Source: Seleniivibrio woodruffii (GTDB lineage: Bacteria > Chrysiogenota > Deferribacteres > Deferribacterales > Geovibrionaceae). From it: a stretch of DNA of 64,000 nt. The translations under genes were made by a program, and so were the position numbers. Location: the NCBI RefSeq assembly GCF_029267515.1, contig NZ_JAJUIS010000002.1:1-64000 (forward strand), given 5' to 3'. The notes under the pieces were generated by a model. That model searched no databases. It saw only the letters and a program-made list of their open reading frames with translations, and had not been told where the DNA came from. Positions 1 through 64,000 of this stretch are shown piece by piece (positions within the stretch are counted from its first letter, which is position 1; every line of letters starts with the position of its first letter).

Positions 1-71
1 TCTTGCTTGATTTATAACCAACGAAATAAAGACGTCCTGTCATTATTTCGTCAACGCTCCGGTCGGCAAGC

Positions 72-94
72 CTCCCGTTGCTCACGCAAGCGGG
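72..94. other. Small imperfect hairpin in the 5' non-coding end
   Basis: The first 246 bases hold no convincing gene. Within them CCCGTTGC and GCAAGCGGG can pair around a TCAC loop with one bulged base, followed by TTTCTTCC. It may be the 3' end of a terminator for a gene left of the window. A 10-base direct repeat (TCTTGCTTGA) occurs at 1-10 and 172-181, probably by chance. Confidence 0.3.
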
Positions 95-177
95 TTTCTT
101 CCTGAAACCTCAGATGTCTGCGCATATGGCAAACTGACTGTTTTTTTGTTATTAAATAGTCAAGTAAGATGTCTTGC

Positions 178-206
178 TTGACATCTGTCTATCGGGTATA
201 TTAATT
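178..206 (+). promoter_or_regulatory. Candidate sigma-70 promoter of the PhoH-like gene
   Basis: TTGACA at 178-183 is a perfect -35 box; TTAATT at 201-206 lies 17 bp downstream, with TATATT overlapping it at 197-202. It points at the gene starting at 247. The -10 assignment is ambiguous. Confidence 0.4.
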
Positions 207-246
207 TTAGGCTTCGCATACGGGAAAGCCAATTTGGAGTATCTGC

Positions 247-1653
247 ATGGCATCAAAAAAAGTCAAAAATTTCATTATCGACACAAACGTTATCCTCTAT
301 TCACCCAACTGTCTCGAAACTTTCGACAACAACAACATAATTCTCCCCGCCGTTGTTCTTGAGGAGGTTGATTCATTTAAGAAGAACGTTGACCTGAACG
401 GATATAACGCACGCAGCTTTATCCGCATCGTTGAGAAGTACCGTGAAGAGAAAGAGGGCGATCTCCTGAAAGGAGTTAAACTGGATTCCGGCGGAAAGCT
501 GACAATCCGCTTTCAGGATGAGAAGACAAGAAGCCTGATACCTGCCGGCTTTGACCTCAGCAAAAATGATAACATCATCCTTGCCACAGCTCTTCAGGTG
601 AAGCAGGAGTCCAAACTTGAGACAATCATCGTTACAAAAGACGTTAACCTGCGCATCAAGGCAAACGCCGTCGGGCTGGATGCCGAAGATTACTATCATG
701 AAAAGACCACGTCATTCATAGATCAGGCGGACGACACTCTTTTCGTTCCCGATGAATACATAAACACGCTCTATCAGGAGAAGGAACTGCCCGTTCCCGA
801 AGGAGTGCACAGGCAGGACGGAGAAAATTTCGGTCCCCGTGTAAATGAGTATTTCATACTCAAAGGCGAGCTTAACCCCCAGAAAAGCGCACTTGTGCGC
901 TACATCGGCAACGGAAACCCCATGGATGGAGCTTTCAGACTGCTCCACCAGAATGAACCGATACTCGGCGTTACCCCTGCCAACCGCAAACAGATATATC
1001 TGATGGATTCGCTCCTTGACCCCGACATTGACGTCGTTTTCGCTATCGGTATTGCCGGTACCGGAAAAACGCTTCTCGCGCTCTGCGCAGGGCTTCATTC
1101 CGTTCTTAACGACAAATACAAAAGACTGATAGTCACCCGCTCGCCCATTCCCATGGGCAGAGACCTCGGCTATCTGCCCGGAAATATCAACGAAAAGCTC
1201 GACCCGTGGCTCAAGCCCATCTATGACAATATGGAGTTCATTGTCTACATGATGGACAAGGGCAGGATTGAGGTGAAGGACGAATATCTGTCCAAAAACC
1301 AGATGCACGAGGCGACCATAGACTATCTGAAAGCATCAAAAATGCTTGAGATAGAGGCTCTTACATACATAAGAGGGCGTACGCTGATGGAGACCTATCT
1401 TGTTGTTGACGAGGCGCAGAACCTCAGCCCTCACGAGATAAAGACCATCATAACAAGAGCCGGCGTCAATGCCAAAATGGTGTTCACTGGTGACCTTAAA
1501 CAGATCGATAACCCTTATCTGAACGAAAGGGACAACGGGCTTGTCAACGCATCGGAAAAATTCACCTATGCAAGATTTAAACACGCGTCTACCATATACC
1601 TTGATAAGGGCGAAAGAAGCAGACTGGCAACCATCGCTGCCGAGATACTGTAA
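247..1653 (+). CDS. PhoH-like protein: PIN domain fused to PhoH ATPase (YlaK type)
   Basis: A 468-residue two-domain protein. Residues about 8-150 form a PIN nuclease-like domain with an early acidic motif (IIDTNV) and a later VTKDVNLR motif. Residues about 240-468 form the PhoH ATPase with Walker A GIAGTGKT near 267 and Walker B VVDEAQN near 387. PIN-PhoH proteins are thought to be RNA-acting ATPase/nucleases; B. subtilis YlaK has the same layout. The ATG at 247 follows TTGGAG. Identity is firm, the substrate is unknown. Confidence 0.9.
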   Translation: MASKKVKNFIIDTNVILYSPNCLETFDNNNIILPAVVLEEVDSFKKNVDLNGYNARSFIRIVEKYREEKEGDLLKGVKLDSGGKLTIRFQDEKTRSLIPAGFDLSKNDNIILATALQVKQESKLETIIVTKDVNLRIKANAVGLDAEDYYHEKTTSFIDQADDTLFVPDEYINTLYQEKELPVPEGVHRQDGENFGPRVNEYFILKGELNPQKSALVRYIGNGNPMDGAFRLLHQNEPILGVTPANRKQIYLMDSLLDPDIDVVFAIGIAGTGKTLLALCAGLHSVLNDKYKRLIVTRSPIPMGRDLGYLPGNINEKLDPWLKPIYDNMEFIVYMMDKGRIEVKDEYLSKNQMHEATIDYLKASKMLEIEALTYIRGRTLMETYLVVDEAQNLSPHEIKTIITRAGVNAKMVFTGDLKQIDNPYLNERDNGLVNASEKFTYARFKHASTIYLDKGERSRLATIAAEIL

Positions 1654-1661
1654 AAAGAACA

Positions 1662-1697
1662 TTATCACATGTTGCCAGAATCGGGAGCATGTGATAA
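1662..1697. other. 10-bp perfect inverted repeat (TTATCACATG / CATGTGATAA)
   Basis: Arms at 1662-1671 and 1688-1697 are separated by 16 bases, just after the PhoH-like stop. There is no U-tract, so it is not a standard intrinsic terminator. It could be an operator for the STAS-like gene at 1780 or a stabilising 3' hairpin. A second weak hairpin (GCGGA/TCCGC, 1721-1737) precedes TTTT. Confidence 0.4.
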
Positions 1698-1779
1698 AAC
1701 TATTAAAATTGCGGCTTGAAGCGGATTTAGAGTCCGCCGGTTTTGGGGCTTACAAACAGTTTAATTTACGGAGTCGGAA

Positions 1780-2076
1780 ATGGAAATCAAGGTTATCGAC
1801 AACCACACGGTTGAAATTCTTGGGAATATCAAGTCCCTTGATCATTACAATGAGATCAAGATGACAATTCAGCAGCTTATCAGCAATGGGACTAAAAATC
1901 TTACTGTCAACGTTAAAGATTCTCTTTCCATGGTTTCATCCGTCATCGGCTTTTTTATTAAAATAATCAATGTGGACGGCGTTTCGCTTAATGTGAACGT
2001 TTGGGACGAAAGGCTCTATGCCCTGCTTGATCAGCTCAGCCTTATCGAACTTTTCCACGTCAGACAGATTAAATAA
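1780..2076 (+). CDS. Small STAS-like protein, function unknown
   Basis: A 98-residue soluble protein with the beta-alpha feel of STAS (anti-sigma-antagonist-like) domains: an N-terminal strand pair (VEILGNI), an amphipathic helix, and a central VSSVIGFFIKI segment where STAS proteins carry their switch Ser and following helix. The family match is by eye and weak. No partner kinase or sigma factor lies nearby. The start ATG follows TACGGAG. A strong terminator follows, so it is likely transcribed alone or with the PhoH-like gene. Confidence 0.65.
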   Translation: MEIKVIDNHTVEILGNIKSLDHYNEIKMTIQQLISNGTKNLTVNVKDSLSMVSSVIGFFIKIINVDGVSLNVNVWDERLYALLDQLSLIELFHVRQIK

Positions 2077-2081
2077 ATCCC

Positions 2082-2110
2082 AAAGGGGAGGGCGACCTCC
2101 CCTTTTCTTT
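2082..2110 (+). terminator. Intrinsic terminator
   Basis: AAAGGGGAGG (2082-2091) pairs perfectly with CCTCCCCTTT (2096-2105) around a GCGA tetraloop, followed by a T-rich tail. It ends the STAS-like transcript. Confidence 0.85.
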
Positions 2111-2140
2111 TTCATTTCTTAGACATAATCAGAGGTAAAA

Positions 2141-3973
2141 GTGTTAAGTGTTGAAAATTTGTCCAAAAGCTACGGAGCAAGGACATTATTTAAGGATATC
2201 AGTTTCAGAGTAAATTCCGGCGAGCGTGTGGGACTTGTCGGACGCAACGGACACGGAAAGACGACGCTTATGCGTATTCTGACCGGAGAACAGGAACAGG
2301 ACGACGGTATAATCAATGTGCCGAGGAACTATACCCTCGGATATCTGCAACAGGTCATTGATTTTAAACATAAAACCGCGCGGGAAGAGGCTGCTTCCGG
2401 TCTTAAAGAGGCGGAGCGCGACGATGTCTGGAAGGCTGAAAAAATACTTTCAGGTCTTGGTTTTTCCGACGAGGACATGGATAAATCCCCCAACGAGTTT
2501 TCCGGCGGATATCAGGTGCGCCTTAATCTGGCGAAACTCCTTCTTTCCGAACCGGATATGCTGCTGCTCGACGAACCGACAAACTATCTGGACATCACAT
2601 CTATCCGCTGGCTTGAGCAGTTTCTCATAAAGTGGAAGGGAGAGCTGATGCTTATCACCCACGACAGGGCTTTTATGGACAGGGTTGTGACACATACTCT
2701 CGGTATCCATCGTTTGCAGGTGCGCAAGATAAAGGGTGATACAGGTAAATTTTACGAGCAGATAGCCGCCGACGAGGAGATTTACGAAAAGACCCGCCAG
2801 AATGAAGAGTTGAAACGCAAAGAGGTTGAGCGCTTTGTTGAGCGTTTCAAGTCAAAGGCGAGCCTCGCCAGCCGTGTTCAATCCCGTGTTAAGATGCTTG
2901 AGAAAATGTCAAAAAAGGACAAACTGGACGAGATTGAAGACCTTGAATTCTGTTTCAACTACAGCGATATCCGTGCAAAAGAGCTTATAAACGTCAGGGA
3001 CATCACATTTGGATATGACAAATCAAATCCTCTGATTAAAAATTTCAGCATTACGATAGGTTCCGGCGAAAAGATATGTATAATAGGTAAGAACGGCAAG
3101 GGTAAAACCACGCTTCTGAAAATGCTCTGCGGGATATCGGAGCCTGACAGCGGTGTAATATCGAACCATGCGCAGTTGAAACCTGCTGTATATGAACAGA
3201 CGAACGTGCAGAGGCTGGGGCTTAATAACACCATAGAGCAGGAACTGATACAGGTTGACCCGTCCATAGACAGGCAGAGGGCGCGGGATGCCGCCGGAAC
3301 CATGATGTTTTCCGGAGACGATGCGCTGAAAAAGATATCGGTGCTTTCCGGAGGGGAAAAGAGCCGCGTTATGCTTGCAAAGGCGATACTTGAGCCTGCG
3401 AACATACTGTTTCTGGACGAACCGACCAACCACCTTGATATGCAGTCGTGTGATTCGCTGCTGGAAGCCGTTGATCAGTTTAAGGGAACGGTGGTCATGG
3501 TTACCCACAACGAAATGTTTCTTAACGCCATTGCCGAGCGACTGATAGTGTTCCGCAACGACACTGTGGAGGTGTTCGAAGGCGGATACGAAGAGTTTCT
3601 TGAGAAAGTTGGCTGGGGCGAAGAGTTTTCTGATAAAACCTCGGCACAGGTTTCAGCCAACAGTAAAAAAGAACAAAGAAAACTCCGCTCGGAAATCATT
3701 GCGGAGAAAGGTAAAGTTCTGAAGCCTATTCAGGAGCGCCACGACAGTTTGGAAAAAGATATTGCATTTATTGAGAACAGGATAGAGATTTTAAACAGGG
3801 AGCTTATCGATGCTTCGTCAAATGGCGAACCGATGGAGATAGCGAGGCTTTCAAAGGAACTGGACGAGGCGAAAAAAAGCGCCGACGATATGGTTGAAAA
3901 GTTTCTGGAGACTGCCGAACAGCTTGAGACCCTTACCGCTCAATATGAGGAAAAATTAAATCAGCTTGGCTGA
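2141..3973 (+). CDS. ABC-F family ATP-binding protein (Uup/YheS-like)
   Basis: A 610-residue soluble twin-ATPase without membrane segments. The first cassette has Walker A GRNGHGKTT (34-42), signature FSGGYQ and Walker B LLLDEPTNYLD; the second has GKNGKGKTT, LSGGEKS and LFLDEPTNHLD. A charged linker of the ABC-F type separates them and the last ~90 residues are predicted coiled coil. ABC-F proteins act on the ribosome as translation factors or antibiotic-protection proteins; this one looks like a housekeeping member. The start is GTG at 2141 after AGAGGT. Confidence 0.9.
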   Translation: MLSVENLSKSYGARTLFKDISFRVNSGERVGLVGRNGHGKTTLMRILTGEQEQDDGIINVPRNYTLGYLQQVIDFKHKTAREEAASGLKEAERDDVWKAEKILSGLGFSDEDMDKSPNEFSGGYQVRLNLAKLLLSEPDMLLLDEPTNYLDITSIRWLEQFLIKWKGELMLITHDRAFMDRVVTHTLGIHRLQVRKIKGDTGKFYEQIAADEEIYEKTRQNEELKRKEVERFVERFKSKASLASRVQSRVKMLEKMSKKDKLDEIEDLEFCFNYSDIRAKELINVRDITFGYDKSNPLIKNFSITIGSGEKICIIGKNGKGKTTLLKMLCGISEPDSGVISNHAQLKPAVYEQTNVQRLGLNNTIEQELIQVDPSIDRQRARDAAGTMMFSGDDALKKISVLSGGEKSRVMLAKAILEPANILFLDEPTNHLDMQSCDSLLEAVDQFKGTVVMVTHNEMFLNAIAERLIVFRNDTVEVFEGGYEEFLEKVGWGEEFSDKTSAQVSANSKKEQRKLRSEIIAEKGKVLKPIQERHDSLEKDIAFIENRIEILNRELIDASSNGEPMEIARLSKELDEAKKSADDMVEKFLETAEQLETLTAQYEEKLNQLG

Positions 3974-3986
3974 AACGGAGGATAAA

Positions 3987-4262
3987 ATGGCTGACATTAA
4001 AGACCTTTTTTATCTGGGACTTGGTTCCGCACTTATTGCCAAAGAGAAGATTGAAGACGAAATAAAAGCGCTTGCCGAAAAGGGCAAGATAACAAAAGAA
4101 CAGCAGGTTGAGTTCCTCGCAGAGGCAAGGAAAAGAGCGAAAGAGGAAGAGAAAGATTTCAGCGAGAAATTTAAAAAGGTTGTTAAGGAGGCTCTTTCCG
4201 AAATGGGGCTTGCCACCAAAGAGGATATCGAAGAACTCAAAAAGATGATAAACGAAAAATAA
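3987..4262 (+). CDS. Phasin-like / coiled-coil protein preceding UbiB
   Basis: A 91-residue, highly charged helical protein. It opens with a short apolar segment (DLFYLGLGSALIAKEKIE) and continues as Lys/Glu-rich amphipathic helix ending in EDIEELKKMINEK. It resembles the short phasin-like proteins (COG3937 type) often found beside ubiB. The start at 3987 is preferred over 3966 because ACGGAGG sits just upstream. It lies 13 bases after the ABC-F stop and 1 base before the UbiB gene, so all three are probably one operon. Confidence 0.75.
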   Translation: MADIKDLFYLGLGSALIAKEKIEDEIKALAEKGKITKEQQVEFLAEARKRAKEEEKDFSEKFKKVVKEALSEMGLATKEDIEELKKMINEK

Positions 4263-4263
4263 G

Positions 4264-5820
4264 TTGCGAAACTTTATCAGATACTATTCGCCGGTCAGGA
4301 TATACCATGTTTTCAGAGTTATCCTGACCGTTTTCATGATTATCAGGGGAAACAAAAGTTTTATGTTCATAAAGCCTTTGTCACCTGAGAAACTCAAAAC
4401 AAAGATAAACAGTCTCGGTGCGAGCTTTATAAAACTGGCTCAGGTGCTTGCCACGCGTGCTGATTTCTTTCCTGATAATTATCTTTTTTATCTCCGACAG
4501 CTTCATGACGAAATTCCTCCAATGTCCAAGGATGATTTTGAAAAGATATACGAACGTGCTTTCGGCGGGCGTGTGTGTTTCAGGGAGTTTGAAAAAAAGC
4601 CCATTGCAAGTGCATCCATAGGTCAGGTGCACAGAGCTATCCTTGTTGACGGTACGGAAGTTGCCGTAAAACTGCGCAGATACGATATCGAAAACGTTAT
4701 CCGCGCAGATATCAATATCCTTGCGTTTTTCCAGAAACTGTTTAAACCCATGTTTTCAGAAAATACAAAAAACTCTCTGGAATCTGTGATTGCTGAGTTC
4801 AGCAGAATGATAATGAAAGAGGTTGATCTCAATATTGAGATGCTGAACCTTCAGAAATTTCATGAGCTTTACCCCGACAACGGGGTGAAATTCCCGATAG
4901 GGTATCCTGAGTGTTCATGCGCCGACGCCATGGTTATGTCGTTTGAGCGCGGTTACAGGTTTGACGATAAGGAGAATTTGAAAAAGCTGAATATCAGCTT
5001 CGAAAAACTTATGACGAAGCTGGTGAACTTCTATGTTGATCAGTCGTTTATCAAAGGCTTCTTCCATGCCGATCCTCACCCCGGAAACCTCCTTGTAACG
5101 GAGGAGGGCGAGCTTATACTGCTGGATTTCGGTATGGTTCAGAGGATACCTTCAAAGACGAGACAGAATATTATTTCGCTGGTGAAAGCCGCAAACGAAA
5201 GGGATTTTGAGGAATATATAAAGTGCGCCAAAAAACTGGGCATCATATCGGTTGACGCGGCGGAATTCGGTTTGCAGGATCTTGCGGAGCAGGTTTTCGA
5301 CATACTTGACAATAACGCTCTCTCCGCACAGAGTATGCAGTCACTTGCCTATGCCCTTATGGACTCACTGAAATCAGTCCCCTATAAGCTGCCGCAGGAG
5401 GCGGTTTATCTTATGCGCATGAGTTCCATTATTGAGGGGCTTGGTACCAACTACATACATAATTTCAATGGTATCAAGGATATTCTGCCTATTCTGAAAG
5501 ATCGTATGCCGGAGGCGCTTGGATTTACCGACGGGCTCTGGGAAACTGCGAAGCGGGAGACTCTGGAACTGCCGCTCACTCTGAAAAAGGTTAAAAAGGT
5601 TGTCAACGACCTCAGCGGGAACAACCTTGAGGTGCGTATATCTCCCGACGACAAAGAGGCTTTGAAGCTGGCGCTGAAAAAATATCTGCGTCCAATCTTT
5701 ACAGGGGTACTTGTTATCATCACTGCATTTTTCGTTCAGGGTTCGGAAATCCACCACCACGAATACGTTTCGTATGTGTTGTACGGTGCTGGTGTTCTTA
5801 AAATTATCTTTTCTCTTTAA
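4264..5820 (+). CDS. ubiB: UbiB/ABC1/ADCK-family atypical kinase
   Basis: A 518-residue UbiB-family protein. Visible motifs are an A-rich-loop-like SASIGQVH, the ExD region, and DFGM in the catalytic lobe; the C-terminus carries membrane segments (LRPIFTGVLVIITAFFVQG). The family supports ubiquinone or other isoprenoid-lipid metabolism by ATPase activity. The characteristic KxGQ motif reads KLAQ, a Gly-to-Ala change. The start is TTG at 4264, one base after the preceding stop; it keeps the N-terminal helix typical of the family, though a downstream ATG at 4337 is possible. Confidence 0.85.
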   Translation: MRNFIRYYSPVRIYHVFRVILTVFMIIRGNKSFMFIKPLSPEKLKTKINSLGASFIKLAQVLATRADFFPDNYLFYLRQLHDEIPPMSKDDFEKIYERAFGGRVCFREFEKKPIASASIGQVHRAILVDGTEVAVKLRRYDIENVIRADINILAFFQKLFKPMFSENTKNSLESVIAEFSRMIMKEVDLNIEMLNLQKFHELYPDNGVKFPIGYPECSCADAMVMSFERGYRFDDKENLKKLNISFEKLMTKLVNFYVDQSFIKGFFHADPHPGNLLVTEEGELILLDFGMVQRIPSKTRQNIISLVKAANERDFEEYIKCAKKLGIISVDAAEFGLQDLAEQVFDILDNNALSAQSMQSLAYALMDSLKSVPYKLPQEAVYLMRMSSIIEGLGTNYIHNFNGIKDILPILKDRMPEALGFTDGLWETAKRETLELPLTLKKVKKVVNDLSGNNLEVRISPDDKEALKLALKKYLRPIFTGVLVIITAFFVQGSEIHHHEYVSYVLYGAGVLKIIFSL

Positions 5821-6638
5821 TATACTATTTTCATTCCAGCTTTTGTGAACAATACCTTCTCGCCCAGTGCCGCTTTGATGGCAAATGAAGCGTCCAGCCC
5901 TGTGCAGTGTCCGGTTGCTATGATTTTTATGTCCTCGCAACGCAGAACGTTTATTACCTTTTGAGTGTAGCTGCCGTCTGAGCGGAAAAGGTGCAGTCCG
6001 CCGGTCAGAGACAGTATCTTTTTATCAGGGAACAGCTTCTTAGCAAAATTTATCAGGTTTTCCGGTCCGCAGTGGGTGCATCCCGTCACTATGTGTATGC
6101 CCTCGTCCTCACGGATTATCAGAAACTGCTCGTCGCGGAATCTGTCTTTTGCTGTTATGCCGTCAACTTCCGCGAACAATTTGCCGTCTGCGTCAAACTC
6201 TATGCTTCTTTCTATTACGCCTGAAAGAAATATATCAGGATAGATTTCAGTGATTTCCTTGTTGAGGTGAAGTCTGAATCTGCGTTCAATGTCGCCGCGG
6301 GTGCCGCCGAAGCCGATGAAATCATATTCGGTTTTACCGTTATCCAGTTTCAGGTGGTTTTCAAAGATGTATTTTGACGCGTAGATGTCACCTGAGATTG
6401 ATGCGCACTCCGCAAGGTGTTTCGAAAGCCCGCCTGTGTGATCATAATGCCCGTGGGAAAGGACTATGCAGTCGGCGTAAGTGATATTCATCCTGCGGAT
6501 GTTATTTATGAAGCCGTCTCCCTGTCCCGTGTCAAAGAGGATTGTCTTTCCTTTTGCCGTTATCAGACATGAGAAGCCGTGTTCCGCTAAAAGCCCTGTA
6601 CTGTCAACGTAGTTGTCTGCAATAATTTTTATTTCCAT
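5817..6638 (-). CDS. MBL-fold metallohydrolase (COG1237-like)
   Basis: A 273-residue metallo-beta-lactamase-fold protein with the metal-binding signature SHGHYDHTGG, an upstream FDTGQGDGF motif and later GCTHCG and ATGHCTG motifs. These fit the COG1237 branch, which includes enzymes of methanopterin-type biosynthesis; the substrate here is unknown. The ATG at 6638 is preferred over an in-frame GTG 15 bases upstream, though neither has a clear ribosome site. It converges with the UbiB gene, sharing four bases. Confidence 0.85.
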   Translation of the reverse strand: MEIKIIADNYVDSTGLLAEHGFSCLITAKGKTILFDTGQGDGFINNIRRMNITYADCIVLSHGHYDHTGGLSKHLAECASISGDIYASKYIFENHLKLDNGKTEYDFIGFGGTRGDIERRFRLHLNKEITEIYPDIFLSGVIERSIEFDADGKLFAEVDGITAKDRFRDEQFLIIREDEGIHIVTGCTHCGPENLINFAKKLFPDKKILSLTGGLHLFRSDGSYTQKVINVLRCEDIKIIATGHCTGLDASFAIKAALGEKVLFTKAGMKIVY

Positions 6639-6694
6639 TGGATATGATAGCACATGAAACCAAAATTATAACAGAAAAAATTTTTGATGATATG

Positions 6695-6722
6695 AAAAAA
6701 GGCGCCCGAAAGCGCCTTTTTA
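6695..6722. terminator. Bidirectional intrinsic terminator after glnA
   Basis: AAAAAAGGCGC (6695-6705) pairs with GCGCCTTTTT (6712-6721), giving a U-run on both strands. It ends glnA transcription on the minus strand. Confidence 0.85.
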
Positions 6723-6743
6723 ATATCTGTTTCGATTGGCTTA

Positions 6744-8153
<1,410 letters not shown>

Positions 8154-8185
8154 ATTGCCTCCTGGGAATATATATATGCTTGGGA

Positions 8186-9320
<1,135 letters not shown>

Positions 9321-9324
<4 letters not shown>

Positions 9325-10349
9325 GGCAGTTTCACCTTTTCTTCCGCTTTTCTTGAGGTGGAACTGTTGAAAGGCCATTTCTCCTCAAGGTTCAGCAATA
9401 TCCTGTTTGAGGTGTTCATGATATCGTCCGTCTGCTGACGAAGATCTTTAAGATTTGTTGTGGTTTCGGACACGTCGGTTGATATCTTGTTCGCGTTTTC
9501 AACAGTTTTCTGGAGTTTTGTAACAGTACTGTCTATATTGCGCGCCAGCTTTCCTATATCCTCCGCGCCCTCTTTAATGGCAATTATCCCCTGATCAAGG
9601 TGCTGGATTGCGGGTTGTGTCTCATCCACTCTGTTGTTTACGCCTGCCACCGCCGTGTCAACCTTGTTGGTTATCTCTATCAGGTTTTCCTGGGTGATGG
9701 CGAGCCTGTCCATTATGTCCTGAACTTCGTTTTTGAGATAGTCGGAGCGGGTGAGAAATCCCACCGAACCCTGTTTTTTGGAAACGTCACCGCCGAGGTC
9801 TCCAAGACCCTGCATGAGTTCCTCTATACTCTGTCGCTTGCTGGAAACGGAGGCGGTCACGTCGTCCACGTTGACAAGGATATTGCGCACGTTGTCCAGC
9901 ATCGGTTCGAATTTTTTTATAATGTCGGCTATAGCCTGATCTCTGGTGAGTTTGTACGTCTGTCCGTCGTCTATCTCGTTTTTCGAGTCGATGCCGCCGG
10001 AAAGCACTATCGCGTTGGCGCCTATCACGCCCTGTGCCTGTATTTTCGCCTGTGATTCGGGTTTTACCCATTTTTTATAGCGTACCGGAATTTTTGCGCG
10101 CAGTTCAACAAGACCGTCGTCTCTGAGCTCGACGCTGTAAATTTTTGCTATCTGGAATCCGGAGTACATGACGGGCATACTTTTTGTAAGCCCTTCACCG
10201 GATTCGGAAATGAATACGATCTTGACCTTTGGTGTGAAAAAGTTCTGCGTTATAAGGAAACCTATGAGGAAAGCGAAAGACATTATAAGGGCTACGAAAA
10301 TGAAAAGCCCTACTTTAAATTCGATATTTTTAAATCGAGGGTCACCCAT
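9321..10349 (-). CDS. MlaD/MCE-domain lipid-transport protein
   Basis: A 342-residue MCE protein: one N-terminal membrane anchor (about residues 12-33), one MCE domain (about 38-118, with VMYSGFQIAKIYSVEL and GVIGANAIVLSGG), then a long helical tail rich in coiled-coil heptads. MCE proteins form hexameric rings that carry phospholipid between inner and outer membranes. The start ATG follows AAAAGGA and lies inside the 3' end of the preceding gene (40-bp overlap). Single MCE domain plus long helices fits the MlaD/LetB/PqiB superfamily. Confidence 0.88.
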
Positions 10350-10837
10350 GTGTCAAAATCCTTTTCTGTATAATCCTGCATGTCGTCAAACAGGTGTCTG
10401 TGGTTCTCATGGTCTATGATAACCGATTTTTTTAAATCTTCACAGCGCAAAAATTGATGAAATTTCTCTTCATATTCTGCGATGTACATTCTTCTGGGGC
10501 TGAAAAAAACAGTCCATTCCGCGCGCAGGTATTTCACCTGTAAGTACTTGACAATCATCTTCTGGAAATCGTTCAGCTGGTTGCTGCGGTAATGCATGAT
10601 GTCCATTATTTCAAACTTTTCCATGTCTTTCCGGACTATGTCAAGAGCGGCATGATACGTTATCTTGTGGTGATATGTCAGCGGCAGGAGTATGTTTTCT
10701 ATCACCGAAAGGTTGCCTATTATGGGGAAGAAGGAGGATACCAGACCAACCCGCTGGGTCTTTACGACTTCCATGAGCACGGACATCCATTCCTGCATCT
10801 TGTCTTCGTTGTCATAATATATGAGATAGTTGCTCAT
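10310..10837 (-). CDS. Truncated, motif-less ABC-ATPase-like protein at the MlaF position
   Basis: A 175-residue protein between MlaE- and MlaD-like genes, where MlaF normally lies. Residues 28-75 (TQRVGLVSSFF, NLSVIENILLPL) align by eye with the Q-loop region of MlaF-type ATPases (mvFQ..lf..ltV.eNV.lPL), and the following helices match the helical subdomain. There is no Walker A; the LSGGQ position reads LNDFQ; the Walker B Asp-Glu is absent (WTVFFSPRR). It therefore cannot hydrolyse ATP by the usual mechanism. It overlaps MlaE by ATGA and MlaD by 40 bp. The open frame and couplings argue against a pseudogene. Confidence 0.75.
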   Translation of the reverse strand: MSNYLIYYDNEDKMQEWMSVLMEVVKTQRVGLVSSFFPIIGNLSVIENILLPLTYHHKITYHAALDIVRKDMEKFEIMDIMHYRSNQLNDFQKMIVKYLQVKYLRAEWTVFFSPRRMYIAEYEEKFHQFLRCEDLKKSVIIDHENHRHLFDDMQDYTEKDFDTWVTLDLKISNLK

Positions 10838-11610
10838 ATGAACGTTCCTATCAGTTCAATAACGATTATTGCATAAAACAGCCGCTGCATACCTCTCAAA
10901 AGTGATATAGGTATTTCTGTGACTGCGTTTCCCGTTTCCAGAGCTGTGTATACCGGAATTGACATGAGAAAATAGCCTCCGAGAGCTATCTTTATAAAAA
11001 ATGCCAATAGCGTGTCGATCGTGAAGGCGTCGAAGATTGTTCCTATCAGGAAATCGAATGATATATTAAGATTAAAACTTAGTATAAGGTATCCGCCTAT
11101 AATCGATATATATATAAAAATCACAGACAGTGCGGACAGGCAGACTATGCCTGAGACTATCCTTGGAATGTAGAGATATACGAACGGGTTAATTGATAAA
11201 GACCTGAGCGTTTCTATCTCTCTATTCATCTTCATAAGCGAGATTTCGGCGGTTACCGCGGTGGATGTTCTGAGTGTCAGAAGTACCATTGTAACAAGGG
11301 GTGCAAGGTGCTTTATTGTGATGCTTACAAGTACCGACCCCACTGCATCCTGTGCTCCGAACTGCACCATGAACTGAGTGAGTCCGCCCACAAGCGCAAG
11401 ACCTATCGCTACGGATACGATGGAGAACATAGGAAGTATCTGAACGCCTGTGAAATATATCTGACGAAGAAACACAAGCTGCACAGAGGGATAGAAGATA
11501 TGAGGATTAAAACACCCTTTGAAAAAAGAGATTGTGAACCAGAAGTATCCGTAAAAAAAATGCATGGATGCGATAGCCTTCTGTCCCAGCGCTGTTATGA
11601 GTTTTTTCAT
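10834..11610 (-). CDS. Divergent MlaE-family permease
   Basis: A 258-residue membrane protein with about five to six hydrophobic segments and the MlaE layout: an N-terminal amphipathic helix, the central loop HLAPLVTMVLLTLRTSTAV..EISLMKM..EIETLRSL.INP, and later transmembrane helices. Canonical MlaE has RELGP and GRVGS here; both are altered (KHLAP, LRTST), while the E..LMK and P of the coupling helix remain. It is the first gene of the Mla-like operon. TATAAT lies only seven bases before the ATG and no ribosome site is visible, so the mRNA may be leaderless. Confidence 0.82.
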   Translation of the reverse strand: MKKLITALGQKAIASMHFFYGYFWFTISFFKGCFNPHIFYPSVQLVFLRQIYFTGVQILPMFSIVSVAIGLALVGGLTQFMVQFGAQDAVGSVLVSITIKHLAPLVTMVLLTLRTSTAVTAEISLMKMNREIETLRSLSINPFVYLYIPRIVSGIVCLSALSVIFIYISIIGGYLILSFNLNISFDFLIGTIFDAFTIDTLLAFFIKIALGGYFLMSIPVYTALETGNAVTEIPISLLRGMQRLFYAIIVIELIGTFI

Positions 11611-11617
11611 AAAACAG

Positions 11618-11623
11618 ATTATA
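11618..11623 (-). promoter_or_regulatory. Candidate -10 box of a leaderless mlaE transcript
   Basis: The minus strand reads TATAAT-CTGTTTT-ATG. Standard spacing would place the transcription start at or within a base or two of the start codon. The -35 region (TTCCAA, 17 bp upstream) is weak. Confidence 0.4.
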
Positions 11624-11658
11624 TATCATTCTTTTGCAGATTGGAATAAGAAATCTAG

Positions 11659-11687
11659 TTGACGGGGATATTGAAAAAATGTATAGT
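11659..11687 (+). promoter_or_regulatory. Strong sigma-70-type promoter of the pyruvate:ferredoxin oxidoreductase gene
   Basis: TTGACG (11659-11664), a 17-bp spacer and TATAGT (11682-11687) form a near-consensus promoter; the start would be near 11694, leaving a leader of about 68 bases. Confidence 0.7.
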
Positions 11688-11717
11688 AAAACGGTCTTTT
11701 AACTTTTAATTACATCG

Positions 11718-11736
11718 AATAAGTTCAAAACTTATT
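11718..11736 (+). promoter_or_regulatory. Palindrome AATAAGTT-CAA-AACTTATT in the leader of the oxidoreductase gene
   Basis: A perfect 8-bp inverted repeat with a 3-base spacer lies between promoter and ribosome site, followed by TTTAATTATT. It could be a repressor operator or an AT-rich attenuator hairpin. No regulator is assigned. Confidence 0.5.
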
Positions 11737-11761
11737 TTTAATTATTACAGGAGTGAATGGT

Positions 11762-14700
11762 ATGGCTGAAAACAAGAAAGTTATTATCGACGGCAACACC
11801 GCCGCAGCCCATGTCGCACATGCGACCAACGAGGTCATCGCTATCTATCCTATCACACCATCTTCGGTTATGGGAGAGATTTCTGATGAAAAGTCCGCAG
11901 TGGGGGAAAAGAACATCTGGGGTTCTGTACCCAGAGTTGTTGAACTTCAGTCTGAAGGCGGAGCATCCGGCGCTGTTCACGGTGCTCTTTCCGCAGGTGC
12001 TCTGACAACGACGTTCACCGCTTCACAGGGTCTTCTGCTGATGATCCCCAACATGTACAAAATAGCGGGCGAGCTTACACCCACTGTTTTCCATGTGTCC
12101 GCGCGTGCCCTTGCGACACACGCCCTTTCCATTTTCGGCGACCATTCAGACGTTATGGCCTGCCGTCAGACAGGCTGGGCAATGCTGGCGTCCAACAACC
12201 CTCAGGAGGTTATGGACTTCGCTCTCATTTCACAGGCTGCAGCGCTTGAGGGCAGAGTTCCTGTCCTGCACTTTTTCGACGGTTTCAGAACTTCACACGA
12301 ACTTCGCACTACCATCGAGCTTACTCATGACGAAATGAAGCAGATGATCTGTGACGATCTTGTTATCGCACACAGAAAACGTGCCCTTAACCCCGATATG
12401 CCCACGATCAAAGGTACTTCACAAAACCCCGACGTTTTCTTCCAGGCGAAGGAAACCGTTAACAAATACTATCAGGATTTTTCAGCAGTAATGCAGAAAC
12501 AGATGGACAAGTTTGCAAAAATGACCGGACGTGCATATAAACTTGTTGACTATTTCGGCGCTCCCGATGCCGAAAAAGTTCTGGTCATCATGGGTTCCGG
12601 TGCAGATGTTGCCGAAGAGGCGATTGAGTACATGAACGCTTGCGGCGAAAAAGTAGGTCTTGTTAAGATAAGACTTTACAGACCTTTCCCTCTGGAGCAG
12701 TTCATCGCTGCCCTCCCCAAAAAGGTTAAAAAGATAGCTGTTCTCGACAGAACAAAAGAACCCGGTTCAATCGGCGAGCCTATGTACCTTGACGTTCGTA
12801 CAGCAATAGGCGAGGCTATGCAGAGAAAACTGTTCGTATTCGACGGATATCCCACAATCGTCGGCGGACGCTACGGTCTCGGTTCGAAAGAGTTTACCCC
12901 TGCAATGGTCAAGGCTGTTTTCGACAACCTTGACGCTAAAGAACCCGTCAACGGTTTCACAGTGGGCATCGTGGACGACGTTACCAATCTCAGCCTGAAA
13001 CACGACGAAAACTGGCTTACTCCTCAGGACGATGTTTTCAACGCTATGTTCTTCGGTCTCGGTTCAGACGGTACTGTCGGCGCAAATAAAAACTCCGCTA
13101 AAATTATCGGTGACCTGACAGACAACACTGTTCAGGCTTACTTCGTATACGACTCAAAGAAAGCAGGTTCAATGACGACTTCACACCTGCGTTTCGGCAA
13201 GAGAAACATAAAAAGCTCCTATCTGGTTCAGAAGGCAGATTTTGTTGCTTGCCACAACTTCTCTTTCCTTGAGAAATACGACATGCTGAAATATCTGAAA
13301 CCCGGCGGCACTTTCCTGCTTAACAGCCAGTATTCCGCCGAAGAGATATGGGCGCATATCCCCGAAGTCGTTCAGAAACAGATAGTCGCCAAACAGGCAA
13401 AAGTATACACCATCAACGCAGTTGATATCGCAGAGAAGATAGGTCTCGGCTCACGTTACAACGTTATCCTGCAGACTGCTTTCTTTAAAATATCCAACAT
13501 CGTTGATTTCAACACCGTTACGGAAGCTATCAAAGGCGCCAACAAAAAAACTTACGGAAGATACGGCGATAAAGTTGTTAAGATGAACAACGACTCCGTT
13601 GACGCGGGTTCAACTGAACTGTTCGAAGTGAAATACCCAGGACAGGGCGGTTCTGCATCTGATGCGGCAATTGAGTTCCCCCTCATCAACAACTGTGTGA
13701 CAGATTCTTCCGCCAGCGACTTTGTTAAAGGCACAACAAGTATGCTCGTTGCCATGAGAGGCGATGAAGTGACTGTCGGTCAGCTTCCTCAGGACGGTAC
13801 GTTCCCCACAGGAACAGCGAAGTTCGAAAAACGCAACATCGCGGTACACATCCCTGAGTGGGACAGCGAGCTTTGCATCCAGTGCGGAATATGCTCATTC
13901 GTATGTCCTCACGCTGCCATCCGTACCATGGTATACCCCGCAGCTGAGCTTTCAAAAGCTCCCGCAGCGTTCAAATCCATGGATGCCAAAGGTAAAGAAT
14001 TTGAAGGAATGAAATTCACAGTTCAGGTTGCTCCTGAGGACTGTACAGGCTGCGGCGCATGTGTTTACAACTGCCCCGCAAAAAGCAAGACAGATCCCGA
14101 ACACAAAGCCATCAACATGAAACCTCAGCTTGCTTTGCGCGAACAGGAGATGAAAAACTTCGATTTCTTCCTGTCTCTGCCTGAGCTCCCCAATGAGAAA
14201 TACAACAAAGCTACCCTTAAAGGTTCTCAGCTTTCTCCCCACATGTTTGAATTCTCCGGTGCATGTGCGGGCTGCGGCGAAACACCTTATATTAAACTGC
14301 TTGCACAGCTTTTCGGTGACAGAGCGCTCATCGCCAACGCCACAGGCTGTTCGTCAATATACGGCGGTAACCTGCCCACCACGCCTTATACTACAAGATG
14401 TGACGGAAGAGGTCCCGCATGGTCAAACTCTCTGTTTGAAGACAACGCAGAGTTCGGTTACGGTATGAGACTGACGGTTGACAAGTTCAACTCCATGGCT
14501 CTTGAGCTTCTGGACAGGCTTGCCGACAAACTTGACGCTAAACTTGTAGAGGCAATCAAAACTGCCGAGCAGAAAGACCAGCTCCAGATCGAAGCACAGA
14601 GAGCAAGAGTTGCCGAGCTTAAAGCGGCTCTTGAAAAAGTAGGCGGCGACGATGCGAAAAACCTTGCGTCAATAGCTGACTATCTGGTTAAAAAGTCCGT

Positions 14701-15352
14701 CTGGATAGTGGGCGGCGACGGCTGGGCGTATGACATCGGTTACGGCGGTCTTGACCACGTTCTCGCATCAACAGAGAACATCAACGTTCTGGTTCTGGAT
14801 ACTGAAGTGTATTCAAACACAGGCGGTCAGGCTTCCAAATCAACACCTATCGGTGCACAGGCTAAGTTCGCATTCTCCGGTAAAGCCGCTGAGAAGAAAG
14901 ACCTTTCAATGATATGTATGACATACGGACACATTTACGTCGCAAGAGTGTCTCTGGCAAACCCCGCTCAGGTTATCAAGGCGTTTGTTGAGGCAGAGGC
15001 GCACGATGGTCCTTCTATAATCATCGCATACTCACACTGTATCGCCCACGGTATCGATATGACATCCGGTGTTGAGGCACAGAAAAAAGCGGTGGCTTCC
15101 GGCTACTGGCCTCTGTTCCGCTTTAACCCCGCTATGCGCGAAGAGGGCAAAAATCCTCTGTCAATCGACAGCAAAGAGCCTTCCATGGCGCTTAAAGACT
15201 TCATGGCGACAGAGAACAGATTCCGTGTCGTTCAGAAGATGTTCCCCGATAAGGCAGACGCCATCATTAAGTTTGCTGACAGAAAGTCACGCCAGAGACT
15301 TAAACTGTATCATGAACTTGCGAAGGTCGATTGCTCAATCGAAGAGAAATAA
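11762..15352 (+). CDS. nifJ: Pyruvate:ferredoxin (flavodoxin) oxidoreductase, single-chain
   Basis: A 1196-residue homodimer-type enzyme with all domains in one chain. It oxidises pyruvate with CoA to acetyl-CoA and CO2, reducing ferredoxin, or runs in reverse. Visible are the N-terminal pyruvate-binding domain (YPITPSSVMGE), a two-cluster ferredoxin domain (CIQCGICSFVCPHAAI and CTGCGACVYNCP), the domain-VI CAGCGETPY cysteines and a thiamine-diphosphate motif (GGDGWAYDIGYGGLDH..NVLVLDTEVYSNTGGQ). The ATG at 11762 is preferred over GTG 11753 because AGGAG is spaced for the ATG. It is monocistronic between a strong promoter and a repeat-based terminator. Confidence 0.97.
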   Translation: MAENKKVIIDGNTAAAHVAHATNEVIAIYPITPSSVMGEISDEKSAVGEKNIWGSVPRVVELQSEGGASGAVHGALSAGALTTTFTASQGLLLMIPNMYKIAGELTPTVFHVSARALATHALSIFGDHSDVMACRQTGWAMLASNNPQEVMDFALISQAAALEGRVPVLHFFDGFRTSHELRTTIELTHDEMKQMICDDLVIAHRKRALNPDMPTIKGTSQNPDVFFQAKETVNKYYQDFSAVMQKQMDKFAKMTGRAYKLVDYFGAPDAEKVLVIMGSGADVAEEAIEYMNACGEKVGLVKIRLYRPFPLEQFIAALPKKVKKIAVLDRTKEPGSIGEPMYLDVRTAIGEAMQRKLFVFDGYPTIVGGRYGLGSKEFTPAMVKAVFDNLDAKEPVNGFTVGIVDDVTNLSLKHDENWLTPQDDVFNAMFFGLGSDGTVGANKNSAKIIGDLTDNTVQAYFVYDSKKAGSMTTSHLRFGKRNIKSSYLVQKADFVACHNFSFLEKYDMLKYLKPGGTFLLNSQYSAEEIWAHIPEVVQKQIVAKQAKVYTINAVDIAEKIGLGSRYNVILQTAFFKISNIVDFNTVTEAIKGANKKTYGRYGDKVVKMNNDSVDAGSTELFEVKYPGQGGSASDAAIEFPLINNCVTDSSASDFVKGTTSMLVAMRGDEVTVGQLPQDGTFPTGTAKFEKRNIAVHIPEWDSELCIQCGICSFVCPHAAIRTMVYPAAELSKAPAAFKSMDAKGKEFEGMKFTVQVAPEDCTGCGACVYNCPAKSKTDPEHKAINMKPQLALREQEMKNFDFFLSLPELPNEKYNKATLKGSQLSPHMFEFSGACAGCGETPYIKLLAQLFGDRALIANATGCSSIYGGNLPTTPYTTRCDGRGPAWSNSLFEDNAEFGYGMRLTVDKFNSMALELLDRLADKLDAKLVEAIKTAEQKDQLQIEAQRARVAELKAALEKVGGDDAKNLASIADYLVKKSVWIVGGDGWAYDIGYGGLDHVLASTENINVLVLDTEVYSNTGGQASKSTPIGAQAKFAFSGKAAEKKDLSMICMTYGHIYVARVSLANPAQVIKAFVEAEAHDGPSIIIAYSHCIAHGIDMTSGVEAQKKAVASGYWPLFRFNPAMREEGKNPLSIDSKEPSMALKDFMATENRFRVVQKMFPDKADAIIKFADRKSRQRLKLYHELAKVDCSIEEK

Positions 15353-15366
15353 TTTCATAATAATGT

Positions 15367-15440
15367 GAGACTGCCGCTGGCTTCCCCTCGCAGAGACGTT
15401 TATTCGTCTTTGCGGGGAGCGACGCGGCGGTCTCTTTTTC
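15367..15440 (+). repeat. Dispersed palindromic repeat serving as a terminator
   Basis: Outer arms GAGACTGCCGC (15367-15377) and GCGGCGGTCTC (15424-15434) are complementary with one or two G-T/mismatch positions. An inner pair of arms (CCCC..CGCA..AGACG / CGTCTTTGCGGGG) extends the fold, and TTTTT follows. It belongs to the same family as copies at 16224, 33225 and 59841. Confidence 0.75.
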
Positions 15441-15498
15441 ATTTCATTCTTAACCTGTCTTAATCATATCATCTTATCGTTTGCGCTATAATTCCCGC

Positions 15499-15568
15499 TA
15501 TGAAGACAACGCTATGTTAATATAGTTATAGACAGGCGGATGCCTCGCGCACCGCCACTGTCTTCATA
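15499..15568 (+). promoter_or_regulatory. Leader hairpin and promoter of the lysozyme gene
   Basis: TATAAT at 15487-15492 would start transcription near 15499, exactly where a 10-bp arm TATGAAGACA begins; its complement TGTCTTCATA (15559-15568) ends just before the AGAGGTG ribosome site. A nested GACAG.GCGG / CCGCC.CTGTC pair also exists. The whole leader thus folds into one hairpin flush with the ribosome site. The -35 box is weak. Confidence 0.5.
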
Positions 15569-15578
15569 GAGGTGAAAG

Positions 15579-16037
15579 ATGGAAAAAATCATAGAACGTA
15601 TTAAAGAATATGAAGGATTCAGTGTAAAACCTTACCAGTGTCCGGCAAAAAAATGGACTGTCGGCTATGGCTATAACTACGAAGACCGCGGGTTCTCTGC
15701 AGCCGATATCACAGAGATACTTAAAAACGGTTTTACGGCGGAGTTTGCTGAAAAGCTGCTGAAACGGGATGTTGAAAAATGCCTGAAAGACGCGGAAGCA
15801 CTGCCGTTTTACAGTGCTCTTAACGATGTACGACGTGCTGTGGTTGTGGATATGATATATCAGCTCGGCATCGGCGGTTTCAAAAAATTTAAAAAGATGC
15901 AGGAGAGGCTTTCCGCAGGCGATTATGCCGGAGCGGCAAGGGAGATGGCGAACAGCAAATGGTATGCGCAGTCGGGGCGCAGAAGCCGTACCAATGTGAA
16001 ACAGATGGAAGAGGGTACTTGGCAGGAGGTGAAATAG
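15579..16037 (+). CDS. Phage-type lysozyme (glycoside hydrolase family 24)
   Basis: A 152-residue muramidase-like protein that would cleave the peptidoglycan glycan chain. The catalytic Glu lies in KEYEGF (Glu12), followed by the family motif KPYQCPAKKWTVGYGYN and the C-terminal RRSRTNVKQMEEG. The residue aligned with T4 lysozyme Asp20 is Cys; family members with CP at this site are common and a T4 Asp20Cys variant is known to be active. No signal peptide is seen, so release would need a holin or lysis. AGAGGTGAAAG precedes the ATG. No other phage genes surround the pair. Confidence 0.88.
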   Translation: MEKIIERIKEYEGFSVKPYQCPAKKWTVGYGYNYEDRGFSAADITEILKNGFTAEFAEKLLKRDVEKCLKDAEALPFYSALNDVRRAVVVDMIYQLGIGGFKKFKKMQERLSAGDYAGAAREMANSKWYAQSGRRSRTNVKQMEEGTWQEVK

Positions 16038-16217
16038 ATGACGGGAGTATTAACAAAGGCGGTTGTTGCCGCACTCAGCAGAGTGTTTTATGCTTTCATG
16101 ACAGAGAGGATGCTTTCGATGGTTATCATTGAAGTGCTGAAAAAACTGTCGGATAAAACCACGAATACGCTGGACGATGAGATAGTTATGAAACTGGAGA
16201 TGAATCTGAACGTTTAA
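16038..16217 (+). CDS. 59-residue partner of the lysozyme, phage lysis-cassette-like
   Basis: The ATG at 16038 directly follows the lysozyme TAG and is preceded by the strong site GGCAGGAGGTGAAA inside the lysozyme end. The product begins with an amphipathic/apolar stretch (MTGVLTKAVVAALSRVFYAF) and ends in a short acidic tail (TLDDEIVMKLEMNLNV). Small proteins of this look accompany GH24 lysozymes in phage genomes; function is unproven and it is not clearly a membrane-spanning holin. Confidence 0.65.
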   Translation: MTGVLTKAVVAALSRVFYAFMTERMLSMVIIEVLKKLSDKTTNTLDDEIVMKLEMNLNV

Positions 16218-16223
16218 ACTCAA

Positions 16224-16300
16224 TGAGACTGCCGCGGGCTGTGCCCTCGCAGAGACACTTATATGTCATCGCGAGGAGCGCAAGCGACGCGGCGATCTCA
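16224..16300. repeat. Dispersed palindromic repeat between convergent genes
   Basis: Arms TGAGACTGCCGCG (16224-16236) and CGCGGCGATCTCA (16288-16300) pair with one mismatch; the inner part contains CCTCGCAGAGACA / TGTCATCGCGAGG. It sits between the lysozyme partner and the glutamate synthase operon and may act as a bidirectional terminator. Confidence 0.75.
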
Positions 16301-16308
16301 TTAAAAAC

Positions 16309-18639
16309 TTAGCTTTCTATATACTTTTCGGTCATTTCGTACATTGTCCATACACCGCAAGGACATACCCCTGCGCATATTCCGCAGCCGATACATTTTG
16401 CGGGATTGGATAAGTATTCAAATTTACCGTCAACCTCTTTACGGGTTATTGCCTGTTCGGGACAGACCTCAAGGCAGAATGAGCAGTCGCGGCAGAAACC
16501 GCAGCTCATACATCTTCCTGTTTCGTCTTCCGTTTCAAGCTCTTCTACCCTCTGGGGATTCATGGGGTGATAGTATGCGTCCTTCACCTTGTCCTGAGGA
16601 ATGACGGGAGCTTTTTCGAATTTATCCAGTTTGCGTCCGTTGAGCAGTTTGTCCACGTTGATGGCGGCTTTTCGTCCGTCGCCGAGAGCGTGTGTGAACA
16701 GTCCCTGTTTGATGGCGTCTCCGGTGATGAACACTTTTTCGTCCGCTTCGCACTGGAAGTATTCGTTCATCTTAACAAGCCCTTTCTCGTTCAGCCATGA
16801 CTTGTCTATGAATGAGAAATCCGGTCTGTCGCCCACAGCGATTATAACGGTGTCGGCAGGGATGAGCTTGCCGTCCTTTGTAACGACACCATCGTCAGTA
16901 ACTTTCTGGGTGAAAACAGGCCAGAGTATCTTTGCGCCGAGGTGTCTTGCGTGTTCCATTTCCGCTTCAAAAGCGGCGGGTTTCTGGATATCGATGGCTG
17001 TAACCTCTTTCGCGCCCATTTCGTAAGCGCCGATAACAACGTCCATAGCCGCGTTGCCTGCACCTATGACGACCACCTTTTCACCCACAGCGGGTTTCTG
17101 TCCCTTGTTTATCTCTTTCAGGAAGTCCAGTCCCTTAACGAGTTTTTCGTGTCCTTCAAACGGGATAACAACGGGAATATGTGCTCCGACAGCGACTATT
17201 ACCGCGCTGTAGTCTTTGCACAGTTTATCGAAGAGGTCTTTATCGACCTTTGAGTTTGTTTTAACGTTTACGCCTTTGTCGAGGATGCGTTTAAGCTCCG
17301 CGGCAAGTATCTCCTGTGCAAGACGTTCGTTGGGGATAACCTGTTTCAGCTTACCGCCGACAACGCTGTCCTGCTCGTATACGTCCACCTGATATCCTAG
17401 TTTGCGCAGGTGCCATGCGGCGGAAAGACCTGCGGAACCGGAACCGATTATGGCGACTTTCTCAGCTCTTTCGGGGGCATCGAAAACGATATCCGCCTCT
17501 TTACTGAGCTGTCCGAGCTGTTTTATCTTAACGGGGATATCCACTTTTTTGCGTGAACATATGTCCTGACAAAGGTTGGGGCATACCTGTCCGCAGACGG
17601 AAGCGGGGAAGGGGCTGTATTCCAGCACCAGTTCCAGAGCTTCTTTCACTTTCCCCTGACGCAGCAGAGCGATGCGCTTTTGCGTAGGTATGAATACGGG
17701 GCAGTTGTATTCACAGGGAGCTGAATATCTGGCGTTCTGCCATTCGGGATATTTCAGTCTCAGATCGCCTGTTTCAACATAGTTTGCCACATAGTAGTCT
17801 TCCTGCAGAAGGTCGCCGAAAATGCCGCCCTCAACCCACTGACCGAGACGGAAATCTCTAATGGACATGAGTGACTTGACCTTTTTCTCTTCAAAGGTCT
17901 TGGCGATTATCTTTTTCCATCCGCTCATGTCGGAGATGATGGAGAGAGCGTCTTTTCTGTCTATCTTTTCGAGGAACTCAGGGATACCTGCGAGCAGGAA
18001 ATCCTTATCGCTTTCGTCCAGATCCATGAGCCATACGTCGTTGGAGAGTCCTTTTACGTTTCCTCTGAAATAGACGGTACCGCCAACCATACCGACGCAG
18101 CTTCTGTCGCCGAGAACGGATGCGGAATCTTCTGCGCCGAGACCGCAGACAACGGCAACGCCGCCGCCCATGAACTCGAAACTGAATGAGCCGACGGTTT
18201 TAAGTACCCAGAACTCCGGAGAGGGGAATTTTGGGTCGTGTTTCATAAGAGCGCCGGAACGTGTTCCGGTTCTGCCTGCGACATAAATTTTTCCTGATGC
18301 CGCGCAGTGTGCGGTTGTGTCGCCGCCGTCACCGTTAAGGATGATGGTTGCGCCCGCGTTCAGCCAGCCCACGTCTGCGGGTGCGGAACCGTTGATGATT
18401 ATCTCTGTTCCGGGCATACCCATGGAGCCGACGCGCTGACCGGGGTTTTTAACTGTGAATTTCAGTGGTTTACCGTCTGATGTCCAGAGAGGACCGCCGA
18501 TGTTGTGCTGACCGGAAGCGTCCACTTCAAATTCGGTGTAGCCGTCTTCCAGCTTTGCGTATACGTTTTTAAGAAGGTTCTGGGTGGAAACCCTTTTACC
18601 GTCTATTATTCCTTGAATTTTAACTGTTTCTTTGCTCAT
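16309..18639 (-). CDS. Glutamate synthase GXGXG domain fused to GltD-like oxidoreductase and ferredoxin
   Basis: A 776-residue fusion. Residues about 5-245 are the GltB C-terminal GXGXG beta-helix (NGDGGDTTAHCAASG, GRTGTRSG). Residues about 300-690 are a GltD-like subunit: a Cys-rich Fe-S region (CEYNCPVFIPTQ, CGQVCPNLCQDIC), an FAD motif GSGSAGLSAAW and an NAD(P)H motif GAGNAAMD. The last ~70 residues hold two [4Fe-4S] motifs (CMSCGFCRDCSFCLEVCP and CIGCGICAGVCPCGVW). It would feed electrons to the FMN subunit encoded 12 bases upstream and organise the ammonia channel. Archaeal-type synthases usually keep GXGXG and GltD separate. Confidence 0.88.
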   Translation of the reverse strand: MSKETVKIQGIIDGKRVSTQNLLKNVYAKLEDGYTEFEVDASGQHNIGGPLWTSDGKPLKFTVKNPGQRVGSMGMPGTEIIINGSAPADVGWLNAGATIILNGDGGDTTAHCAASGKIYVAGRTGTRSGALMKHDPKFPSPEFWVLKTVGSFSFEFMGGGVAVVCGLGAEDSASVLGDRSCVGMVGGTVYFRGNVKGLSNDVWLMDLDESDKDFLLAGIPEFLEKIDRKDALSIISDMSGWKKIIAKTFEEKKVKSLMSIRDFRLGQWVEGGIFGDLLQEDYYVANYVETGDLRLKYPEWQNARYSAPCEYNCPVFIPTQKRIALLRQGKVKEALELVLEYSPFPASVCGQVCPNLCQDICSRKKVDIPVKIKQLGQLSKEADIVFDAPERAEKVAIIGSGSAGLSAAWHLRKLGYQVDVYEQDSVVGGKLKQVIPNERLAQEILAAELKRILDKGVNVKTNSKVDKDLFDKLCKDYSAVIVAVGAHIPVVIPFEGHEKLVKGLDFLKEINKGQKPAVGEKVVVIGAGNAAMDVVIGAYEMGAKEVTAIDIQKPAAFEAEMEHARHLGAKILWPVFTQKVTDDGVVTKDGKLIPADTVIIAVGDRPDFSFIDKSWLNEKGLVKMNEYFQCEADEKVFITGDAIKQGLFTHALGDGRKAAINVDKLLNGRKLDKFEKAPVIPQDKVKDAYYHPMNPQRVEELETEDETGRCMSCGFCRDCSFCLEVCPEQAITRKEVDGKFEYLSNPAKCIGCGICAGVCPCGVWTMYEMTEKYIES

Positions 18640-18651
18640 CTTCTCCCCTCC

Positions 18652-20292
18652 TTAACACGAATACTGGATGTTAAGTCTGTCAGCCACGGCTCTGTCAACC
18701 GAGATGAGGCAGTCGGAGCGTCCTACGGGCAGCGAGCTGTTGCCTATGGGGGCGAGCATCTTTTTAAGCTCGTTGTCGGTGGCTATGAAATAGTTGACTA
18801 TCTGCTCAGCCGTCTTATCGATGTCGAGACGTTTGACCAGAGTGGGGTTCTGCGTACAGATACCGACGGGGCAGAGACCTGTGTTGCAGGCATTGCACTT
18901 GCCGTGGTCGTTTCCGACGCATCCGGCTATCTGGAGCATAAGTTTGCCTGTGAACACGCCGTTAGCACCCAGCGCCATCATTTTGAACGCGTCAGCGGCG
19001 AGGTTCCAGTTGGCACCAAGTCCGCCAGCCGCCCAAAGAGGTATCTGACCCTGTTTGCCCTGATGCACGGCGGCGTTGTAACAGTCGCGCAGTTTGGACA
19101 CTATGGGGTGACCTGTGTGGTCGAGAGATATTTCGTTTGCCGCACCGGTTCCGCCTGCAAGACCGTCAACGAAGAAACCGCCGACGATGTTGTATGGGTC
19201 ACGGAGCAGGTTGTTGTAGACAGATACGGAGGTGGCGCTTGCGGCAACCTTAATCGCCACGGGAACCTGAAACTTGAACGCGGAGTTCAGAGACAGGAAC
19301 ATTTTCTGAACGCTCTCCTCGATTGAGTAAAGCCCCTGATGGTTGGGGGGGCTGAGCAGGTCGGCTTTCGGAACGCCTCTGATCTCAGAGATGTGTGAAG
19401 CCACCTTTTTCGCTTGCAGCAGACCGCCGTCACCTGGTTTTGCACCCTGACCGATTTTGATAAGGATACCGCCGGGAAGCTCCTGCATATGGGGCATAGC
19501 GTTTATGATACGGTTCCAGCCGAAGTGACCGGAAGCTATCTGCAGTATTACATATTTAAGGTATCTGGATTTCAGCAGACGCACGGGCACGCCGCCTTCT
19601 CCGGAGCACATGCGCACTGGCAGTCCTACCTGTTCGTTGAGGTACGCAACGGCAATCGCCATCGCTTCCCACATACGCCATGAAAGAGCACCGATGGACA
19701 TATCGCCCACGATGATGGGGTATATCCAGTTCACTTTCGGGGTGGCGCTGTTCATAACAAGTTTACCGTCAACTACGTCAAAAGGCATCTCGTCTGCGGG
19801 CAGTATGCGCCCGAAGGGTGCGAGCATGTCGAATGTGTGTCTGGAAGCATCCAGAGAGGGGTCGGTCATCTGAGAGATACGTCCGACCTTGATTTTATCC
19901 AGAGTGCGTTTCTCTGTGGCGAGGTTTGCACGTCCGCCTCTTTTATAGGGGTCGGCAAGTGTTGCACGGTATTTAACGCCGAATCTGGAATCTTCGTTGC
20001 GAACGGGTTTGATAGCCTCGTTTGGGCAGACCCTTTCGCAGATACCGCAGCCGCGGCAGAAGTTGTATTCGCCGACGCACTGTTTGATAACAGGCACGGT
20101 TTTGAACTGAACCTTGGGTTCCGGTGTGAAATGGTCGCTTATTACCTTTCTGCGTTTTTCAACGCCCGCCTCGATAGCTCTGAAGGGGCAGGCTGCGACG
20201 CATTTTCCGCAGAATGTGCATCTGTCGGTGTTATATTGTATCTGCCAGTCAAGATCGTCTCTTGAAATCTGGTTTACTTTCATTGTTGCCAT
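18652..20292 (-). CDS. Glutamate synthase FMN-binding central subunit with N-terminal ferredoxin domain
   Basis: A 546-residue subunit. The N-terminal ~85 residues carry two [4Fe-4S] motifs (CTFCGKCVAACP, CRGCGICERVCP). The remainder is the FMN-binding alpha/beta barrel of GltB (KIGQGAKPGDGGLL, SPPNHQGLYSIE, DGLAGGTGAA, GGLGANWNLAADAFKMMALGA) with the 3Fe-4S-type cysteines CNACNTGLCPVGICTQ. It converts 2-oxoglutarate plus channelled ammonia to glutamate. The ATG at 20292 follows GGAGGTGG and overlaps the upstream gene by 13 bases. Confidence 0.92.
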   Translation of the reverse strand: MATMKVNQISRDDLDWQIQYNTDRCTFCGKCVAACPFRAIEAGVEKRRKVISDHFTPEPKVQFKTVPVIKQCVGEYNFCRGCGICERVCPNEAIKPVRNEDSRFGVKYRATLADPYKRGGRANLATEKRTLDKIKVGRISQMTDPSLDASRHTFDMLAPFGRILPADEMPFDVVDGKLVMNSATPKVNWIYPIIVGDMSIGALSWRMWEAMAIAVAYLNEQVGLPVRMCSGEGGVPVRLLKSRYLKYVILQIASGHFGWNRIINAMPHMQELPGGILIKIGQGAKPGDGGLLQAKKVASHISEIRGVPKADLLSPPNHQGLYSIEESVQKMFLSLNSAFKFQVPVAIKVAASATSVSVYNNLLRDPYNIVGGFFVDGLAGGTGAANEISLDHTGHPIVSKLRDCYNAAVHQGKQGQIPLWAAGGLGANWNLAADAFKMMALGANGVFTGKLMLQIAGCVGNDHGKCNACNTGLCPVGICTQNPTLVKRLDIDKTAEQIVNYFIATDNELKKMLAPIGNSSLPVGRSDCLISVDRAVADRLNIQYSC

Positions 20293-21386
20293 CTTTCCAC
20301 CTCCAGATTGTTGTTGATAACAACCATCTCCCTTTCGTTAGTGTAGATGTCCTGTGTCCAGTCGCGTTCTGGAAGGATTTCGTTCAGACCTGTCACCTCG
20401 GAGGATATAACCGCCGTGTCTGCCGTATGTCCTATAACAACGGGGCGCAGCTTTTTCGCATCGCAGGTGTTGAACATTGTTCCGTCCGGCAGCACCGCAA
20501 TGATTGTGTTGGGACCGTTCAGCTCAAGGTTTCCGAGAACCGCACGGATGTTTTGCAGTATAGCGTGGTCTTCACGTTTTTCAGCATCATCATATGCAAG
20601 GGGCGTAATGGTGTGTTTGTAATACTGCAGAGGCCATTTCAGAATCTTGTGGATGTAGTGCAGTGTGTAAAGAAAACACTGTGAATCCGATTCGAAGCCG
20701 ATATAGCCTTTGTAAAGGTTTTTCTGGAAGTTTTTATTCTTCTCATAAAAGGTGTTTTCGCCGTTTGCCAGTGCTGTATAGCCTTCAAGGAAGAAGGGGT
20801 GTGCGGCATAGCGTACGATGTCATAGTTTGTGTTCTGGCGGCACTGAGCGGTTATTATCTTCGCTGTGAAGTCCTCGTCGGGCTGCCAGAGGTTGAAATA
20901 GGTTCCGATGTCCGTGGGATCGCCTATTTCTTTAAGAGTAAGGACGTCCGGCCAGAACGAATAGACGTATCCGTCGTTCGTTTGTTCCAGAGCCTCCCTT
21001 ATCTGCAGGCGGATATCCACGAGAAGTTCTTCCTTCTCGTGCGCCGGTGCGTACTTATAGCTTTTGGGATAGTGAAGAACCTGAAAGACATAATTAGGCA
21101 TCGGTTCAATCTTCAGTCCCGCCTGTTCATTAATCTCCGGACTCCACTGCATGACACGGCTGAATCCCGCCTCATGCAGAATATCCTCTGCGATTTTAAC
21201 ACCCTCGTCAGTGCACGCCATAGAGAGGATGGGCAGTTCTTTGTAGTTGGCAAATCTGCCTCCGAGGTCCTGCATAACCATGGCGAAGCCTGAATTGTCA
21301 TGCCCTTTCTGCTGAGATCTCATAAGATGAAGGGCTTTTGAGGGGTGTATGTAGTTTTTGGATTTAATTGCTCCTATTCTGCACAT
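20280..21386 (-). CDS. Glutamate synthase class II amidotransferase subunit
   Basis: A 368-residue Ntn-type glutamine amidotransferase, the stand-alone version of the GltB N-terminal domain. Cys2 (MCRIGAIKS) is the expected nucleophile after Met removal; QQKGHDNSGFAMV and the late EVTGL motif fit the class II fold. It releases ammonia from glutamine for the FMN subunit encoded immediately downstream. The operon order is amidotransferase, FMN subunit, GXGXG-GltD. Confidence 0.9.
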   Translation of the reverse strand: MCRIGAIKSKNYIHPSKALHLMRSQQKGHDNSGFAMVMQDLGGRFANYKELPILSMACTDEGVKIAEDILHEAGFSRVMQWSPEINEQAGLKIEPMPNYVFQVLHYPKSYKYAPAHEKEELLVDIRLQIREALEQTNDGYVYSFWPDVLTLKEIGDPTDIGTYFNLWQPDEDFTAKIITAQCRQNTNYDIVRYAAHPFFLEGYTALANGENTFYEKNKNFQKNLYKGYIGFESDSQCFLYTLHYIHKILKWPLQYYKHTITPLAYDDAEKREDHAILQNIRAVLGNLELNGPNTIIAVLPDGTMFNTCDAKKLRPVVIGHTADTAVISSEVTGLNEILPERDWTQDIYTNEREMVVINNNLEVERWQQ

Positions 21387-21405
21387 ACTTTTCCTCCTTT
21401 ATAAC

Positions 21406-21434
21406 CTTATAAAATGAATAAAAATAAAAGTCAA
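21406..21434 (-). promoter_or_regulatory. Candidate sigma-70 promoter of the glutamate synthase operon
   Basis: On the minus strand TTGACT (21429-21434) and TTATAA/TATAAG (21406-21412) are spaced 16-17 bp. The predicted start leaves a leader of only about 13 bases holding AGGAGG. No sigma-54 site like that of glnBA was found here. The rest of 21387-21682 is AT-rich without genes. Confidence 0.5.
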
Positions 21435-21682
21435 TAATTCTATAATTAGGAAACAGCTATCAAAAGACTAATAAAATAAGGTTGATATGCAAACGTGAGT
21501 ATATGTTTGATTCGGGTTGTGCTGAATTGCTTATATATAAAGGTTTTTTTTAAGAGGGGCTAAACTTAGTTTAGAAGGCGTAAAAATGGAAATAGTTTGT
21601 TCTGATATAAATTTTTTTAATTTTGACTTTCAGATTTCCAATATACAGGCTAAAATAATACACATTCAACGAGGGATTATTT

Positions 21683-22450
21683 ATGGAGAAGAAGAAGCCC
21701 GGATTCTCTCTGAAGGTAAATCAGGAGATAACAAACCTGTTTAAAAATTTCGGTAAACTGAAAAGATTTGCCGCAGGTGAATGTGTCATCCGTCAGGGTG
21801 AATACGCGAATCATGTGTATATTCTTTTGAGCGGAGAGGCTGAAGTTGTCCGCGTTGACAGGTTCGGCAACGAGAACAGGCTTGCTGTGCTCAGCGGAGG
21901 AGATATCGTCGGTGAGATGGGCGCTTTTCTGGAAAATAACCAGCGTTCCGCCACTGTTAAGGCTAAAAGCCAGACACTGATAGCCCTTGAATGTCCTAAT
22001 CAAATGTTTATCCGCGGATTGTTCAGTACACATGAGCTGACATACCGTGTCATAAAAAATTATGCTGAAAGGCTTAATGACCTTAATATCTTAACCTCAG
22101 GTCATTTTCAATCACGCGTTATGCTTGTTGTCGGGCATCATATCGAACCTCTTATAGACTGGAACAGCAAGATTTGCGATGTTGTGCTGAATCTCAAAGA
22201 GCTTTTCGAGCGTTCAGGGCTGGAAACATGGAAAATAACCGATGCGGTATATAATTTCAAAACGCTGAGGGTATTTAATAAACTTGTTTTTCCCGCTGAA
22301 GTTAATATCGTGGAGGTGGATCCTGAAGGCTCCGGGCGCGATAACCTTGAAAAGACGGTGGACGTTCAGCAGACTGAACCGGGCAGGGTTATCATTGAAG
22401 TGGATACGGCACGCTTTAAGGAACAGATGAAAAGGCTTTCCTACTGCTGA
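21683..22450 (+). CDS. Cyclic-nucleotide-binding-domain protein with an uncertain C-terminal domain
   Basis: A 255-residue protein. Residues about 10-125 are a CRP-type cNMP-binding beta-barrel (GECVIRQGEYANHVYILLSGEAEVV, GGDIVGEMGAFLENNQRSATV); the phosphate-cassette Arg-Ser is present. After a helix (about 125-150) the C-terminal part contains NLKELFERSGLETWKITDAVYNFKTLRVFNKL, which could be a degenerate winged helix, but no clear CRP HTH is visible. It may be a DNA-binding regulator or a stand-alone sensor. The ATG follows GAGGGAT. Confidence 0.78.
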   Translation: MEKKKPGFSLKVNQEITNLFKNFGKLKRFAAGECVIRQGEYANHVYILLSGEAEVVRVDRFGNENRLAVLSGGDIVGEMGAFLENNQRSATVKAKSQTLIALECPNQMFIRGLFSTHELTYRVIKNYAERLNDLNILTSGHFQSRVMLVVGHHIEPLIDWNSKICDVVLNLKELFERSGLETWKITDAVYNFKTLRVFNKLVFPAEVNIVEVDPEGSGRDNLEKTVDVQQTEPGRVIIEVDTARFKEQMKRLSYC

Positions 22451-22462
22451 TGCCGTATTATG

Positions 22463-22491
22463 TTGACAAAAACTATCCTATCATCTACCTT
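22463..22491 (+). promoter_or_regulatory. Candidate promoter of the ttuB-ttuA-trmI operon
   Basis: TTGACA (22463-22468) and TACCTT (22486-22491) are 17 bp apart, directly upstream of the TtuB-like gene. Confidence 0.4.
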
Positions 22492-22522
22492 TGCTTTCCC
22501 AAAGAGCATTTCCAGAGGAATA

Positions 22523-22714
22523 ATGGTCACAGTTGAATTTCCGGACGGTACTGTCCGTCAGTCGGAAAAGAACAGAATTAAAGATATACTGAGAGATATC
22601 GGTCAGAACGAACACGCCGTGCTGGTTGTTATAGACGGCTGTCTTGTCACTCCGGATGTGTGCGTTAAGAACGGTACGGAGATAAAACTTATTTCAGTGG
22701 TGAGCGGCGGCTGA
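22523..22714 (+). CDS. TtuB/ThiS/MoaD-like ubiquitin-fold sulfur carrier
   Basis: A 63-residue beta-grasp protein ending in the diagnostic Gly-Gly (ISVVSGG), which would be activated to a thiocarboxylate and hand sulfur to an acceptor enzyme. The start at 22523 is chosen because AGAGGAAT precedes it and it begins the fold (MVTVEFPDGT); an earlier in-frame ATG at 22460 adds 21 unrelated residues. Its stop overlaps the TtuA start by one base, so TtuA is the likely partner rather than ThiG or MoaE. Confidence 0.85.
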   Translation: MVTVEFPDGTVRQSEKNRIKDILRDIGQNEHAVLVVIDGCLVTPDVCVKNGTEIKLISVVSGG

Positions 22715-23619
22715 TGAAGTGCATCAAGTGCGAGGAGAACGCTGTCATAAGCCTTTCCAGGCACAATGCGGGGTTCTGTAAAGAGCATTTCACTGAGTAT
22801 TTCCACAGACAGGTGGAGGCGGCTATAAAGGAATATGCCATGCTGAAAACGTCTGACCGCATCATGGTCTGCGTTTCCGGCGGGAAGGACAGTCTTGTCC
22901 TCTGGCATATCCTCAACCTTATGGGCTATAAGACCGCAGGAATGTACGTCAGCCTCGGCATCGGTGAATATTCGCTGAAATCCAAGGCAAAAGTTGTCGC
23001 TTTTGCTGAAAAACACGGACTTGAAGCAATAATCATTGATCTCGACGAAGAGGGCTGCCCAATACCTCTTCTTGCGGCGAGGACAAGGCGCAACGCTTGC
23101 TCCGTTTGCGGGCAGGTGAAGAGACACTATTTTAACAAGGTTGCTCTGGACGGAGGTTTTACCGTCGCAGCCACAGGACATAACCTCGACGACGAGGCAG
23201 CGCGCCTGTTTGGAAACGTTCTGCGTTGGGACACCAAACACCTTGCGAAGATGAGCCCTGTTTTGCCGGAAGAGGGCGAGACCATAAAACGTAAAGTCAA
23301 ACCGCTGATACGCCTCCCTGAAAGAGAGGTGGCGGCATACGCTTTTCTGAATGGAATAGACTATATACCTGATGAATGTCCCAAAAGCCGCGGTGCGTCT
23401 TCGCTTAAATATAAAGAGGTGCTGAACGAACTGGAGGCAAGCTCCCCCGGAACGAAACACTTTTTTTACGGCGAGTTTTTCAGGGCGGCAGCTGACAAAT
23501 TCCCCTATGTTACCAATGAAGAAGATAAAGATAATTTAAAAAAATGTATAAAATGCGGAGCGGAGTCATACCTTGATGTGTGTTCCTTTTGCAGATTAAC
23601 GGAGAAACTTAATGGCTAA
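22714..23619 (+). CDS. ttuA: TtuA-like tRNA 2-thiolation enzyme (PP-loop ATPase, Fe-S)
   Basis: A 301-residue protein of the TtcA/TtuA/Ncs6 family. An N-terminal zinc finger uses Cys3, Cys6, Cys22 and His25; the PP-loop is SGGKDS at 55-60; Cys129, Cys132 and Cys222 correspond to the three [4Fe-4S] ligands known in Thermus TtuA; a C-terminal zinc finger uses Cys278, 281, 290 and 293. TtuA makes 2-thioribothymidine at tRNA position 54 with sulfur from TtuB. Position by position agreement plus the adjacent TtuB-like gene supports TtuA over TtcA (C32), which has no carrier. Confidence 0.88.
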   Translation: MKCIKCEENAVISLSRHNAGFCKEHFTEYFHRQVEAAIKEYAMLKTSDRIMVCVSGGKDSLVLWHILNLMGYKTAGMYVSLGIGEYSLKSKAKVVAFAEKHGLEAIIIDLDEEGCPIPLLAARTRRNACSVCGQVKRHYFNKVALDGGFTVAATGHNLDDEAARLFGNVLRWDTKHLAKMSPVLPEEGETIKRKVKPLIRLPEREVAAYAFLNGIDYIPDECPKSRGASSLKYKEVLNELEASSPGTKHFFYGEFFRAAADKFPYVTNEEDKDNLKKCIKCGAESYLDVCSFCRLTEKLNG

Positions 23620-24472
23620 GATAGGATTTGGCTCACTTGCATTTGTTATTGACGAAGTGAGAGGCAAGCGCCACCTGCTGAGGATGAAAGAGGGCGTGCG
23701 TTTCAGCACCCAGTTCGGCTATATCGACCACGAAGACATCATCGCTGCTGGTGACGGCGGAGTTGCATATACCCAGAAGGGAGTTGCATACCGCGTATTT
23801 TACCCGACATACAGCGATTATGTTATGAACATCAAACGCCGCGCGCAGATAATTTATCCCAAAGACAGCGCCGCAATCATTATGTCAGGCGACATCCACG
23901 GTGACCAGCGTGTTCTGGAATCCGGTATCGGTCAGGGTGCTATGTCAATCGCATTGCTCCATGCCCTCGGCGGCAAAGGACAGCTCACAAGCTATGAACT
24001 GCGTGAGGATTTCGCCATGGACGCGGCAAAATTCATAGGCGAATATTACGGTGAGGCTCCGAACCATTCAATAGAGATAAGAAGCGTTTACGACGGCATA
24101 GACGGCGAGTTCGACCGGATAGTCCTTGACCTGCCTGAACCCTGGCACGTTGTTAAACATTGCGACAAAGGGCTTGTTAACGGCGGACTTATCGTGTGCT
24201 ATCTGCCGACGATATTGCAGGCTGTCAACCTTGTGGAACATCTGAAAGCCAGCGGATATTTCGAAGAGATTGAGACATTTGAGATAACCAAGCGCCCTTG
24301 GAAAATAGACGGACGTTCTGTTCGCCCTGAGATGTGGACATACAACCACAGCGCGTTTCTTATTAAGGCGCGTAAGGTTGTTCCAATGCCCGTCCGCGAA
24401 ATAAACAGAGACGAAGTCAGCGATAAATATACAGAGCATTCAGAACCTATGGAGTATACTGACCTGAACTGA
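23612..24472 (+). CDS. trmI: tRNA (adenine-58-N1)-methyltransferase
   Basis: A 286-residue class I SAM methyltransferase of the TrmI family. The N-terminal small beta domain is followed by the SAM site VLESGIGQGAMSIALLHALG, the acidic residue of YELRED and the catalytic DLPEPWHV motif. It methylates A58 in the T-loop of tRNA. It overlaps ttuA by eight bases. In Thermus, m1A58 is reported to promote 2-thiolation of the facing position 54, so the gene order makes biochemical sense. Confidence 0.92.
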   Translation: MAKIGFGSLAFVIDEVRGKRHLLRMKEGVRFSTQFGYIDHEDIIAAGDGGVAYTQKGVAYRVFYPTYSDYVMNIKRRAQIIYPKDSAAIIMSGDIHGDQRVLESGIGQGAMSIALLHALGGKGQLTSYELREDFAMDAAKFIGEYYGEAPNHSIEIRSVYDGIDGEFDRIVLDLPEPWHVVKHCDKGLVNGGLIVCYLPTILQAVNLVEHLKASGYFEEIETFEITKRPWKIDGRSVRPEMWTYNHSAFLIKARKVVPMPVREINRDEVSDKYTEHSEPMEYTDLN

Positions 24473-26441
24473 GAAAAAAGTCGGTGAAATCATAGTATAA
24501 TTGACTGCTGCTGCTGTAGTAATTGCTGGTTGTGAATCCGTATCTGAAATAGTCCAGAGTACCTGCGTAGGTCGTATTGTCTGGGAAACAATCCTTCAGC
24601 AGAGGGTCTCCCGTGGGGTATGCTGTACCGTTTATCAGTTTGTCATAAACGTAGTGGGCTGTTTGGTCTGTCATAGCCGCTTTCAGTATACTGTTACTGT
24701 TCAGTTCCGTCATATTGTATTTCCACACATAAACACAGGTGTAGTTGCTGCTTCCCGAAAGTCCTGTGCATGCTGTGCCGCTGCTGTTGCATCCTCCTAT
24801 GGCTTCAAGTCTGACGCCCATCTTTTCTCCTTTGTCGTAGCTGTTTACGATAGGAGCGTCTGAATTGTTATAATAACATCCGAAACCCTTCACTCCTGAA
24901 TTTATGCCATTAGAGCCGCATCTGTCATTGTAGGTCGTAGCATAGATTCTGGTTCCCGACAGTGTGTCGTGAACGTTATCTCCGTAAGCGGTGAACGTGT
25001 CGTTGTTATTGAAATTGCCTTTGTTGTCCCACGTTCCGTCATAATTATTTATGTTAGCGTATGAAACAATAGCCATGTGGTTATTGTTGATGTCGTTTTT
25101 ACCGTCATTCTGGAGATCGAACTCGATGGCGAAGCTGTTGCCCGCTTTAATCCCTTTATGGTCACCGCCGCTTCCTCCGTACCCCAGCCCTGCATCGCCG
25201 GAACCGGTCATTTTAACTGTCGAAGTATAGGATGTGCCTGCAACGTAACTTTTTATTATTGTGAATGTGAACCCTAGGGCCTGCTGCCATGCGGACGGGT
25301 TTCTGTAATATTCCACGGTGAAATAAGTAGAGATAAGTCCCTTATTGCCGAACTTGGGACAAGCCGAAGCTGATGTCGGGTTAGCACTGCAATTGTACAG
25401 AACGCTTATCACACGCGTGTTGGAGTTCTGAACCAGTTTTATCTGGTCTGAATTAACAATTGCCGTGTTGGAGTCTGCAACACCGCCGCTTGTTGTGTCG
25501 TTTGCAACGAAGCTGTTGCCGCCTGTTGAAACTACGTCGACATAATTGTTGCTGCCGTTGCCGCCACTTTCGGGCGCTGCCATGGCAACCTCGAATTCCC
25601 TGAGTATTTGCAGGTTATAATTTTTTGTAATTGTTATTCCGTTTGCGTCTTCAAGCCGAACTTTTATCAGTGCGGAACCGCTGTCTGATTCAGCTATTTC
25701 GAGCGGGTCGGCGGCAGAATGAAGAGTAATTGTGTTGTTAGTGACTCCGTTTGCGGATGTGCAGTCTCCAATATTCTTTATTTCGTGTGATGTATCGCCT
25801 GTGCCTGTTCCGAAATACATCTGGTCTTTGACGGTTTCAGAGTTGTCTGACTCAACACACCATTTGTAAGGGCTTGTGCCTCCTTTGGGGGTGAGTTTGA
25901 AACTGTAGGTGTTTGACACTATCGCGTCGGGCAGTTTATTCTGCTCTATACTCAGCGAACCGTCGCAGCCTGCCATAGCCTGTAACGTGCCCAGATTCAT
26001 CCAGCCCACAACATCGTCGTTGCCGTTATTGAATGTGTATGTGTTGTCCGACTCGGTGTATTGCTGCTGTCCGTCCTCTCCGGTGCTGATAACAAGGAAC
26101 GCTATGTTGTTTTCCGTGACCGCACCGTTTATGCTCATATCTGTGGTTTGCACGGAGCAAATATCTGTGTCTTCAAGGTTTTCGGCTGCTTCGTATACAA
26201 GAGCTCTTCCGAACGTATCGCTTGTTTGAGAAGTTGCTCTGTCAAGTGTTGCAGGCAATCGCCTCCCTTTTACGGTATACGCCGCAATATCCTTAACTAT
26301 CAGAGCTATATTGTTTCTTGTGGCTGTTTGTTTGTTATTGTTGAAAGCGCCGAAAAGGATTTTCATTGCTCCGGCGGAGAGCACGCCGACAATGATAAGC
26401 ACGATGGCAAGTTCAAGCAGTGTAAATCCTTTTTTGTTCAT
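24447..26441 (-). CDS. Prepilin-like protein with L-type-lectin-like C-terminal domain
   Basis: A 664-residue secreted protein. MNKKG|FTLLELAIVLIIVG is a type IV prepilin signal with Glu at mature position 5 and one hydrophobic helix. Residues about 30-165 resemble a pseudopilin head. Residues about 165-285 resemble an Ig-like (He_PIG) module (LPDAIVSNTYSFKLT). From about 300 to the end it looks like a concanavalin/legume-lectin fold: FAIEFDLQND, NNNHMAIVSY and the late FRYGFTTS match the metal-binding and closing motifs. It is therefore probably a pilus-tip adhesin or minor pilin. It converges with trmI (26-bp overlap). The start follows GGAACACAC. Confidence 0.8.
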   Translation of the reverse strand: MNKKGFTLLELAIVLIIVGVLSAGAMKILFGAFNNNKQTATRNNIALIVKDIAAYTVKGRRLPATLDRATSQTSDTFGRALVYEAAENLEDTDICSVQTTDMSINGAVTENNIAFLVISTGEDGQQQYTESDNTYTFNNGNDDVVGWMNLGTLQAMAGCDGSLSIEQNKLPDAIVSNTYSFKLTPKGGTSPYKWCVESDNSETVKDQMYFGTGTGDTSHEIKNIGDCTSANGVTNNTITLHSAADPLEIAESDSGSALIKVRLEDANGITITKNYNLQILREFEVAMAAPESGGNGSNNYVDVVSTGGNSFVANDTTSGGVADSNTAIVNSDQIKLVQNSNTRVISVLYNCSANPTSASACPKFGNKGLISTYFTVEYYRNPSAWQQALGFTFTIIKSYVAGTSYTSTVKMTGSGDAGLGYGGSGGDHKGIKAGNSFAIEFDLQNDGKNDINNNHMAIVSYANINNYDGTWDNKGNFNNNDTFTAYGDNVHDTLSGTRIYATTYNDRCGSNGINSGVKGFGCYYNNSDAPIVNSYDKGEKMGVRLEAIGGCNSSGTACTGLSGSSNYTCVYVWKYNMTELNSNSILKAAMTDQTAHYVYDKLINGTAYPTGDPLLKDCFPDNTTYAGTLDYFRYGFTTSNYYSSSSQLYYDFTDFFLSSGQYTP

Positions 26442-26524
26442 GTGTGTTCCAAATACCTTATATGTATTGAATTATATACCAAGTCAGGCTTTTTTTTAAG
26501 AGAAAATTATATTATTATATTGTT

Positions 26525-27535
26525 ATGAAGATAAACGATAAAGGTTTTTCACTTATAGAGATGGCTATTGTGCTTGTGATATTCGGACTTGTTCTTGCGT
26601 CCGCATCATCTATCCTTACGCTTTTCGTCAACCGAGGCGGCGCGGAAAAAACAAGGCAGATGATGGTATCGGATAAAAACGCACTGGTTAGCTATGCGCA
26701 GACAAATAAAGAATTGCCTGATGATAATGACGCATTAACTGATAATGATTTCAGCGACGCTGTTTCTTATCCCGCCGACAGCAACAATCAGAACTTTTTT
26801 TATTATTCCGACCCTAATCTTTTGAAGTCCACATGGGGTCTGACTAATGCTGCTTTTGCCAATATAAGCATAATTTGCGGTTTAAGCTCCACCAATACTT
26901 CCGTCAAATTGTGTGAAAACAAAGCCTGTACTTCCCCTACTTCAACAATAAGCAATGTTGCTTTCGTAATCGTCAGCAACGGAGAGAATAAAATCAGACA
27001 GACAGCCGTCAGCGGTAACGTGATAAACGTATACCCGCAGGGGACAGACCTTGTAGGGACTAATGATAGCGATGTTTCCACCACAAAAATGAAATACGAC
27101 GACATTGTTGACTGGATATCCCTTGATGAATTGCGTTCAAAGGTCGGCTGCGACGGGGAGAGCATCAAATTTATGACTCAGACTCTTCCCTATGCGAAAA
27201 AAGGAACTGCCTACTCCGTGCGTCTTTATGTTGACGGCGGTATTCCGTATGCAGGAACAGGCAACGTAGCCCAATACGGGTTCAAAATAACAGATGTTGA
27301 TGATAACGCCGAACTCAGGACGGATGGGCTGAAATTTTACTTTTCTGACAGTGATGCAAACGAGTTGCTTACCACCGCTTCAACATTCAGTCAGGGTTCT
27401 TTTGTGCGAATTGCAGGAAACAGCTCGAATTTTTCTCAGCAAGTGTATAAAATAACTATAGAGGTGCAGGACAGAACAATGGCAGCTAGTAGCACTCACT
27501 ACACCAGAACATTTATAATAAACGCGACAAACTGA
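26525..27535 (+). CDS. Prepilin-like protein with Ig-like C-terminal module
   Basis: A 336-residue prepilin beginning MKINDKG|FSLIEMAIVLVIFG (Glu at mature position 5). The head shares layout and phrases with the divergent paralogue (FVIVSNGENKIRQTAV against FLVISTGEDGQQQY; DIVDWISLDELRSKVGCDG against DVVGWMNLGTLQAMAGCDG) and ends in an Ig-like module (TLPYAKKGTAYSVRLYVDGG). It lacks the lectin domain. No ribosome site is seen; TATTAT six bases before the ATG suggests a leaderless start. One base separates it from the next gene. Confidence 0.82.
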   Translation: MKINDKGFSLIEMAIVLVIFGLVLASASSILTLFVNRGGAEKTRQMMVSDKNALVSYAQTNKELPDDNDALTDNDFSDAVSYPADSNNQNFFYYSDPNLLKSTWGLTNAAFANISIICGLSSTNTSVKLCENKACTSPTSTISNVAFVIVSNGENKIRQTAVSGNVINVYPQGTDLVGTNDSDVSTTKMKYDDIVDWISLDELRSKVGCDGESIKFMTQTLPYAKKGTAYSVRLYVDGGIPYAGTGNVAQYGFKITDVDDNAELRTDGLKFYFSDSDANELLTTASTFSQGSFVRIAGNSSNFSQQVYKITIEVQDRTMAASSTHYTRTFIINATN

Positions 27536-27536
27536 C

Positions 27537-28232
27537 ATGATAGAAAAAATAACACCTTCAAACGTAACATCAATATCCGCAGGCAGAAAGCAGAACATAC
27601 AGAATACCGCTGTGTCCGACGTGCGCACGGAAGAAACCGAAACGTCCTCTTCCGAAACACAGCAGACAGCTGCACAGATCAGAAACAGGCTGGATTCTCC
27701 ATATTTGCAGGCGCGTGACGTTCAGGCGAATATCAGTTTTCAGCAGTCAAGAAACTATGCTCTGCTGGACGTTAACAGCAAGCTGCACGACCTGCGCAGC
27801 CTTGCTTTGCAGTATACTAACAACAATCTTTCACTCCCGGAGCAGGACGCGATTGTTGCGAAAGCCGAACAGGCGCTCTATGCCATTGATCAGACTGCCG
27901 CATCTTCCCAGTTTCTCGGAACAAAAGTGATAAGTGACGCTGATTCACGGGAACTTGGGCTTGAAGTGATAAACCTTGAAACTGGCGACCCGGTGGGGCA
28001 GATTAACAGCGCAATGAAAAAAGTGGCGGCAAAACTAGCCATGAACAGTGCCCAGAGCGACACGGCGGATATCCGGCTTGAAAATATTAAAAAGTCTGCC
28101 GCAGATATTATCTCCGAGTTTCAGGCGGAACAAACGGCGAGAAGCATTATGAACGCCATACAAAACGCCTCGCCGGACGATATGTATTCCGGTCTTGAAT
28201 CCTCTAAAACTGCTGAACTCCTTGGAATCTGA
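27537..28232 (+). CDS. Flagellin-like mini-protein
   Basis: A 231-residue protein without signal peptide. After a Ser/Thr/Glu-rich N-terminus, residues about 60-128 closely resemble the flagellin D1 helical hairpin (LRSLALQYTNNNLSLPEQDAI.. and AIDQTAASSQFLGTKVI, compare LRELAVQA.N.T.S..D...I and EIDRIA..TEFNG.KLL). The C-terminal helices (INSAMKKVAAKLAMNSAQ..IRLENIKKSAADIISEF) recall the flagellin C-terminal D1 helix. The N-terminal D0 segment is missing, as are D2/D3. It is probably co-transcribed with the prepilin. Function unknown. Confidence 0.72.
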   Translation: MIEKITPSNVTSISAGRKQNIQNTAVSDVRTEETETSSSETQQTAAQIRNRLDSPYLQARDVQANISFQQSRNYALLDVNSKLHDLRSLALQYTNNNLSLPEQDAIVAKAEQALYAIDQTAASSQFLGTKVISDADSRELGLEVINLETGDPVGQINSAMKKVAAKLAMNSAQSDTADIRLENIKKSAADIISEFQAEQTARSIMNAIQNASPDDMYSGLESSKTAELLGI

Positions 28233-28271
28233 CAAATATCAAATTAATCTGACATTTCTCCGCCCGTTCTG

Positions 28272-28299
28272 TTGTTTCCGCTTTGTCCCATGATATAAT
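28272..28299 (+). promoter_or_regulatory. Promoter of the EF-G-like gene
   Basis: TTGTTT (28272-28277), 16-bp spacer, perfect TATAAT (28294-28299). A strong AGGAGGGTG ribosome site follows before the ATG at 28336. Confidence 0.6.
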
Positions 28300-28335
28300 T
28301 GATATATCGCATCCGACATTTCAGGAGGGTGACCT

Positions 28336-30396
28336 ATGGACATTCGAAAAATACGGAACATCGCTTTTATTTCTCACGGAGGTGCGGGCAAGACGAGTCT
28401 GGTTGAGGCCATTCTTTTCAACGCCAAGGCAACGAACAGAATAGGAAGTGTGGAAAACGGTACCAGTGTCATGGACTTTGACCCTGTTGAGATCGAAAGA
28501 CACCTTTCCCTGCACGCAAAAGTCTGCTCAATCGAGTGGATGGAAACCCTTATCAACATCGTGGACACACCCGGATATGCAAACTTCCTGCACGAAACAA
28601 GGGCAGGTCTGTCCGCTGTTGGCGGCGCAGTGGTGATAGCTTCCGCTATCACCGGCGTTAAAGCTGAAACCCAGAGAGTATGGAAATTCGCAGAGGAGTT
28701 TGACCTCGCTAAACTTATATTTGTCAATAAAATGGACAAAGATCGTGCGGATTTCTTCCGCGCGCTTGGTGATATCGAGAAATCATTCAAGATAGACCCG
28801 CTGCCTCTTTTCCTGCCCATCGGAAAAGAAGCGGATTTCAAGGGTATAATCGACCTTGTTAAAATGAAAGCATACATCTATCCTGCGGAACCAACTGCGG
28901 CTTATCAGATTGAGGAAATTCCCGCAGACCTGCTGCCGGAAGCTGAAAAGTACAGAGTGAAGCTCCTTGAAGCGGTGAGTGAAACCGACGACGACCTCAT
29001 AGAAAAATATCTGGAAGAAGGCGACCTCTCCGAGGAAGAGATTACCAGAGGGTTGCGCGAAGGTACAATTGCCAAAAGATTTATTCCCGTAATATGCGGT
29101 TCCGCTGTTAAAAATATCGGCAGCAAACTGCTTCTGGAAGCTATCATAAAATACCTGCCGTCTCCCGTTGAGCGCGAACACAGGATTGCCACCATGGAAG
29201 AGACAGGCGAAGAAATATTCGTTGACCCAGCAAGCAAGGAGTTTTCTGCATACGTCTTCAAGACGTTCATAGACCCTTTTGCCGGCAAGCTCACTATCTT
29301 CCGCGTATATTCCGGCGAGATAGTTAACGACAGTGAAGTTTATAATACCAATGCAGGAAAAAAAGAGAAAATAACCCAACTCTATCTTCTTCAGGGCAAA
29401 AACCACGTTAAAGTGGATAAGCTCACCGCAGGCCAGATAGGCATGGTGAACAAGCTGAAATATACGGAAACTTTCGATACTCTGTGCGACCCGAAACGCA
29501 AACTGGCTTTCCCGAAATATCAGCTTGCCGAACCTGTTCTGGCATATTCCATCAAACCTAAGTCGAAAGACGACGAGGACAAGGTTTCAATGGGCGTTCA
29601 CAGGCTCATGGAAGAGGACGTTGGGCTGCGTGTGGACAGGGACGAGCGCACTGGCGACCTGCTTGTTAAGGGTATGGGACAGATGCACATCGAGGTAGTT
29701 GTTGAAAAGCTGAAAGACAAGTTCGGAGTAAGCGTGGAGCTTAAATCTCCTAAGGTGCCCTATATGGAGACAATACGCAAACCTGCCAAGGGACAGGGAA
29801 AATATAAGAAACAGTCCGGCGGTCGCGGGCAGTACGGCGACGTATTTATCGAACTGCACCCAAACAGCGGCAACGGATTTGAATTTGTTAACAATATAGT
29901 TGGCGGTTCCGTTCCGCGACAGTACATCCCCGCGGTTGAGAAAGGTATCATAGAAGCGGCGGAAGAGGGCGTTCTCGGCGGTTTCCCGATGATAGATTTC
30001 AAGGCGGTTCTCTACGACGGATCATACCATACGGTGGATTCTTCTGAGATGGCATTTGCAATAGCTGGCTCGATGGCATTTAAAAAGGTTGCATTGGATG
30101 CCAAACCTGTGTTACTTGAACCTATTATGAATCTGGACGTTTTCGTGCCCGATGATATGACGGGTGCTGTGATAGGTGATCTGAACTCAAGACGCGGACG
30201 CATTGTCAACGTTGAGCCGGAGACAAACGGTCAGCACATCAGATCGCAGGTGCCTATGTCTGAGGTATTGAAATATGCTCCGGATTTGCGTAGTATGACA
30301 GGCGGACATGGTATGTTCACCATGGAGTTCTCTCATTATGAAGAACTGCCGTCCCACCTTGTTGACAAGGTGGTCACAGAAAATAAAGGGGCTTAA
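28336..30396 (+). CDS. Elongation factor G-like GTPase (EF-G2 type)
   Basis: A 686-residue five-domain translational GTPase. G1 is SHGGAGKTS, G3 is DTPGYANF and G4 is VNKMD, followed by domains II-V (RGQYGDVF in domain IV, GAVIGDLNSRRG in domain V). In canonical EF-G, G1 reads AHIDAGKTT and G3 DTPGH; the Gly-Gly P-loop and Tyr in place of the catalytic His are typical of the EF-G2/fusA2 branch, so this is a paralogue rather than the housekeeping factor. Its role may be specialised translocation, ribosome recycling or an unknown task. Confidence 0.9.
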   Translation: MDIRKIRNIAFISHGGAGKTSLVEAILFNAKATNRIGSVENGTSVMDFDPVEIERHLSLHAKVCSIEWMETLINIVDTPGYANFLHETRAGLSAVGGAVVIASAITGVKAETQRVWKFAEEFDLAKLIFVNKMDKDRADFFRALGDIEKSFKIDPLPLFLPIGKEADFKGIIDLVKMKAYIYPAEPTAAYQIEEIPADLLPEAEKYRVKLLEAVSETDDDLIEKYLEEGDLSEEEITRGLREGTIAKRFIPVICGSAVKNIGSKLLLEAIIKYLPSPVEREHRIATMEETGEEIFVDPASKEFSAYVFKTFIDPFAGKLTIFRVYSGEIVNDSEVYNTNAGKKEKITQLYLLQGKNHVKVDKLTAGQIGMVNKLKYTETFDTLCDPKRKLAFPKYQLAEPVLAYSIKPKSKDDEDKVSMGVHRLMEEDVGLRVDRDERTGDLLVKGMGQMHIEVVVEKLKDKFGVSVELKSPKVPYMETIRKPAKGQGKYKKQSGGRGQYGDVFIELHPNSGNGFEFVNNIVGGSVPRQYIPAVEKGIIEAAEEGVLGGFPMIDFKAVLYDGSYHTVDSSEMAFAIAGSMAFKKVALDAKPVLLEPIMNLDVFVPDDMTGAVIGDLNSRRGRIVNVEPETNGQHIRSQVPMSEVLKYAPDLRSMTGGHGMFTMEFSHYEELPSHLVDKVVTENKGA

Positions 30397-30405
30397 TCCG
30401 GTTAG

Positions 30406-31323
30406 ATGAATGAAATAAACCTGCTGAAATATCACAACAGGAGCGCCAGAGAGATACACATGCTCCTGAAAGGGGAGCTGAGAGACGATTTTTTCAGCCG
30501 TGTGGTCTTCAGCGGAAAGGATAAGGCGGGCGGCAGACGTCAGGGTCTGTCCCTGCCTTTTATAATCCTCGCAGCATTCATATGCTCGCTTTCCCCGTCT
30601 TTTGTCATATATACCAAATATATCAAACAGCAGGAAATAACAGTCCCCGCCATAGACAAAACATTGAAGAATATAATGCCTTCACACGATATTCCCCAAA
30701 AAACCGAGAAACCTGACCCCATGGTTCTCGAAGGGTATTCGAAAATAGGCGTACTGGAAGAGGGAGTACAGGAAGGGCAGCAGGGCGTTTTGATCGTTTC
30801 CGATTATGTCCCGCCACAGGAAGAGAAAGAAGACAAACCGGAAGAAAAAATTTCACCGATAACGAACATGGGCGAACCTCCGAAACGTATCCCGCAGAGA
30901 AACGTTGAACTTCTGCCCATCTATTCCGGTAACTATAAGATTCTGTTCACAGGTATCGACGCCCAGGCGACAAAGGACGTTAAAATACTTGCCGATAATA
31001 ACGACCTCAATATGACAAGGATAGGTTCCGAGCGGAGAGAAAACAAAAAATGGCATGTATATAAATTTGATAGCCGTTCATCACTCGTTATTTCGGGTAG
31101 GAAGGTCAGATATATAAAAAGCTATGACGACAGCGGTTCCGCTATGGTTTTTCTGCAGGCGAATAATATAAAAGGTCTAATAGCACCAGAAACTTCCAAA
31201 ACCGATCTGTATGACATTGAAGTGTGCTGCACCAGCCAGGAACTGGCGCAGAAACTGGCAAATGCAAGCGGTATCGGACCCACAAAATATAAAATCTTAA
31301 ATGAGAACGATAAAAACCGTTGA
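30406..31323 (+). CDS. Single-pass membrane protein, unknown function
   Basis: A 305-residue protein with a basic cytoplasmic N-terminus (about 1-48), one membrane segment (FIILAAFICSLSPSFVIYT, about 52-70), a Pro/Glu/Gln-rich linker (about 80-170) and a folded C-terminal domain (about 170-300) of alternating strands and helices, possibly tandem SPOR-like or ferredoxin-like folds (YKILFTGIDAQATKDVKILAD, YDIEVCCTSQELAQKLA). No family is recognised. It starts 10 bases after the EF-G-like stop and precedes the HU gene. Confidence 0.7.
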   Translation: MNEINLLKYHNRSAREIHMLLKGELRDDFFSRVVFSGKDKAGGRRQGLSLPFIILAAFICSLSPSFVIYTKYIKQQEITVPAIDKTLKNIMPSHDIPQKTEKPDPMVLEGYSKIGVLEEGVQEGQQGVLIVSDYVPPQEEKEDKPEEKISPITNMGEPPKRIPQRNVELLPIYSGNYKILFTGIDAQATKDVKILADNNDLNMTRIGSERRENKKWHVYKFDSRSSLVISGRKVRYIKSYDDSGSAMVFLQANNIKGLIAPETSKTDLYDIEVCCTSQELAQKLANASGIGPTKYKILNENDKNR

Positions 31324-31370
31324 CGACAGGAATTTAAGCAGATACACTCAATAGTAGCGTGGAGGTTTAT

Positions 31371-31646
31371 ATGACTAAAGCTGATATTGTTGAGTTGATT
31401 CACGAGCGCCTCGGACTTACTAAAAAAGATATCGCAAAGGTTGTCGATGAACTTTTTACTGAGGTCCGCACAAAAATCCTCGAAAAAACTAACGTTAAAA
31501 TTTCCGGTTTCGGCAACTTCGAAGTTAAAAAAAGAGGACGCAGAATAGGTCGTAACCCCAAGACTGGTATCGAAACTGTTATCGAGCCCAGAACTGTTGT
31601 TGTCTTTCGCCCCAGCCAGATATTTAAAGACGAGGTAAATGACTAA
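31371..31646 (+). CDS. HU/IHF-family DNA-binding protein
   Basis: A 91-residue DNA-bending protein with the full family signature (GFGNFEVKKRGRRIGRNPKTG) and the intercalating Pro/Arg arm (RNPKTGIETVIEPRTVVVFRPS). IHF-alpha and HU cannot be told apart by eye; its position before a small MerR gene matches the ihfA-merR pair of many proteobacteria. The ATG at 31371 follows GGAGGT; an in-frame GTG 12 bases upstream overlaps that site and is rejected. Confidence 0.93.
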   Translation: MTKADIVELIHERLGLTKKDIAKVVDELFTEVRTKILEKTNVKISGFGNFEVKKRGRRIGRNPKTGIETVIEPRTVVVFRPSQIFKDEVND

Positions 31647-31953
31647 GCTCTATTACAAAATAGGCGAAGTCTGCGAAATTACCGGTCTCAGACCATCTGT
31701 TTTACGTTTTTGGGAAAAAGAGTTTAAACAGCTTCGACCTTCAAAATCAGGCGGCGGTCAGCGGTTTTATACCGAGAAGCACGTTGAGCTTGTGCGTATG
31801 CTCATGAAGATGCTGTATGAAGAAAAATACACCATCGAAGGGGCAAAGAAAAAGCTCAAAGGCTTAGGCGGTGAAGATGAACCGTGCGACAAAACAGAAA
31901 GTGAAGCTGTTAAAGCCGAACTCATTGATATACTTAAATTTTTAAACTCCTGA
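31639..31953 (+). CDS. Small MerR-family transcriptional regulator
   Basis: A 104-residue protein with an N-terminal MerR winged helix (YYKIGEVCEITGLRPSVLRFWEKEF, then GGGQRFYTEKHVELV) and only a short C-terminal helix, so no effector domain. It overlaps the HU gene by eight bases. Proteins of this size beside ihfA are widespread and of unknown target. The stop codon lies within the terminator stem. Confidence 0.88.
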   Translation: MTKLYYKIGEVCEITGLRPSVLRFWEKEFKQLRPSKSGGGQRFYTEKHVELVRMLMKMLYEEKYTIEGAKKKLKGLGGEDEPCDKTESEAVKAELIDILKFLNS

Positions 31954-31979
31954 CAAGTTCAGGAGTTTTTTGTTTTTTT
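31945..31979 (+). terminator. Intrinsic terminator overlapping the MerR stop
   Basis: AACTCCTGA (31945-31953) pairs with TCAGGAGTT (31959-31967), followed by TTTTTTGTTTTTTT. Confidence 0.9.
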
Positions 31980-31985
31980 CCTTTC

Positions 31986-32013
31986 TTGCTTTTATCCCGT
32001 TTTTCTGTATAGT
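31986..32013 (+). promoter_or_regulatory. Promoter of the RNA methyltransferase gene
   Basis: TTGCTT (31986-31991), 16-bp spacer, TATAGT (32008-32013); a CCGGAG ribosome site precedes the ATG at 32034. Confidence 0.55.
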
Positions 32014-32033
32014 CCTATCTCCGGAGATTAAAG

Positions 32034-33218
32034 ATGAAATTTGATAAAAAAAGCGAAATCCTTATTACATGCCCTAAAGAGATACCGCAGTATCTTGAAA
32101 AAGAACTGAAAGCGCTCGGTTTTCCCGTGCTTTACACCAGAAAGGCTGCCGTTGCAACTGAGGGAACACTCAACGACTGCATCTATCTGAATATGCACAT
32201 CCGCACCGGGCACCGCGTTCTCTGGTGTCTGGACAAATACAGAATACAAAACCCTGACGTTCTCTATAAAAACGGGCGTAAACTGCCATGGGAAGAGATT
32301 ATTCCTCAGAAGGGATATTTCAGCGTTTCCGCATCCGTTCTGAACGATACTATTAAAGATACGCGATTTGCATCTTATAAACTTAAAGATGCCATAGTTG
32401 ACCGTATGCGCGAGAAAACTGGCAACAGACCTGATTCGGGACCAATGGAGGACAGGACTGTAATCTTTCTTTACTGGAAAGAAAACGACTGTGCCGTTTA
32501 TCTTGATACGTCAGGCGAACCGCTTTCTAAGAGGGGATACAGAACAAATCCCAACAAAGCGCCCATGCAGGAGACTTTGGCAGCGGCTGTGCTTATGGCT
32601 ACCGGATACGACGGCTCCACGCCGTTCGTCAATCCAATGTGCGGAAGCGGCACCATAAGCATTGAAGCGGCGATGATAGCCACAAATACGCCAGCAGGCG
32701 CATACAGAAAGAACTTCGGTTTCATGCACATCGTCGGATATGACCCGCAAGAATATGAAAAGGTACGCACGAAAGCCATGGATGGAGTGCGCAAAAAACC
32801 GGATATCAAGATTCAGGCATCAGACATCAGCCGCGACGCTATTATAGCTGCGCAGACCAATATAAAAAACGCTGGTTTTGACAACATAATACACGTCCAG
32901 CGCTGTGATTTCAGAGAAAGCCACCTGCCCAAAAGCGGTAACTTCATTCTTGTGGTAAACCCTGAATACGGTATGCGCCTTGGCGACCAGCAGGCGCTTG
33001 AACCTATATACGAAGCTCTTGGCGATTTCTTCAAACAGAAGTGCAAGGGCAGCAGATGCTTTATATTCACGGGCAACCTTGACCTTGCTAAAAAGGTCGG
33101 GCTGAAAGCATCCCGCAGACACGTCTTCCACAACTCAAATATCGAGTGCCGCCTCATGGAATATGAGATGTATGAAGGCACGAAGAGAGTGAAGGCTGAC
33201 GAGGAAACATCAGGATAA
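32034..33218 (+). CDS. THUMP-domain class I SAM RNA guanine-N2 methyltransferase (RlmL/YpsC-like)
   Basis: A 394-residue protein with an N-terminal ferredoxin-like/THUMP region (about 1-165), then a Rossmann methyltransferase with the SAM motif FVNPMCGSGTISIEAA and ASDIS. The family modifies guanine N2 in 23S rRNA or tRNA. The catalytic loop, normally NPPYG, reads NPEYG: the second Pro is Glu, while Asn and the aromatic residue are kept. The exact target is not decidable by eye. Confidence 0.87.
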   Translation: MKFDKKSEILITCPKEIPQYLEKELKALGFPVLYTRKAAVATEGTLNDCIYLNMHIRTGHRVLWCLDKYRIQNPDVLYKNGRKLPWEEIIPQKGYFSVSASVLNDTIKDTRFASYKLKDAIVDRMREKTGNRPDSGPMEDRTVIFLYWKENDCAVYLDTSGEPLSKRGYRTNPNKAPMQETLAAAVLMATGYDGSTPFVNPMCGSGTISIEAAMIATNTPAGAYRKNFGFMHIVGYDPQEYEKVRTKAMDGVRKKPDIKIQASDISRDAIIAAQTNIKNAGFDNIIHVQRCDFRESHLPKSGNFILVVNPEYGMRLGDQQALEPIYEALGDFFKQKCKGSRCFIFTGNLDLAKKVGLKASRRHVFHNSNIECRLMEYEMYEGTKRVKADEETSG

Positions 33219-33224
33219 AAATTT

Positions 33225-33340
33225 TGTCATTGCGTGGAGTTTTGTGGACGAAGCAATCTTGAAATAAAGACTGCTTCACCTTAGGTTCGCTGTGACATAG
33301 TCTTGGTTGAAAAGTGACCGAGCAGTTGTGGCAATCTCGT
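33225..33340. repeat. Degenerate copy of the dispersed palindromic repeat
   Basis: The stretch begins TTGTCATTGCGTGGAGTTTT, continues with AAGCAATCTT and ends with TGTGGCAATCTCGTT, recognisable pieces of the family seen at 15367, 16224 and 59841, but the arms no longer pair fully. It fills most of the gap between the methyltransferase and the next gene. Confidence 0.55.
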
Positions 33341-33383
33341 TAAAAACTGCTATAATAGAATAAATAACACCGAGAGGCTATGT

Positions 33384-33602
33384 ATGTTCTGGACAGGATC
33401 TATACTGTTTTTTATCTCTATTCTGCTCGGATTCAAATTCAAATTCTTTCAGCTTGTGGCGCTTGTGATAGTGTTGATATACGTTATTCTTGTGCCTTAC
33501 TATTTCCTTATCATGAAGACTTGCCGCAACTGCGGACAGAAGAACCCGCCGTTCAGAAAAAAATGCTCATGCTGCGGCGAGGAGAACTGGAGACAGCGCT
33601 GA
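33384..33602 (+). CDS. Small membrane protein with C-terminal zinc ribbon
   Basis: A 72-residue protein: two adjoining hydrophobic segments (about 1-19 and 22-44), then a four-Cys ribbon CRNCGQKNPPFRKKCSCCG. TATAAT lies at 33351-33356 and GAGAGG precedes the ATG. An overlapping 77-residue frame at 33380 has no coherent features and is treated as a shadow. Function unknown; it may be a membrane-tethered zinc-ribbon protein. Confidence 0.65.
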   Translation: MFWTGSILFFISILLGFKFKFFQLVALVIVLIYVILVPYYFLIMKTCRNCGQKNPPFRKKCSCCGEENWRQR

Positions 33603-33643
33603 AAATCGGTTGACCTCTTTTCTGTGCGGGCATACAATCCCTG

Positions 33644-36457
33644 ATGCAGAAAGTTGAGAACATCGTCAGCTACATCAAACAATCCCGTTTTGGTGAATAT
33701 GTCAGTTTTAATAAGGTATTCGATGCGAAAGATGCTGAGACGGTTCCTCTCGGCGTGATAAAATCTGACATAATACGGGATGCACTCGCCGACACAGGCA
33801 TAGAATCGCTCTACACCCATCAGGCGGAGAGCTACGAAGCTGTGTGGCGCGGAGAAAACGTTCTTATAACCACCCCCACAGCTTCGGGCAAGTCCCTCTG
33901 CTACAATTTGCCTGTCATCGAAGATATTTACCACAACAGAAACGTTACCGCTCTGTATCTGTTCCCGCTGAAAGCGCTGGGCAGAGACCAGATGCGCAGT
34001 CTGGACAATTTTTTAAGCCATATTCCCCTTGGTGCAGGTATTAAAACAGCCGTCGTTGACGGAGATACTGACAAGAAACTGCGCCGTAAAATACAGAAAG
34101 ACAGACCGAACATAATATTCAGCAACCCCGACATCATTCATTATTCCGTCCTGCCGAAACGGGACGAGTGGAGCGATTTTCTTTCGGGGCTGAAATACAT
34201 AATAGTTGACGAACTCCACACCTATCGCGGTGTGTTCGGCAACCATGTCTATAATCTTTTCGCGCGGTTCATGCGCCTCTTTCCAGACGTTCAGATAATT
34301 TCCTGTTCCGCCACCATAGGCAACCCGCTGGAATTGGCGGAGACTATGTTCGGGCGGAAATTCACCCACATAGACAAAAACGGTGCGCCGCAGGGCAGAC
34401 GCCATTTTATGCTGATAAGTCCAGATATCCCCCTTGTTACCATGAGCAGTTTTCTGCTGAAAACCAATATAGAATCGGGATTGAAGACCATCTGTTTTAC
34501 GAAATCCAGAAAGCAGACCGAGCGGATATTTGCTAATCTGCTGAACTCAGACAGTTCATACGCAAAAATTGTTTCCTCCTATAGGGCAGGGTTTCTGCCG
34601 GAAGAGCGAAGGGAGATAGAGAAAGACCTTGCCGAGGGACGTTTAAAAGCTGTGGTATCGACTTCTGCGTTCGAACTGGGCATAGACATAGGCGGGGTGG
34701 ACTGTACGCTTCTGGCTGGCTATCCTGGGTCTCTGATGAGCCTCTGGCAGAGAGCCGGAAGGAGCGGACGGCGCGGCACTGACAGTCTGATAATTATGAT
34801 AGCCGGCAACGACGCTCTCGATCAATACTATGTTAAACATCCGGAAAAGCTCTATGAATCGGCTTTTGAGAACGTCGTGCTTGACACGGAGAACGAGAAC
34901 GTGAACAAGGCGCATATCAAATGCGCGGCGTATGAGAAGCCGATATCCGTTCATGAGGAATACTACGCGAAAAACCGTGTACTGATAGACAGGATGGCGC
35001 TTGAAAGCAGTCTGTTTGTGAACGGCGAGGGCACTGAGTTCTTTACGCTGGCTAAGTTTCCTTATATGGAAGTTGACCTCCGCATGGCAGGAGACAGCTA
35101 CACCATCCACTGCAATAACACTCTCATTGCCACAGCATCCGGCAGACGCGCCTATATGGAGAATTTCGAAGGCGCAATATATATGCACCGCGGTAACAAC
35201 TTCATCATAAAGTCCGTGGACAAGGCGAAACGCGAGATACACGCGGAGCCGTTCAGGGGCAACTATTACACCATGCCCAACACCGTTAAGCAGACCATGG
35301 TTGAAAAGACCATCCGCGAAACTGTTATAAAGGGCATAAGCGGCGCTTTCTGCGGTTTGAAGGTCACGGAACAGCTCGTTGGATTTTCGAAGATATCCAC
35401 CCGCACAGGGGAGAAGATAGCCGATACGGAACTTGAAGAGGTGCCGATTCAGTTTGTCACCAAAGGGCTGTATGTTCTGATACCGGACGCTGTTAAACGC
35501 TCGGTTGAGGATGCTGGTTACAACTTCATGGGCAGTATCCACGCTTTCGAGCACGCCATGATATCGGTGATACCGACGTTTTGTCTGGCGGCGCGTGACG
35601 ACGTTGGCGGTATATCCTACCCGTTTCATCCGCAGCTCCAAAGCTCAGCAGTGTTTATGTACGATGGTTATCCGGGCGGCATAGGTATAAACGAGCGGGT
35701 TTTCGGGATAATCGACAAGCTGATGGAAAGGACTCTTGAACTGGTGCGCGGCTGCGACTGCGAAAGCGGATGCCCCGCGTGCATATATTCCCCCAAATGC
35801 GGAAGCGGGAACTATCCGCTGGACAAGCAGGGCGCTGTGCATATTATGGAAATGCTTCTGAAAGGCGGATTTGAGATGAAAACAACAGAAATCAACGAAA
35901 CACCGAGAACCGATACTCTGGTTTACGATATAGAGACGAAATACTCCGCGGACGATGTCGGCGGCTGGAAAAATGCCGACAGGATGGGCATATCCGTGGC
36001 GGTGATATATTCGTTTGAAAAGGATGCCTACGAAACTTACATAGAAGGGCAGGAAGAGGCGTTCATTCAGAGGCTTGAAGGTGCGAAGGTCATAATAGGA
36101 TTCAACAATATCGGTTTCGACAATAAAGTTATCACAGGCTACCGCAAACCCGATTTCACGAAAACCATAGTTTTCGATATGCTGGCTGATGTTCTGAACA
36201 CCACCGGACGCAGGTTTTCACTGGATAATCTCGCAGGTGCATCCATAGGCGCGCAGAAGAGTGCCGACGGGCTTCAGGCGCTTGAGTGGTACAAACAGGG
36301 CAGAATAGACCTGATAGCCGAATACTGCAAAAAGGACGTTGAGGTAACAAAAAACCTCCTGCTCCACGGAATGGAGGGAGGTTTTGTTAACGCTGTTCTC
36401 AAAGAAGGGGCGGTTATCCGCATCCCGGTAAGCTGGGATTCCTTACGACGTCTTTAA
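33644..36457 (+). CDS. MrfA-like DEAD-box helicase fused to an MrfB-like exonuclease
   Basis: A 937-residue fusion. Residues about 1-745 match MrfA/YprA: Q-motif region (THQAESYE), Walker A TTPTASGKS, DELHTYRG, SATIGNP, the QRAGRSGRRG motif, and the C-terminal four-Cys zinc site CDCESGCPACIYSPKC (from about 704). Residues about 755-937 are a DnaQ/RNase H-fold 3'-5' exonuclease: DIE (Asp762, Glu764), FNNIGFD and YCKKD (Asp898). In B. subtilis MrfA and MrfB are separate neighbours and repair mitomycin C damage. Here they appear as one chain. The ATG lacks a strong ribosome site. Confidence 0.88.
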   Translation: MQKVENIVSYIKQSRFGEYVSFNKVFDAKDAETVPLGVIKSDIIRDALADTGIESLYTHQAESYEAVWRGENVLITTPTASGKSLCYNLPVIEDIYHNRNVTALYLFPLKALGRDQMRSLDNFLSHIPLGAGIKTAVVDGDTDKKLRRKIQKDRPNIIFSNPDIIHYSVLPKRDEWSDFLSGLKYIIVDELHTYRGVFGNHVYNLFARFMRLFPDVQIISCSATIGNPLELAETMFGRKFTHIDKNGAPQGRRHFMLISPDIPLVTMSSFLLKTNIESGLKTICFTKSRKQTERIFANLLNSDSSYAKIVSSYRAGFLPEERREIEKDLAEGRLKAVVSTSAFELGIDIGGVDCTLLAGYPGSLMSLWQRAGRSGRRGTDSLIIMIAGNDALDQYYVKHPEKLYESAFENVVLDTENENVNKAHIKCAAYEKPISVHEEYYAKNRVLIDRMALESSLFVNGEGTEFFTLAKFPYMEVDLRMAGDSYTIHCNNTLIATASGRRAYMENFEGAIYMHRGNNFIIKSVDKAKREIHAEPFRGNYYTMPNTVKQTMVEKTIRETVIKGISGAFCGLKVTEQLVGFSKISTRTGEKIADTELEEVPIQFVTKGLYVLIPDAVKRSVEDAGYNFMGSIHAFEHAMISVIPTFCLAARDDVGGISYPFHPQLQSSAVFMYDGYPGGIGINERVFGIIDKLMERTLELVRGCDCESGCPACIYSPKCGSGNYPLDKQGAVHIMEMLLKGGFEMKTTEINETPRTDTLVYDIETKYSADDVGGWKNADRMGISVAVIYSFEKDAYETYIEGQEEAFIQRLEGAKVIIGFNNIGFDNKVITGYRKPDFTKTIVFDMLADVLNTTGRRFSLDNLAGASIGAQKSADGLQALEWYKQGRIDLIAEYCKKDVEVTKNLLLHGMEGGFVNAVLKEGAVIRIPVSWDSLRRL

Positions 36458-38110
36458 TCCTTTCTCTTTGCTGAAAACCATTACCTGCGCGATGTTATAA
36501 ACGTGGTCGGCAGCTTTTTCAAGGTTGTTGACTATGTCAACGAAGATAAGACCTGAGTTGATGTTGCATTTGCCTTCGTTAAGTCTGTGCATGTGGTTGT
36601 TTTTGAACTTTTTGCGCAGACTGTCCACAAGCTCCTCATCGTTAAGATCAATCTCTTTTATGTCGTCGTCCGTACCGTAGTGGGCGATTGTTGCCACTGC
36701 GAATCTTTCAACCACATCAAACATATATTTGATCTCGCGGTCAGCCTCTTCGGAAAACGCCATATTCTTGCGGAGCATCCTGTCGGTGAATTTAGCTATG
36801 TTGTCCGCGTTGTCGCCGAGCTTTTCAAGGTTTTGTATGACGTGTGTGAGTTCTTCGATTGTTTTTGCTGTGGATGCGCTTATGTTCTGTCTGGAAAGGA
36901 GTGATAGGAATTCGTTGAATTCCGTTTCATACTGGTCCAGTTTAAACTCCATGTGCTTTATGTCGGACACCTTTGATATTTTGGTATTGTATGATTCTCT
37001 TGAGAGTCGGAGCATATCGAGGGATATCTTCGACATGTTCACAACCTCTTTCTTTGCCTGCGCGACGGCTATGGAGGGTGTCTTGAGCATGTTTGCATCC
37101 AAACGGAGAAGTTTGGTCATAGTGTTCTGTTCGGGTTTGATTATCCTTTCGCAGAGTTTGGCAAGCTGCGGCAGGAAGGGCAGGAACACTATAGTGTTTA
37201 TAATGTTGAAAGACGTATGCAGGTTTGCGATATGTCTTGCTATGTTTGGTTTTGACCCGTCAGCAGCGATAAAGTCAACCGCTCCTGGGGTTACGGCATC
37301 CACAAAGTGTATGAGAACCGGAAGCAGAACAAGCATGTAGCAGACGCCTATTAAGTTGAACATGAAATGTCCGAGAGCTGCCTGTTTCGCTGTCCTGTTT
37401 GCGCTGATCGCTGCAAGGTTGGCAGTTATGGTTGTTCCGATGTTTTCGCCGAGCACAAGAGCTGATGCAGCCGTGAAATCCACGATACCGGTTGTCGCAA
37501 GGGCTATGGTGATACCGACCGTTGCGGAACTGCTCTGAACTATCATTGTGAGCGCGGCGCCTGCAAAACATGCAGCTATCGGGTTTCTGGAGAAGAAAAC
37601 AAACATATCTGTGAACCATTTAAGGTCTTTAAGAGGTGCAAAGGAATGGGTCATTGTTTCCATTCCGAAGAAAAGAAGACCGAAACCGAGGACTATCTCT
37701 CCGTAATATTTCAGCTTCGCATTTGAGCTGAACATTGCAAATACGACACCTATACCTATGCAGGGCATAGCCAGGGCTGTGACTTTAAATGCAATCAACT
37801 GTGCGGTTATCGTTGTTCCTATATTTGCCCCGAAAACAACGCTTAATGCCTGCATGAGGTTCATAAGCCCGGCATTTACGAAACCTACCACCATAACGGT
37901 TGTTGCTGAAGAACTTTGAATAACTGTTGTAACTATGGCTCCGACAAAGGTGCCTACGAATCTGTTTGATGTGAATTTTTCGATTATTCTTTTAAGACCG
38001 TCCCCCGCACTTTTCTGAAGCCCTTCAGACATGAGCTTCATACCGTACAGGAACATACCCAGTCCGCCCATTGTGCCGAACAGGATTTCCACCCATAGGG
38101 AGTCAAACAT
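36443..38110 (-). CDS. Na+/phosphate cotransporter with PhoU-like C-terminal domain
   Basis: A 555-residue NptA/YjbB-type protein. Two inverted membrane repeats carry the QSSSAT signature twice (QSSSATTVMVVGFVNAG and QSSSATVGITIALATTG); the last ~200 residues are a helical PhoU-like domain. It imports or exports phosphate with sodium. It lies just downstream of phoU-phoB-phoR and has its own Pho-box-like repeat upstream. It converges with the helicase gene (15-bp overlap). Confidence 0.92.
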   Translation of the reverse strand: MFDSLWVEILFGTMGGLGMFLYGMKLMSEGLQKSAGDGLKRIIEKFTSNRFVGTFVGAIVTTVIQSSSATTVMVVGFVNAGLMNLMQALSVVFGANIGTTITAQLIAFKVTALAMPCIGIGVVFAMFSSNAKLKYYGEIVLGFGLLFFGMETMTHSFAPLKDLKWFTDMFVFFSRNPIAACFAGAALTMIVQSSSATVGITIALATTGIVDFTAASALVLGENIGTTITANLAAISANRTAKQAALGHFMFNLIGVCYMLVLLPVLIHFVDAVTPGAVDFIAADGSKPNIARHIANLHTSFNIINTIVFLPFLPQLAKLCERIIKPEQNTMTKLLRLDANMLKTPSIAVAQAKKEVVNMSKISLDMLRLSRESYNTKISKVSDIKHMEFKLDQYETEFNEFLSLLSRQNISASTAKTIEELTHVIQNLEKLGDNADNIAKFTDRMLRKNMAFSEEADREIKYMFDVVERFAVATIAHYGTDDDIKEIDLNDEELVDSLRKKFKNNHMHRLNEGKCNINSGLIFVDIVNNLEKAADHVYNIAQVMVFSKEKGLKTS

Positions 38111-38192
38111 ATACCACCGCCGCTGTTTTTTAAGTCAGCGACAGAATACCTAAATGTTAAAAAAATGCAAGACAAAAGTCAGAGATTTGTTA

Positions 38193-38209
38193 TGTTAAAT
38201 TTTTGTCAA
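38193..38209 (-). promoter_or_regulatory. Pho-box-like direct repeat upstream of the Na/Pi transporter
   Basis: On the plus strand TGTTAA (38193) and TGTCAA (38204) are in 11-bp phase; the minus strand reads TTGACA-N5-TTAACA. This is the spacing of PhoB/PhoP binding repeats, and matches the array upstream of phoU. Confidence 0.5.
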
Positions 38210-38210
38210 A

Positions 38211-39929
38211 TCAGGCATTATCCAGATTTTTCTCCTTTTCTTCAAGGACTACCGTAAAAGTATTGCCGTTTTTTCTGTTTGTTTTGACGAATACTTTCCC
38301 GTCATAAAGACCGACAATATGCTTAACGATGGAAAGTCCGAGACCGGTGCCTGTGGAGTTCTGGTTTTTGGATTTGTCCATTGTATAGAAGCGTTCAAAA
38401 ATTCTTTGCTGCTCTTCAACGGGGATTGCGGGACCTTCGTCTGCAACGTTCAGAGTTATCTTTCCTTCCGCCTGTTCAAGGCTCACAGAGATATTGTTTC
38501 CGGTTGAGTATTTGACTGCGTTGTCCACCAGATTTGTAACTACGCTCATAAGGTGTTCGCGCAGGATATAAACGTCTGATGCGTTCGTTTCAAATGTGAT
38601 GTTCTGGGGTCTGTCATTGTAATATGCTTCTATCTCTTCTCGCAGTTCAGTAAGATTCGTCGGTTCTTCAAGGTGTATCTCTTCGCGGAGCATCTCAAGC
38701 CTGTGGAGCTTGAGGATATCGTTAATAAGCAGGTTAAGCCTGTTTGAACTGCTGTAGATTATATTTATGAATTTGTCGTGGAACTTCTTGTCCATGTCAG
38801 GGTCGTTCATGATGGTTTCTGAATAGCCCATTATCATTGCAAGAGGTGTTTTAAGCTCGTGGGTTATGTTTCCTATCAGCTCAGTTTTAAATTGCTCGTA
38901 TTCGGCGCGCTCTGTCACATCAAAAAAAGCGACCAGCTTTTCGTTGTCGAAAACTCTCATATAAACTTCGTATACCCGCCCTCTGAGGTTCTTTTGAAGC
39001 CTTTTGTAATCGGCACTTGTCAGGATGTCGGTGAGGAATGAGAGGGCTTCCATGTCGTTCGTCTGCTTAATTATGTTCTGTCCCTCTTTAAGATTGAAAC
39101 CGAGATACTGTGCTGCCCTCTGGTTAAAGTGCAGAACAGAGTCCTTGCTGTCCAGAAGGATGATTCCCTCTTCAAGTATGCCGAAGATATGATTGAGTTT
39201 CTGCTTTTCATGCTCAAGCTGTTTTGTTTTCTGGAGCATAGAGTTGTATATTCTGTAGATTACGCTTACCAGTTTTGTGAGTGTTTTGTCGCTGAAAGAG
39301 GGGAAGTAAACCTTTGTTTCGCCCGCCTCGATTCTGTCCGCCACAAGAGAAAGCTGATGGATTGGGTTGCTTATGCGTCTTGCCAGATAGAGAGAGATCA
39401 GCCCCACTGTGATGAAAAGAAAAATGTAGGTAGTGACGTTCTGTTTAAGCTGTTTCGACTGGATGGCGGTGATGTCCGCCATGGGGTATGAAACGCGCAC
39501 AACCAGATTGTCGTTATATTTGACCGCATAGTAGTTCATGGATTCTTCAGTCGTTGTGCTTCTTCTTATGGAGCTTCCGGAACCTTTTTCAAATGCTTCA
39601 ACAATTTCCGGTCTTGCTGCATGGTTTTCCATCTTTTGAACGTGGGGAAGGTCGTAGTATGAATCGTCAATTACCGTACCGTCTCTTTTTATGATGGTTA
39701 CTCGTATATTGGTGTTTTTTGAAAGTTCCGCGAGTTTTGCGTGTATCTGCGGGTCGAAGCTGTCCGTGAAATGATATCCTTTAAGTATTTCCGCTTTGTT
39801 TTCCATTTCTGAATGAAATTTTGCCGATTCCGCCTGAAGCGTAACGTTATTGCTCACTTTCCATCCGAAACCGAGTATTATGGCAACGGGAATGTAAATT
39901 ATCAGAAATACTTTAAGGTATGATCTCAT
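38211..39929 (-). CDS. phoR: Phosphate-regulon sensor histidine kinase (PhoR-like)
   Basis: A 572-residue membrane kinase: N-terminal membrane segment (about 5-25), periplasmic sensor of about 130 residues, second segment (about 167-185), HAMP, a PAS domain (about 245-345), HisKA with ITHELKTPLAMIMGYSE and a C-terminal HATPase domain (NLVDNAVKYS, DEGPAIP, GTGLGLSIVKHI). Its ATG overlaps the phoB stop by ATGA. Position in a phoU-phoB-phoR operon supports phosphate signalling. The large periplasmic domain resembles Gram-positive PhoR/WalK layouts more than E. coli PhoR. Confidence 0.88.
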   Translation of the reverse strand: MRSYLKVFLIIYIPVAIILGFGWKVSNNVTLQAESAKFHSEMENKAEILKGYHFTDSFDPQIHAKLAELSKNTNIRVTIIKRDGTVIDDSYYDLPHVQKMENHAARPEIVEAFEKGSGSSIRRSTTTEESMNYYAVKYNDNLVVRVSYPMADITAIQSKQLKQNVTTYIFLFITVGLISLYLARRISNPIHQLSLVADRIEAGETKVYFPSFSDKTLTKLVSVIYRIYNSMLQKTKQLEHEKQKLNHIFGILEEGIILLDSKDSVLHFNQRAAQYLGFNLKEGQNIIKQTNDMEALSFLTDILTSADYKRLQKNLRGRVYEVYMRVFDNEKLVAFFDVTERAEYEQFKTELIGNITHELKTPLAMIMGYSETIMNDPDMDKKFHDKFINIIYSSSNRLNLLINDILKLHRLEMLREEIHLEEPTNLTELREEIEAYYNDRPQNITFETNASDVYILREHLMSVVTNLVDNAVKYSTGNNISVSLEQAEGKITLNVADEGPAIPVEEQQRIFERFYTMDKSKNQNSTGTGLGLSIVKHIVGLYDGKVFVKTNRKNGNTFTVVLEEKEKNLDNA

Positions 39930-40597
39930 ATGTCTGCTCTGTATCCTATTTTCGGTACTGATTTGATGAATGAACCTTTATCGCCGAGTTTTTTGCGGAG
40001 AGATGAAACGTGCGTATCCACAGTTCTTGTGTACACGTCGGACTCATATCCCCATACGGCGTTGAGTATCTGGTTTCTGGTGAAGACCCTTTTCGGGTGT
40101 TTCAGGAGCATCAGGAGCAGTTCGTACTCTTTGTTGGTAAGGCTTACGTCCTCTCCGTCAACAGTAACCGTATAATTGCCTGTGTCGATATTGATGCCGT
40201 TTATGGATATCACTTTCGATTTTATGGCGGGGTTTCTGCGCAGGATAGCGTTTATCTTTGCAATGAGTATCTTTATGCTGAACGGCTTCGTAAGGTAGTC
40301 GTCGGCACCCATCTCAAGTCCGTTGATGATATCCTGTTCTGTGTTCTTCGCCGAAATGATGATTATCGGTACGCCGGAGAACTTTTTGTTGTTGCGCACT
40401 ATCTGGAGAAACTGCATCCCTTTCAGACCGGGGAGCATAAGGTCGAGGAGAATTATATCCACGTCGTTGTTTTCGAGGTGGATGAGACCTTCGTTAGCGT
40501 TGTCAAAACAGATGGTCTCGCAGTTCTCTTTCGAAAGGTTATAGGAGATGAGATCTCTTATCTCCTCGTGGTCTTCGATGACAAGGACTTTTATCAT
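39926..40597 (-). CDS. phoB: Phosphate-regulon response regulator (PhoB-like)
   Basis: A 223-residue OmpR/PhoB-family regulator. The receiver has the phospho-acceptor Asp in LLDLMLPGLKG and the Lys in LTKPFS; the C-terminal winged helix has LTNKEYELLLML and RTVDTHVSSLRKKLG. It would bind the 11-bp-phased repeats described near 41.4 and 38.2 kb. ATGA overlaps couple it to phoU upstream and phoR downstream. Confidence 0.9.
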   Translation of the reverse strand: MIKVLVIEDHEEIRDLISYNLSKENCETICFDNANEGLIHLENNDVDIILLDLMLPGLKGMQFLQIVRNNKKFSGVPIIIISAKNTEQDIINGLEMGADDYLTKPFSIKILIAKINAILRRNPAIKSKVISINGINIDTGNYTVTVDGEDVSLTNKEYELLLMLLKHPKRVFTRNQILNAVWGYESDVYTRTVDTHVSSLRKKLGDKGSFIKSVPKIGYRADI

Positions 40598-41274
40598 GCT
40601 TCCTCCTCTTCAACGTTGATTACGGTGTGGCGGATTATTTTGCCTTCAACCATATAATAGACCATTTCCGCAATGTTTGTCGCGTGATCAGCTATCCTTT
40701 CCAGCCTGCGTGAGATGTTCAGCAGGGAAAGCACTGTGTGCAGCTTGCTGACATCCTCCATGGTGTATGTCAGAAGCTCTCTCATGACCTGATCGTTGAG
40801 CTGGTCTATCATGTCGTCGCGTTTAATGACGTCGAACGCCATTTTTGTGTCGGAGTTGAAAAATGCTTCCAGAGCATCGTGTATCATGCCTGTAGCTATA
40901 TCCGCCATCTTGGGTATGTCGATGTAGGGTTTGAGCTGTGGCATCTCTGAAAGTTTAATGGAGTCGCGGCATATGCTGACCGCATGGTCGCCCACACGTT
41001 CAATATCGGTGATTATTCGTGTCGCCGTGATGATGTATCTGAGGTCAACCGCTTTCGGTTCGAAAAGCGCCAGCATTTTTACACAGTGTTCGTCGATGTC
41101 AACGTCCAGCCTGTCGAGTCTTTCGTCAATCTCTATAACGGAAAGAGCGAGATCCTGATCGCGGTTAACAAGAGATTTTATGGATTCCGCAACCATTTTT
41201 GTGGCTGTGGTAGCCATTTCCGCGAGCATACCTTTGAGCTGGATGTATTCTTTTTCGTGTCTGAATGCTGTCAT
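40594..41274 (-). CDS. phoU: Phosphate-specific transport regulator PhoU
   Basis: A 226-residue two-repeat three-helix-bundle protein with the metal-binding motifs RLDRLDVDIDEHC and DDMIDQLNDQVM and the late RRLERIADHATNIAE motif. PhoU links phosphate transport to PhoR and keeps the regulon off in phosphate excess. It leads the operon phoU-phoB-phoR. No pst genes are in the window; the Na/Pi transporter downstream may be the cognate importer. Confidence 0.95.
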   Translation of the reverse strand: MTAFRHEKEYIQLKGMLAEMATTATKMVAESIKSLVNRDQDLALSVIEIDERLDRLDVDIDEHCVKMLALFEPKAVDLRYIITATRIITDIERVGDHAVSICRDSIKLSEMPQLKPYIDIPKMADIATGMIHDALEAFFNSDTKMAFDVIKRDDMIDQLNDQVMRELLTYTMEDVSKLHTVLSLLNISRRLERIADHATNIAEMVYYMVEGKIIRHTVINVEEEEA

Positions 41275-41379
41275 ATTTTCTCACCTCATTAATACCGAAG
41301 GCGTTTGTGTTTCTGCCAGTATAACATTAATTACGGCAAATTGAACCCTTTCGGCTTCTGCACAACAATAATTAAGTTG

Positions 41380-41418
41380 TGTAAGATGTCTGTGAAACTA
41401 ATGTCAAAGAAATGTAAA
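41380..41418 (-). promoter_or_regulatory. Four tandem 11-bp Pho-box-like repeats upstream of phoU
   Basis: Plus-strand hexamers TGTAAG (41380), TGTGAA (41391), TGTCAA (41402) and TGTAAA (41413) recur at exactly 11 bp; the minus strand reads TTTACA, TTGACA, TTCACA and CTTACA with 5-bp spacers. This is the architecture of PhoB/PhoP operators. TATTGT about nine bases beyond the last repeat, or TATACT at 41318-41323, could be the -10 box. Confidence 0.65.
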
Positions 41419-41433
41419 ATTATTGGTTTTGTG

Positions 41434-42165
41434 TCAGAAAGTGTGTGTTTTGTTCAGAACGGTGATGTGTTCGGCAACCGCTTTTCCAAGTATGGAGAGA
41501 AGAAGCTGAACTTCTCTTTCGGTGAGCGTCTTTGATTCAGTCATAAGCCTTATCTCATCAAATATTTTGTCAGGATTCTGGGTGTTGAGGCACCCGAAGG
41601 TTTCAAGAAACAGCCGCATCTTGCCTATAAGAGCGTCGGTGAGCTTTCTGTCGGCGTATTTAACGTCATTATGCGGTGTCCTGTCAGGAGTGTTCTTTAT
41701 CTCCCAGAGAACGACCAGAACTGCCTGTGCAAGGTTCATGCTGGGGAACACATCAGATGTGTCGAGGCTGACAAATCTGTGACATGCGGAAAGCTGCGTG
41801 TTTGAGAGTCCCGCTTTTTCGTTTCCGAAAAGCAGTCCGGCTGTCATACCTTTTGATGTGATATCTGCGAGTGTGTTTTTAAGTTCAGAAAGGGGGATAT
41901 GCAACCCTTCAGTTGCTGGGGTGCGCATACTGATCCCGATTATCTTGTCGGAACCTGACAGAAGGTCGTCAAAATCTTTAGCATGGCTGGCGTTTTGGAG
42001 GATATTATCCGCTGCCAGAGCGTATTTAAGCGCTGTGGGATGGAGTTTGTCCAGTCTTCCGTAATATGAGAGATCGGAAAAACCTGTGTTTGCCATTGCG
42101 CGGGCTATAAAGCCCATGTTGACAGCGCCCTCCGGATTGGCGAGCAGAACCCTTATCCCTTCCAA
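41434..42165 (-). CDS. TrmH/TrmJ-family (SPOUT) RNA 2'-O-methyltransferase
   Basis: A 243-residue SPOUT methyltransferase. The N-terminus VLLANPEGAVNMGFIARAMANTGF carries the conserved Asn/Arg, LLFGNEKAGLSN is motif 2 and SMNLAQAVLVVLWE is the knot motif 3. Length and C-terminal helical tail fit TrmJ, which methylates position 32 of tRNA. It is followed within the same strand by no other gene before phoU, and starts two bases after the transglycosylase stop. Confidence 0.88.
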   Translation of the reverse strand: MEGIRVLLANPEGAVNMGFIARAMANTGFSDLSYYGRLDKLHPTALKYALAADNILQNASHAKDFDDLLSGSDKIIGISMRTPATEGLHIPLSELKNTLADITSKGMTAGLLFGNEKAGLSNTQLSACHRFVSLDTSDVFPSMNLAQAVLVVLWEIKNTPDRTPHNDVKYADRKLTDALIGKMRLFLETFGCLNTQNPDKIFDEIRLMTESKTLTEREVQLLLSILGKAVAEHITVLNKTHTF

Positions 42166-42166
42166 A

Positions 42167-42880
42167 TCAGCTTGTCCTGTTGGAAATTCTCAGTATTCTT
42201 TCGTAGTTTGTCATAACTGCTCTGTAATACTTTTCCGAAACGTTTCCGCCGCTGCGTATCTGTTTCTGCAGATTCCCCGGACCCATGTTATAGGCTATCA
42301 GGGCGTATTTCTGATTATCGTATTTGTTCAGCAGGTATGCAAGATAGCTTATCCCCACGCGGATGTTCTTTTGAGGATCGAAAAGGTCGGAACGGTTTTC
42401 AAGGTTGATGTTGTCGTGCATGTCGGAAACGTAGAAGGCTGTGCCGGGGAGAACCTGCATAAAGCCCACCGCTCCCTTGTTTGAAACGACGTGTCTGCGG
42501 AATGAACTCTCTGTCTTGATAACCGCCAGAACCAGATAGGGGTCGATGCCCTTTTCAAAGGATTCCGAAGCTATAAGATATGCGAAGTCCATATAGTTCA
42601 TACCGCCTGTGTTGGGACGGTATATTTCCAGTACATTTTTGATATCCATAACCAGAGCGGCGAACGAAAGTCTGCGTTTTTCGTTTTCCAGACTGTTTGA
42701 AAACTGCCTGTAACTCTCTGAATCGATGTTGTTTTCTGAGCTTATTCTGTCAACTGTTGAGCTGATTGCGGTGAGATAGACCACGTTCATAATAAGAAAT
42801 CCGAAAACAACAATTGTTATGGACACAAAGAGTGCTGCCAGAGTATTCTGTGCCCTATTAGTAATTCGTATGTTTAACAT
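42167..42880 (-). CDS. Membrane-anchored soluble-lytic-transglycosylase-like protein
   Basis: A 237-residue SLT-domain protein. A single N-terminal membrane segment (about 12-38) places the catalytic domain in the periplasm. The catalytic Glu lies in IKTESSFRRHVVSNKGAVG, followed by FMQVLP and ALIAYNMGPGN. It cleaves peptidoglycan strands with 1,6-anhydro ring formation. The ATG at 42880 is preferred over one at 42943, which would overlap the divergent sfsA region and gives a non-signal-like extension. Confidence 0.88.
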   Translation of the reverse strand: MLNIRITNRAQNTLAALFVSITIVVFGFLIMNVVYLTAISSTVDRISSENNIDSESYRQFSNSLENEKRRLSFAALVMDIKNVLEIYRPNTGGMNYMDFAYLIASESFEKGIDPYLVLAVIKTESSFRRHVVSNKGAVGFMQVLPGTAFYVSDMHDNINLENRSDLFDPQKNIRVGISYLAYLLNKYDNQKYALIAYNMGPGNLQKQIRSGGNVSEKYYRAVMTNYERILRISNRTS

Positions 42881-42981
42881 GATTCCCGGTATTTTTGTGT
42901 TTTGAGCATATTGATGAGAACAAAATATTAGCCGGAGAGGCAAAAGTAAAGGGAAATTTTCCAGATTTAGGCAGGACGCAG

Positions 42982-43680
42982 ATGTACAGGTACCCCAAGT
43001 TATTGAGAGGAAAGTTCATAAAAAGATATAAAAGATTTTTCGCTGACGTGCTTCTGGAGGGCGAGGTTGTCACGGCGCATAACCCGAACACCGGCACCAT
43101 GAAGTGTATTGTTCAGGAGGGCAGGGACGTTATCCTCTCCGTTTCTGACAACCCCAACCGCAAACTTAAATATACTCTGGAAGGCTTTCTGGTGGACGGC
43201 AAATGGGTGCTGACCAACACGATATTGATGAATTCAGTGGTTAAGCGCGGGATTCTGGATAACGAAGTGGAAGAGCTTAAAGACTGTACCTTTCTGAAAA
43301 GCGAATATAAATTCGGAGACGGGCGCATAGACTTCTACGGTGAGCGGGCAGGTGGCAGATTCCTTGCCGAGGTGAAGAACGCCACGCTTTTCGACGATGA
43401 ATACTGTATGTTTCCGGATGCAGTGACCGAACGGGGACGCAAGCATATCGGACTGCTGCTGGATGCCATGGAGCAAGGGTACACTCCGTATATGGTATAT
43501 GTGTGCCAGATTGACAGACCGCTTTTCCGCGCCGCGCACGAGATAGACCCTAAATATTCGGAGGCGCTTGATGATGCCTGCGGCAAAGGGCTGAATGTGA
43601 TAACTGTAATGACTGATTTCGATATCGGAAAGGGAGAGGTCAGGCTCGCTAAAGGGGGAGTTTTCAGAGCAGACCGATGA
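42982..43680 (+). CDS. sfsA: SfsA family protein
   Basis: A 232-residue protein matching SfsA throughout (LLRGKFIKRYKRFFADVLL, HNPNTGTMKC, EVKNATL, FPDAVTERGRKHI, VYVCQIDRPLF). The fold has an OB-like N-terminus and a restriction-endonuclease-like core with the acidic/Lys residues of EVKNATL; the physiological role is unclear despite the sugar-fermentation name. The ATG at 42982 follows AGGACGCAG; a longer frame from 42895 is rejected. It converges with holA (17-bp overlap). Confidence 0.9.
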   Translation: MYRYPKLLRGKFIKRYKRFFADVLLEGEVVTAHNPNTGTMKCIVQEGRDVILSVSDNPNRKLKYTLEGFLVDGKWVLTNTILMNSVVKRGILDNEVEELKDCTFLKSEYKFGDGRIDFYGERAGGRFLAEVKNATLFDDEYCMFPDAVTERGRKHIGLLLDAMEQGYTPYMVYVCQIDRPLFRAAHEIDPKYSEALDDACGKGLNVITVMTDFDIGKGEVRLAKGGVFRADR

Positions 43681-44569
43681 GGCGCGTAAGATATCCTTCG
43701 TCGTCCGTCTGTCCGGTCTTCACCATATAGTCAAGCTCGGCAAACACTCCGAAAAGGTTTATAAGCTCCTGCTGCTTCCACGCTTTCGCACCGGTCTTTA
43801 TCCTGTCCAGCAGAAAGAAGCGGTTTTCCTTCACCATGTCTTTTGAAACCTGCATACCGTAAACGTCGCGCATCCGCTTGAACAGCAGGTTTATCAGTAT
43901 CCTCAGGTTCTCGCCGGACTCTATGAATTCTGTCAGCAGAACGAAACACTCCTTCCGCTTCCTGTATGTGAAATTATCTATGAAAACGAAGATGTTGTCC
44001 TGACGCTTCGCCGTGATGGCTTTCAGTATGTCCGACTGAGTTTCAGGCTTTTTATAAGCAAAAAATGCGGTGAGTTTGTCAACTTCACTATTTATCATGG
44101 ACAGGTTGCCGTCGAAAAGCTCGTTTATCTGACCTGCCGCGGAAGTGTCTATTTTGAAACCGGCATCGGAGAACATTCGGATGACTTTGCCGGTGATATC
44201 CTGTTTTTTGCTCTCTTCTACAAGAAGGTTGAAGCCAGCGGCGGCAAGCGCCTCCGATAGTTTCTTATCGGTTTTGGTCTCTTCCGTCATTATTATAATG
44301 GATGATTCGATGCAGTTTGCGCAGCTTTTTACAAAGGCTGCCTTGTCCTTAACGTCGTTGAAAGATTTTACTACCGCGGCTTTGGATTCGCTGAAAAGGG
44401 GAGCGGAACTGATGAAACCGAAAAATGAACCGCCGGAGAGTTCTTCGGGGTTGAAGGTTTCCGTTTCGCAGTCCTCTATCTTTTCCAGTATTTTTTTCGA
44501 CTGCTCGTCCTGAAAAAAGCTGCTTCCGGCTATATACCAGAAGGGTTTACCTGAGGTTTTCGAACTCAT
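43664..44569 (-). CDS. holA: DNA polymerase III delta subunit
   Basis: A 301-residue clamp-loader delta subunit. The N-terminus (FWYIAGSSFFQDEQSKKILEKI) replaces the ATPase P-loop as in all HolA proteins; the Ala/Ser-rich middle and the C-terminal helical domain (LINLLFKRMRDVYGMQ, LINLFGVFAELDYMVKTG) fit. It opens the beta clamp. The gene order leuS-lptE-holA is a well-known conserved arrangement and strongly supports the call. Confidence 0.87.
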   Translation of the reverse strand: MSSKTSGKPFWYIAGSSFFQDEQSKKILEKIEDCETETFNPEELSGGSFFGFISSAPLFSESKAAVVKSFNDVKDKAAFVKSCANCIESSIIIMTEETKTDKKLSEALAAAGFNLLVEESKKQDITGKVIRMFSDAGFKIDTSAAGQINELFDGNLSMINSEVDKLTAFFAYKKPETQSDILKAITAKRQDNIFVFIDNFTYRKRKECFVLLTEFIESGENLRILINLLFKRMRDVYGMQVSKDMVKENRFFLLDRIKTGAKAWKQQELINLFGVFAELDYMVKTGQTDDEGYLTRLIGLL

Positions 44570-45041
44570 ATCTGAAATCTTCCAGAGCGGTTCTCACAGC
44601 CTGACGTATAGCGTCGTTTCTGTTCGCCAGAGAGCTGGAAAGTGATGATGTCTGGCTGTAGGTCACTGTTGAGGCTAAGCTGCGTGCATATTTGTCTCCG
44701 CCGTTTTTGTCTTTGACAACCACGTTGACAACCACTGACAGGTCGAAGGTTGCTGTCTGACCGGATGTGAGCTTAACCGCAGAGGCTGACGTGACGTCAG
44801 TCAGCGTGATATAGCCTACGTTTTCAGTTGTGTCCTTTCTGCCAAGTGCGTTTATGGAAGCGAAATATGACTTCACCTCGTTTGTGAAAAGCTGATCGAC
44901 GTCAACCTCTTTGGAGGTGTTCTCTATGGATGCGGGGTATATGGCAAACGAAGCCTTTCTTCCCGTAAGGGCTATCTTATAGCCGCATCCGTAAACAAAA
45001 AGCGTTATCAGAAGTACGGAAAGAAGGGCTTTCTTTTTCAT
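44547..45041 (-). CDS. lptE: LPS-assembly lipoprotein LptE
   Basis: A 164-residue lipoprotein with signal peptide and lipobox VYGC (Cys19), a GYKIAL start of the mature protein and alternating strands typical of LptE. It plugs LptD and helps insert lipopolysaccharide into the outer membrane, implying an LPS-bearing outer membrane. It lies one base after leuS and overlaps holA by 23 bases. Confidence 0.87.
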   Translation of the reverse strand: MKKKALLSVLLITLFVYGCGYKIALTGRKASFAIYPASIENTSKEVDVDQLFTNEVKSYFASINALGRKDTTENVGYITLTDVTSASAVKLTSGQTATFDLSVVVNVVVKDKNGGDKYARSLASTVTYSQTSSLSSSLANRNDAIRQAVRTALEDFRYEFENLR

Positions 45042-45042
45042 G

Positions 45043-47595
45043 TTATTTCACCACGAAGTTAACCAGTTTGTTGGGGACGTATATCTTTTTCACAAAAGTT
45101 ACGCCTTCGGTATATTTTGCCACGTTTTCGTTGGCAAGGGCAATCTCAAATACGTCATCCTGTTTCATATCTCTGGATACGTTGATCTGTCCTCTGAGTT
45201 TGCCGTTGACCTGAACCGCCACGACAATATCGTCTTTAACGGTGTGCGAAGCGTCAAATTTTACCCAATCAGCTCTGGATACAAGTCCTTCCATACCTGT
45301 TATTTCCCACAGCTCTTCGCAGAGGTGGGGTGTGAAAGGTGCAAGGAGTTTTATGAGCGTCACCAGACACTCCTTAAAGAGTGCTTTATGTTCGTCCTTA
45401 ATCTGCGGCTCGGCGGAATAGAGGCTGTTGACAAACTCCATCATTGCAGCAACCGCTGTGTTGAGCTGGTAACGTTCGATATCCTCTGTCACCTTTTTAA
45501 CGGTGGAGTGGAGAGCGAACAGCAGCTCTTTTGTGAGAGCATCGTCTGCGGTGCCGGCGTGTTCGGCTTTTATAAGCTCAAGGTTGTTGAAAACAAGCCT
45601 GTAGACCCTGTTCAGGAATCTGAAAGAGCCTTCAACGCCGGAATCGCTCCACTCAAGCTCTCTTTCGGGGGGGCTTGCAAAGAGAATGAACAGCCTTGCG
45701 GTGTCCGCGCCATATGTCTGTATGAGTTTATTGGGGTCGATAACGTTCTTTTTGGATTTGGACATCTTTTCAACGCGTCCGATGGTGACGTCTGCTCCGC
45801 ATTTTGCGCATTTGCCGTCTTTTGACTCTTCGGGGAAGAGCCAGCCGTCGTTAGGGCATTTGTACGTTTCTTTGCAGACCATCCCCTGGGTAAGGAGTCT
45901 CTTGAACGGTTCGTCGATGGAGACGTAGCCGAGGTCGCGCAGCACTTTAGTGTAAAAGCGTGCATAGAGCAGGTGGAGGATGGCGTGTTCGATACCGCCT
46001 ATGTACTGGTCAACATTCATCCAGTAGTTTGCGTCGTCCTTGTTAAATGGTGCAGTGTCGCATTTCGGTGAAGTGTATCTGAGGAAATACCATGAGGATT
46101 CCATAAAGGTATCCATGGTGTCGGTTTCGCGTCTTGCCGGTTTGCCGCATTTGGGGCATGTGGTGTTTACGAAAGATTCAACCTTGTCCAGCGGGTTTCC
46201 GCGCATTTCGGGGTTAAAATCCACATCCGGCAGTTTTACCGGAAGCTGGTCGAAGGGTACGGGTACGCTTCCGCAGCAGTCGCACTGGATGAAGGGGATC
46301 GGTGCGCCCCAGTATCTCTGACGGGATATCTGCCAGTCGCGCAGACGATAGTTCACTGTGCTTTTGCCGAGATTATGGCTGTCCAGATAGTCCACTATCG
46401 CTTTTTTCGCGGATTCGTTGTCCGTTCCGTCGAAACAGTCGGAGTTTACAAGTTTTCCAGCGCCTGTGTAGGCTTCGGTCATTGTATCAAGCTCAAGCCC
46501 GTCTTTGGGCATGATAACTATTTTAAGTTCGCAGTTGTATTTCTTTGCAAATTCAAAGTCTCTCTGGTCGTGTGCGGGAACAGCCATAACGGCTCCAGTT
46601 CCGTAGTCCATGAGAACGAAGTTAGCAAGGAAGATGGGCATGTGGTATCCGTTGACAGGGTTTATGGCGTATCTTCCTGTGAAGACGCCTTTTTTCTCTT
46701 TATCGTCCGCCATACGGTTTATTTTGTCGTCTTTCAGGATGGAGTCGATAAACTCAAGTCCCTCTTTCTCCTGTTCCGTTCCGGCGAGGAGTGATTTTGC
46801 CATAGGGTGTTCGGGGGCAAGGGACATGAAAGTTGCTCCGAAGAGCGTATCGGGGCGTGTTGTGAACACGGTTATTTTTTCGTCGGAGTGGGTGAGGGCA
46901 AAGTTTATCTCGGCACCGTATGACTTGCCTATCCAGTTCTGCTGCATTGTGAGAACTTTTGAAGGCCAGCCGTCCATTGTGCCTGTACATTCGAGAAGTT
47001 CATCTGCGTAATCGGTTATTTTCAGATACCAGCCGTCAAGCTCCTTAATGCGTACCTCGTGACCGCAGCGCCAGCATTTGCCGTCCTCAACCTGTTCGTT
47101 GGCAAGAACTGTGTTGCAGTCGTCGCACCAGTTAAGCAGTGATTTCTTTTTATATACCAGTTCTTTTTCATACATCTGTATGAAAACCGTCTGCTCCCAT
47201 CTGTAATATTCCGGTTCACAGGTTGCGACTTCCCTGTCCCAGTCATATGAGAGACCGAGCTTTTTAAGCTGAGCCTTCATATAGCTGATGTTGGATTTTG
47301 TCCATACTGCGGGATGTGTGGAGTTTTCTATTGCTGCGTTTTCTGCGGGAAGACCGAACGCATCCCACCCCATGGGGTGAAGCACGTTGAACCCCTGCAT
47401 GAATTTATAACGGGAGATAACGTCGCCTATTGCATAGTTACGGACGTGCCCCATGTGTATTTTGCCCGAAGGGTACGGAAACATCTCCAGACAATAGAAC
47501 TTCTCTTTATTTTTATCTGTTTCGACCTTGAAAAGTTTTTTATCTTCCCAGATCTTCTGCCATTTTTCTTCGATTTCCAAAGGGGTGTATTTCAT
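45043..47595 (-). CDS. leuS: Leucyl-tRNA synthetase
   Basis: An 850-residue class I synthetase of bacterial type. [12 protein letters not shown] carries the HIGH motif, KMSKSKKNV the KMSKS motif; a zinc site ([18 protein letters not shown]) and an inserted editing domain ([12 protein letters not shown]) are visible, as is the leucine-specific C-terminal extension. It charges tRNA-Leu. A candidate promoter lies at 47623-47651. Confidence 0.98.
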
Positions 47596-47622
47596 TTAAG
47601 AGCCTCCGATTGCTGAGAGTAA

Positions 47623-47651
47623 AAGCTATCAAAAATAGGTTAATATATCAA
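47623..47651 (-). promoter_or_regulatory. Candidate promoter of leuS-lptE-holA
   Basis: Minus-strand TTGATA (47646-47651), 17-bp spacer, TAGCTT (47623-47628), followed by a GGAGG ribosome site before leuS. No T-box leader is seen. Confidence 0.45.
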
Positions 47652-47688
47652 GAATTATTGAGGTGTAATTTAAATGACATTTTTTTTC

Positions 47689-47717
47689 TTTTGCGTGTGA
47701 ACAAAAACTGTTATAAT
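47689..47717 (+). promoter_or_regulatory. Candidate promoter of the HD-GYP operon
   Basis: Perfect TATAAT at 47712-47717 with TTTTGC 17 bp upstream (47689-47694). Confidence 0.5.
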
Positions 47718-47745
47718 ACATAAAATATCAAACAGGGCTGCTTTA

Positions 47746-49206
47746 ATGATTACCGAAAACGGTTTTATTGAACTCGCGTACTCCCTTGTGAGGATTCGCG
47801 ATCTTGACGAATTGCTTGATACTATGCTCGGAAGAATCAGAAATATGCTTTCTGCGGATGCCGGCAGTATTTTCATTTATGACGAAGATCACGACGAACT
47901 GATTTTCAGTTATACCCAGAATGATTCCATTGACCTCCCGTTTAAGAAATTCCGCATGAAGGCGAATGAACAGAGCATCGCAGGGTTCTGCGCAGTCCGC
48001 AACAGTCTGATAAAGCTGGATGACGTTTACAACCTTGATACGAAATTTCCGTTTAAATTTAACAGCAGTTTTGACGAAATGTCCGGCTACCGCACAAAAT
48101 CCATGCTGGTTTTCCCGATTAACGACATAAACGGAAGGCTGATAGGTATTTTACAGCTTATAAATAAAAAGATTAAGGATGTTCCCGTTAATAATGAAAC
48201 TGTTGAGGAGGCTGTATCAGCCTTTAATGCGCAGGATGAAACCACAGCACATTCTCTTAGCGGAATAGTCGGCATGGCTCTTGAGAACGCGCTTCTTTAC
48301 GACAGCATCGAGTCGATGTGGGAGGGCTTCATTCAGGCGTGCATGACGGCGATAGACTCCCGCGACCCTGTTACAGGCGGACACAGTGAACGCGTGACCA
48401 CACTCACCATGGCAATTGCAGAAGCGATGAGCGACGACACGGAAACATTTCCGAACTTCGTTCTTACACCTGAGCAGCTTCGCTCGCTTAAATATTCGTG
48501 TATGCTCCATGATTTCGGAAAACTGGTTATCAGCGAGAATATACTGCAGAAAGCTGATAAGCTGTATCCCGGAATGATGGATGTCATAAGATACCGTTTC
48601 GGTATGGCAAAAGCAGTGGCAAGGGCGGAGGGAAAACCACAGGAAGTTCTTGCTGAGCTGGACACTCTGCTTGAAAAGGTCTATATGGCGAATATTCCCA
48701 CTGTTCTGGATGAAGACACGGCAGCCGGAATAGACAAATGTCTCAATTATATATTCGAAGACATCGATGGTCATAAACACCAGCTTCTCACTGAAAAGGA
48801 ATATAACTATCTCAGTATAAAACGCGGCTCTCTTACACCCAGCGAAAGGGATATCATTGAAAGCCACGTCAAGCATACATATGAGTTTCTCAGCAAGATT
48901 CCATGGACAAAGGAACTTAAACAGGTGCCCACTGTTGCTGCTATGCACCATGAAAAACTGAACGGTAACGGATATCCGTTCGCTCTGCGCGGAGATGAAA
49001 TATCCGCACAGGGACGGATAATGGCAATAGCCGATATTTATGATGCACTTACGGCACAGGACAGACCGTATAAAAAAGCTATGCCCGTTGAAAAAGCATG
49101 TGCTATACTCATGGAGGAAGCAGAACGAAACGTTCTGGATATTGACATTGTCAAATTCTTCATTAAATATGAGATATACAAATGCCTTGACAGGAGGGTG
49201 AATTGA
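47746..49206 (+). CDS. GAF - HD-GYP domain protein (c-di-GMP phosphodiesterase-like)
   Basis: A 486-residue protein: an N-terminal GAF domain (about 1-175, DAGSIFIYDEDHDELIF and LIGILQLINKK) and an HD-GYP domain (about 195-470) with GGHSERV, the metal-binding LHDFGK and HHEKLNGNGYP, and ADIYDALTAQDRPYKKAM. Catalytic residues for c-di-GMP hydrolysis appear intact. About 100 residues rich in helices are inserted between HDFGK and the SLTPSERDIIESHV segment. It is coupled to the receiver gene downstream. Confidence 0.88.
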   Translation: MITENGFIELAYSLVRIRDLDELLDTMLGRIRNMLSADAGSIFIYDEDHDELIFSYTQNDSIDLPFKKFRMKANEQSIAGFCAVRNSLIKLDDVYNLDTKFPFKFNSSFDEMSGYRTKSMLVFPINDINGRLIGILQLINKKIKDVPVNNETVEEAVSAFNAQDETTAHSLSGIVGMALENALLYDSIESMWEGFIQACMTAIDSRDPVTGGHSERVTTLTMAIAEAMSDDTETFPNFVLTPEQLRSLKYSCMLHDFGKLVISENILQKADKLYPGMMDVIRYRFGMAKAVARAEGKPQEVLAELDTLLEKVYMANIPTVLDEDTAAGIDKCLNYIFEDIDGHKHQLLTEKEYNYLSIKRGSLTPSERDIIESHVKHTYEFLSKIPWTKELKQVPTVAAMHHEKLNGNGYPFALRGDEISAQGRIMAIADIYDALTAQDRPYKKAMPVEKACAILMEEAERNVLDIDIVKFFIKYEIYKCLDRRVN

Positions 49207-49556
49207 AAACGCTATTAGTTGTGGATGACGACGAAAACATAAGGCTTATTCTGCGTGAAGAGTTCTGTTTTGCAGGCTTTAACGTTGTTACCGCAGTTGA
49301 CGGAGAGGAAGGACTTGTGGCTTTCAACGAGCAGGCAATAGACATCGTTATCCTTGACTTGGACATGCCTAAGTTAACCGGGGAAGAGGTTGCCATGAAA
49401 CTGAAAAATCAGGCGCCGGAAGTCCCCGTTATCATCTATACAGGAAATCCCGAAAGACTGGAACAGCATATCGGGCTTAAATATAACGCCGTGGTTCTTA
49501 AATCAAGCGGCATAGAAGAGCTGGTCACAAAGGTTACAGAACTGGCAAATGTTTGA
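49203..49556 (+). CDS. Stand-alone response-regulator receiver protein
   Basis: A 117-residue CheY-like domain. VVDDDENIR is the acidic pocket, VILDLDMPKLTGEE holds the phospho-acceptor Asp; the switch Thr lies in IIYTGN, and the Lys in VVLKSSG. There is no output domain, so it probably works on the HD-GYP partner or a kinase elsewhere. The start is TTG at 49203, overlapping the preceding TGA, with AGGAGGGTG just upstream. It overlaps birA by eight bases. Confidence 0.88.
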   Translation: MKTLLVVDDDENIRLILREEFCFAGFNVVTAVDGEEGLVAFNEQAIDIVILDLDMPKLTGEEVAMKLKNQAPEVPVIIYTGNPERLEQHIGLKYNAVVLKSSGIEELVTKVTELANV

Positions 49557-50304
49557 TATTGCCCTGTATGAAAGTTTCCGCGGGAAATCCGGCGGAATAA
49601 TCGCACTTGATTGTGTCGATTCAACAAACGCTTATGCGGTTTCCGGCAGTTTTCCTGCGTTCACCGTTATAACAGCCGAAGAACAGACCGCCGGACGCGG
49701 GCGCAGCGGGCGCAAATGGCACGGCGCAAAAGGTCTTAATCTTTATTTTTCAATAGTTCTAAGCGGAATTGAACCGCAGAAACTCCTCCCTATGAACATC
49801 TTTGCAGGATACATCCTTGCCGATACCCTTCAAGATATCGCCGATGTCAGGATAAAATGGCCCAACGATCTGATAGCTGGCGGGAAAAAGCTGGCGGGTA
49901 TACTCATGGAAACGTCATTTTCAGGTGGAAATCTGGAAAAGGCAGTGCTGGGAATCGGTCTTAATATCAATATTGACGAACTGCCGGAAGAGATTTCACA
50001 GATGGCTACATCTCTTAAAATCTTAACAGGGAGAAATTTTGTCAGGGAAGAACTCTTAGCCTTATTTATGAACAATCTTGAGGGGAAATACGACGATTTT
50101 ATAACAGGGCGGATAAATTTAGTAAAACTTTGGTCTGATTACTCCGCTTTTCTTGACAAAAAGATTTCTATACATAAAGATGGAGTTAAAACTCAATACA
50201 CCGAAAGGGGTATTGATCAGTTCGGCTGTCTCAGGGCGGAAAATTCCCTCGGAAAGCTGGAAACTATCGTAACCGGAGATATCGGATATGATTTTTGCCG
50301 TTGA
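49549..50304 (+). CDS. birA: Biotin--[acetyl-CoA carboxylase] ligase, short form
   Basis: A 251-residue class I biotin ligase without the N-terminal DNA-binding domain. DSTNAYA, EEQTAGRGRSGRKWHGAKGLNLYFSI (biotinyl-AMP loop GRGRSGRKW) and IKWPNDLIAGGKKLAGILMET are the catalytic motifs, and a short SH3-like C-terminal domain follows. It attaches biotin to carrier lysines but cannot repress. It overlaps coaX by 17 bases, a common birA-coaX arrangement. Confidence 0.93.
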   Translation: MFDIALYESFRGKSGGIIALDCVDSTNAYAVSGSFPAFTVITAEEQTAGRGRSGRKWHGAKGLNLYFSIVLSGIEPQKLLPMNIFAGYILADTLQDIADVRIKWPNDLIAGGKKLAGILMETSFSGGNLEKAVLGIGLNINIDELPEEISQMATSLKILTGRNFVREELLALFMNNLEGKYDDFITGRINLVKLWSDYSAFLDKKISIHKDGVKTQYTERGIDQFGCLRAENSLGKLETIVTGDIGYDFCR

Positions 50305-51064
50305 TATTGGCAACACCAACATTGTAATAGGCATTTTTGAAAAGGGCAGCAATAACATTGTCTGCAATTTTCGCGTTCAGTCGAGCACAAGCAGAACAAC
50401 AGACGAATACGCAGCAATAATAATGAGACTGATGGAGAGTGAGGGTGTTAAGCCTGAGGACATCTCCGGAGTTATAGTTGCGAGTGTCGTCCCAAGACTT
50501 ATCTTCACATTCACAAAATTCGCAAGAAAATATCTTGATAAAGAGGCTCTGGTGATAGCTCCCGGAGTTAAAACAGGTATATCCATTAAGATGGAAAACC
50601 CGAAAGAGGTCGGTGCGGACAGAATCGTCAATGCTGTCGCCGCCAAGGTAAAATACGGTTATCCGGCGATAGTCGTTGATTTCGGTACGGCGACAACGTT
50701 CGATGTTATCAGCCGTCAGGGTGACTACATCGGCGGAGTGATCTGTCCCGGAATAAAGCTGTCCTCCCAGATACTCCACTCGAACACGGCAAAACTGCCG
50801 GAAGTGGAGATTGAGCGGGTGGACACCATCATAGGAAAGAATACTATTCATTCAATACAGTCCGGCATCTACTACGGTTATCTGGAGATGGTGGACGGCA
50901 TTATCCGCAGGATACTTGCCGAGGAGTTCGAGGGCGAGGTGATCCCTGTCATCTCCACCGGAGGACTAGGCAGTGTTTTTGCCGGCGAAAGCAGGTATAT
51001 AAAGCGGTATGAACCTAATCTGACTCTTGAGGGTCTGAAGATTATCTACGAAAAAAATATTTAA
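50288..51064 (+). CDS. coaX: Type III pantothenate kinase
   Basis: A 258-residue CoaX with the ASKHA-fold motifs DIGNTNIVIGIFE, the pantothenate-binding GADRIVNAVAAK and the central DFGTATTFDVIS. It makes 4'-phosphopantothenate, the first step to CoA, and is not feedback-inhibited by CoA in known cases. It lies between birA and the RodZ-like gene. Confidence 0.95.
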   Translation: MIFAVDIGNTNIVIGIFEKGSNNIVCNFRVQSSTSRTTDEYAAIIMRLMESEGVKPEDISGVIVASVVPRLIFTFTKFARKYLDKEALVIAPGVKTGISIKMENPKEVGADRIVNAVAAKVKYGYPAIVVDFGTATTFDVISRQGDYIGGVICPGIKLSSQILHSNTAKLPEVEIERVDTIIGKNTIHSIQSGIYYGYLEMVDGIIRRILAEEFEGEVIPVISTGGLGSVFAGESRYIKRYEPNLTLEGLKIIYEKNI

Positions 51065-51082
51065 CGGCTTAATATCGGGCCG

Positions 51083-52045
51083 ATGGCGGGGAAAATGAGC
51101 AAACTCGGATCATTAATGAAAGAGACCAGAGAAGCGCAGGGACTAAGTTACGAAAAAGTCACTCAGGATACCAGAATGAGTGAGGATATAATAAAACAGC
51201 TCGAAGACGGCGGTTTCGCCGACCTTCCTTCATATAACCACGCAAAAAACTTCGTGAGAAACTATGCTGAATATCTCGGAATGGACACAGATGAAGTTTT
51301 TAACCTGCTTCAGGACGAGTGTACCCGTGAAAACTTCACCAAAGAACCCCAGATTGTTTTCAGCCACGAATTTCCACCCAAAGAGGAGCTGCAGGAGACC
51401 TCCGCGACGATGAAATACATCCTGCCGGTTGTGGTTGTTGCTCTGGTAATCTTTGCCGGAACAAAACTTTTTCTCTCTGTTAAAGGTGATAAGAAAGCTC
51501 CCGAATCAGTTGCCGTTGAACAGCAGGTTCCGCAGCAGCAGGCAGAGCCTCAGGCTCCCGCTCAGGAGGATACAACCTTTAACACTGTTGACCCCAAAAC
51601 AGTTGAAAAGACCATAGAAGAGGTCAACGCTGCCGAAGAAAAAGCTCAGGCTGACGCTGACGCAGAGGTTAAACCGGAGGACGCTGCAAAAACAGCCGAA
51701 ACCGGAACAGCCGAAACTACTGACAAAGATAAGAAAGATGAAAAGACAAAAGAAAATAAAGCGGTCAAAACAGGCAACCTTGCTGTTCTCAACTTTGCGG
51801 ACGTTTGCTGGGTCCACGTTAAATCCGACACCGGCGAAGAGCTTGATTTCATAGCAAGCAGAGGCAGCCAGAAAGAGATATCCTTCAAACAATACTTTAT
51901 TTTAGACGTTGGCAATGCTGCAGTGGCATCTGTGAACTTCAACGGCAAAACCATTGCAGGTCTTGGCGGGTATAAACAGCCTGCAAAAGGGCTGAAATTT
52001 GAGCCGAATGAATCAGGTGCGCTCAAATATACCGTTGTAAAATAA
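51083..52045 (+). CDS. RodZ-like protein (HTH - TM - DUF4115-like)
   Basis: A 320-residue protein with an N-terminal helix-turn-helix (about 7-75, LGSLMKETREAQGLSYEKVTQ), a membrane segment (about 113-132, YILPVVVVALVIFAGTKLF), a 90-residue Gln/Ala/Glu/Lys-rich linker and a C-terminal periplasmic beta domain (VCWVHVKSDTGEELDF). RodZ couples MreB to the elongasome. A second ATG at 51095 has a better purine-rich upstream site and could be the true start. Confidence 0.85.
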   Translation: MAGKMSKLGSLMKETREAQGLSYEKVTQDTRMSEDIIKQLEDGGFADLPSYNHAKNFVRNYAEYLGMDTDEVFNLLQDECTRENFTKEPQIVFSHEFPPKEELQETSATMKYILPVVVVALVIFAGTKLFLSVKGDKKAPESVAVEQQVPQQQAEPQAPAQEDTTFNTVDPKTVEKTIEEVNAAEEKAQADADAEVKPEDAAKTAETGTAETTDKDKKDEKTKENKAVKTGNLAVLNFADVCWVHVKSDTGEELDFIASRGSQKEISFKQYFILDVGNAAVASVNFNGKTIAGLGGYKQPAKGLKFEPNESGALKYTVVK

Positions 52046-52048
52046 GTC

Positions 52049-52076
52049 TTGAAATAATCCGACATCAGCTTATTCT
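52049..52076 (+). promoter_or_regulatory. Candidate promoter of the Usg-like / NifS-like / IscU / Nfu operon
   Basis: TTGAAA (52049-52054), 16-bp spacer, TATTCT (52071-52076), then AAGAAAGGTG before the ATG at 52101. Confidence 0.45.
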
Positions 52077-52100
52077 ATTAAAGACAAGAAAGGTGTTTTT

Positions 52101-52910
52101 ATGCGTCAATTTTCCGTATCTGTTTATGCTAATGAAAATCTCATTCTTTCCGAAGTGCTTGGGAAACTGGAGGATGAATTTCCGTTAACAAGTATTTCAG
52201 TTTACGGCAACAGTCTCGCAAACACGACCCTAACAACTGCGACAAATGAATACGATGTTTTTCCCGCCGGAATGATCAAGGGCGACGATATCCTCCTTGT
52301 CCTTTCCGATCCGAAAGAGGACATTGAAATACTGAAACAGTTCGAAGGGGACATTGTGGATTTCACAGGTGCTATGACAGGTGAGGACGTTTATCGTGTT
52401 GAAGAACCCATAGCCTACCTTATAAACGCAGTGCAGATTAAGCCGGAGGATATGGAGGCGGTTGCACTTCTGCCGGCGGCTGTGTTCGGAAAAAGCGGTG
52501 TGGACGACATGATCAGCCAGACAAGAGAGCTTTTCACTTTTAGCAATTCCGAAACAAAGATTTTTGAGGAAAGACTTCCTTTCAATCTGTTTTTTTCGGA
52601 TGCGGGCACAGGTTTTCTTGCCGGTTTCAGACAGAAGATAACGGCTGAAACAGGCGTGGATGTGGACATTAGAATGGGAGCAATTTCAACCGGATTTGTT
52701 CTTGACTTATATTTTAAAAAAGATGTAAATAAGGACTTCGGATATATTACTGAATCAGTAGGATTTGTCCCGACAATGGCGGATGTGTGCGCAAGAAAGC
52801 GCCCTGTCACGGTTTTCAGGTCTAAAAACAGAATCAGCATAGCCGGAGACTACATAAACATAATCGGTTCGCAGATAACCGACGCATTCAAAGACATCAT
52901 TGGAGAATAA
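52101..52910 (+). CDS. Aspartate-semialdehyde-dehydrogenase-like protein without catalytic Cys (Usg-like)
   Basis: A 269-residue protein resembling the Usg branch of the ASADH superfamily: a reduced N-terminal Rossmann half, then PIAYLINAVQ, the strand-helix VALLPAAVFGKSGVDDMISQTRELF and LPFNLFF, which parallel Usg (valLqPaS..G..GVeeLarQt..L and AFN). The active-site Cys that ASADH carries in the N-C-T motif is not present, so dehydrogenase activity is unlikely. It precedes the Fe-S genes by two bases and is probably co-transcribed with them. Role unknown. Confidence 0.75.
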   Translation: MRQFSVSVYANENLILSEVLGKLEDEFPLTSISVYGNSLANTTLTTATNEYDVFPAGMIKGDDILLVLSDPKEDIEILKQFEGDIVDFTGAMTGEDVYRVEEPIAYLINAVQIKPEDMEAVALLPAAVFGKSGVDDMISQTRELFTFSNSETKIFEERLPFNLFFSDAGTGFLAGFRQKITAETGVDVDIRMGAISTGFVLDLYFKKDVNKDFGYITESVGFVPTMADVCARKRPVTVFRSKNRISIAGDYINIIGSQITDAFKDIIGE

Positions 52911-52912
52911 AC

Positions 52913-54094
52913 ATGATATATCTCGACAATGTTGCAGGAACCAAACCTGACGCAAGAGTGGTTGAAAAAATGCTTTCATTTTACACAGAGCATTACGGGA
53001 ACCCCTCCGCGCATTTCTATCCCATCGGTCGGGAGGCTTTCGAGGCTATGGAAGCGGCAAGGGGAGAGGTTGCCTCTTTTATAAATGCGAAAGCGGAGGA
53101 GATCGTTTTCACCTCCTGCGGAACAGAGTCCAATAACCTTGCTGTCAAAGGATTTCTGAAAAATCCGAAAAACAGCGGTAAACATGTCATTATCAGCGAG
53201 ATTGAGCATTTTTCAGTGGATTCCACGGTTACAAAGCTCATTAACGACGGATACCAGATAACAAAGCTGAAAGTTGACGATTCAGGACTCGTTAACCCTG
53301 ACGACCTGAAAAATGCCATCAGAAAGGACACTGCGCTGGTTTCCATTCAGCACACCAATCCTGAGATAGGCACAATACAATATACCGACAGACTCGGTGC
53401 GGTATGCCGCGAAGCGGGAGTTGCGTTCCATGTGGATGCCATTGCCGCTGCTGGTTTCTCAGAGCTGGATGTAAAATCACTTAACTGCGATATGCTCTCC
53501 ATCGCGTCACAGAATTTCTATGGTCCCAGAGGCGCAGCCGCTCTTTACATCCGCGAGGGTGTGAAGGTAAGCGGTCTCATGGACGGCGGACATCAGGAGC
53601 GAGGCTACAGAAGCGGATCTGAGAACGTTCCTGCGATCGTTGGTATGGGCGAGGCAGCGCGGATAGCGAAAGCTGAGATGGGCATCTGGGTTCCTGAACT
53701 CGTAAGACTGCAGAAACAGCTTTGGGACGGACTCGGCGGGATGTTCGATTTCCTGCATTTCACAGGGAACAAAGACAGACGCAGACCCGGACACGTCAGC
53801 TTCTGGATTGAATACATTGAAGGCGAATCGCTGCTTATGTGGCTTTCGCTTAAAGGATTTGCATGTGCAAGCGGTTCCGCCTGCTCGTCAAATATACTTG
53901 CGGAAGATGAGGAAGACCTCGCGGCTTCATACGTTCTTACGGCTGTTGGGGTTCCCAGCGACATATGTGCAGGTTCCCTCGGTATGTCCATGTCAAAATA
54001 CAACACACAAGACGACATTGATAATGTGCTGAAAGTTATGCCCGAAACGGTGCAGAGACTTTGCGAGATGTCGCCGATGTACAACAGAAAATAG
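52913..54094 (+). CDS. NifS/IscS-family protein lacking the PLP-binding lysine
   Basis: A 393-residue protein that aligns with IscS end to end (FTSCGTESNNLAVKG, IEHFSVD, HVDA, YRSGSENVPAIVGMGEA, VEGES-like IEGESLL, SGSACSS). The catalytic loop Cys324 and cofactor-site Asp175 are kept. However, SFSGHKIYGPKG of E. coli IscS reads SIASQNFYGPRG: His is Gln200 and the PLP Schiff-base Lys is Asn201. The Q of HVDATQ is Ala178, NNE is NPE, and the late Arg before SLG is replaced. Normal PLP chemistry is therefore not expected. It is followed by iscU and nfu. Archaeoglobus IscS is a known precedent lacking this Lys. Confidence 0.9.
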   Translation: MIYLDNVAGTKPDARVVEKMLSFYTEHYGNPSAHFYPIGREAFEAMEAARGEVASFINAKAEEIVFTSCGTESNNLAVKGFLKNPKNSGKHVIISEIEHFSVDSTVTKLINDGYQITKLKVDDSGLVNPDDLKNAIRKDTALVSIQHTNPEIGTIQYTDRLGAVCREAGVAFHVDAIAAAGFSELDVKSLNCDMLSIASQNFYGPRGAAALYIREGVKVSGLMDGGHQERGYRSGSENVPAIVGMGEAARIAKAEMGIWVPELVRLQKQLWDGLGGMFDFLHFTGNKDRRRPGHVSFWIEYIEGESLLMWLSLKGFACASGSACSSNILAEDEEDLAASYVLTAVGVPSDICAGSLGMSMSKYNTQDDIDNVLKVMPETVQRLCEMSPMYNRK

Positions 54095-54119
54095 AGCTTC
54101 TTAAAACAGGAGGAGAACA

Positions 54120-54554
54120 ATGGCTAAAGGACCTTACAGCGATAAAGTTATGGATCATTTCATGAACCCCAGAAACATGGGTGAAATATCAGACGCAAAC
54201 GGCGTCGGCGAAGTGGGAAACCCCGCTTGCGGCGACGTTATGAAAATATTCCTGAAAATCAACGACGATCAGGTTTGCGAAGACGTTAAATTCAAAACAT
54301 TCGGCTGCGGCGCGGCTATCGCTTCCAGCTCTATGGCTACTGAGCTTATGATAGGTAAAAAGGTTGAAGAGCTTCTTGCTCTCACAAATCAGGCTATCGT
54401 AGATGCTCTTGACGGACTGCCCCCCGCTAAGATACACTGTTCTGTGATGGCTGAGGAAGCTATCGAGGAAGCACTTAAAAACTATTTCAAATCCAAAGGA
54501 CAGGATCCTGCGATAGTTGATGAGATGAAAGCGAAAATTAAAAAAGAGAATTAA
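54120..54554 (+). CDS. iscU: IscU/NifU-N type Fe-S cluster scaffold
   Basis: A 144-residue scaffold with the three cluster cysteines in GNPACGDVMKI, KTFGCGAAIASSS and KIHCSVMAEEAI, with the Asp after the first Cys conserved. It assembles [2Fe-2S]/[4Fe-4S] clusters and normally takes sulfur from the Cys loop of IscS. The usual LPPVK chaperone motif reads LPPAK. The ATG follows AGGAGG 25 bases after the NifS-like gene. Confidence 0.95.
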   Translation: MAKGPYSDKVMDHFMNPRNMGEISDANGVGEVGNPACGDVMKIFLKINDDQVCEDVKFKTFGCGAAIASSSMATELMIGKKVEELLALTNQAIVDALDGLPPAKIHCSVMAEEAIEEALKNYFKSKGQDPAIVDEMKAKIKKEN

Positions 54555-54569
54555 TACGGAGGATATACG

Positions 54570-54797
54570 ATGAGCCTTAGAGAAAAAGTTGAAGAAGTTC
54601 TGGATCAGGTTAGACCCACTCTTCAGGCGGACGGCGGAGACATCACTCTCCTTGACGTTTCCGAAGACGGCATTGTTAAAGTTCAGCTCACAGGAGCTTG
54701 CGGTTCCTGCCCCTTCAGCACAATGACACTGAAACACGGTGTTGAAGCAAGACTGAAGGATATGATTCCTGAAGTTAAAGAGGTTCTTTCAATATAA
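54570..54797 (+). CDS. Nfu-type (NifU C-terminal domain) Fe-S carrier
   Basis: A 75-residue stand-alone Nfu domain ([22 protein letters not shown]) with the cluster-binding CGSCPFS motif. It carries clusters from the scaffold to client proteins, of which this window has many (oxidoreductase, glutamate synthase, TtuA). It lies 15 bases after iscU, with TACGGAGG upstream, and closes the operon. Confidence 0.95.
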
Positions 54798-54799
54798 CT

Positions 54800-54830
54800 A
54801 AAGGCGGTCAAATTGACCGCCTTTCTTATT
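54800..54830 (+). terminator. Intrinsic terminator of the Fe-S operon
   Basis: AAAGGCGGTCAA (54800-54811) pairs with TTGACCGCCTTT (54813-54824), followed by CTTATTTTATC. Confidence 0.85.
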
Positions 54831-54841
54831 TTATCGTTTAT

Positions 54842-54988
54842 ATGCTGCGCATTACTGCGTCAGCCTTTCCTCAGAACTGTTCACATACTCATATGTATGC
54901 TCGCAGCCCGTTCGTCAATTCTTCCTTGTTCTGCTTGCATCTAAACAATAAAGTTCCATCTGCTGCGCGTTATTGCGTCAGCTGACGC
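54842..54988. repeat. Direct repeat pair with internal palindromes
   Basis: TGCTGCGCATTACTGCGTCAGC (from 54843) recurs as TGCTGCGCGTTATTGCGTCAGC (from 54961) with two differences. Between them lies CATACTCATATGTATG; the right copy runs into the perfect palindrome GCGTCAGCTGACGC (54975-54988). It fills the gap between the Nfu and CBS genes and looks like an intergenic repeat element; no gene is present. Confidence 0.6.
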
Positions 54989-54998
54989 CTGATTAATC

Positions 54999-55415
54999 TT
55001 AAAGTTTGTGCAGAAGCGCCTTGAGTATATCACCCAGAGAAACAAGACCCACAAGTTTCCCCTCTTCGTCTACAACGGGGAGTCTGTGGCGGAATTTTTC
55101 CAGAATCACAGTGGCTGCCTCTTCAACAGTGGCGTCGGGTCCTATGGTCACAGCGGGCATGTGCATAACACGTTTGACAGGCTCGGCGGTCAGTTCTCTC
55201 ACATCCACAAGTGGGATGTACTGAGCCTCATTAAGAATGTCAGGCAGCGCCTTTGCAATATCTGCTTCGCTGAAGGTGCCGAGCACCTTATTGTTTTTGT
55301 CCACTACAGGCAGACCGGAAAAATTTTTCTTTCTGATGCGGAGGATTACTTCCTTAATAGTTTCATCCGGACCGGCTGTCACCACATTTGTGGTCATAAT
55401 ATCACGAACTTTCAT
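54999..55415 (-). CDS. Two-CBS-domain protein
   Basis: A 138-residue tandem CBS (Bateman) module: MKVRDIMTTNVVTAGPDETIKEV..LPVVDKNNKVLGTFSEADI, then AVTIGPDATVEEAATVI..LPVVDEEGKLVGLVSLGDIL. Such modules bind adenine nucleotides (AMP, ADP, ATP, SAM). The start at 55415 gives the best AGGAG spacing. It begins 14 bases after the Acs-like gene ends, so the two are likely co-transcribed. Confidence 0.9.
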   Translation of the reverse strand: MKVRDIMTTNVVTAGPDETIKEVILRIRKKNFSGLPVVDKNNKVLGTFSEADIAKALPDILNEAQYIPLVDVRELTAEPVKRVMHMPAVTIGPDATVEEAATVILEKFRHRLPVVDEEGKLVGLVSLGDILKALLHKL

Positions 55416-55428
55416 CATCACTCCTGTG

Positions 55429-57315
55429 TTACATCTGCATAGCAATTTCTTTAAGTATATCGCGCAGTATCACCCCGTCGGGAGACTTTGGTATCATCCG
55501 CGTGAACCTGATATCGCCAGGCATAGCAATTTCGCCAATTTCATTAAGTATTGTTTCTTTTATTTCCCTGATAATCTGGTCGTTGTAACTTTCGTCTTTC
55601 TTATCCTTCAGCACGCAGAATGCGATGAGCTTTTCGCCCCGTTTTTCATCAACAACGTTGATTATGGCACATTCTTTTACTTTAGGATATTTTCTGACGG
55701 CATCTTCGATCTCCAACAGGCTCATTCTTTTCCCTCCGATGTGGAACACATCATCTAAACGACCTGTGAGGACCATATTAAAATTATCGTCATACTGCCC
55801 GCCATCACCAGTACTGAAATATGGTTTCGACTGGGCATCTTTTTTCCAATACAGTTTTTCAAATAAACCGGATTGTCCGAAAACAGACTTCGCAAGTGGT
55901 GCGAAAGGACCGTTTAATACAATTTCACCTTGAGTATTGCCTATATCTATAACATTTTTTGAAGTTTTGTCCAGTAAAACCGCGGGTACTCCAGGCAAAT
56001 GTTTTCCTACAGTTCCATATTCGACGTCGTTATATCCTGCTATTGAAGCGAAAATAGCTCCTCCTGCCTCTGTCATTGAATAGATGTCAAATATGACTGC
56101 GCGGCTGGAACAGAGTTTTACAGAGACCCACTCTAAAACTTCCTCACGCATTTTTTCTCCTCCGGTGGCCACCATTTCAAGTGCGTGAAGATCTCTGAAT
56201 ATCTTTTTTTTCTGACTTGCGTTCATTAGTGATTGCAGTGCGGAGGGCGTTGTGTACAGTTTATTAACGCTGTATTTGCTGCATGTGTCGAAGAAGTTTT
56301 TAGCGTTGTCTATGCTGATGGTGTCTTCGCAGACAAGCACTGTCTGCCCCGCCATGAGCGGTCCGTACACCTGATATGAGTGTCCGGTTATCCATGATAT
56401 ATCGGCTGTACACCAGTAGGTGTCTGTATCTTTTTTATCAAACAGCATAAGATAGGACAGGTACGCCCATAGCATATACCCGCCGTAGGAGTATGAGAGA
56501 GCCTTCGGTTCGCCCATAGCAGTTGAAGTATAAAGCATGAACATCGTATCTTCTGCGTGCACCGGTACAATCTTCAGCTCTGATGCGTCGCTGTGAACCT
56601 CGTCTGAGATAAGGTCGTGATACCAGAGGTCTCGCAGCGGCTTCATATGGACACGTTTTCCTGTTCTGGTAACGACAATGCAGTATTTGGGGTTGTGGCT
56701 GCACTTTGCAAGCGCGTTGTCCAGTTTCTCTTTCATATTGACGTGTCCTCCGGTGACGGACTCGTCGGAAGTTACAATTATTGATGGTTTACAATCGCTT
56801 ATTCTGTCTGCGAGTGATTCGGCGGAATAGCTGGCATGGTAGAGTACATGCACAGCGCCTATGCTTGAGCAGGCAAGCATAAAAACGATAAGCTCAGGCA
56901 TGTTCGGCATATGGATGAGTATCCTGTCGCCTTTCTTAATACCAAGTTTCATCAGTGCCGCGGAGCATTTTATCACTTCGGAATAGAGAGACTGGTATGT
57001 GTGTACGCTCTGGGTTCCGTCGCTGCCGACCCAGATGATTGCCGCTTTGTTTTTTGCGTGTGTTTTAAGATGCTTTATTAAAATATTTTTTATGGGGCAC
57101 AGTTTCCCTCCTTTAAAGAAGGTATAGCCGCCTGTTAGATCCGGTGATACAGCGTGTTTGAATTTTTCTTCCCATATGAGAAAACGCGTGCCGAGATATT
57201 CATACATTTCGTTATAATCTGTGAACGACTCAATGCGTTTGAGTTCGTGAAAGGACAGCTCAGATCTGTCGAAGTGTGCGAAATTGGCTTTAAGTTTTTC
57301 TATATGCTTGCTCAT
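55429..57315 (-). CDS. Acetyl-CoA-synthetase-like protein with degenerate catalytic motifs
   Basis: A 628-residue ANL-superfamily protein of the Acs branch (YWCTADISWITGHSYQVYGPL, STGDGGQYDDNFNMVLTGRLDDVFHIGGKRMSLLEIE). Two catalytic motifs are changed: the P-loop reads YTSTAMGEPKA instead of YTSGTTGKPKG, and the A10 motif PKSPDGVILRD has Val615 where the invariant adenylation Lys of PKTRSGKI sits. The specificity-region Trp of WWQTETGG is also gone (DIYSMTEAGG). Acyl-adenylate formation should be crippled; CoA ligation or a regulatory role remains possible. The CBS gene follows. Confidence 0.82.
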   Translation of the reverse strand: MSKHIEKLKANFAHFDRSELSFHELKRIESFTDYNEMYEYLGTRFLIWEEKFKHAVSPDLTGGYTFFKGGKLCPIKNILIKHLKTHAKNKAAIIWVGSDGTQSVHTYQSLYSEVIKCSAALMKLGIKKGDRILIHMPNMPELIVFMLACSSIGAVHVLYHASYSAESLADRISDCKPSIIVTSDESVTGGHVNMKEKLDNALAKCSHNPKYCIVVTRTGKRVHMKPLRDLWYHDLISDEVHSDASELKIVPVHAEDTMFMLYTSTAMGEPKALSYSYGGYMLWAYLSYLMLFDKKDTDTYWCTADISWITGHSYQVYGPLMAGQTVLVCEDTISIDNAKNFFDTCSKYSVNKLYTTPSALQSLMNASQKKKIFRDLHALEMVATGGEKMREEVLEWVSVKLCSSRAVIFDIYSMTEAGGAIFASIAGYNDVEYGTVGKHLPGVPAVLLDKTSKNVIDIGNTQGEIVLNGPFAPLAKSVFGQSGLFEKLYWKKDAQSKPYFSTGDGGQYDDNFNMVLTGRLDDVFHIGGKRMSLLEIEDAVRKYPKVKECAIINVVDEKRGEKLIAFCVLKDKKDESYNDQIIREIKETILNEIGEIAMPGDIRFTRMIPKSPDGVILRDILKEIAMQM

Positions 57316-57423
57316 GCTAGGCTCCGCAGGCGTGATTTTAATATAACATTATTTCGGATGGCAATAATAAAAGCAAACATATTTTTTATTTTTGTGAGCA
57401 TGTTCTTATAATAGCACAAGAGC

Positions 57424-57455
57424 TGAAAAAAAGAAGGCAGACTTTAAAGTCTGCC
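57424..57455 (-). terminator. Intrinsic terminator of the lipoprotein gene
   Basis: The perfect palindrome GGCAGACTTTAAAGTCTGCC (57436-57455) is followed on the minus strand by TTCTTTTTTTC. Confidence 0.85.
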
Positions 57456-57465
57456 TGAAAGATTT

Positions 57466-57936
57466 TTATTTAAGATATAACGTTATCTCACCCGTTATAG
57501 GCTCGATGTCCACATGTCCGACAGGCATATCGCGGTTGAGAAAGCTGTCCTCCTGTATAGGAGTGAAGGCGTATTCCAGTTTAACAGAGTCAATATCGTC
57601 TTTGGGAAGAACAACAGAGAACTCTTTGGCGCTTCTGTTTTTCAGGTTGCCGAGGCTTTTATAGGTATAATTTCCCATCTTTTTGAACTGCGATTCGTCA
57701 AACTGAACGCTCAGATTGCGCATGAACAGATTTCCTGTGTTTTTTATGCTCATCATGAGTATCTGACCCTCTGGAGCATCCTTTATCTCATAATATACGG
57801 TGAGGTAGTCGTCCTTCGCGGAATTATCATACCTCTCTGCAAGCTCTCTTGCCGGCTGATACTGCATGGAGGAAACGTCCATACATCCGCCCATAAAAAA
57901 TACAGATGCCAACAGAACCATTATATACTTTTTCAT
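57466..57936 (-). CDS. Lipoprotein of unknown function
   Basis: A 156-residue protein with a classical signal peptide and lipobox MGGC (Cys18). The mature part is mostly beta: DYLTVYYEIKDAPEGQILMMSIKNTGNLFMRNLSVQF looks like an immunoglobulin-like strand pattern, ending DIEPITGEITLYLK. No family recognised. It is the last gene of a ubiA-ubiX-hypothetical-lipoprotein run. Confidence 0.75.
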   Translation of the reverse strand: MKKYIMVLLASVFFMGGCMDVSSMQYQPARELAERYDNSAKDDYLTVYYEIKDAPEGQILMMSIKNTGNLFMRNLSVQFDESQFKKMGNYTYKSLGNLKNRSAKEFSVVLPKDDIDSVKLEYAFTPIQEDSFLNRDMPVGHVDIEPITGEITLYLK

Positions 57937-57949
57937 GACAGGCTCCTTA

Positions 57950-58366
57950 TCAGCCGGGTCGGTTGATGTAATCCTCGTGCGGGTCTCTTTCTTCGTCGTC
58001 GTCCGCCGCTTGCGGGGTGACAGGTGCAGCTGTTACAGCGGGCTGATCCGGAGCCGCCTGTGCAGGCTGTGCCGCCGTTTTAGGTGCGGCATCTCTGTCC
58101 ACATATTCGGTTTCGGTAAGCTCGCACTCTTTGATAGCGATTTTTTTATCCATTTCAAGAATATACGAATAGTCCGGTTCGAAGGTTTCCGCCTTCAGCT
58201 CGCCGTTTTGTATCATCTGCAAAACCTTATTGCCTATGACCTTAACGCGTTCATCACGTTTCTTTTTCAGGTTTGTGATGTCGATCTTGATACTTCCGGT
58301 CTTCGCGAGTTTCTGTATCTCTTCGACACCTTTTTCAAAAGTCTCTTTCAGCCAGCTACCGGGCAT
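57950..58366 (-). CDS. Hypothetical protein with helical core and Ala/Pro/Gln-rich tail
   Basis: A 138-residue cytoplasmic protein. Residues 1-80 are charged and helical (SWLKETFEKGVEEIQKLAKTG, NLKKKRDERVKVIGNKVLQM); the tail (about 93-138) is low-complexity AAPKTAAQPAQAAPDQPAV and acidic. The ATG at 58366 is chosen because AAAGGGGG precedes it. It lies 11 bases after ubiX. No function assigned. Confidence 0.65.
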   Translation of the reverse strand: MPGSWLKETFEKGVEEIQKLAKTGSIKIDITNLKKKRDERVKVIGNKVLQMIQNGELKAETFEPDYSYILEMDKKIAIKECELTETEYVDRDAAPKTAAQPAQAAPDQPAVTAAPVTPQAADDDEERDPHEDYINRPG

Positions 58367-58377
58367 GATATCCCCCT

Positions 58378-58968
58378 TTACACGCTTTCGGGCTTTTCGC
58401 CCCATCTCTTATATAAGTTATGCTCTATTTCTATTATATCAAATATTTTTCCTGTTACAAAAGAGATAAGTTCACTGATTTCAGACGGATTGTGATAAAA
58501 AGCGGGCGCTGCGGGTAAAATTACCGCTCCGGCGCGGGTGAGAAGCGCCATATTTTCAAGATGGATGAGGTTCAGAGGCATCTCGCGGAATAGAATAACC
58601 AGTTTTCTGCGCTCTTTCATGGCGACGTCGGCACAGCGCTCTATAAGATTTGAGCTTATCCCGCCTGCCGCTCTGCCTACAAATCCCATGGATGCCGGAG
58701 CCACTATGTATGAATCCACTCTGAAAGAACCGCTTGAAACGGGTGCAGCAAAGTTTTTGTGATCATACAGAGCTGCTTCAGCGCCTATATCAGATAAAAA
58801 ATCCTTAGGTGAGGCATAATTTTTATTCAGTTCCAGGTTGATGTTCGTCAGCGCATCAGGAGTAATGCACAGGTGCAGTTCACAGCCGTGTGCGGGCAGC
58901 TTTTCTATCAGGTCTTTGGCATATACCGCGCCGCTGGCTCCTGTCACTCCCAGAAAAACACGTTTCAT
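58378..58968 (-). CDS. ubiX: UbiX-type flavin prenyltransferase
   Basis: A 196-residue flavoprotein with GVTGASGAVYAKDL (FMN-binding), VAPASMGFVGRAAGGISSNLI and REMPLNLIHLENM, the UbiX/Pad1 signatures. It makes prenylated FMN, the cofactor of UbiD-type decarboxylases. Its start overlaps the ubiA stop by ATGA. No ubiD gene lies in the window. Confidence 0.95.
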   Translation of the reverse strand: MKRVFLGVTGASGAVYAKDLIEKLPAHGCELHLCITPDALTNINLELNKNYASPKDFLSDIGAEAALYDHKNFAAPVSSGSFRVDSYIVAPASMGFVGRAAGGISSNLIERCADVAMKERRKLVILFREMPLNLIHLENMALLTRAGAVILPAAPAFYHNPSEISELISFVTGKIFDIIEIEHNLYKRWGEKPESV

Positions 58969-59825
58969 ATCATCCTCTTAACCATAATGTCGATGAAAGT
59001 GAATATGCAGATGGTAACGCTTATGTATGCGTTCAGGTTAAAGAACGCCATCCCCAGCTTTGAAAGGTCTGAGGGCTTGATTATTGAGTGCTGATAGACC
59101 ATAAATCCACCGGAGAGCAGTATCCCCGCCAGATAAACGTAGCCCATGTCGAAATAGTGCCATGTATAGAAGAAAAGAGCGAATGCTACGAGGTGGAAAA
59201 CCCTTGCCAGCATAAGCGATTTTGCAAGCCCCAGAAAGCGGGGGATGCTGAACAGACCTTCGCTTCTGTCAAAATCTATATCCTGACAGGCATATACGAT
59301 ATCGAAGCCTGATACCCAGAAGAGCACTGCAAGCCCCAGCATACTGATACCGAGGTTTACGTTGCCTGTAACGGCAGCCCATGCGCCTATGGGGGCAATT
59401 CCAAGGGCGATACCCAGAACTATATGACATAAAAAGGTAAATCTTTTTGTATATGAGTAGAGAAGAAAGACAATGAACGGCACTGGTGAAAGATAAAAGC
59501 AGAGCGGATTTAACAGGTATGCCGCGAAGAAATAGAGTGCGAACGACAGCACGACGTAGAGCGATGCCTCTGTGACGGATATCTTTCCGGCGGGGATGTC
59601 TCTTTTTTCCGTGCGGGGGTTGCGTGCATCTATTTTGGCATCCGCGATGCGGTTAAAGCCCATTGCGCCGCTTCTTGCGCCCAGAACGGCAAGAGCAATA
59701 AGCCCCACTGTGCGCATGTCCGGTAGCCCGTCCGCCGCAAGAAACATTCCTGTGAATGCGAAGGGCAGAGCGAACAGTGTGTGCTCAACCTTTATCATAC
59801 TTAAAAACGTTTTTAATTTTTCCAC
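58965..59825 (-). CDS. ubiA: UbiA-family polyprenyltransferase (quinone biosynthesis)
   Basis: A 286-residue integral membrane prenyltransferase with about eight to nine helices. The two Asp motifs are NRIADAKIDARNPRTEKRD (residues about 58-76) and DIDFDRSEGLFSIP. With UbiX it fits either ubiquinone-type or, more likely for an anaerobe, the futalosine menaquinone route, where a UbiA homologue (MqnP) prenylates the head group; the sequence alone does not decide. Confidence 0.9.
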   Translation of the reverse strand: MEKLKTFLSMIKVEHTLFALPFAFTGMFLAADGLPDMRTVGLIALAVLGARSGAMGFNRIADAKIDARNPRTEKRDIPAGKISVTEASLYVVLSFALYFFAAYLLNPLCFYLSPVPFIVFLLYSYTKRFTFLCHIVLGIALGIAPIGAWAAVTGNVNLGISMLGLAVLFWVSGFDIVYACQDIDFDRSEGLFSIPRFLGLAKSLMLARVFHLVAFALFFYTWHYFDMGYVYLAGILLSGGFMVYQHSIIKPSDLSKLGMAFFNLNAYISVTICIFTFIDIMVKRMI

Positions 59826-59840
59826 TGATTCACCATTTTA

Positions 59841-59920
59841 TGAGATTGCCACACCTGCTTTGCAGGTTCACAATAGCGTGCGGGTGTCTCTGCGAGGAGC
59901 GGAGCGACGCGGCAGTCTCA
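59841..59920. repeat. Dispersed palindromic repeat between ubiA and hemH
   Basis: Ends TGAGATTGCC (59841-59850) and GGCAGTCTCA (59911-59920) pair with one mismatch; the inside holds GTGTCTCTGCGAGGAGCGGAG and a small hairpin ACCTGCTTTGCAGGT. Same family as 15367 and 16224. It abuts the hemH stop codon. Confidence 0.75.
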
Positions 59921-60868
59921 TCAATTTAGTATTACGTCTAAAATCGCCGCCGCGAAATCGTCGCTGTCGTTAAGGCTTTCTATGCGGACAATATTCAGTC
60001 CGCTCTTTTTATATTCGGGGATATACTGTTCGTCAAGTTCTATAAGTGTTTCGATGTGGTCGGATACGAAAGATATGGGCACAACGATAACATTATCAAC
60101 GCCTTCCTCCGCAAGCCTTTTCAGTTCGCGGTCGGTGTAGGGTGAAACCCACTTAACCGGTCCCGTGCGGCTTTGAAACGCAAGCCCATGGGATTTCGGG
60201 TTGGTTTTGGAGATGAGATACGCCGCCTGTTCGTTTATATGGTGTGTGTATTCGTCGCCCTTTGCCACCGTGTATTCCGGCAGTGAGTGGGCGGAGAAGA
60301 GAATATGACATTCTGAAAGCGGTTTGCCAAGTTTTTCAGCGGCTGAGAAGATTCTGTCGGTGATGCACTTGTTGTACTTCTCGTTCATGTGCCAGTATTT
60401 TTTGACAATCATGTTTCCTTTTGGTTTCGGCAGCGGGTCGAATCTGTCGAAACAGGCGCCCGTAGTGGTGTATGAATACTGCGGGTACATTGTGGTGACG
60501 TAGATATTTTCAAACTCCTGTCCCTCAAGCTCCTTGAGTGAGTCTTTGATATACGGATGGTAATAGCACATACCGATGGAGCTTATGATCTCTCTGCCTG
60601 TGATGCGCTGATATTCGGGTTTAATCTTTTTTAGGAGTTTTTTTAAATGAGGAAGCTGGGGGGAGTGCCCGCCCAGCTTCATATATTCGGGTGCTACCTT
60701 TACGGAGCGTTTTTTCGCGATTTTTCTGGCGATGAAGTTCTGCAGAAGCCCGCCCACATGGAAATCTATGATGGTTCGGTCGGAGAAGAGGTTGTAAAGG
60801 AACTCCTCTATTCCCTCAATGCTGTCCGGTCCGCCCATATACATTATGTAGAGCAGGTCTTTTTTCAT
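59921..60868 (-). CDS. hemH: Ferrochelatase
   Basis: A 315-residue ferrochelatase/coproporphyrin ferrochelatase. LLYIMYMGGPDSIEGIEEFLYNLF is the N-terminal signature, LFSAHSLPEYTV carries the metal-site His, and VVPISFVSDHIETLIELDEQY the second active-site region. It inserts iron into the porphyrin. The start overlaps the hemE stop by ATGA. In LIMYNMGGP-type motifs Met replacing Asn is a minor variation. Confidence 0.93.
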   Translation of the reverse strand: MKKDLLYIMYMGGPDSIEGIEEFLYNLFSDRTIIDFHVGGLLQNFIARKIAKKRSVKVAPEYMKLGGHSPQLPHLKKLLKKIKPEYQRITGREIISSIGMCYYHPYIKDSLKELEGQEFENIYVTTMYPQYSYTTTGACFDRFDPLPKPKGNMIVKKYWHMNEKYNKCITDRIFSAAEKLGKPLSECHILFSAHSLPEYTVAKGDEYTHHINEQAAYLISKTNPKSHGLAFQSRTGPVKWVSPYTDRELKRLAEEGVDNVIVVPISFVSDHIETLIELDEQYIPEYKKSGLNIVRIESLNDSDDFAAAILDVILN

Positions 60869-61878
60869 GCCAGTCCTTTGACTATTTTAACGAGGTAGTC
60901 CACGTTTTCAACTGGAGTGGGCGGCAGGATGCCGTGTCCGAGGTTGAAGATGTGTCCTTTCAGCGTTCTGCCTTCCTCAAGAATCTTCTCAGCCTGCTCT
61001 TTGATAGCCTCTTTTGAGCCGAAGAGCAGAACGGGATCGAAGTTGCCCTGAAGAACGTATTTTCCGCTGCCGAGTTTTGCGTCGGCATCAACAAGTCTGG
61101 TTTTCCAGTCAACGCCCATGCCTGCGCAGTTCAGCTTTCCGATTGTGTCATAGAAGCTGTACGCATCTTTTGCAAAGTAGATGAGCGGAGCGCCTTTTAT
61201 GTTGTCGGCTATATGCTTAACATAGGGGAATACGAATTTTTCATAGTCATAGGGGGAGAGAACGCCCGCCCATGTGTCGAACATCTGAACGACGTGCGCG
61301 CCTGCGTCTATCTGTGCCTGAAGGTATTTCAGTGTTGAGGATGCGAGTTTTTCCATCAGAACTGCGTATGCTTTGGGTTCTGTGTGCATCATTATTTTAA
61401 TATGCTCGAAGTTCTTTGAACCTTTACCTTCGACCATGTAACAGGCGAGGGTGAAGGGTGCACCGGAGAAGCCTATCAGCGGTACATCCAGAGCCTTTAC
61501 AAGCATTTTAACCGTTTCTATTACAAATGGGACGTCCTTTGCAGGGTCTATCTCACGCAGTTTATCGGCATCCGCCAGAGTGCGGACGGGGTTTGCAATT
61601 ACGGGTGCGGGGTCGAAATCCAGCTTGATTCCCATGGGTTCCACGGGGATAAGGATGTCTGAAAAAAGGATTGCGTTGTCGAATCCGAAAGCGCGGATAG
61701 GCTGCAATGTCACTTCCGTGCAGAGTTCGGGTGATTTGCACAGCTCAAGGAAAGTCACCTTGCTGCGCACCTCTCTGTATTCTTTCATGTATCGTCCAGC
61801 CTGACGCATGAACCATACGGGGGGTCTGTCTGTTTTTTCGCCGTTAAGGGTTCTCATTAATAAATCGTTGAAAGCCAT
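60865..61878 (-). CDS. hemE: Uroporphyrinogen decarboxylase
   Basis: A 337-residue TIM-barrel enzyme with PPVWFMRQAGRYMKEYR, DILIPVEPMG, GFSGAPFTLACYMVEG, GVLSPYDYEKFVFPY and the late FNLGHGILPPTPVENV. It decarboxylates the four acetates of uroporphyrinogen III, leading to coproporphyrinogen and, with HemH, haem. TTCGGAGC precedes the ATG. Confidence 0.97.
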   Translation of the reverse strand: MAFNDLLMRTLNGEKTDRPPVWFMRQAGRYMKEYREVRSKVTFLELCKSPELCTEVTLQPIRAFGFDNAILFSDILIPVEPMGIKLDFDPAPVIANPVRTLADADKLREIDPAKDVPFVIETVKMLVKALDVPLIGFSGAPFTLACYMVEGKGSKNFEHIKIMMHTEPKAYAVLMEKLASSTLKYLQAQIDAGAHVVQMFDTWAGVLSPYDYEKFVFPYVKHIADNIKGAPLIYFAKDAYSFYDTIGKLNCAGMGVDWKTRLVDADAKLGSGKYVLQGNFDPVLLFGSKEAIKEQAEKILEEGRTLKGHIFNLGHGILPPTPVENVDYLVKIVKGLA

Positions 61879-61994
61879 GTTTTGCTCCGAAATTAAGATT
61901 ATATATTGATTCCTTAATTCCCGTTCACTGTCAAGTTCTTTTCATATTTAATCCTGAAAATGCAAAATATTCCTATAAATTTAGTATGTTATTC

Positions 61995-62023
61995 TTGCGT
62001 AATTTTACGCGCTTTGGTATTAT
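61995..62023 (+). promoter_or_regulatory. Promoter of serA
   Basis: TTGCGT (61995-62000), a 17-bp spacer and TATTAT (62018-62023); AGAGGG precedes the start. Confidence 0.55.
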
Positions 62024-62055
62024 CATGCTCCTAAATCTTCATATAGAGGGATATG

Positions 62056-63678
62056 ATGGCTAAATTCAAAGTTCTTGTTACCGACCACATCTCACCGGAC
62101 GGTATAGACATTTTGAGAGCGGAAGGCGACATACAAGTCGATATCATGGCGGGTATCAAGAATGCCGAGCTGAAAAAGATAATAGGCGAGTATGACGCGA
62201 TAATCACAAGAAGCGGCACGACAGTTGACGCAGATCTTATTGAAAATCCGGGGAAACTGAAGATTATCGGACGTGCAGGCGTAGGTCTTGACAACGTTGA
62301 TATCGAAGCGGCAAGCATGAAAGGCATTATCGTTATGAACGCCCCCACTGGCAACACACTGGCTGCCTGCGAACTGACCATGGGGATGATGCTTTCCGTG
62401 GTTCGTAAGATACCCACCGCAAACCAGGTTACAAAAGCCGGCGAGTGGGACAGAAAAAGATTTATGGGTATGCAGCTTTACAAAAAGACTCTCGCAGTTG
62501 TCGGTCTCGGACGTATCGGCGGCAACGTCGCCAAAAGATGCAAGGCTTTCGAAATGAAGGTCGTTGCGTTCGACCCGTATATCAAACAATCAAAAGCGGA
62601 CGCTCTCGGCGTCGAGCTTTGCGAAACCCTTGAACAGGCTATATCTCAGGCGGATGTTATCACTTTCCACACCCCTCTGACAGAGGAAACAAGAAACCTC
62701 ATCACGGCAAAAGAGATTTCAAAGATGAAGGACGGTGTCGTTATCATTAACTGCGCGCGCGGCGGTATAGTTAACGAGCTTGACCTTGTTGCTGCCTGCA
62801 AATCAGGAAAGGTGCTGGCTGCGGGACTCGACGTTTTCGTAAGCGAACCCCCCGTTAACCACCCCTTCTTCGAAGTTGATAACATATATGTTACTCCTCA
62901 CATCGGCGCGAACACTCAGGAAGGTCAGTACGGCGTTGCCGTTATTATCGCAGAGCAGGTTAAAAACGCTCTCCACGGACGCTCATACCGCAACGCGGTA
63001 AACATTCCTTTCATGAAGTCACAGCTCCCCGAAGAGATGCAGAAATATTTCGAACTCATGGAGAGCATGGGACACCTTGCGGCGCAGGTCGTTAAGGGCA
63101 GACCGGAATCAATTGAGTTCACAATGGTCGGACCCAAGTTTGAAGAGGATTTCGGCGAAAGAACGTTCGATACACCCTTTAACTTCCAGCCTTTCACCAT
63201 TGCAGGTCTGAAAGGTTTTATGGAGGTGGCAGTTAAAGAGAACGTATCCTTCATCAACGCTCCCTACGTTGCAAAAGAGCGCAGCATAGACATACTTGAG
63301 ACCAGAACCAACTCATATGGTAAATTCAACGATCTCGTTGTCATAAAAGTTAAAACCGACAAAGAGGAAAAGACGCTCGGCGGTACGGTTTTCAATGATG
63401 GCATCGGACGTATCCTTACATACGACAACTACTATCTCGACCTTATCGGCGAGGGAACTTATCTGTATTTCAAAAATATGGACAGACCAGGCATGATAGG
63501 CAAACTGGGAACCATCCTCGGCAACAACAACATCAACATTGCCGATTTTGAACTCTCCAGAGAAGCCGAAGGAACAGCCGTTGGCTTCGTCCGTGTTGAT
63601 AACAAGATACCCTCCGAGGTTGTTAAGGAGATTCTCGCCCTCGACGGCATGATGGAAGTTAAAGCCGTCACACTTTAA
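62056..63678 (+). CDS. serA: D-3-phosphoglycerate dehydrogenase, long form
   Basis: A 540-residue long-type SerA. It oxidises 3-phosphoglycerate to 3-phosphohydroxypyruvate, the first step to serine. The NAD-binding motif is VVGLGRIGGNVAKR, the catalytic Arg/Glu/His lie in INCARGGIVNE, LAAGLDVF and TPHIGANTQEGQ. The C-terminal allosteric-substrate-binding and ACT domains (MDRPGMIGKLGTILGNNNINIADFELSR) suggest serine feedback. The second of two adjacent ATGs is preferred for ribosome-site spacing. Confidence 0.96.
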   Translation: MAKFKVLVTDHISPDGIDILRAEGDIQVDIMAGIKNAELKKIIGEYDAIITRSGTTVDADLIENPGKLKIIGRAGVGLDNVDIEAASMKGIIVMNAPTGNTLAACELTMGMMLSVVRKIPTANQVTKAGEWDRKRFMGMQLYKKTLAVVGLGRIGGNVAKRCKAFEMKVVAFDPYIKQSKADALGVELCETLEQAISQADVITFHTPLTEETRNLITAKEISKMKDGVVIINCARGGIVNELDLVAACKSGKVLAAGLDVFVSEPPVNHPFFEVDNIYVTPHIGANTQEGQYGVAVIIAEQVKNALHGRSYRNAVNIPFMKSQLPEEMQKYFELMESMGHLAAQVVKGRPESIEFTMVGPKFEEDFGERTFDTPFNFQPFTIAGLKGFMEVAVKENVSFINAPYVAKERSIDILETRTNSYGKFNDLVVIKVKTDKEEKTLGGTVFNDGIGRILTYDNYYLDLIGEGTYLYFKNMDRPGMIGKLGTILGNNNINIADFELSREAEGTAVGFVRVDNKIPSEVVKEILALDGMMEVKAVTL

Positions 63679-64000
63679 TGATAACACTGAATATCAATAC
63701 ATCTGCCCGCTGTCAGCTTGTGGACATCACCCGTGATGTGGAAAACAGGCTGACAGCCCAAGGGCTGCAGGACGGCATTGTCGTCATCTATACTCCGCAC
63801 ACCACATCGGCAATCACTATCAATGAAAACGCAGACCCCGACGTTCAGACTGATATGAACGCATTTCTTTCAAAACTCATTCCGGTATCAAGGGATTTCA
63901 GACACGTTGAAGGGAACTCCGACAGCCACATCAAGGCATCGCTTGTGGGCGCGTCGGAAACTGTGATAGTTGAAAACGGCAGGCTCGTTCTCGGCACATG
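63678..64000 (+). CDS. YjbQ/UPF0047 family protein, cut by the window end
   Basis: The frame starts at ATG 63678, overlapping the serA stop by one base, and runs off the window after 107 codons. Visible motifs VIYTPHTTSAITINENADPDV and FRHVEGNSDSHIKASLVGAS are the family's His/Glu-rich conserved parts; full-length members have about 135 residues. Some members have weak thiamine-phosphate-synthase activity; the true role is uncertain. Confidence 0.92.
   Translation, partial: MITLNINTSARCQLVDITRDVENRLTAQGLQDGIVVIYTPHTTSAITINENADPDVQTDMNAFLSKLIPVSRDFRHVEGNSDSHIKASLVGASETVIVENGRLVLGT

Follow-up and report, generated by a model that had tools for sequence, protein, structure and literature searches.

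A conserved, truncated relative of ABC ATPases at the MlaF position of a divergent Mla-like transporter

Operon organization

The window analyzed here, a stretch of 64,000 nucleotides, carries on its reverse strand an operon of four overlapping genes. The first encodes E2, a permease of 258 residues (10834..11610) that belongs to the MlaE family by its Pfam match (PF02405, E=5e-42), its coupling helix and its place in a permease tree. It is followed by pF (10310..10837), whose product of 175 residues is almost certainly a conserved, truncated pseudo-ATPase of a Mla-like transporter, i.e. the core of an ABC nucleotide-binding domain without catalytic motifs. The third gene encodes D2, a MlaD-like protein of 342 residues with a single MCE domain (9321..10349; PF02470, E=8e-7, together with an alignment and a structural model), and the fourth a lipoprotein (8650..9324), which we assigned from its sequence and its conservation in the operon. 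The E2 stop and the pF start codon share an ATGA (4 bp, 10834-10837), and pF and D2 overlap by 40 bp (10310-10349), which agrees with an earlier sequence-only reading of this DNA. The lipoprotein, listed as an open reading frame at 8650-9378, likely starts with the GTG at 9324 and would then share a GTGA (4 bp) with the D2 stop codon. A lipobox-like motif is found in 73 of its 80 homologs, and no Pfam family matches it above threshold.

D2 is composed of a transmembrane helix (residues 4-34), the MCE domain (41-136), a long helical tail and a conserved C-terminus ending in LP. Its predicted structure (pLDDT 61) is confident only in the N-terminal part, with low confidence for the helical tail, and leaves undecided whether D2 spans the periplasm. 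The locus presents the features of a Mla-type transporter, with an MlaE-like permease and a membrane-anchored MCE protein flanking pF and a lipoprotein beyond D2. A working MlaF is not encoded in this operon, where pF alone occupies the MlaF position; the true mlaF lies in a separate operon. Elsewhere in the window (15579-16037, forward strand), a reading frame of 152 residues resembles a phage-type, GH24-like lysozyme by eye, among neighbors that are non-phage.

Motif loss and predicted fold

The sequence-only reading had described pF as lacking Walker A, Walker B and the LSGGQ signature, and our alignments bear this out. Neither Walker A (GxxxxGK[ST]) nor an LSGGQ-type signature occurs in pF or in any of the 61 family members that we scanned. 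The signature position, LSGGM in canonical MlaF, indeed reads LNDFQ (residues 88-92; 10562..10576, reverse strand). At the Walker B position, alignment and model place the segment WTVFFSP (residues 108-114; 10496..10516, reverse strand), and the aligned stretch TVFFSPR contains no Asp-Glu. Likewise, no H-switch histidine is aligned in the pF alignments; the patterns for the Walker B glutamate and the H-switch have few matches (2 and 3 of the 61 members), judged by pattern alone. A Walker A motif hidden upstream is ruled out, as only six in-frame codons precede the pF start.

Pfam recognizes no ABC domain in the 175 residues, and NCBIfam yields a weak ABC match (2.6e-4). Taken by itself, the Pfam result would fit a chance reading frame, or an unrelated fold with a spuriously ABC-like stretch. 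A profile built from the relatives of pF, however, matches ABC ATPases in the PDB with E=4e-10 over residues 20-147. An AlphaFold2 model, computed with 37 sequences in the alignment, is of high confidence (pLDDT 91.6, pTM 0.87), and its best 50 Foldseek matches in the PDB are all ABC nucleotide-binding domains (E=2e-7). They include MlaF (6xgz) with a TM score of 0.6 by query length. Together with the conservation described below, these matches rule out a chance origin or an unrelated fold, the probability of which we consider practically nil, and they uphold the earlier description of pF as a motif-less relative of ABC ATPases at the MlaF position.

The model comprises strands at residues 4-8, 30-33, 108-112 and 138-143, and helices at 11-27, 45-56, 61-74, 90-104 and 120-132. 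We read it as a parallel ABC core with a helical subdomain that would have lost the antiparallel β subdomain, the core being present and the latter absent in both the model and the Foldseek comparison. The topological place of the P-loop is taken by a strand-loop-helix without Walker A residues (residues 1-27, strand 4-8 and helix 11-27; 10757..10837, reverse strand; from the model and the alignment).

Conservation and distribution

In its own genome, pF is a single-copy gene. Among the 51 genomes of the phylum, 38 encode E2 and the same 38 encode pF, which is truncated in every case; both genes are missing together from G013 and G020, which belong to one genus, and from several other families. 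The nearest named kin of the window, by a scan of named genomes, are found in Seleniivibrio (84%) and other Deferribacteres. The gene order E2-pF-D2-lipoprotein is maintained in every pF homolog examined, and dN/dS for pF within the genus, computed leaving out the overlap with D2, is about 0.07-0.12.

The loss of all catalytic motifs could in principle mark a pseudogene or a local deletion, still translated and devoid of function. This is ruled out by conservation and purifying selection: the truncated form is found in 38 genomes of the class and in several other groups, is never full-length within its clade and evolves at a dN/dS of about 0.1, so that we assign this explanation a very small probability. 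The word 'remnant', which the sequence-only reading had used for pF, thus says too little, since pF represents an old, selected family that extends over several phyla. Full-length MlaF proteins at this position, which that reading would have taken as the sign of a local deletion, were found only in more distant sister lineages.

Beyond the class, the family is patchy in at least three further groups. pF occurs together with E2, D2 and the lipoprotein in a Campylobacterota-labelled metagenome-assembled genome (MAG) and in several MAGs labelled as Deltaproteobacteria or Pseudomonadota. Clear truncated homologs are present in about 13 of 298 genomes from the phylum of locus L101, in about 9-10 of 297 from that of L103, in G742 and G880, both from one additional family, and in a single genome (G1133) from the phylum of a Nitrospirota-labelled MAG. 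Matches of 50-70 bits in other genomes (e.g. L049, L100, L105 and L127) represent ordinary ABC ATPases and were left out of these numbers. On plasmids, we found no pF match, and the openly licensed papers that we searched contain no description of a truncated pF family.

Two further observations concern individual loci. Two class genomes of ~1.3 Mb (G046 and G047; loci L041 and L044) keep the operon with a very diverged permease (PF02405, 35-40 bits). In the Campylobacterota-labelled MAG (L101:4392-6375), genes for a 451-residue AAA/SMC-like ATPase and a 219-residue HNH-like protein lie between pF and D2, a pair that by eye resembles a two-gene defense cassette inserted in the operon.

Evolutionary relationships

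A tree of 68 permeases places all 37 that are partnered with a truncated pF on one side of a single branch (support 100/98), so that one change explains the truncation; the pF proteins likewise form one clade (100/97). Between the pF-linked permeases and canonical MlaE lie permeases whose operons encode, at the same place, full-length and progressively degenerate ATPases. Those of L149, L150 and L152 have kept Walker A and the catalytic glutamate and have no H-switch histidine. Those of L102 and L104 retain Walker A, with Asp-Asp at the Walker B position and no aligned histidine, and those of L225 and L226 (G813, G067) retain Walker A with Asp-Asn, i.e. the catalytic glutamate replaced by asparagine, again without histidine; the latter two perhaps still bind ATP and hydrolyze it slowly or not at all. 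Finally, the ATPases of L142, L143 and L144 (G537, G604 and G466), whose operons are sister to the truncated ones, are full-length proteins that have lost Walker A, and may be independent or transitional dead motors. To judge from these sequences, the H-switch would have been lost first, followed by the change of the glutamate to aspartate or asparagine, the loss of Walker A and, at last, truncation. These lineages are not direct ancestors, and some sit on long branches.

Canonical MlaF and other MCE systems

The sequence-only reading had left two possibilities for pF: either a true MlaF is encoded elsewhere and pF serves as an adaptor, or the transporter works without ATP hydrolysis. The suggested search for a canonical mlaF was successful. 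A canonical mlaE-mlaF-mlaD operon lies at C29:172-174 kb of the same genome, and its MlaF (251 residues) has all motifs. This rules out pF as the only MlaF of the genome; pF is part of another, divergent system, the second one present. The genome encodes yet a third MCE system, which is LetB/PqiB-like, with a protein of 978 residues and about seven MCE domains (C4:6639-9281 in G000; L005-L011).

The first of the two possibilities is thus correct as to the true MlaF, which sits beside its own MlaE and MlaD. As to pF, it would make it an adaptor or regulator of a transporter energized by the canonical MlaF, be it as one half of a pF/MlaF heterodimer or by governing whether MlaF binds. Such sharing is not without parallel, since MceG serves more than one Mce system, and a canonical motor is at hand: each of the 30 canonical MlaE loci examined in the phylum has at its side an MlaF in which Walker A, Walker B and the H-switch are present (at one of them, L073, the signature missed our search pattern), and a further MlaE is encoded in all pF genomes tested. 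However, the canonical MlaF has an MlaE partner of its own, and the coupling helix of E2 (MKMNREIETL, compared to MKVTEQVDAL in canonical MlaE) conforms in most members to N-x-E-(I/L)-x-(T/A)-L, unlike the conserved canonical TEQ(I/V)DAL. Furthermore, pF has neither Walker A nor signature; a heterodimer with MlaF would therefore have no intact composite ATP site, one site being without a Walker A and the other without a proper signature, which argues against energization by MlaF. In the sister lineages, moreover, the ATPase seen to degenerate is the one encoded at this very place in the operon. We therefore consider an adaptor role unlikely, if worth keeping in sight. For its part, pF goes with its own permease throughout. 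The overall pattern favors the second possibility, transport without ATP hydrolysis, although the data do not prove it.

Discussion

What could a dead nucleotide-binding domain contribute to a transporter? The most conserved of nine regions of pF is the post-Q-loop/helical-subdomain segment FFPIIGNLSVIENILLPLTYHH (residues 36-57; 10667..10732, reverse strand), with a mean of 2.67 bits and the invariant residues P38, N48 and Y55. In ABC proteins, the part that follows the Q-loop faces the permease. Since this segment is the most conserved and the coupling helix of E2 is still recognizable, we propose that pF docks on E2, which we hold to be quite likely. The proposal draws on the analogy with MlaFEDB, where MlaE contacts MlaF through its coupling helix (PMC7790496).

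Alternatively, pF could have kept its fold and taken on a new function unlinked to holding the permease, such as binding a signaling protein or ligand, or sensing in the cytoplasm in the manner of the STAS protein MlaB. W164, F129 and F150, which are strongly conserved outside the ATP and coupling regions, would suit such a role, as would the rebuilding of the P-loop place into a new strand-loop-helix. Yet the linkage of pF to E2 is inseparable, and conservation peaks in precisely the segment that contacts the permease in ABC proteins. We thus deem a new role improbable and return to docking as the preferred reading.

Overall, we think it fairly probable that this is a Mla/Mpc-like MCE transporter whose ATPase has degenerated into a docking subunit without catalytic activity, and which probably acts as an ATP-independent lipid conduit. 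It would consist of an E2 permease dimer, a D2 hexamer that extends into the periplasm and the lipoprotein, which is probably located at the outer membrane. The ATPase subunit would have decayed stepwise and finally been truncated to the dead core that is pF, which probably still docks on the coupling helix of E2 via its conserved helical subdomain and would hold the permease together or fix it in a single conformation. Lipids, the presumed substrate, could then move from membrane to membrane by a passive route, along a downhill gradient or under a driving force that is not ATP, which is what is assumed for Pqi and Let, two systems that have no ATPase. As for the ATP-independent function taken alone, we lean only slightly towards it. 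Whether the family represents a widespread, unrecognized class of MCE systems, in which an ABC motor became a structural permease subunit of a passive or gradient-driven conduit between membranes, seems to us evenly balanced.

It is debated whether Mla-type transporters need ATP, and in which direction the lipids flow. A lineage that has kept the permease, the MCE ring and the lipoprotein with a disabled ATPase, and that has living intermediates in other bacteria, offers a direct way to ask if an MlaE-MCE conduit can function in the absence of hydrolysis. The same series traces the gradual conversion of an ABC motor to a structural protein. The finding is more general than a single genome, as the same dead motor occurs in distantly related phyla, so that cells seem to retain a lipid transporter in which an ATPase of its own is no longer used. 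Because the pF family is almost invisible to Pfam, a survey of MCE systems that relies on annotation would overlook it or conclude that the operon has no MlaF. One survey, by Grasekamp et al. (PMC10665443), covers MCE systems with MlaDE clusters and remarks on uncertain MlaF annotation; the section consulted describes no such family.

Comparison with known systems

Like MlaFEDB and the minimal MlaEFD systems (Escherichia coli, Veillonella parvula), and like the canonical copy in its own genome, the E2 operon has the order E-F-D, an MlaE-family permease, an MCE protein with a transmembrane segment and an ABC fold at the MlaF position. It differs from them in its truncated ATPase without any catalytic motif, its diverged coupling helix, the lipoprotein as a fourth gene and the lack of MlaB, MlaC and MlaA. 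The chimeric Mla-Pqi system MpcEFDA of Brucella abortus (PMC12436622) shares the layout of permease, ATPase-position protein, elongated MCE protein with a helical needle, and lipoprotein. There, however, MpcF is a conserved ABC ATPase, MpcE has a STAS domain and MpcA is PqiC-like, whereas the E2 operon has a dead ATPase and a lipoprotein without a Pfam match above threshold, and thus no recognizable PqiC-like (ABC auxiliary) domain.

PqiABC and LetAB build an MCE-based membrane bridge without an ATPase motor of their own, and Pqi has an outer-membrane lipoprotein (PMC10897342, PMC12436622). Their membrane proteins PqiA and LetA, though, belong to a family unrelated to the MlaE-family permease of this operon and have no partner resembling a nucleotide-binding domain, and their MCE proteins have several MCE domains per chain. 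In ABC transporters with degenerate sites, a nucleotide-binding domain is likewise kept as a non-catalytic partner. Those transporters have domains of full length, and each complex retains one or more working sites, whereas the products of the E2 operon include no working site and the domain itself is truncated.

Follow-up and report, generated by a model that had tools for sequence, protein, structure and literature searches.

Background

The closest described counterparts of the protein considered here come from archaea. In the available excerpts of one report (PMC7585200), Archaeoglobus fulgidus IscS is described as being without desulfurase activity, through a change of the catalytic Lys to Asp, and as contributing one Cys as a ligand of the IscU-borne cluster; IscS1 of Methanosarcina acetivorans is also said there to be without the catalytic Lys. 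Excerpts of a second report (PMC9769115) name Cys321 of the A. fulgidus protein as the ligand in the complex with IscU D35A, and a figure legend in it draws the A. fulgidus crystal 4EB5 with PLP, so that "PLP-independent" is not to be equated with "PLP-free". The IscS loop is positioned close to IscU in the accessible part of PMC5176006, and MisS/MisU of Helicobacter is presented as a two-protein system in that of PMC10653786. Desulfurase-free sulfur supply has archaeal precedents in the excerpts of PMC12442378, with sulfide as the source in Methanococcus maripaludis and elemental sulfur as a usable one in Thermococcus kodakarensis. A Lys-less enzyme is not mentioned in the accessible part of PMC8300815. 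Across the open literature available, at times in excerpt, and with subscription papers mostly beyond its scope, Lys-less IscS was met as an archaeal protein and a bacterial precedent was not found; a plasmid search likewise gave no bacterial precedent among 204 matches, all below 60% identity and judged by identity rather than by active site. The comparison suggests that the archaeal Lys-less IscS was known already and that the bacterial version may be new.

A desulfurase homologue without the catalytic lysine

The window, meaning the whole stretch of DNA analysed, comprises 64,000 nucleotides from Seleniivibrio woodruffii (class Deferribacteres, phylum Deferribacterota), the genome assembly of which is 99.97% complete. 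Positions 52913..54094 of its forward strand encode a NifS/IscS homologue of 393 aa, in which Pfam recognizes a complete class-V aminotransferase domain (Aminotran_5, 234.5 bits), and Foldseek comparison of an AlphaFold2 model (pLDDT 88, built from 19 sequences) with human NFS1, E. coli IscS and A. fulgidus IscS gave query TM-scores of 0.90-0.93. The preliminary description of this DNA had reported that the PLP Lys is missing from the usual S-x-H-K site, and re-reading of frame, start, stop and residues confirmed it: codons 199-202 (53507..53518, forward strand) read Ser-Gln-Asn-Phe, with Gln200 and Asn201 replacing His and the Schiff-base Lys. It was also correct in stating that other cofactor contacts are changed and a late Arg lost, and that the mobile-loop Cys324 and the Asp of HVDA are retained. 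Relative to E. coli IscS (alignment with L209), the losses are K206 to N201, H205 to Q200, S203 to A198, Q183 to A178, N155 to P150 and the SIRFS Arg to G357; T76, H104, D180 and C328 are retained as T71, H99, D175 and C324, and T243 to S236 is a conservative change.

An alignment of 117 homologues, 65 Lys-less and 52 intact (L049, which is the contig-edge fragment L039, was excluded), places these residues in a wider frame. Each of the 52 intact rows has Lys, His, Gln178, Asn150 and Arg357, whereas all 65 Lys-less rows have lost both Lys and Arg, with His remaining in 10, Gln in 5 and Asn in 10. On the forward strand of the window, codon 150 (53360..53362) is Pro where 52 of 52 intact rows have the Asn corresponding to E. 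coli N155, codon 178 (53444..53446) is Ala where all 52 have the Gln corresponding to Q183, and codon 357 (53981..53983) is Gly where all 52 have the substrate Arg. Codon 324 (53882..53884, forward strand), the mobile-loop Cys, is the same in 65/65 Lys-less and 52/52 intact rows, as are His99 and Asp175. The loop Cys is followed by an acidic insertion of seven residues (codons 328-334, 53894..53914, forward strand), absent from the preliminary description and from every one of the 52 intact rows; it marks a sub-clade made up of Deferribacterota, L051 (a further Lys-less relative, from Candidatus Zixiibacteriota) and L099-L103.

The window protein shares with the NifS, IscS and MisS desulfurases that are paired with IscU, NifU or MisU the class-V fold, the mobile-loop Cys and a gene adjoining that of the scaffold. 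The Schiff-base Lys with its preceding His and the substrate Arg are absent from it, and the Lys-less proteins as a group differ from those desulfurases in having neither catalytic Lys nor substrate Arg, with His, Gln and Asn mostly gone. Judged by its residues, it is a protein that matches desulfurase families but would be without their catalytic groups; it fell below the cut-off of every one of the 24 NCBIfam models listed, and illustrates a limit of family-based annotation.

The comparison with A. fulgidus IscS that had been drawn in the preliminary description is borne out, the Lys and substrate Arg being replaced, the loop Cys kept and IscU paired with the protein in both. The archaeal protein (PDB 4eb5, 4eb7, 4hvk) also shares the IscS fold and the loss of His; its C-terminal half shows Ser-Ser-Asn-Asp at the site, with the substrate Arg replaced by Leu. 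It differs in its archaeal origin, in an identity of ~37-39%, in having Asn-Asp rather than Gln-Asn at the site and in being without the acidic insertion. M. acetivorans IscS1, compared by its description only, resembles the window protein in the reported absence of the Lys and differs in being archaeal and one of three IscSU pairs beside SufBC (excerpts of PMC7585200).

The IscU operon and the Fe-S genes of the genome

An operon with IscU and Nfu had been proposed, and Pfam places both downstream. The IscU scaffold gene (54120..54554, forward strand, 144 aa; NifU_N, PF01592, 2.1e-48) starts 25 bases past the stop codon of the Lys-less gene, and its product retains C37, D39, C63, H106 and C107; the top PDB match is A. 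fulgidus IscU 4eb5_C (6.2e-46), just ahead of 7c8m (7.7e-46). Fifteen bases after IscU follows a gene for an Nfu-type protein of 75 aa with a C-x-x-C motif (54570..54797, forward strand; NifU, 8.5e-30).

A gene not mentioned in the preliminary description (52101..52910, forward strand, 269 aa) ends two bases before the Lys-less gene, is itself preceded by a RodZ-like gene, and is conserved at 33 of 43 class loci. Its product has no match in Pfam or NCBIfam; a low-confidence model (pLDDT 66) is similar to aspartate-semialdehyde dehydrogenase 2r00 (E 6.7e-9, 14% identity), which makes a shortened fold of that type probable. The operon may contain in it a second enzyme relative that has been shortened and is no longer catalytic, and whether the gene is part of the Lys-less IscS-IscU system is uncertain.

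The single IscU is the sole PF01592 match in the genome, and SufB/D gave no match in it, the same search being positive in 14 of 14 control genomes. Ten Aminotran_5 matches were found. The search for a second, intact desulfurase that the preliminary description had called for yielded, among these ten and besides the window gene, two IscS-like genes with His-Lys and Arg, of which L001 stands after CysE and an IscR-like gene and L002 adjoins MnmA. With two intact IscS-type genes present, the idea of a genome without a working desulfurase is not supported.

Distribution within and beyond the Deferribacteres

The class sample consisted of 47 genomes (G000-G046), and counting homologues in which the Lys is replaced, as had been advised, showed it missing from all 44 orthologues examined at this position (42 Gln-Asn, 2 Thr-Asn); that of G044 is in two pieces. 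Neither a Lys-less gene nor IscU was found in G040. G021 and G032 (assemblies 88% and 78% complete) carry an intact NifS next to IscU where the Lys-less gene would be expected (L076 = G021:C131; L077 = G032:C105). It groups in the tree with Clostridium and Lachnospiraceae sequences and is also their single strong IscS match, as though a single intact protein could stand in for both. L076 and L077 look like a natural replacement of the Lys-less gene by an intact, Clostridia-like NifS. With two more genomes of the phylum added, one strong IscU match was found in each of 46 of 49 genomes (not in G030, G040 or G044), six of the 49 having an additional match near the cut-off, and SufB/D in two (G015, G022). 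Reading of the class genomes gave an intact IscS in 43 of the 47, the four without a read gene of that type being G031, G044, G021 and G032; its identity to the Lys-less protein within the class is ~34-38%. A single internal TAA interrupts the alignment to the intact IscS of G004 (L230, G004:C3); since the frame is open through the sites examined, this stop probably falls close to where the match ends.

The pairing with IscU distinguishes the two kinds of gene. IscU lies less than 1 kb from the Lys-less gene at 42 of 44 class loci, the remaining two (L039, L234) ending at contig edges, and beside intact IscS in none of 43 class genomes (~1.5 kb inspected on each side where the contig allows); CysE is beside intact IscS in 36 of the 42 class loci checked. 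Beyond the phylum the Lys-less gene has IscU next to it at 15 of 22 loci, one of the other seven being cut by a contig end, and intact IscS has it at 3 of 24 (in G141, G193 and G050, the last being L075, G050:C49). Fisher tests of adjacency, Lys-less against intact, gave 5e-24 for all loci and 2e-4 outside the phylum, values that serve as a guide and not as true probabilities because the loci are related. That part of the earlier reading which saw a bacterial Lys-less IscS homologue coupled to IscU is thereby upheld by the class orthologues and the adjacency counts.

The outside relatives came from a profile search of 384 genomes, in which 57 loci outside the phylum were taken from the upper part of the match list; 21 of the 57 are Lys-less and, with L074 (G050), occur in at least 22 genomes of at least 16 families, figures that are lower bounds for the part of the list read. 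The position of the Lys is taken in them by Asn, Gln, Ser, Val, His, Arg or Thr, and each of the 22 genomes also has an intact copy, read as His-Lys with Arg. A single-genome oddity is excluded by the class orthologues together with these relatives. SufB/D was found in 2 of the 22 genomes (G345, G309) and in 15 of 33 comparison genomes, or 15 of 31 without G021 and G032 (Fisher 0.003), the comparison genomes having been selected on one intact hit each, a criterion that leaves further Lys-less copies outside it. A strict tie between the Lys-less gene and absence of SUF holds only in part, because about half of the comparison set is without SUF too.

Several features of individual sequences were noted. 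The Lys-less L104, L105, L109, L111 and L114 end in C-terminal stretches with many His and acidic residues that could bind metal. The Lys-less L142 (G060:C27) and L150 (G208:C18) have His-Arg replacing His-Lys, and in both genomes the intact IscS is within a CysE-IscR-IscS-MnmA row. Intact desulfurase domains of L185 (G345:C197) and L177 (G050:C74) lie in open frames of 734 and 748 codons and are perhaps fusions.

Phylogeny and selection

Trees were built without the active-site columns, from 93 rows and then from 83, near-copies having been dropped and, in the second, some long branches also. The Lys-less proteins fall on one side of a branch in both, 45 against 48 rows with SH-aLRT 96 in the first and 40 against 43 rows with support 97/95 in the second, where the split is found in 98% of 200 bootstrap trees. 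By this sequence evidence the bacterial Lys-less proteins appear to be one old clade. Many separate losses of the Lys among the sampled bacteria are not supported, given the one clade. In a tree of the C-terminal half (92 rows including A. fulgidus; bootstrap not converged), A. fulgidus IscS groups near intact sequences and not within the bacterial Lys-less clade (99/90), so that the analogy may be convergence, although the AU test does not reject a clade uniting them (p-AU 0.324).

Pairwise NG86 values of dN/dS for the window gene were 0.026 against L042 (0.0138/0.539) and 0.026 against L041 (0.0183/0.713), both congeners, and 0.053 against L043 (0.095/1.78); pairs with L044 and L045 were saturated. 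The corresponding dN and dS were 0.0051/0.329 and 0.090/1.26 for intact IscS, and 0.0029/0.450 and 0.036/1.24 for IscU. The substitution pattern indicates that the window gene is under long purifying selection.

Proposed role and alternatives

The Lys-less protein is probably an IscS paralogue, dead as a desulfurase, whose dedicated task is cluster assembly with the one IscU of the cell, a reading supported by the retention of fold, loop Cys and IscU/Nfu coupling while Lys, His, Gln and Arg were lost. A dimer of it would dock IscU as ordinary IscS does, and Cys324 would either be a transient cluster ligand, or take and relay persulfide or sulfide, while IscU builds the cluster, on the model proposed for A. 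fulgidus IscS-IscU. Two jobs of IscS, the making of persulfide and the holding of the scaffold, would then be divided between two proteins. The intact, unlinked IscS encoded in the CysE-IscR-IscS cluster has about an even chance of being the sulfur source; direct use of cell sulfide or polysulfide is a possible, more tentative alternative. The presence of that intact enzyme in 43 of 47 class genomes makes it at least as likely a supplier as free sulfide. Counting against the docking role are the 7 of 22 outside loci where IscU is not adjacent and the intact IscS that adjoins IscU in G141, G193 and G050. Half of the PLP pocket (T71, H99, D175, S236) is kept as well, is not obviously required for docking alone, and counts against it as the sole role; a structural need or a bound ligand might explain it. 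The drawing of 4EB5 with PLP in the figure legend of PMC9769115 counts, as far as that excerpt goes, against a PLP-less reading.

PLP enzymes with one dead subunit exist, and in a mixed dimer the Lys-less subunit could hold IscU while an intact IscS subunit makes the persulfide. This arrangement is unlikely. An intact IscS is available to nearly all the genomes concerned (43/47 in the class, 22/22 outside), the one intact IscS beside IscU in G021 and G032 is their only strong IscS match, and the S/T236 motif, which presumably reaches the PLP phosphate of the partner subunit, is kept. The two proteins are, however, ~34-38% identical in the class and encoded apart, and A. fulgidus IscS is described as a homodimer in its complex (excerpts of PMC7585200 and PMC9769115).

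Residual or altered PLP chemistry, with PLP or PMP bound without a Schiff base and acting on cysteine or another sulfur compound, would account for the kept T71, H99, D175 and S236 and for the PLP drawn in A. fulgidus 4EB5 (legend in PMC9769115), but is quite improbable: Lys, His, Gln and substrate Arg are lost together, the residue at the Lys position varies among the outside relatives in a manner unlike a new catalytic residue, and A. fulgidus IscS is reported as without desulfurase activity (excerpt of PMC7585200). Binding of IscU without sulfur supply could also sequester it, as would suit a regulator or storage protein that brakes assembly or stores clusters and is dispensable for assembly; the position next to the single IscU at 42 of 44 class loci, nearly all in genomes without SufB/D, would be an odd site for an optional brake, and this function is very doubtful. 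A sequencing error or decaying gene is scarcely credible in view of the dN/dS of 0.026 against two congeners and the one supported clade. Chance and sequencing error are excluded because 44 of 44 class orthologues read without the Lys, and gene decay is refuted by the same relatives.

Significance

The roles of IscS for IscU beyond sulfur supply are hard to study in model organisms because one protein does both jobs there. If the dedicated-partner reading is correct, an old bacterial branch would run its sole Fe-S scaffold on an IscS unable to release sulfur, with one IscS paralogue making the sulfur and another holding the scaffold, or with free sulfide used instead, and in the class Deferribacteres this uncoupled pair would be the main or sole route to Fe-S clusters; the chances for and against this wider picture are roughly equal. 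Within the class and outside it, the chemistry seems to be gone while the partner persists, and intact desulfurases are encoded elsewhere in the genomes, so that where the sulfur comes from, and whether the loop Cys is a ligand or a relay, would be directly testable in bacteria.
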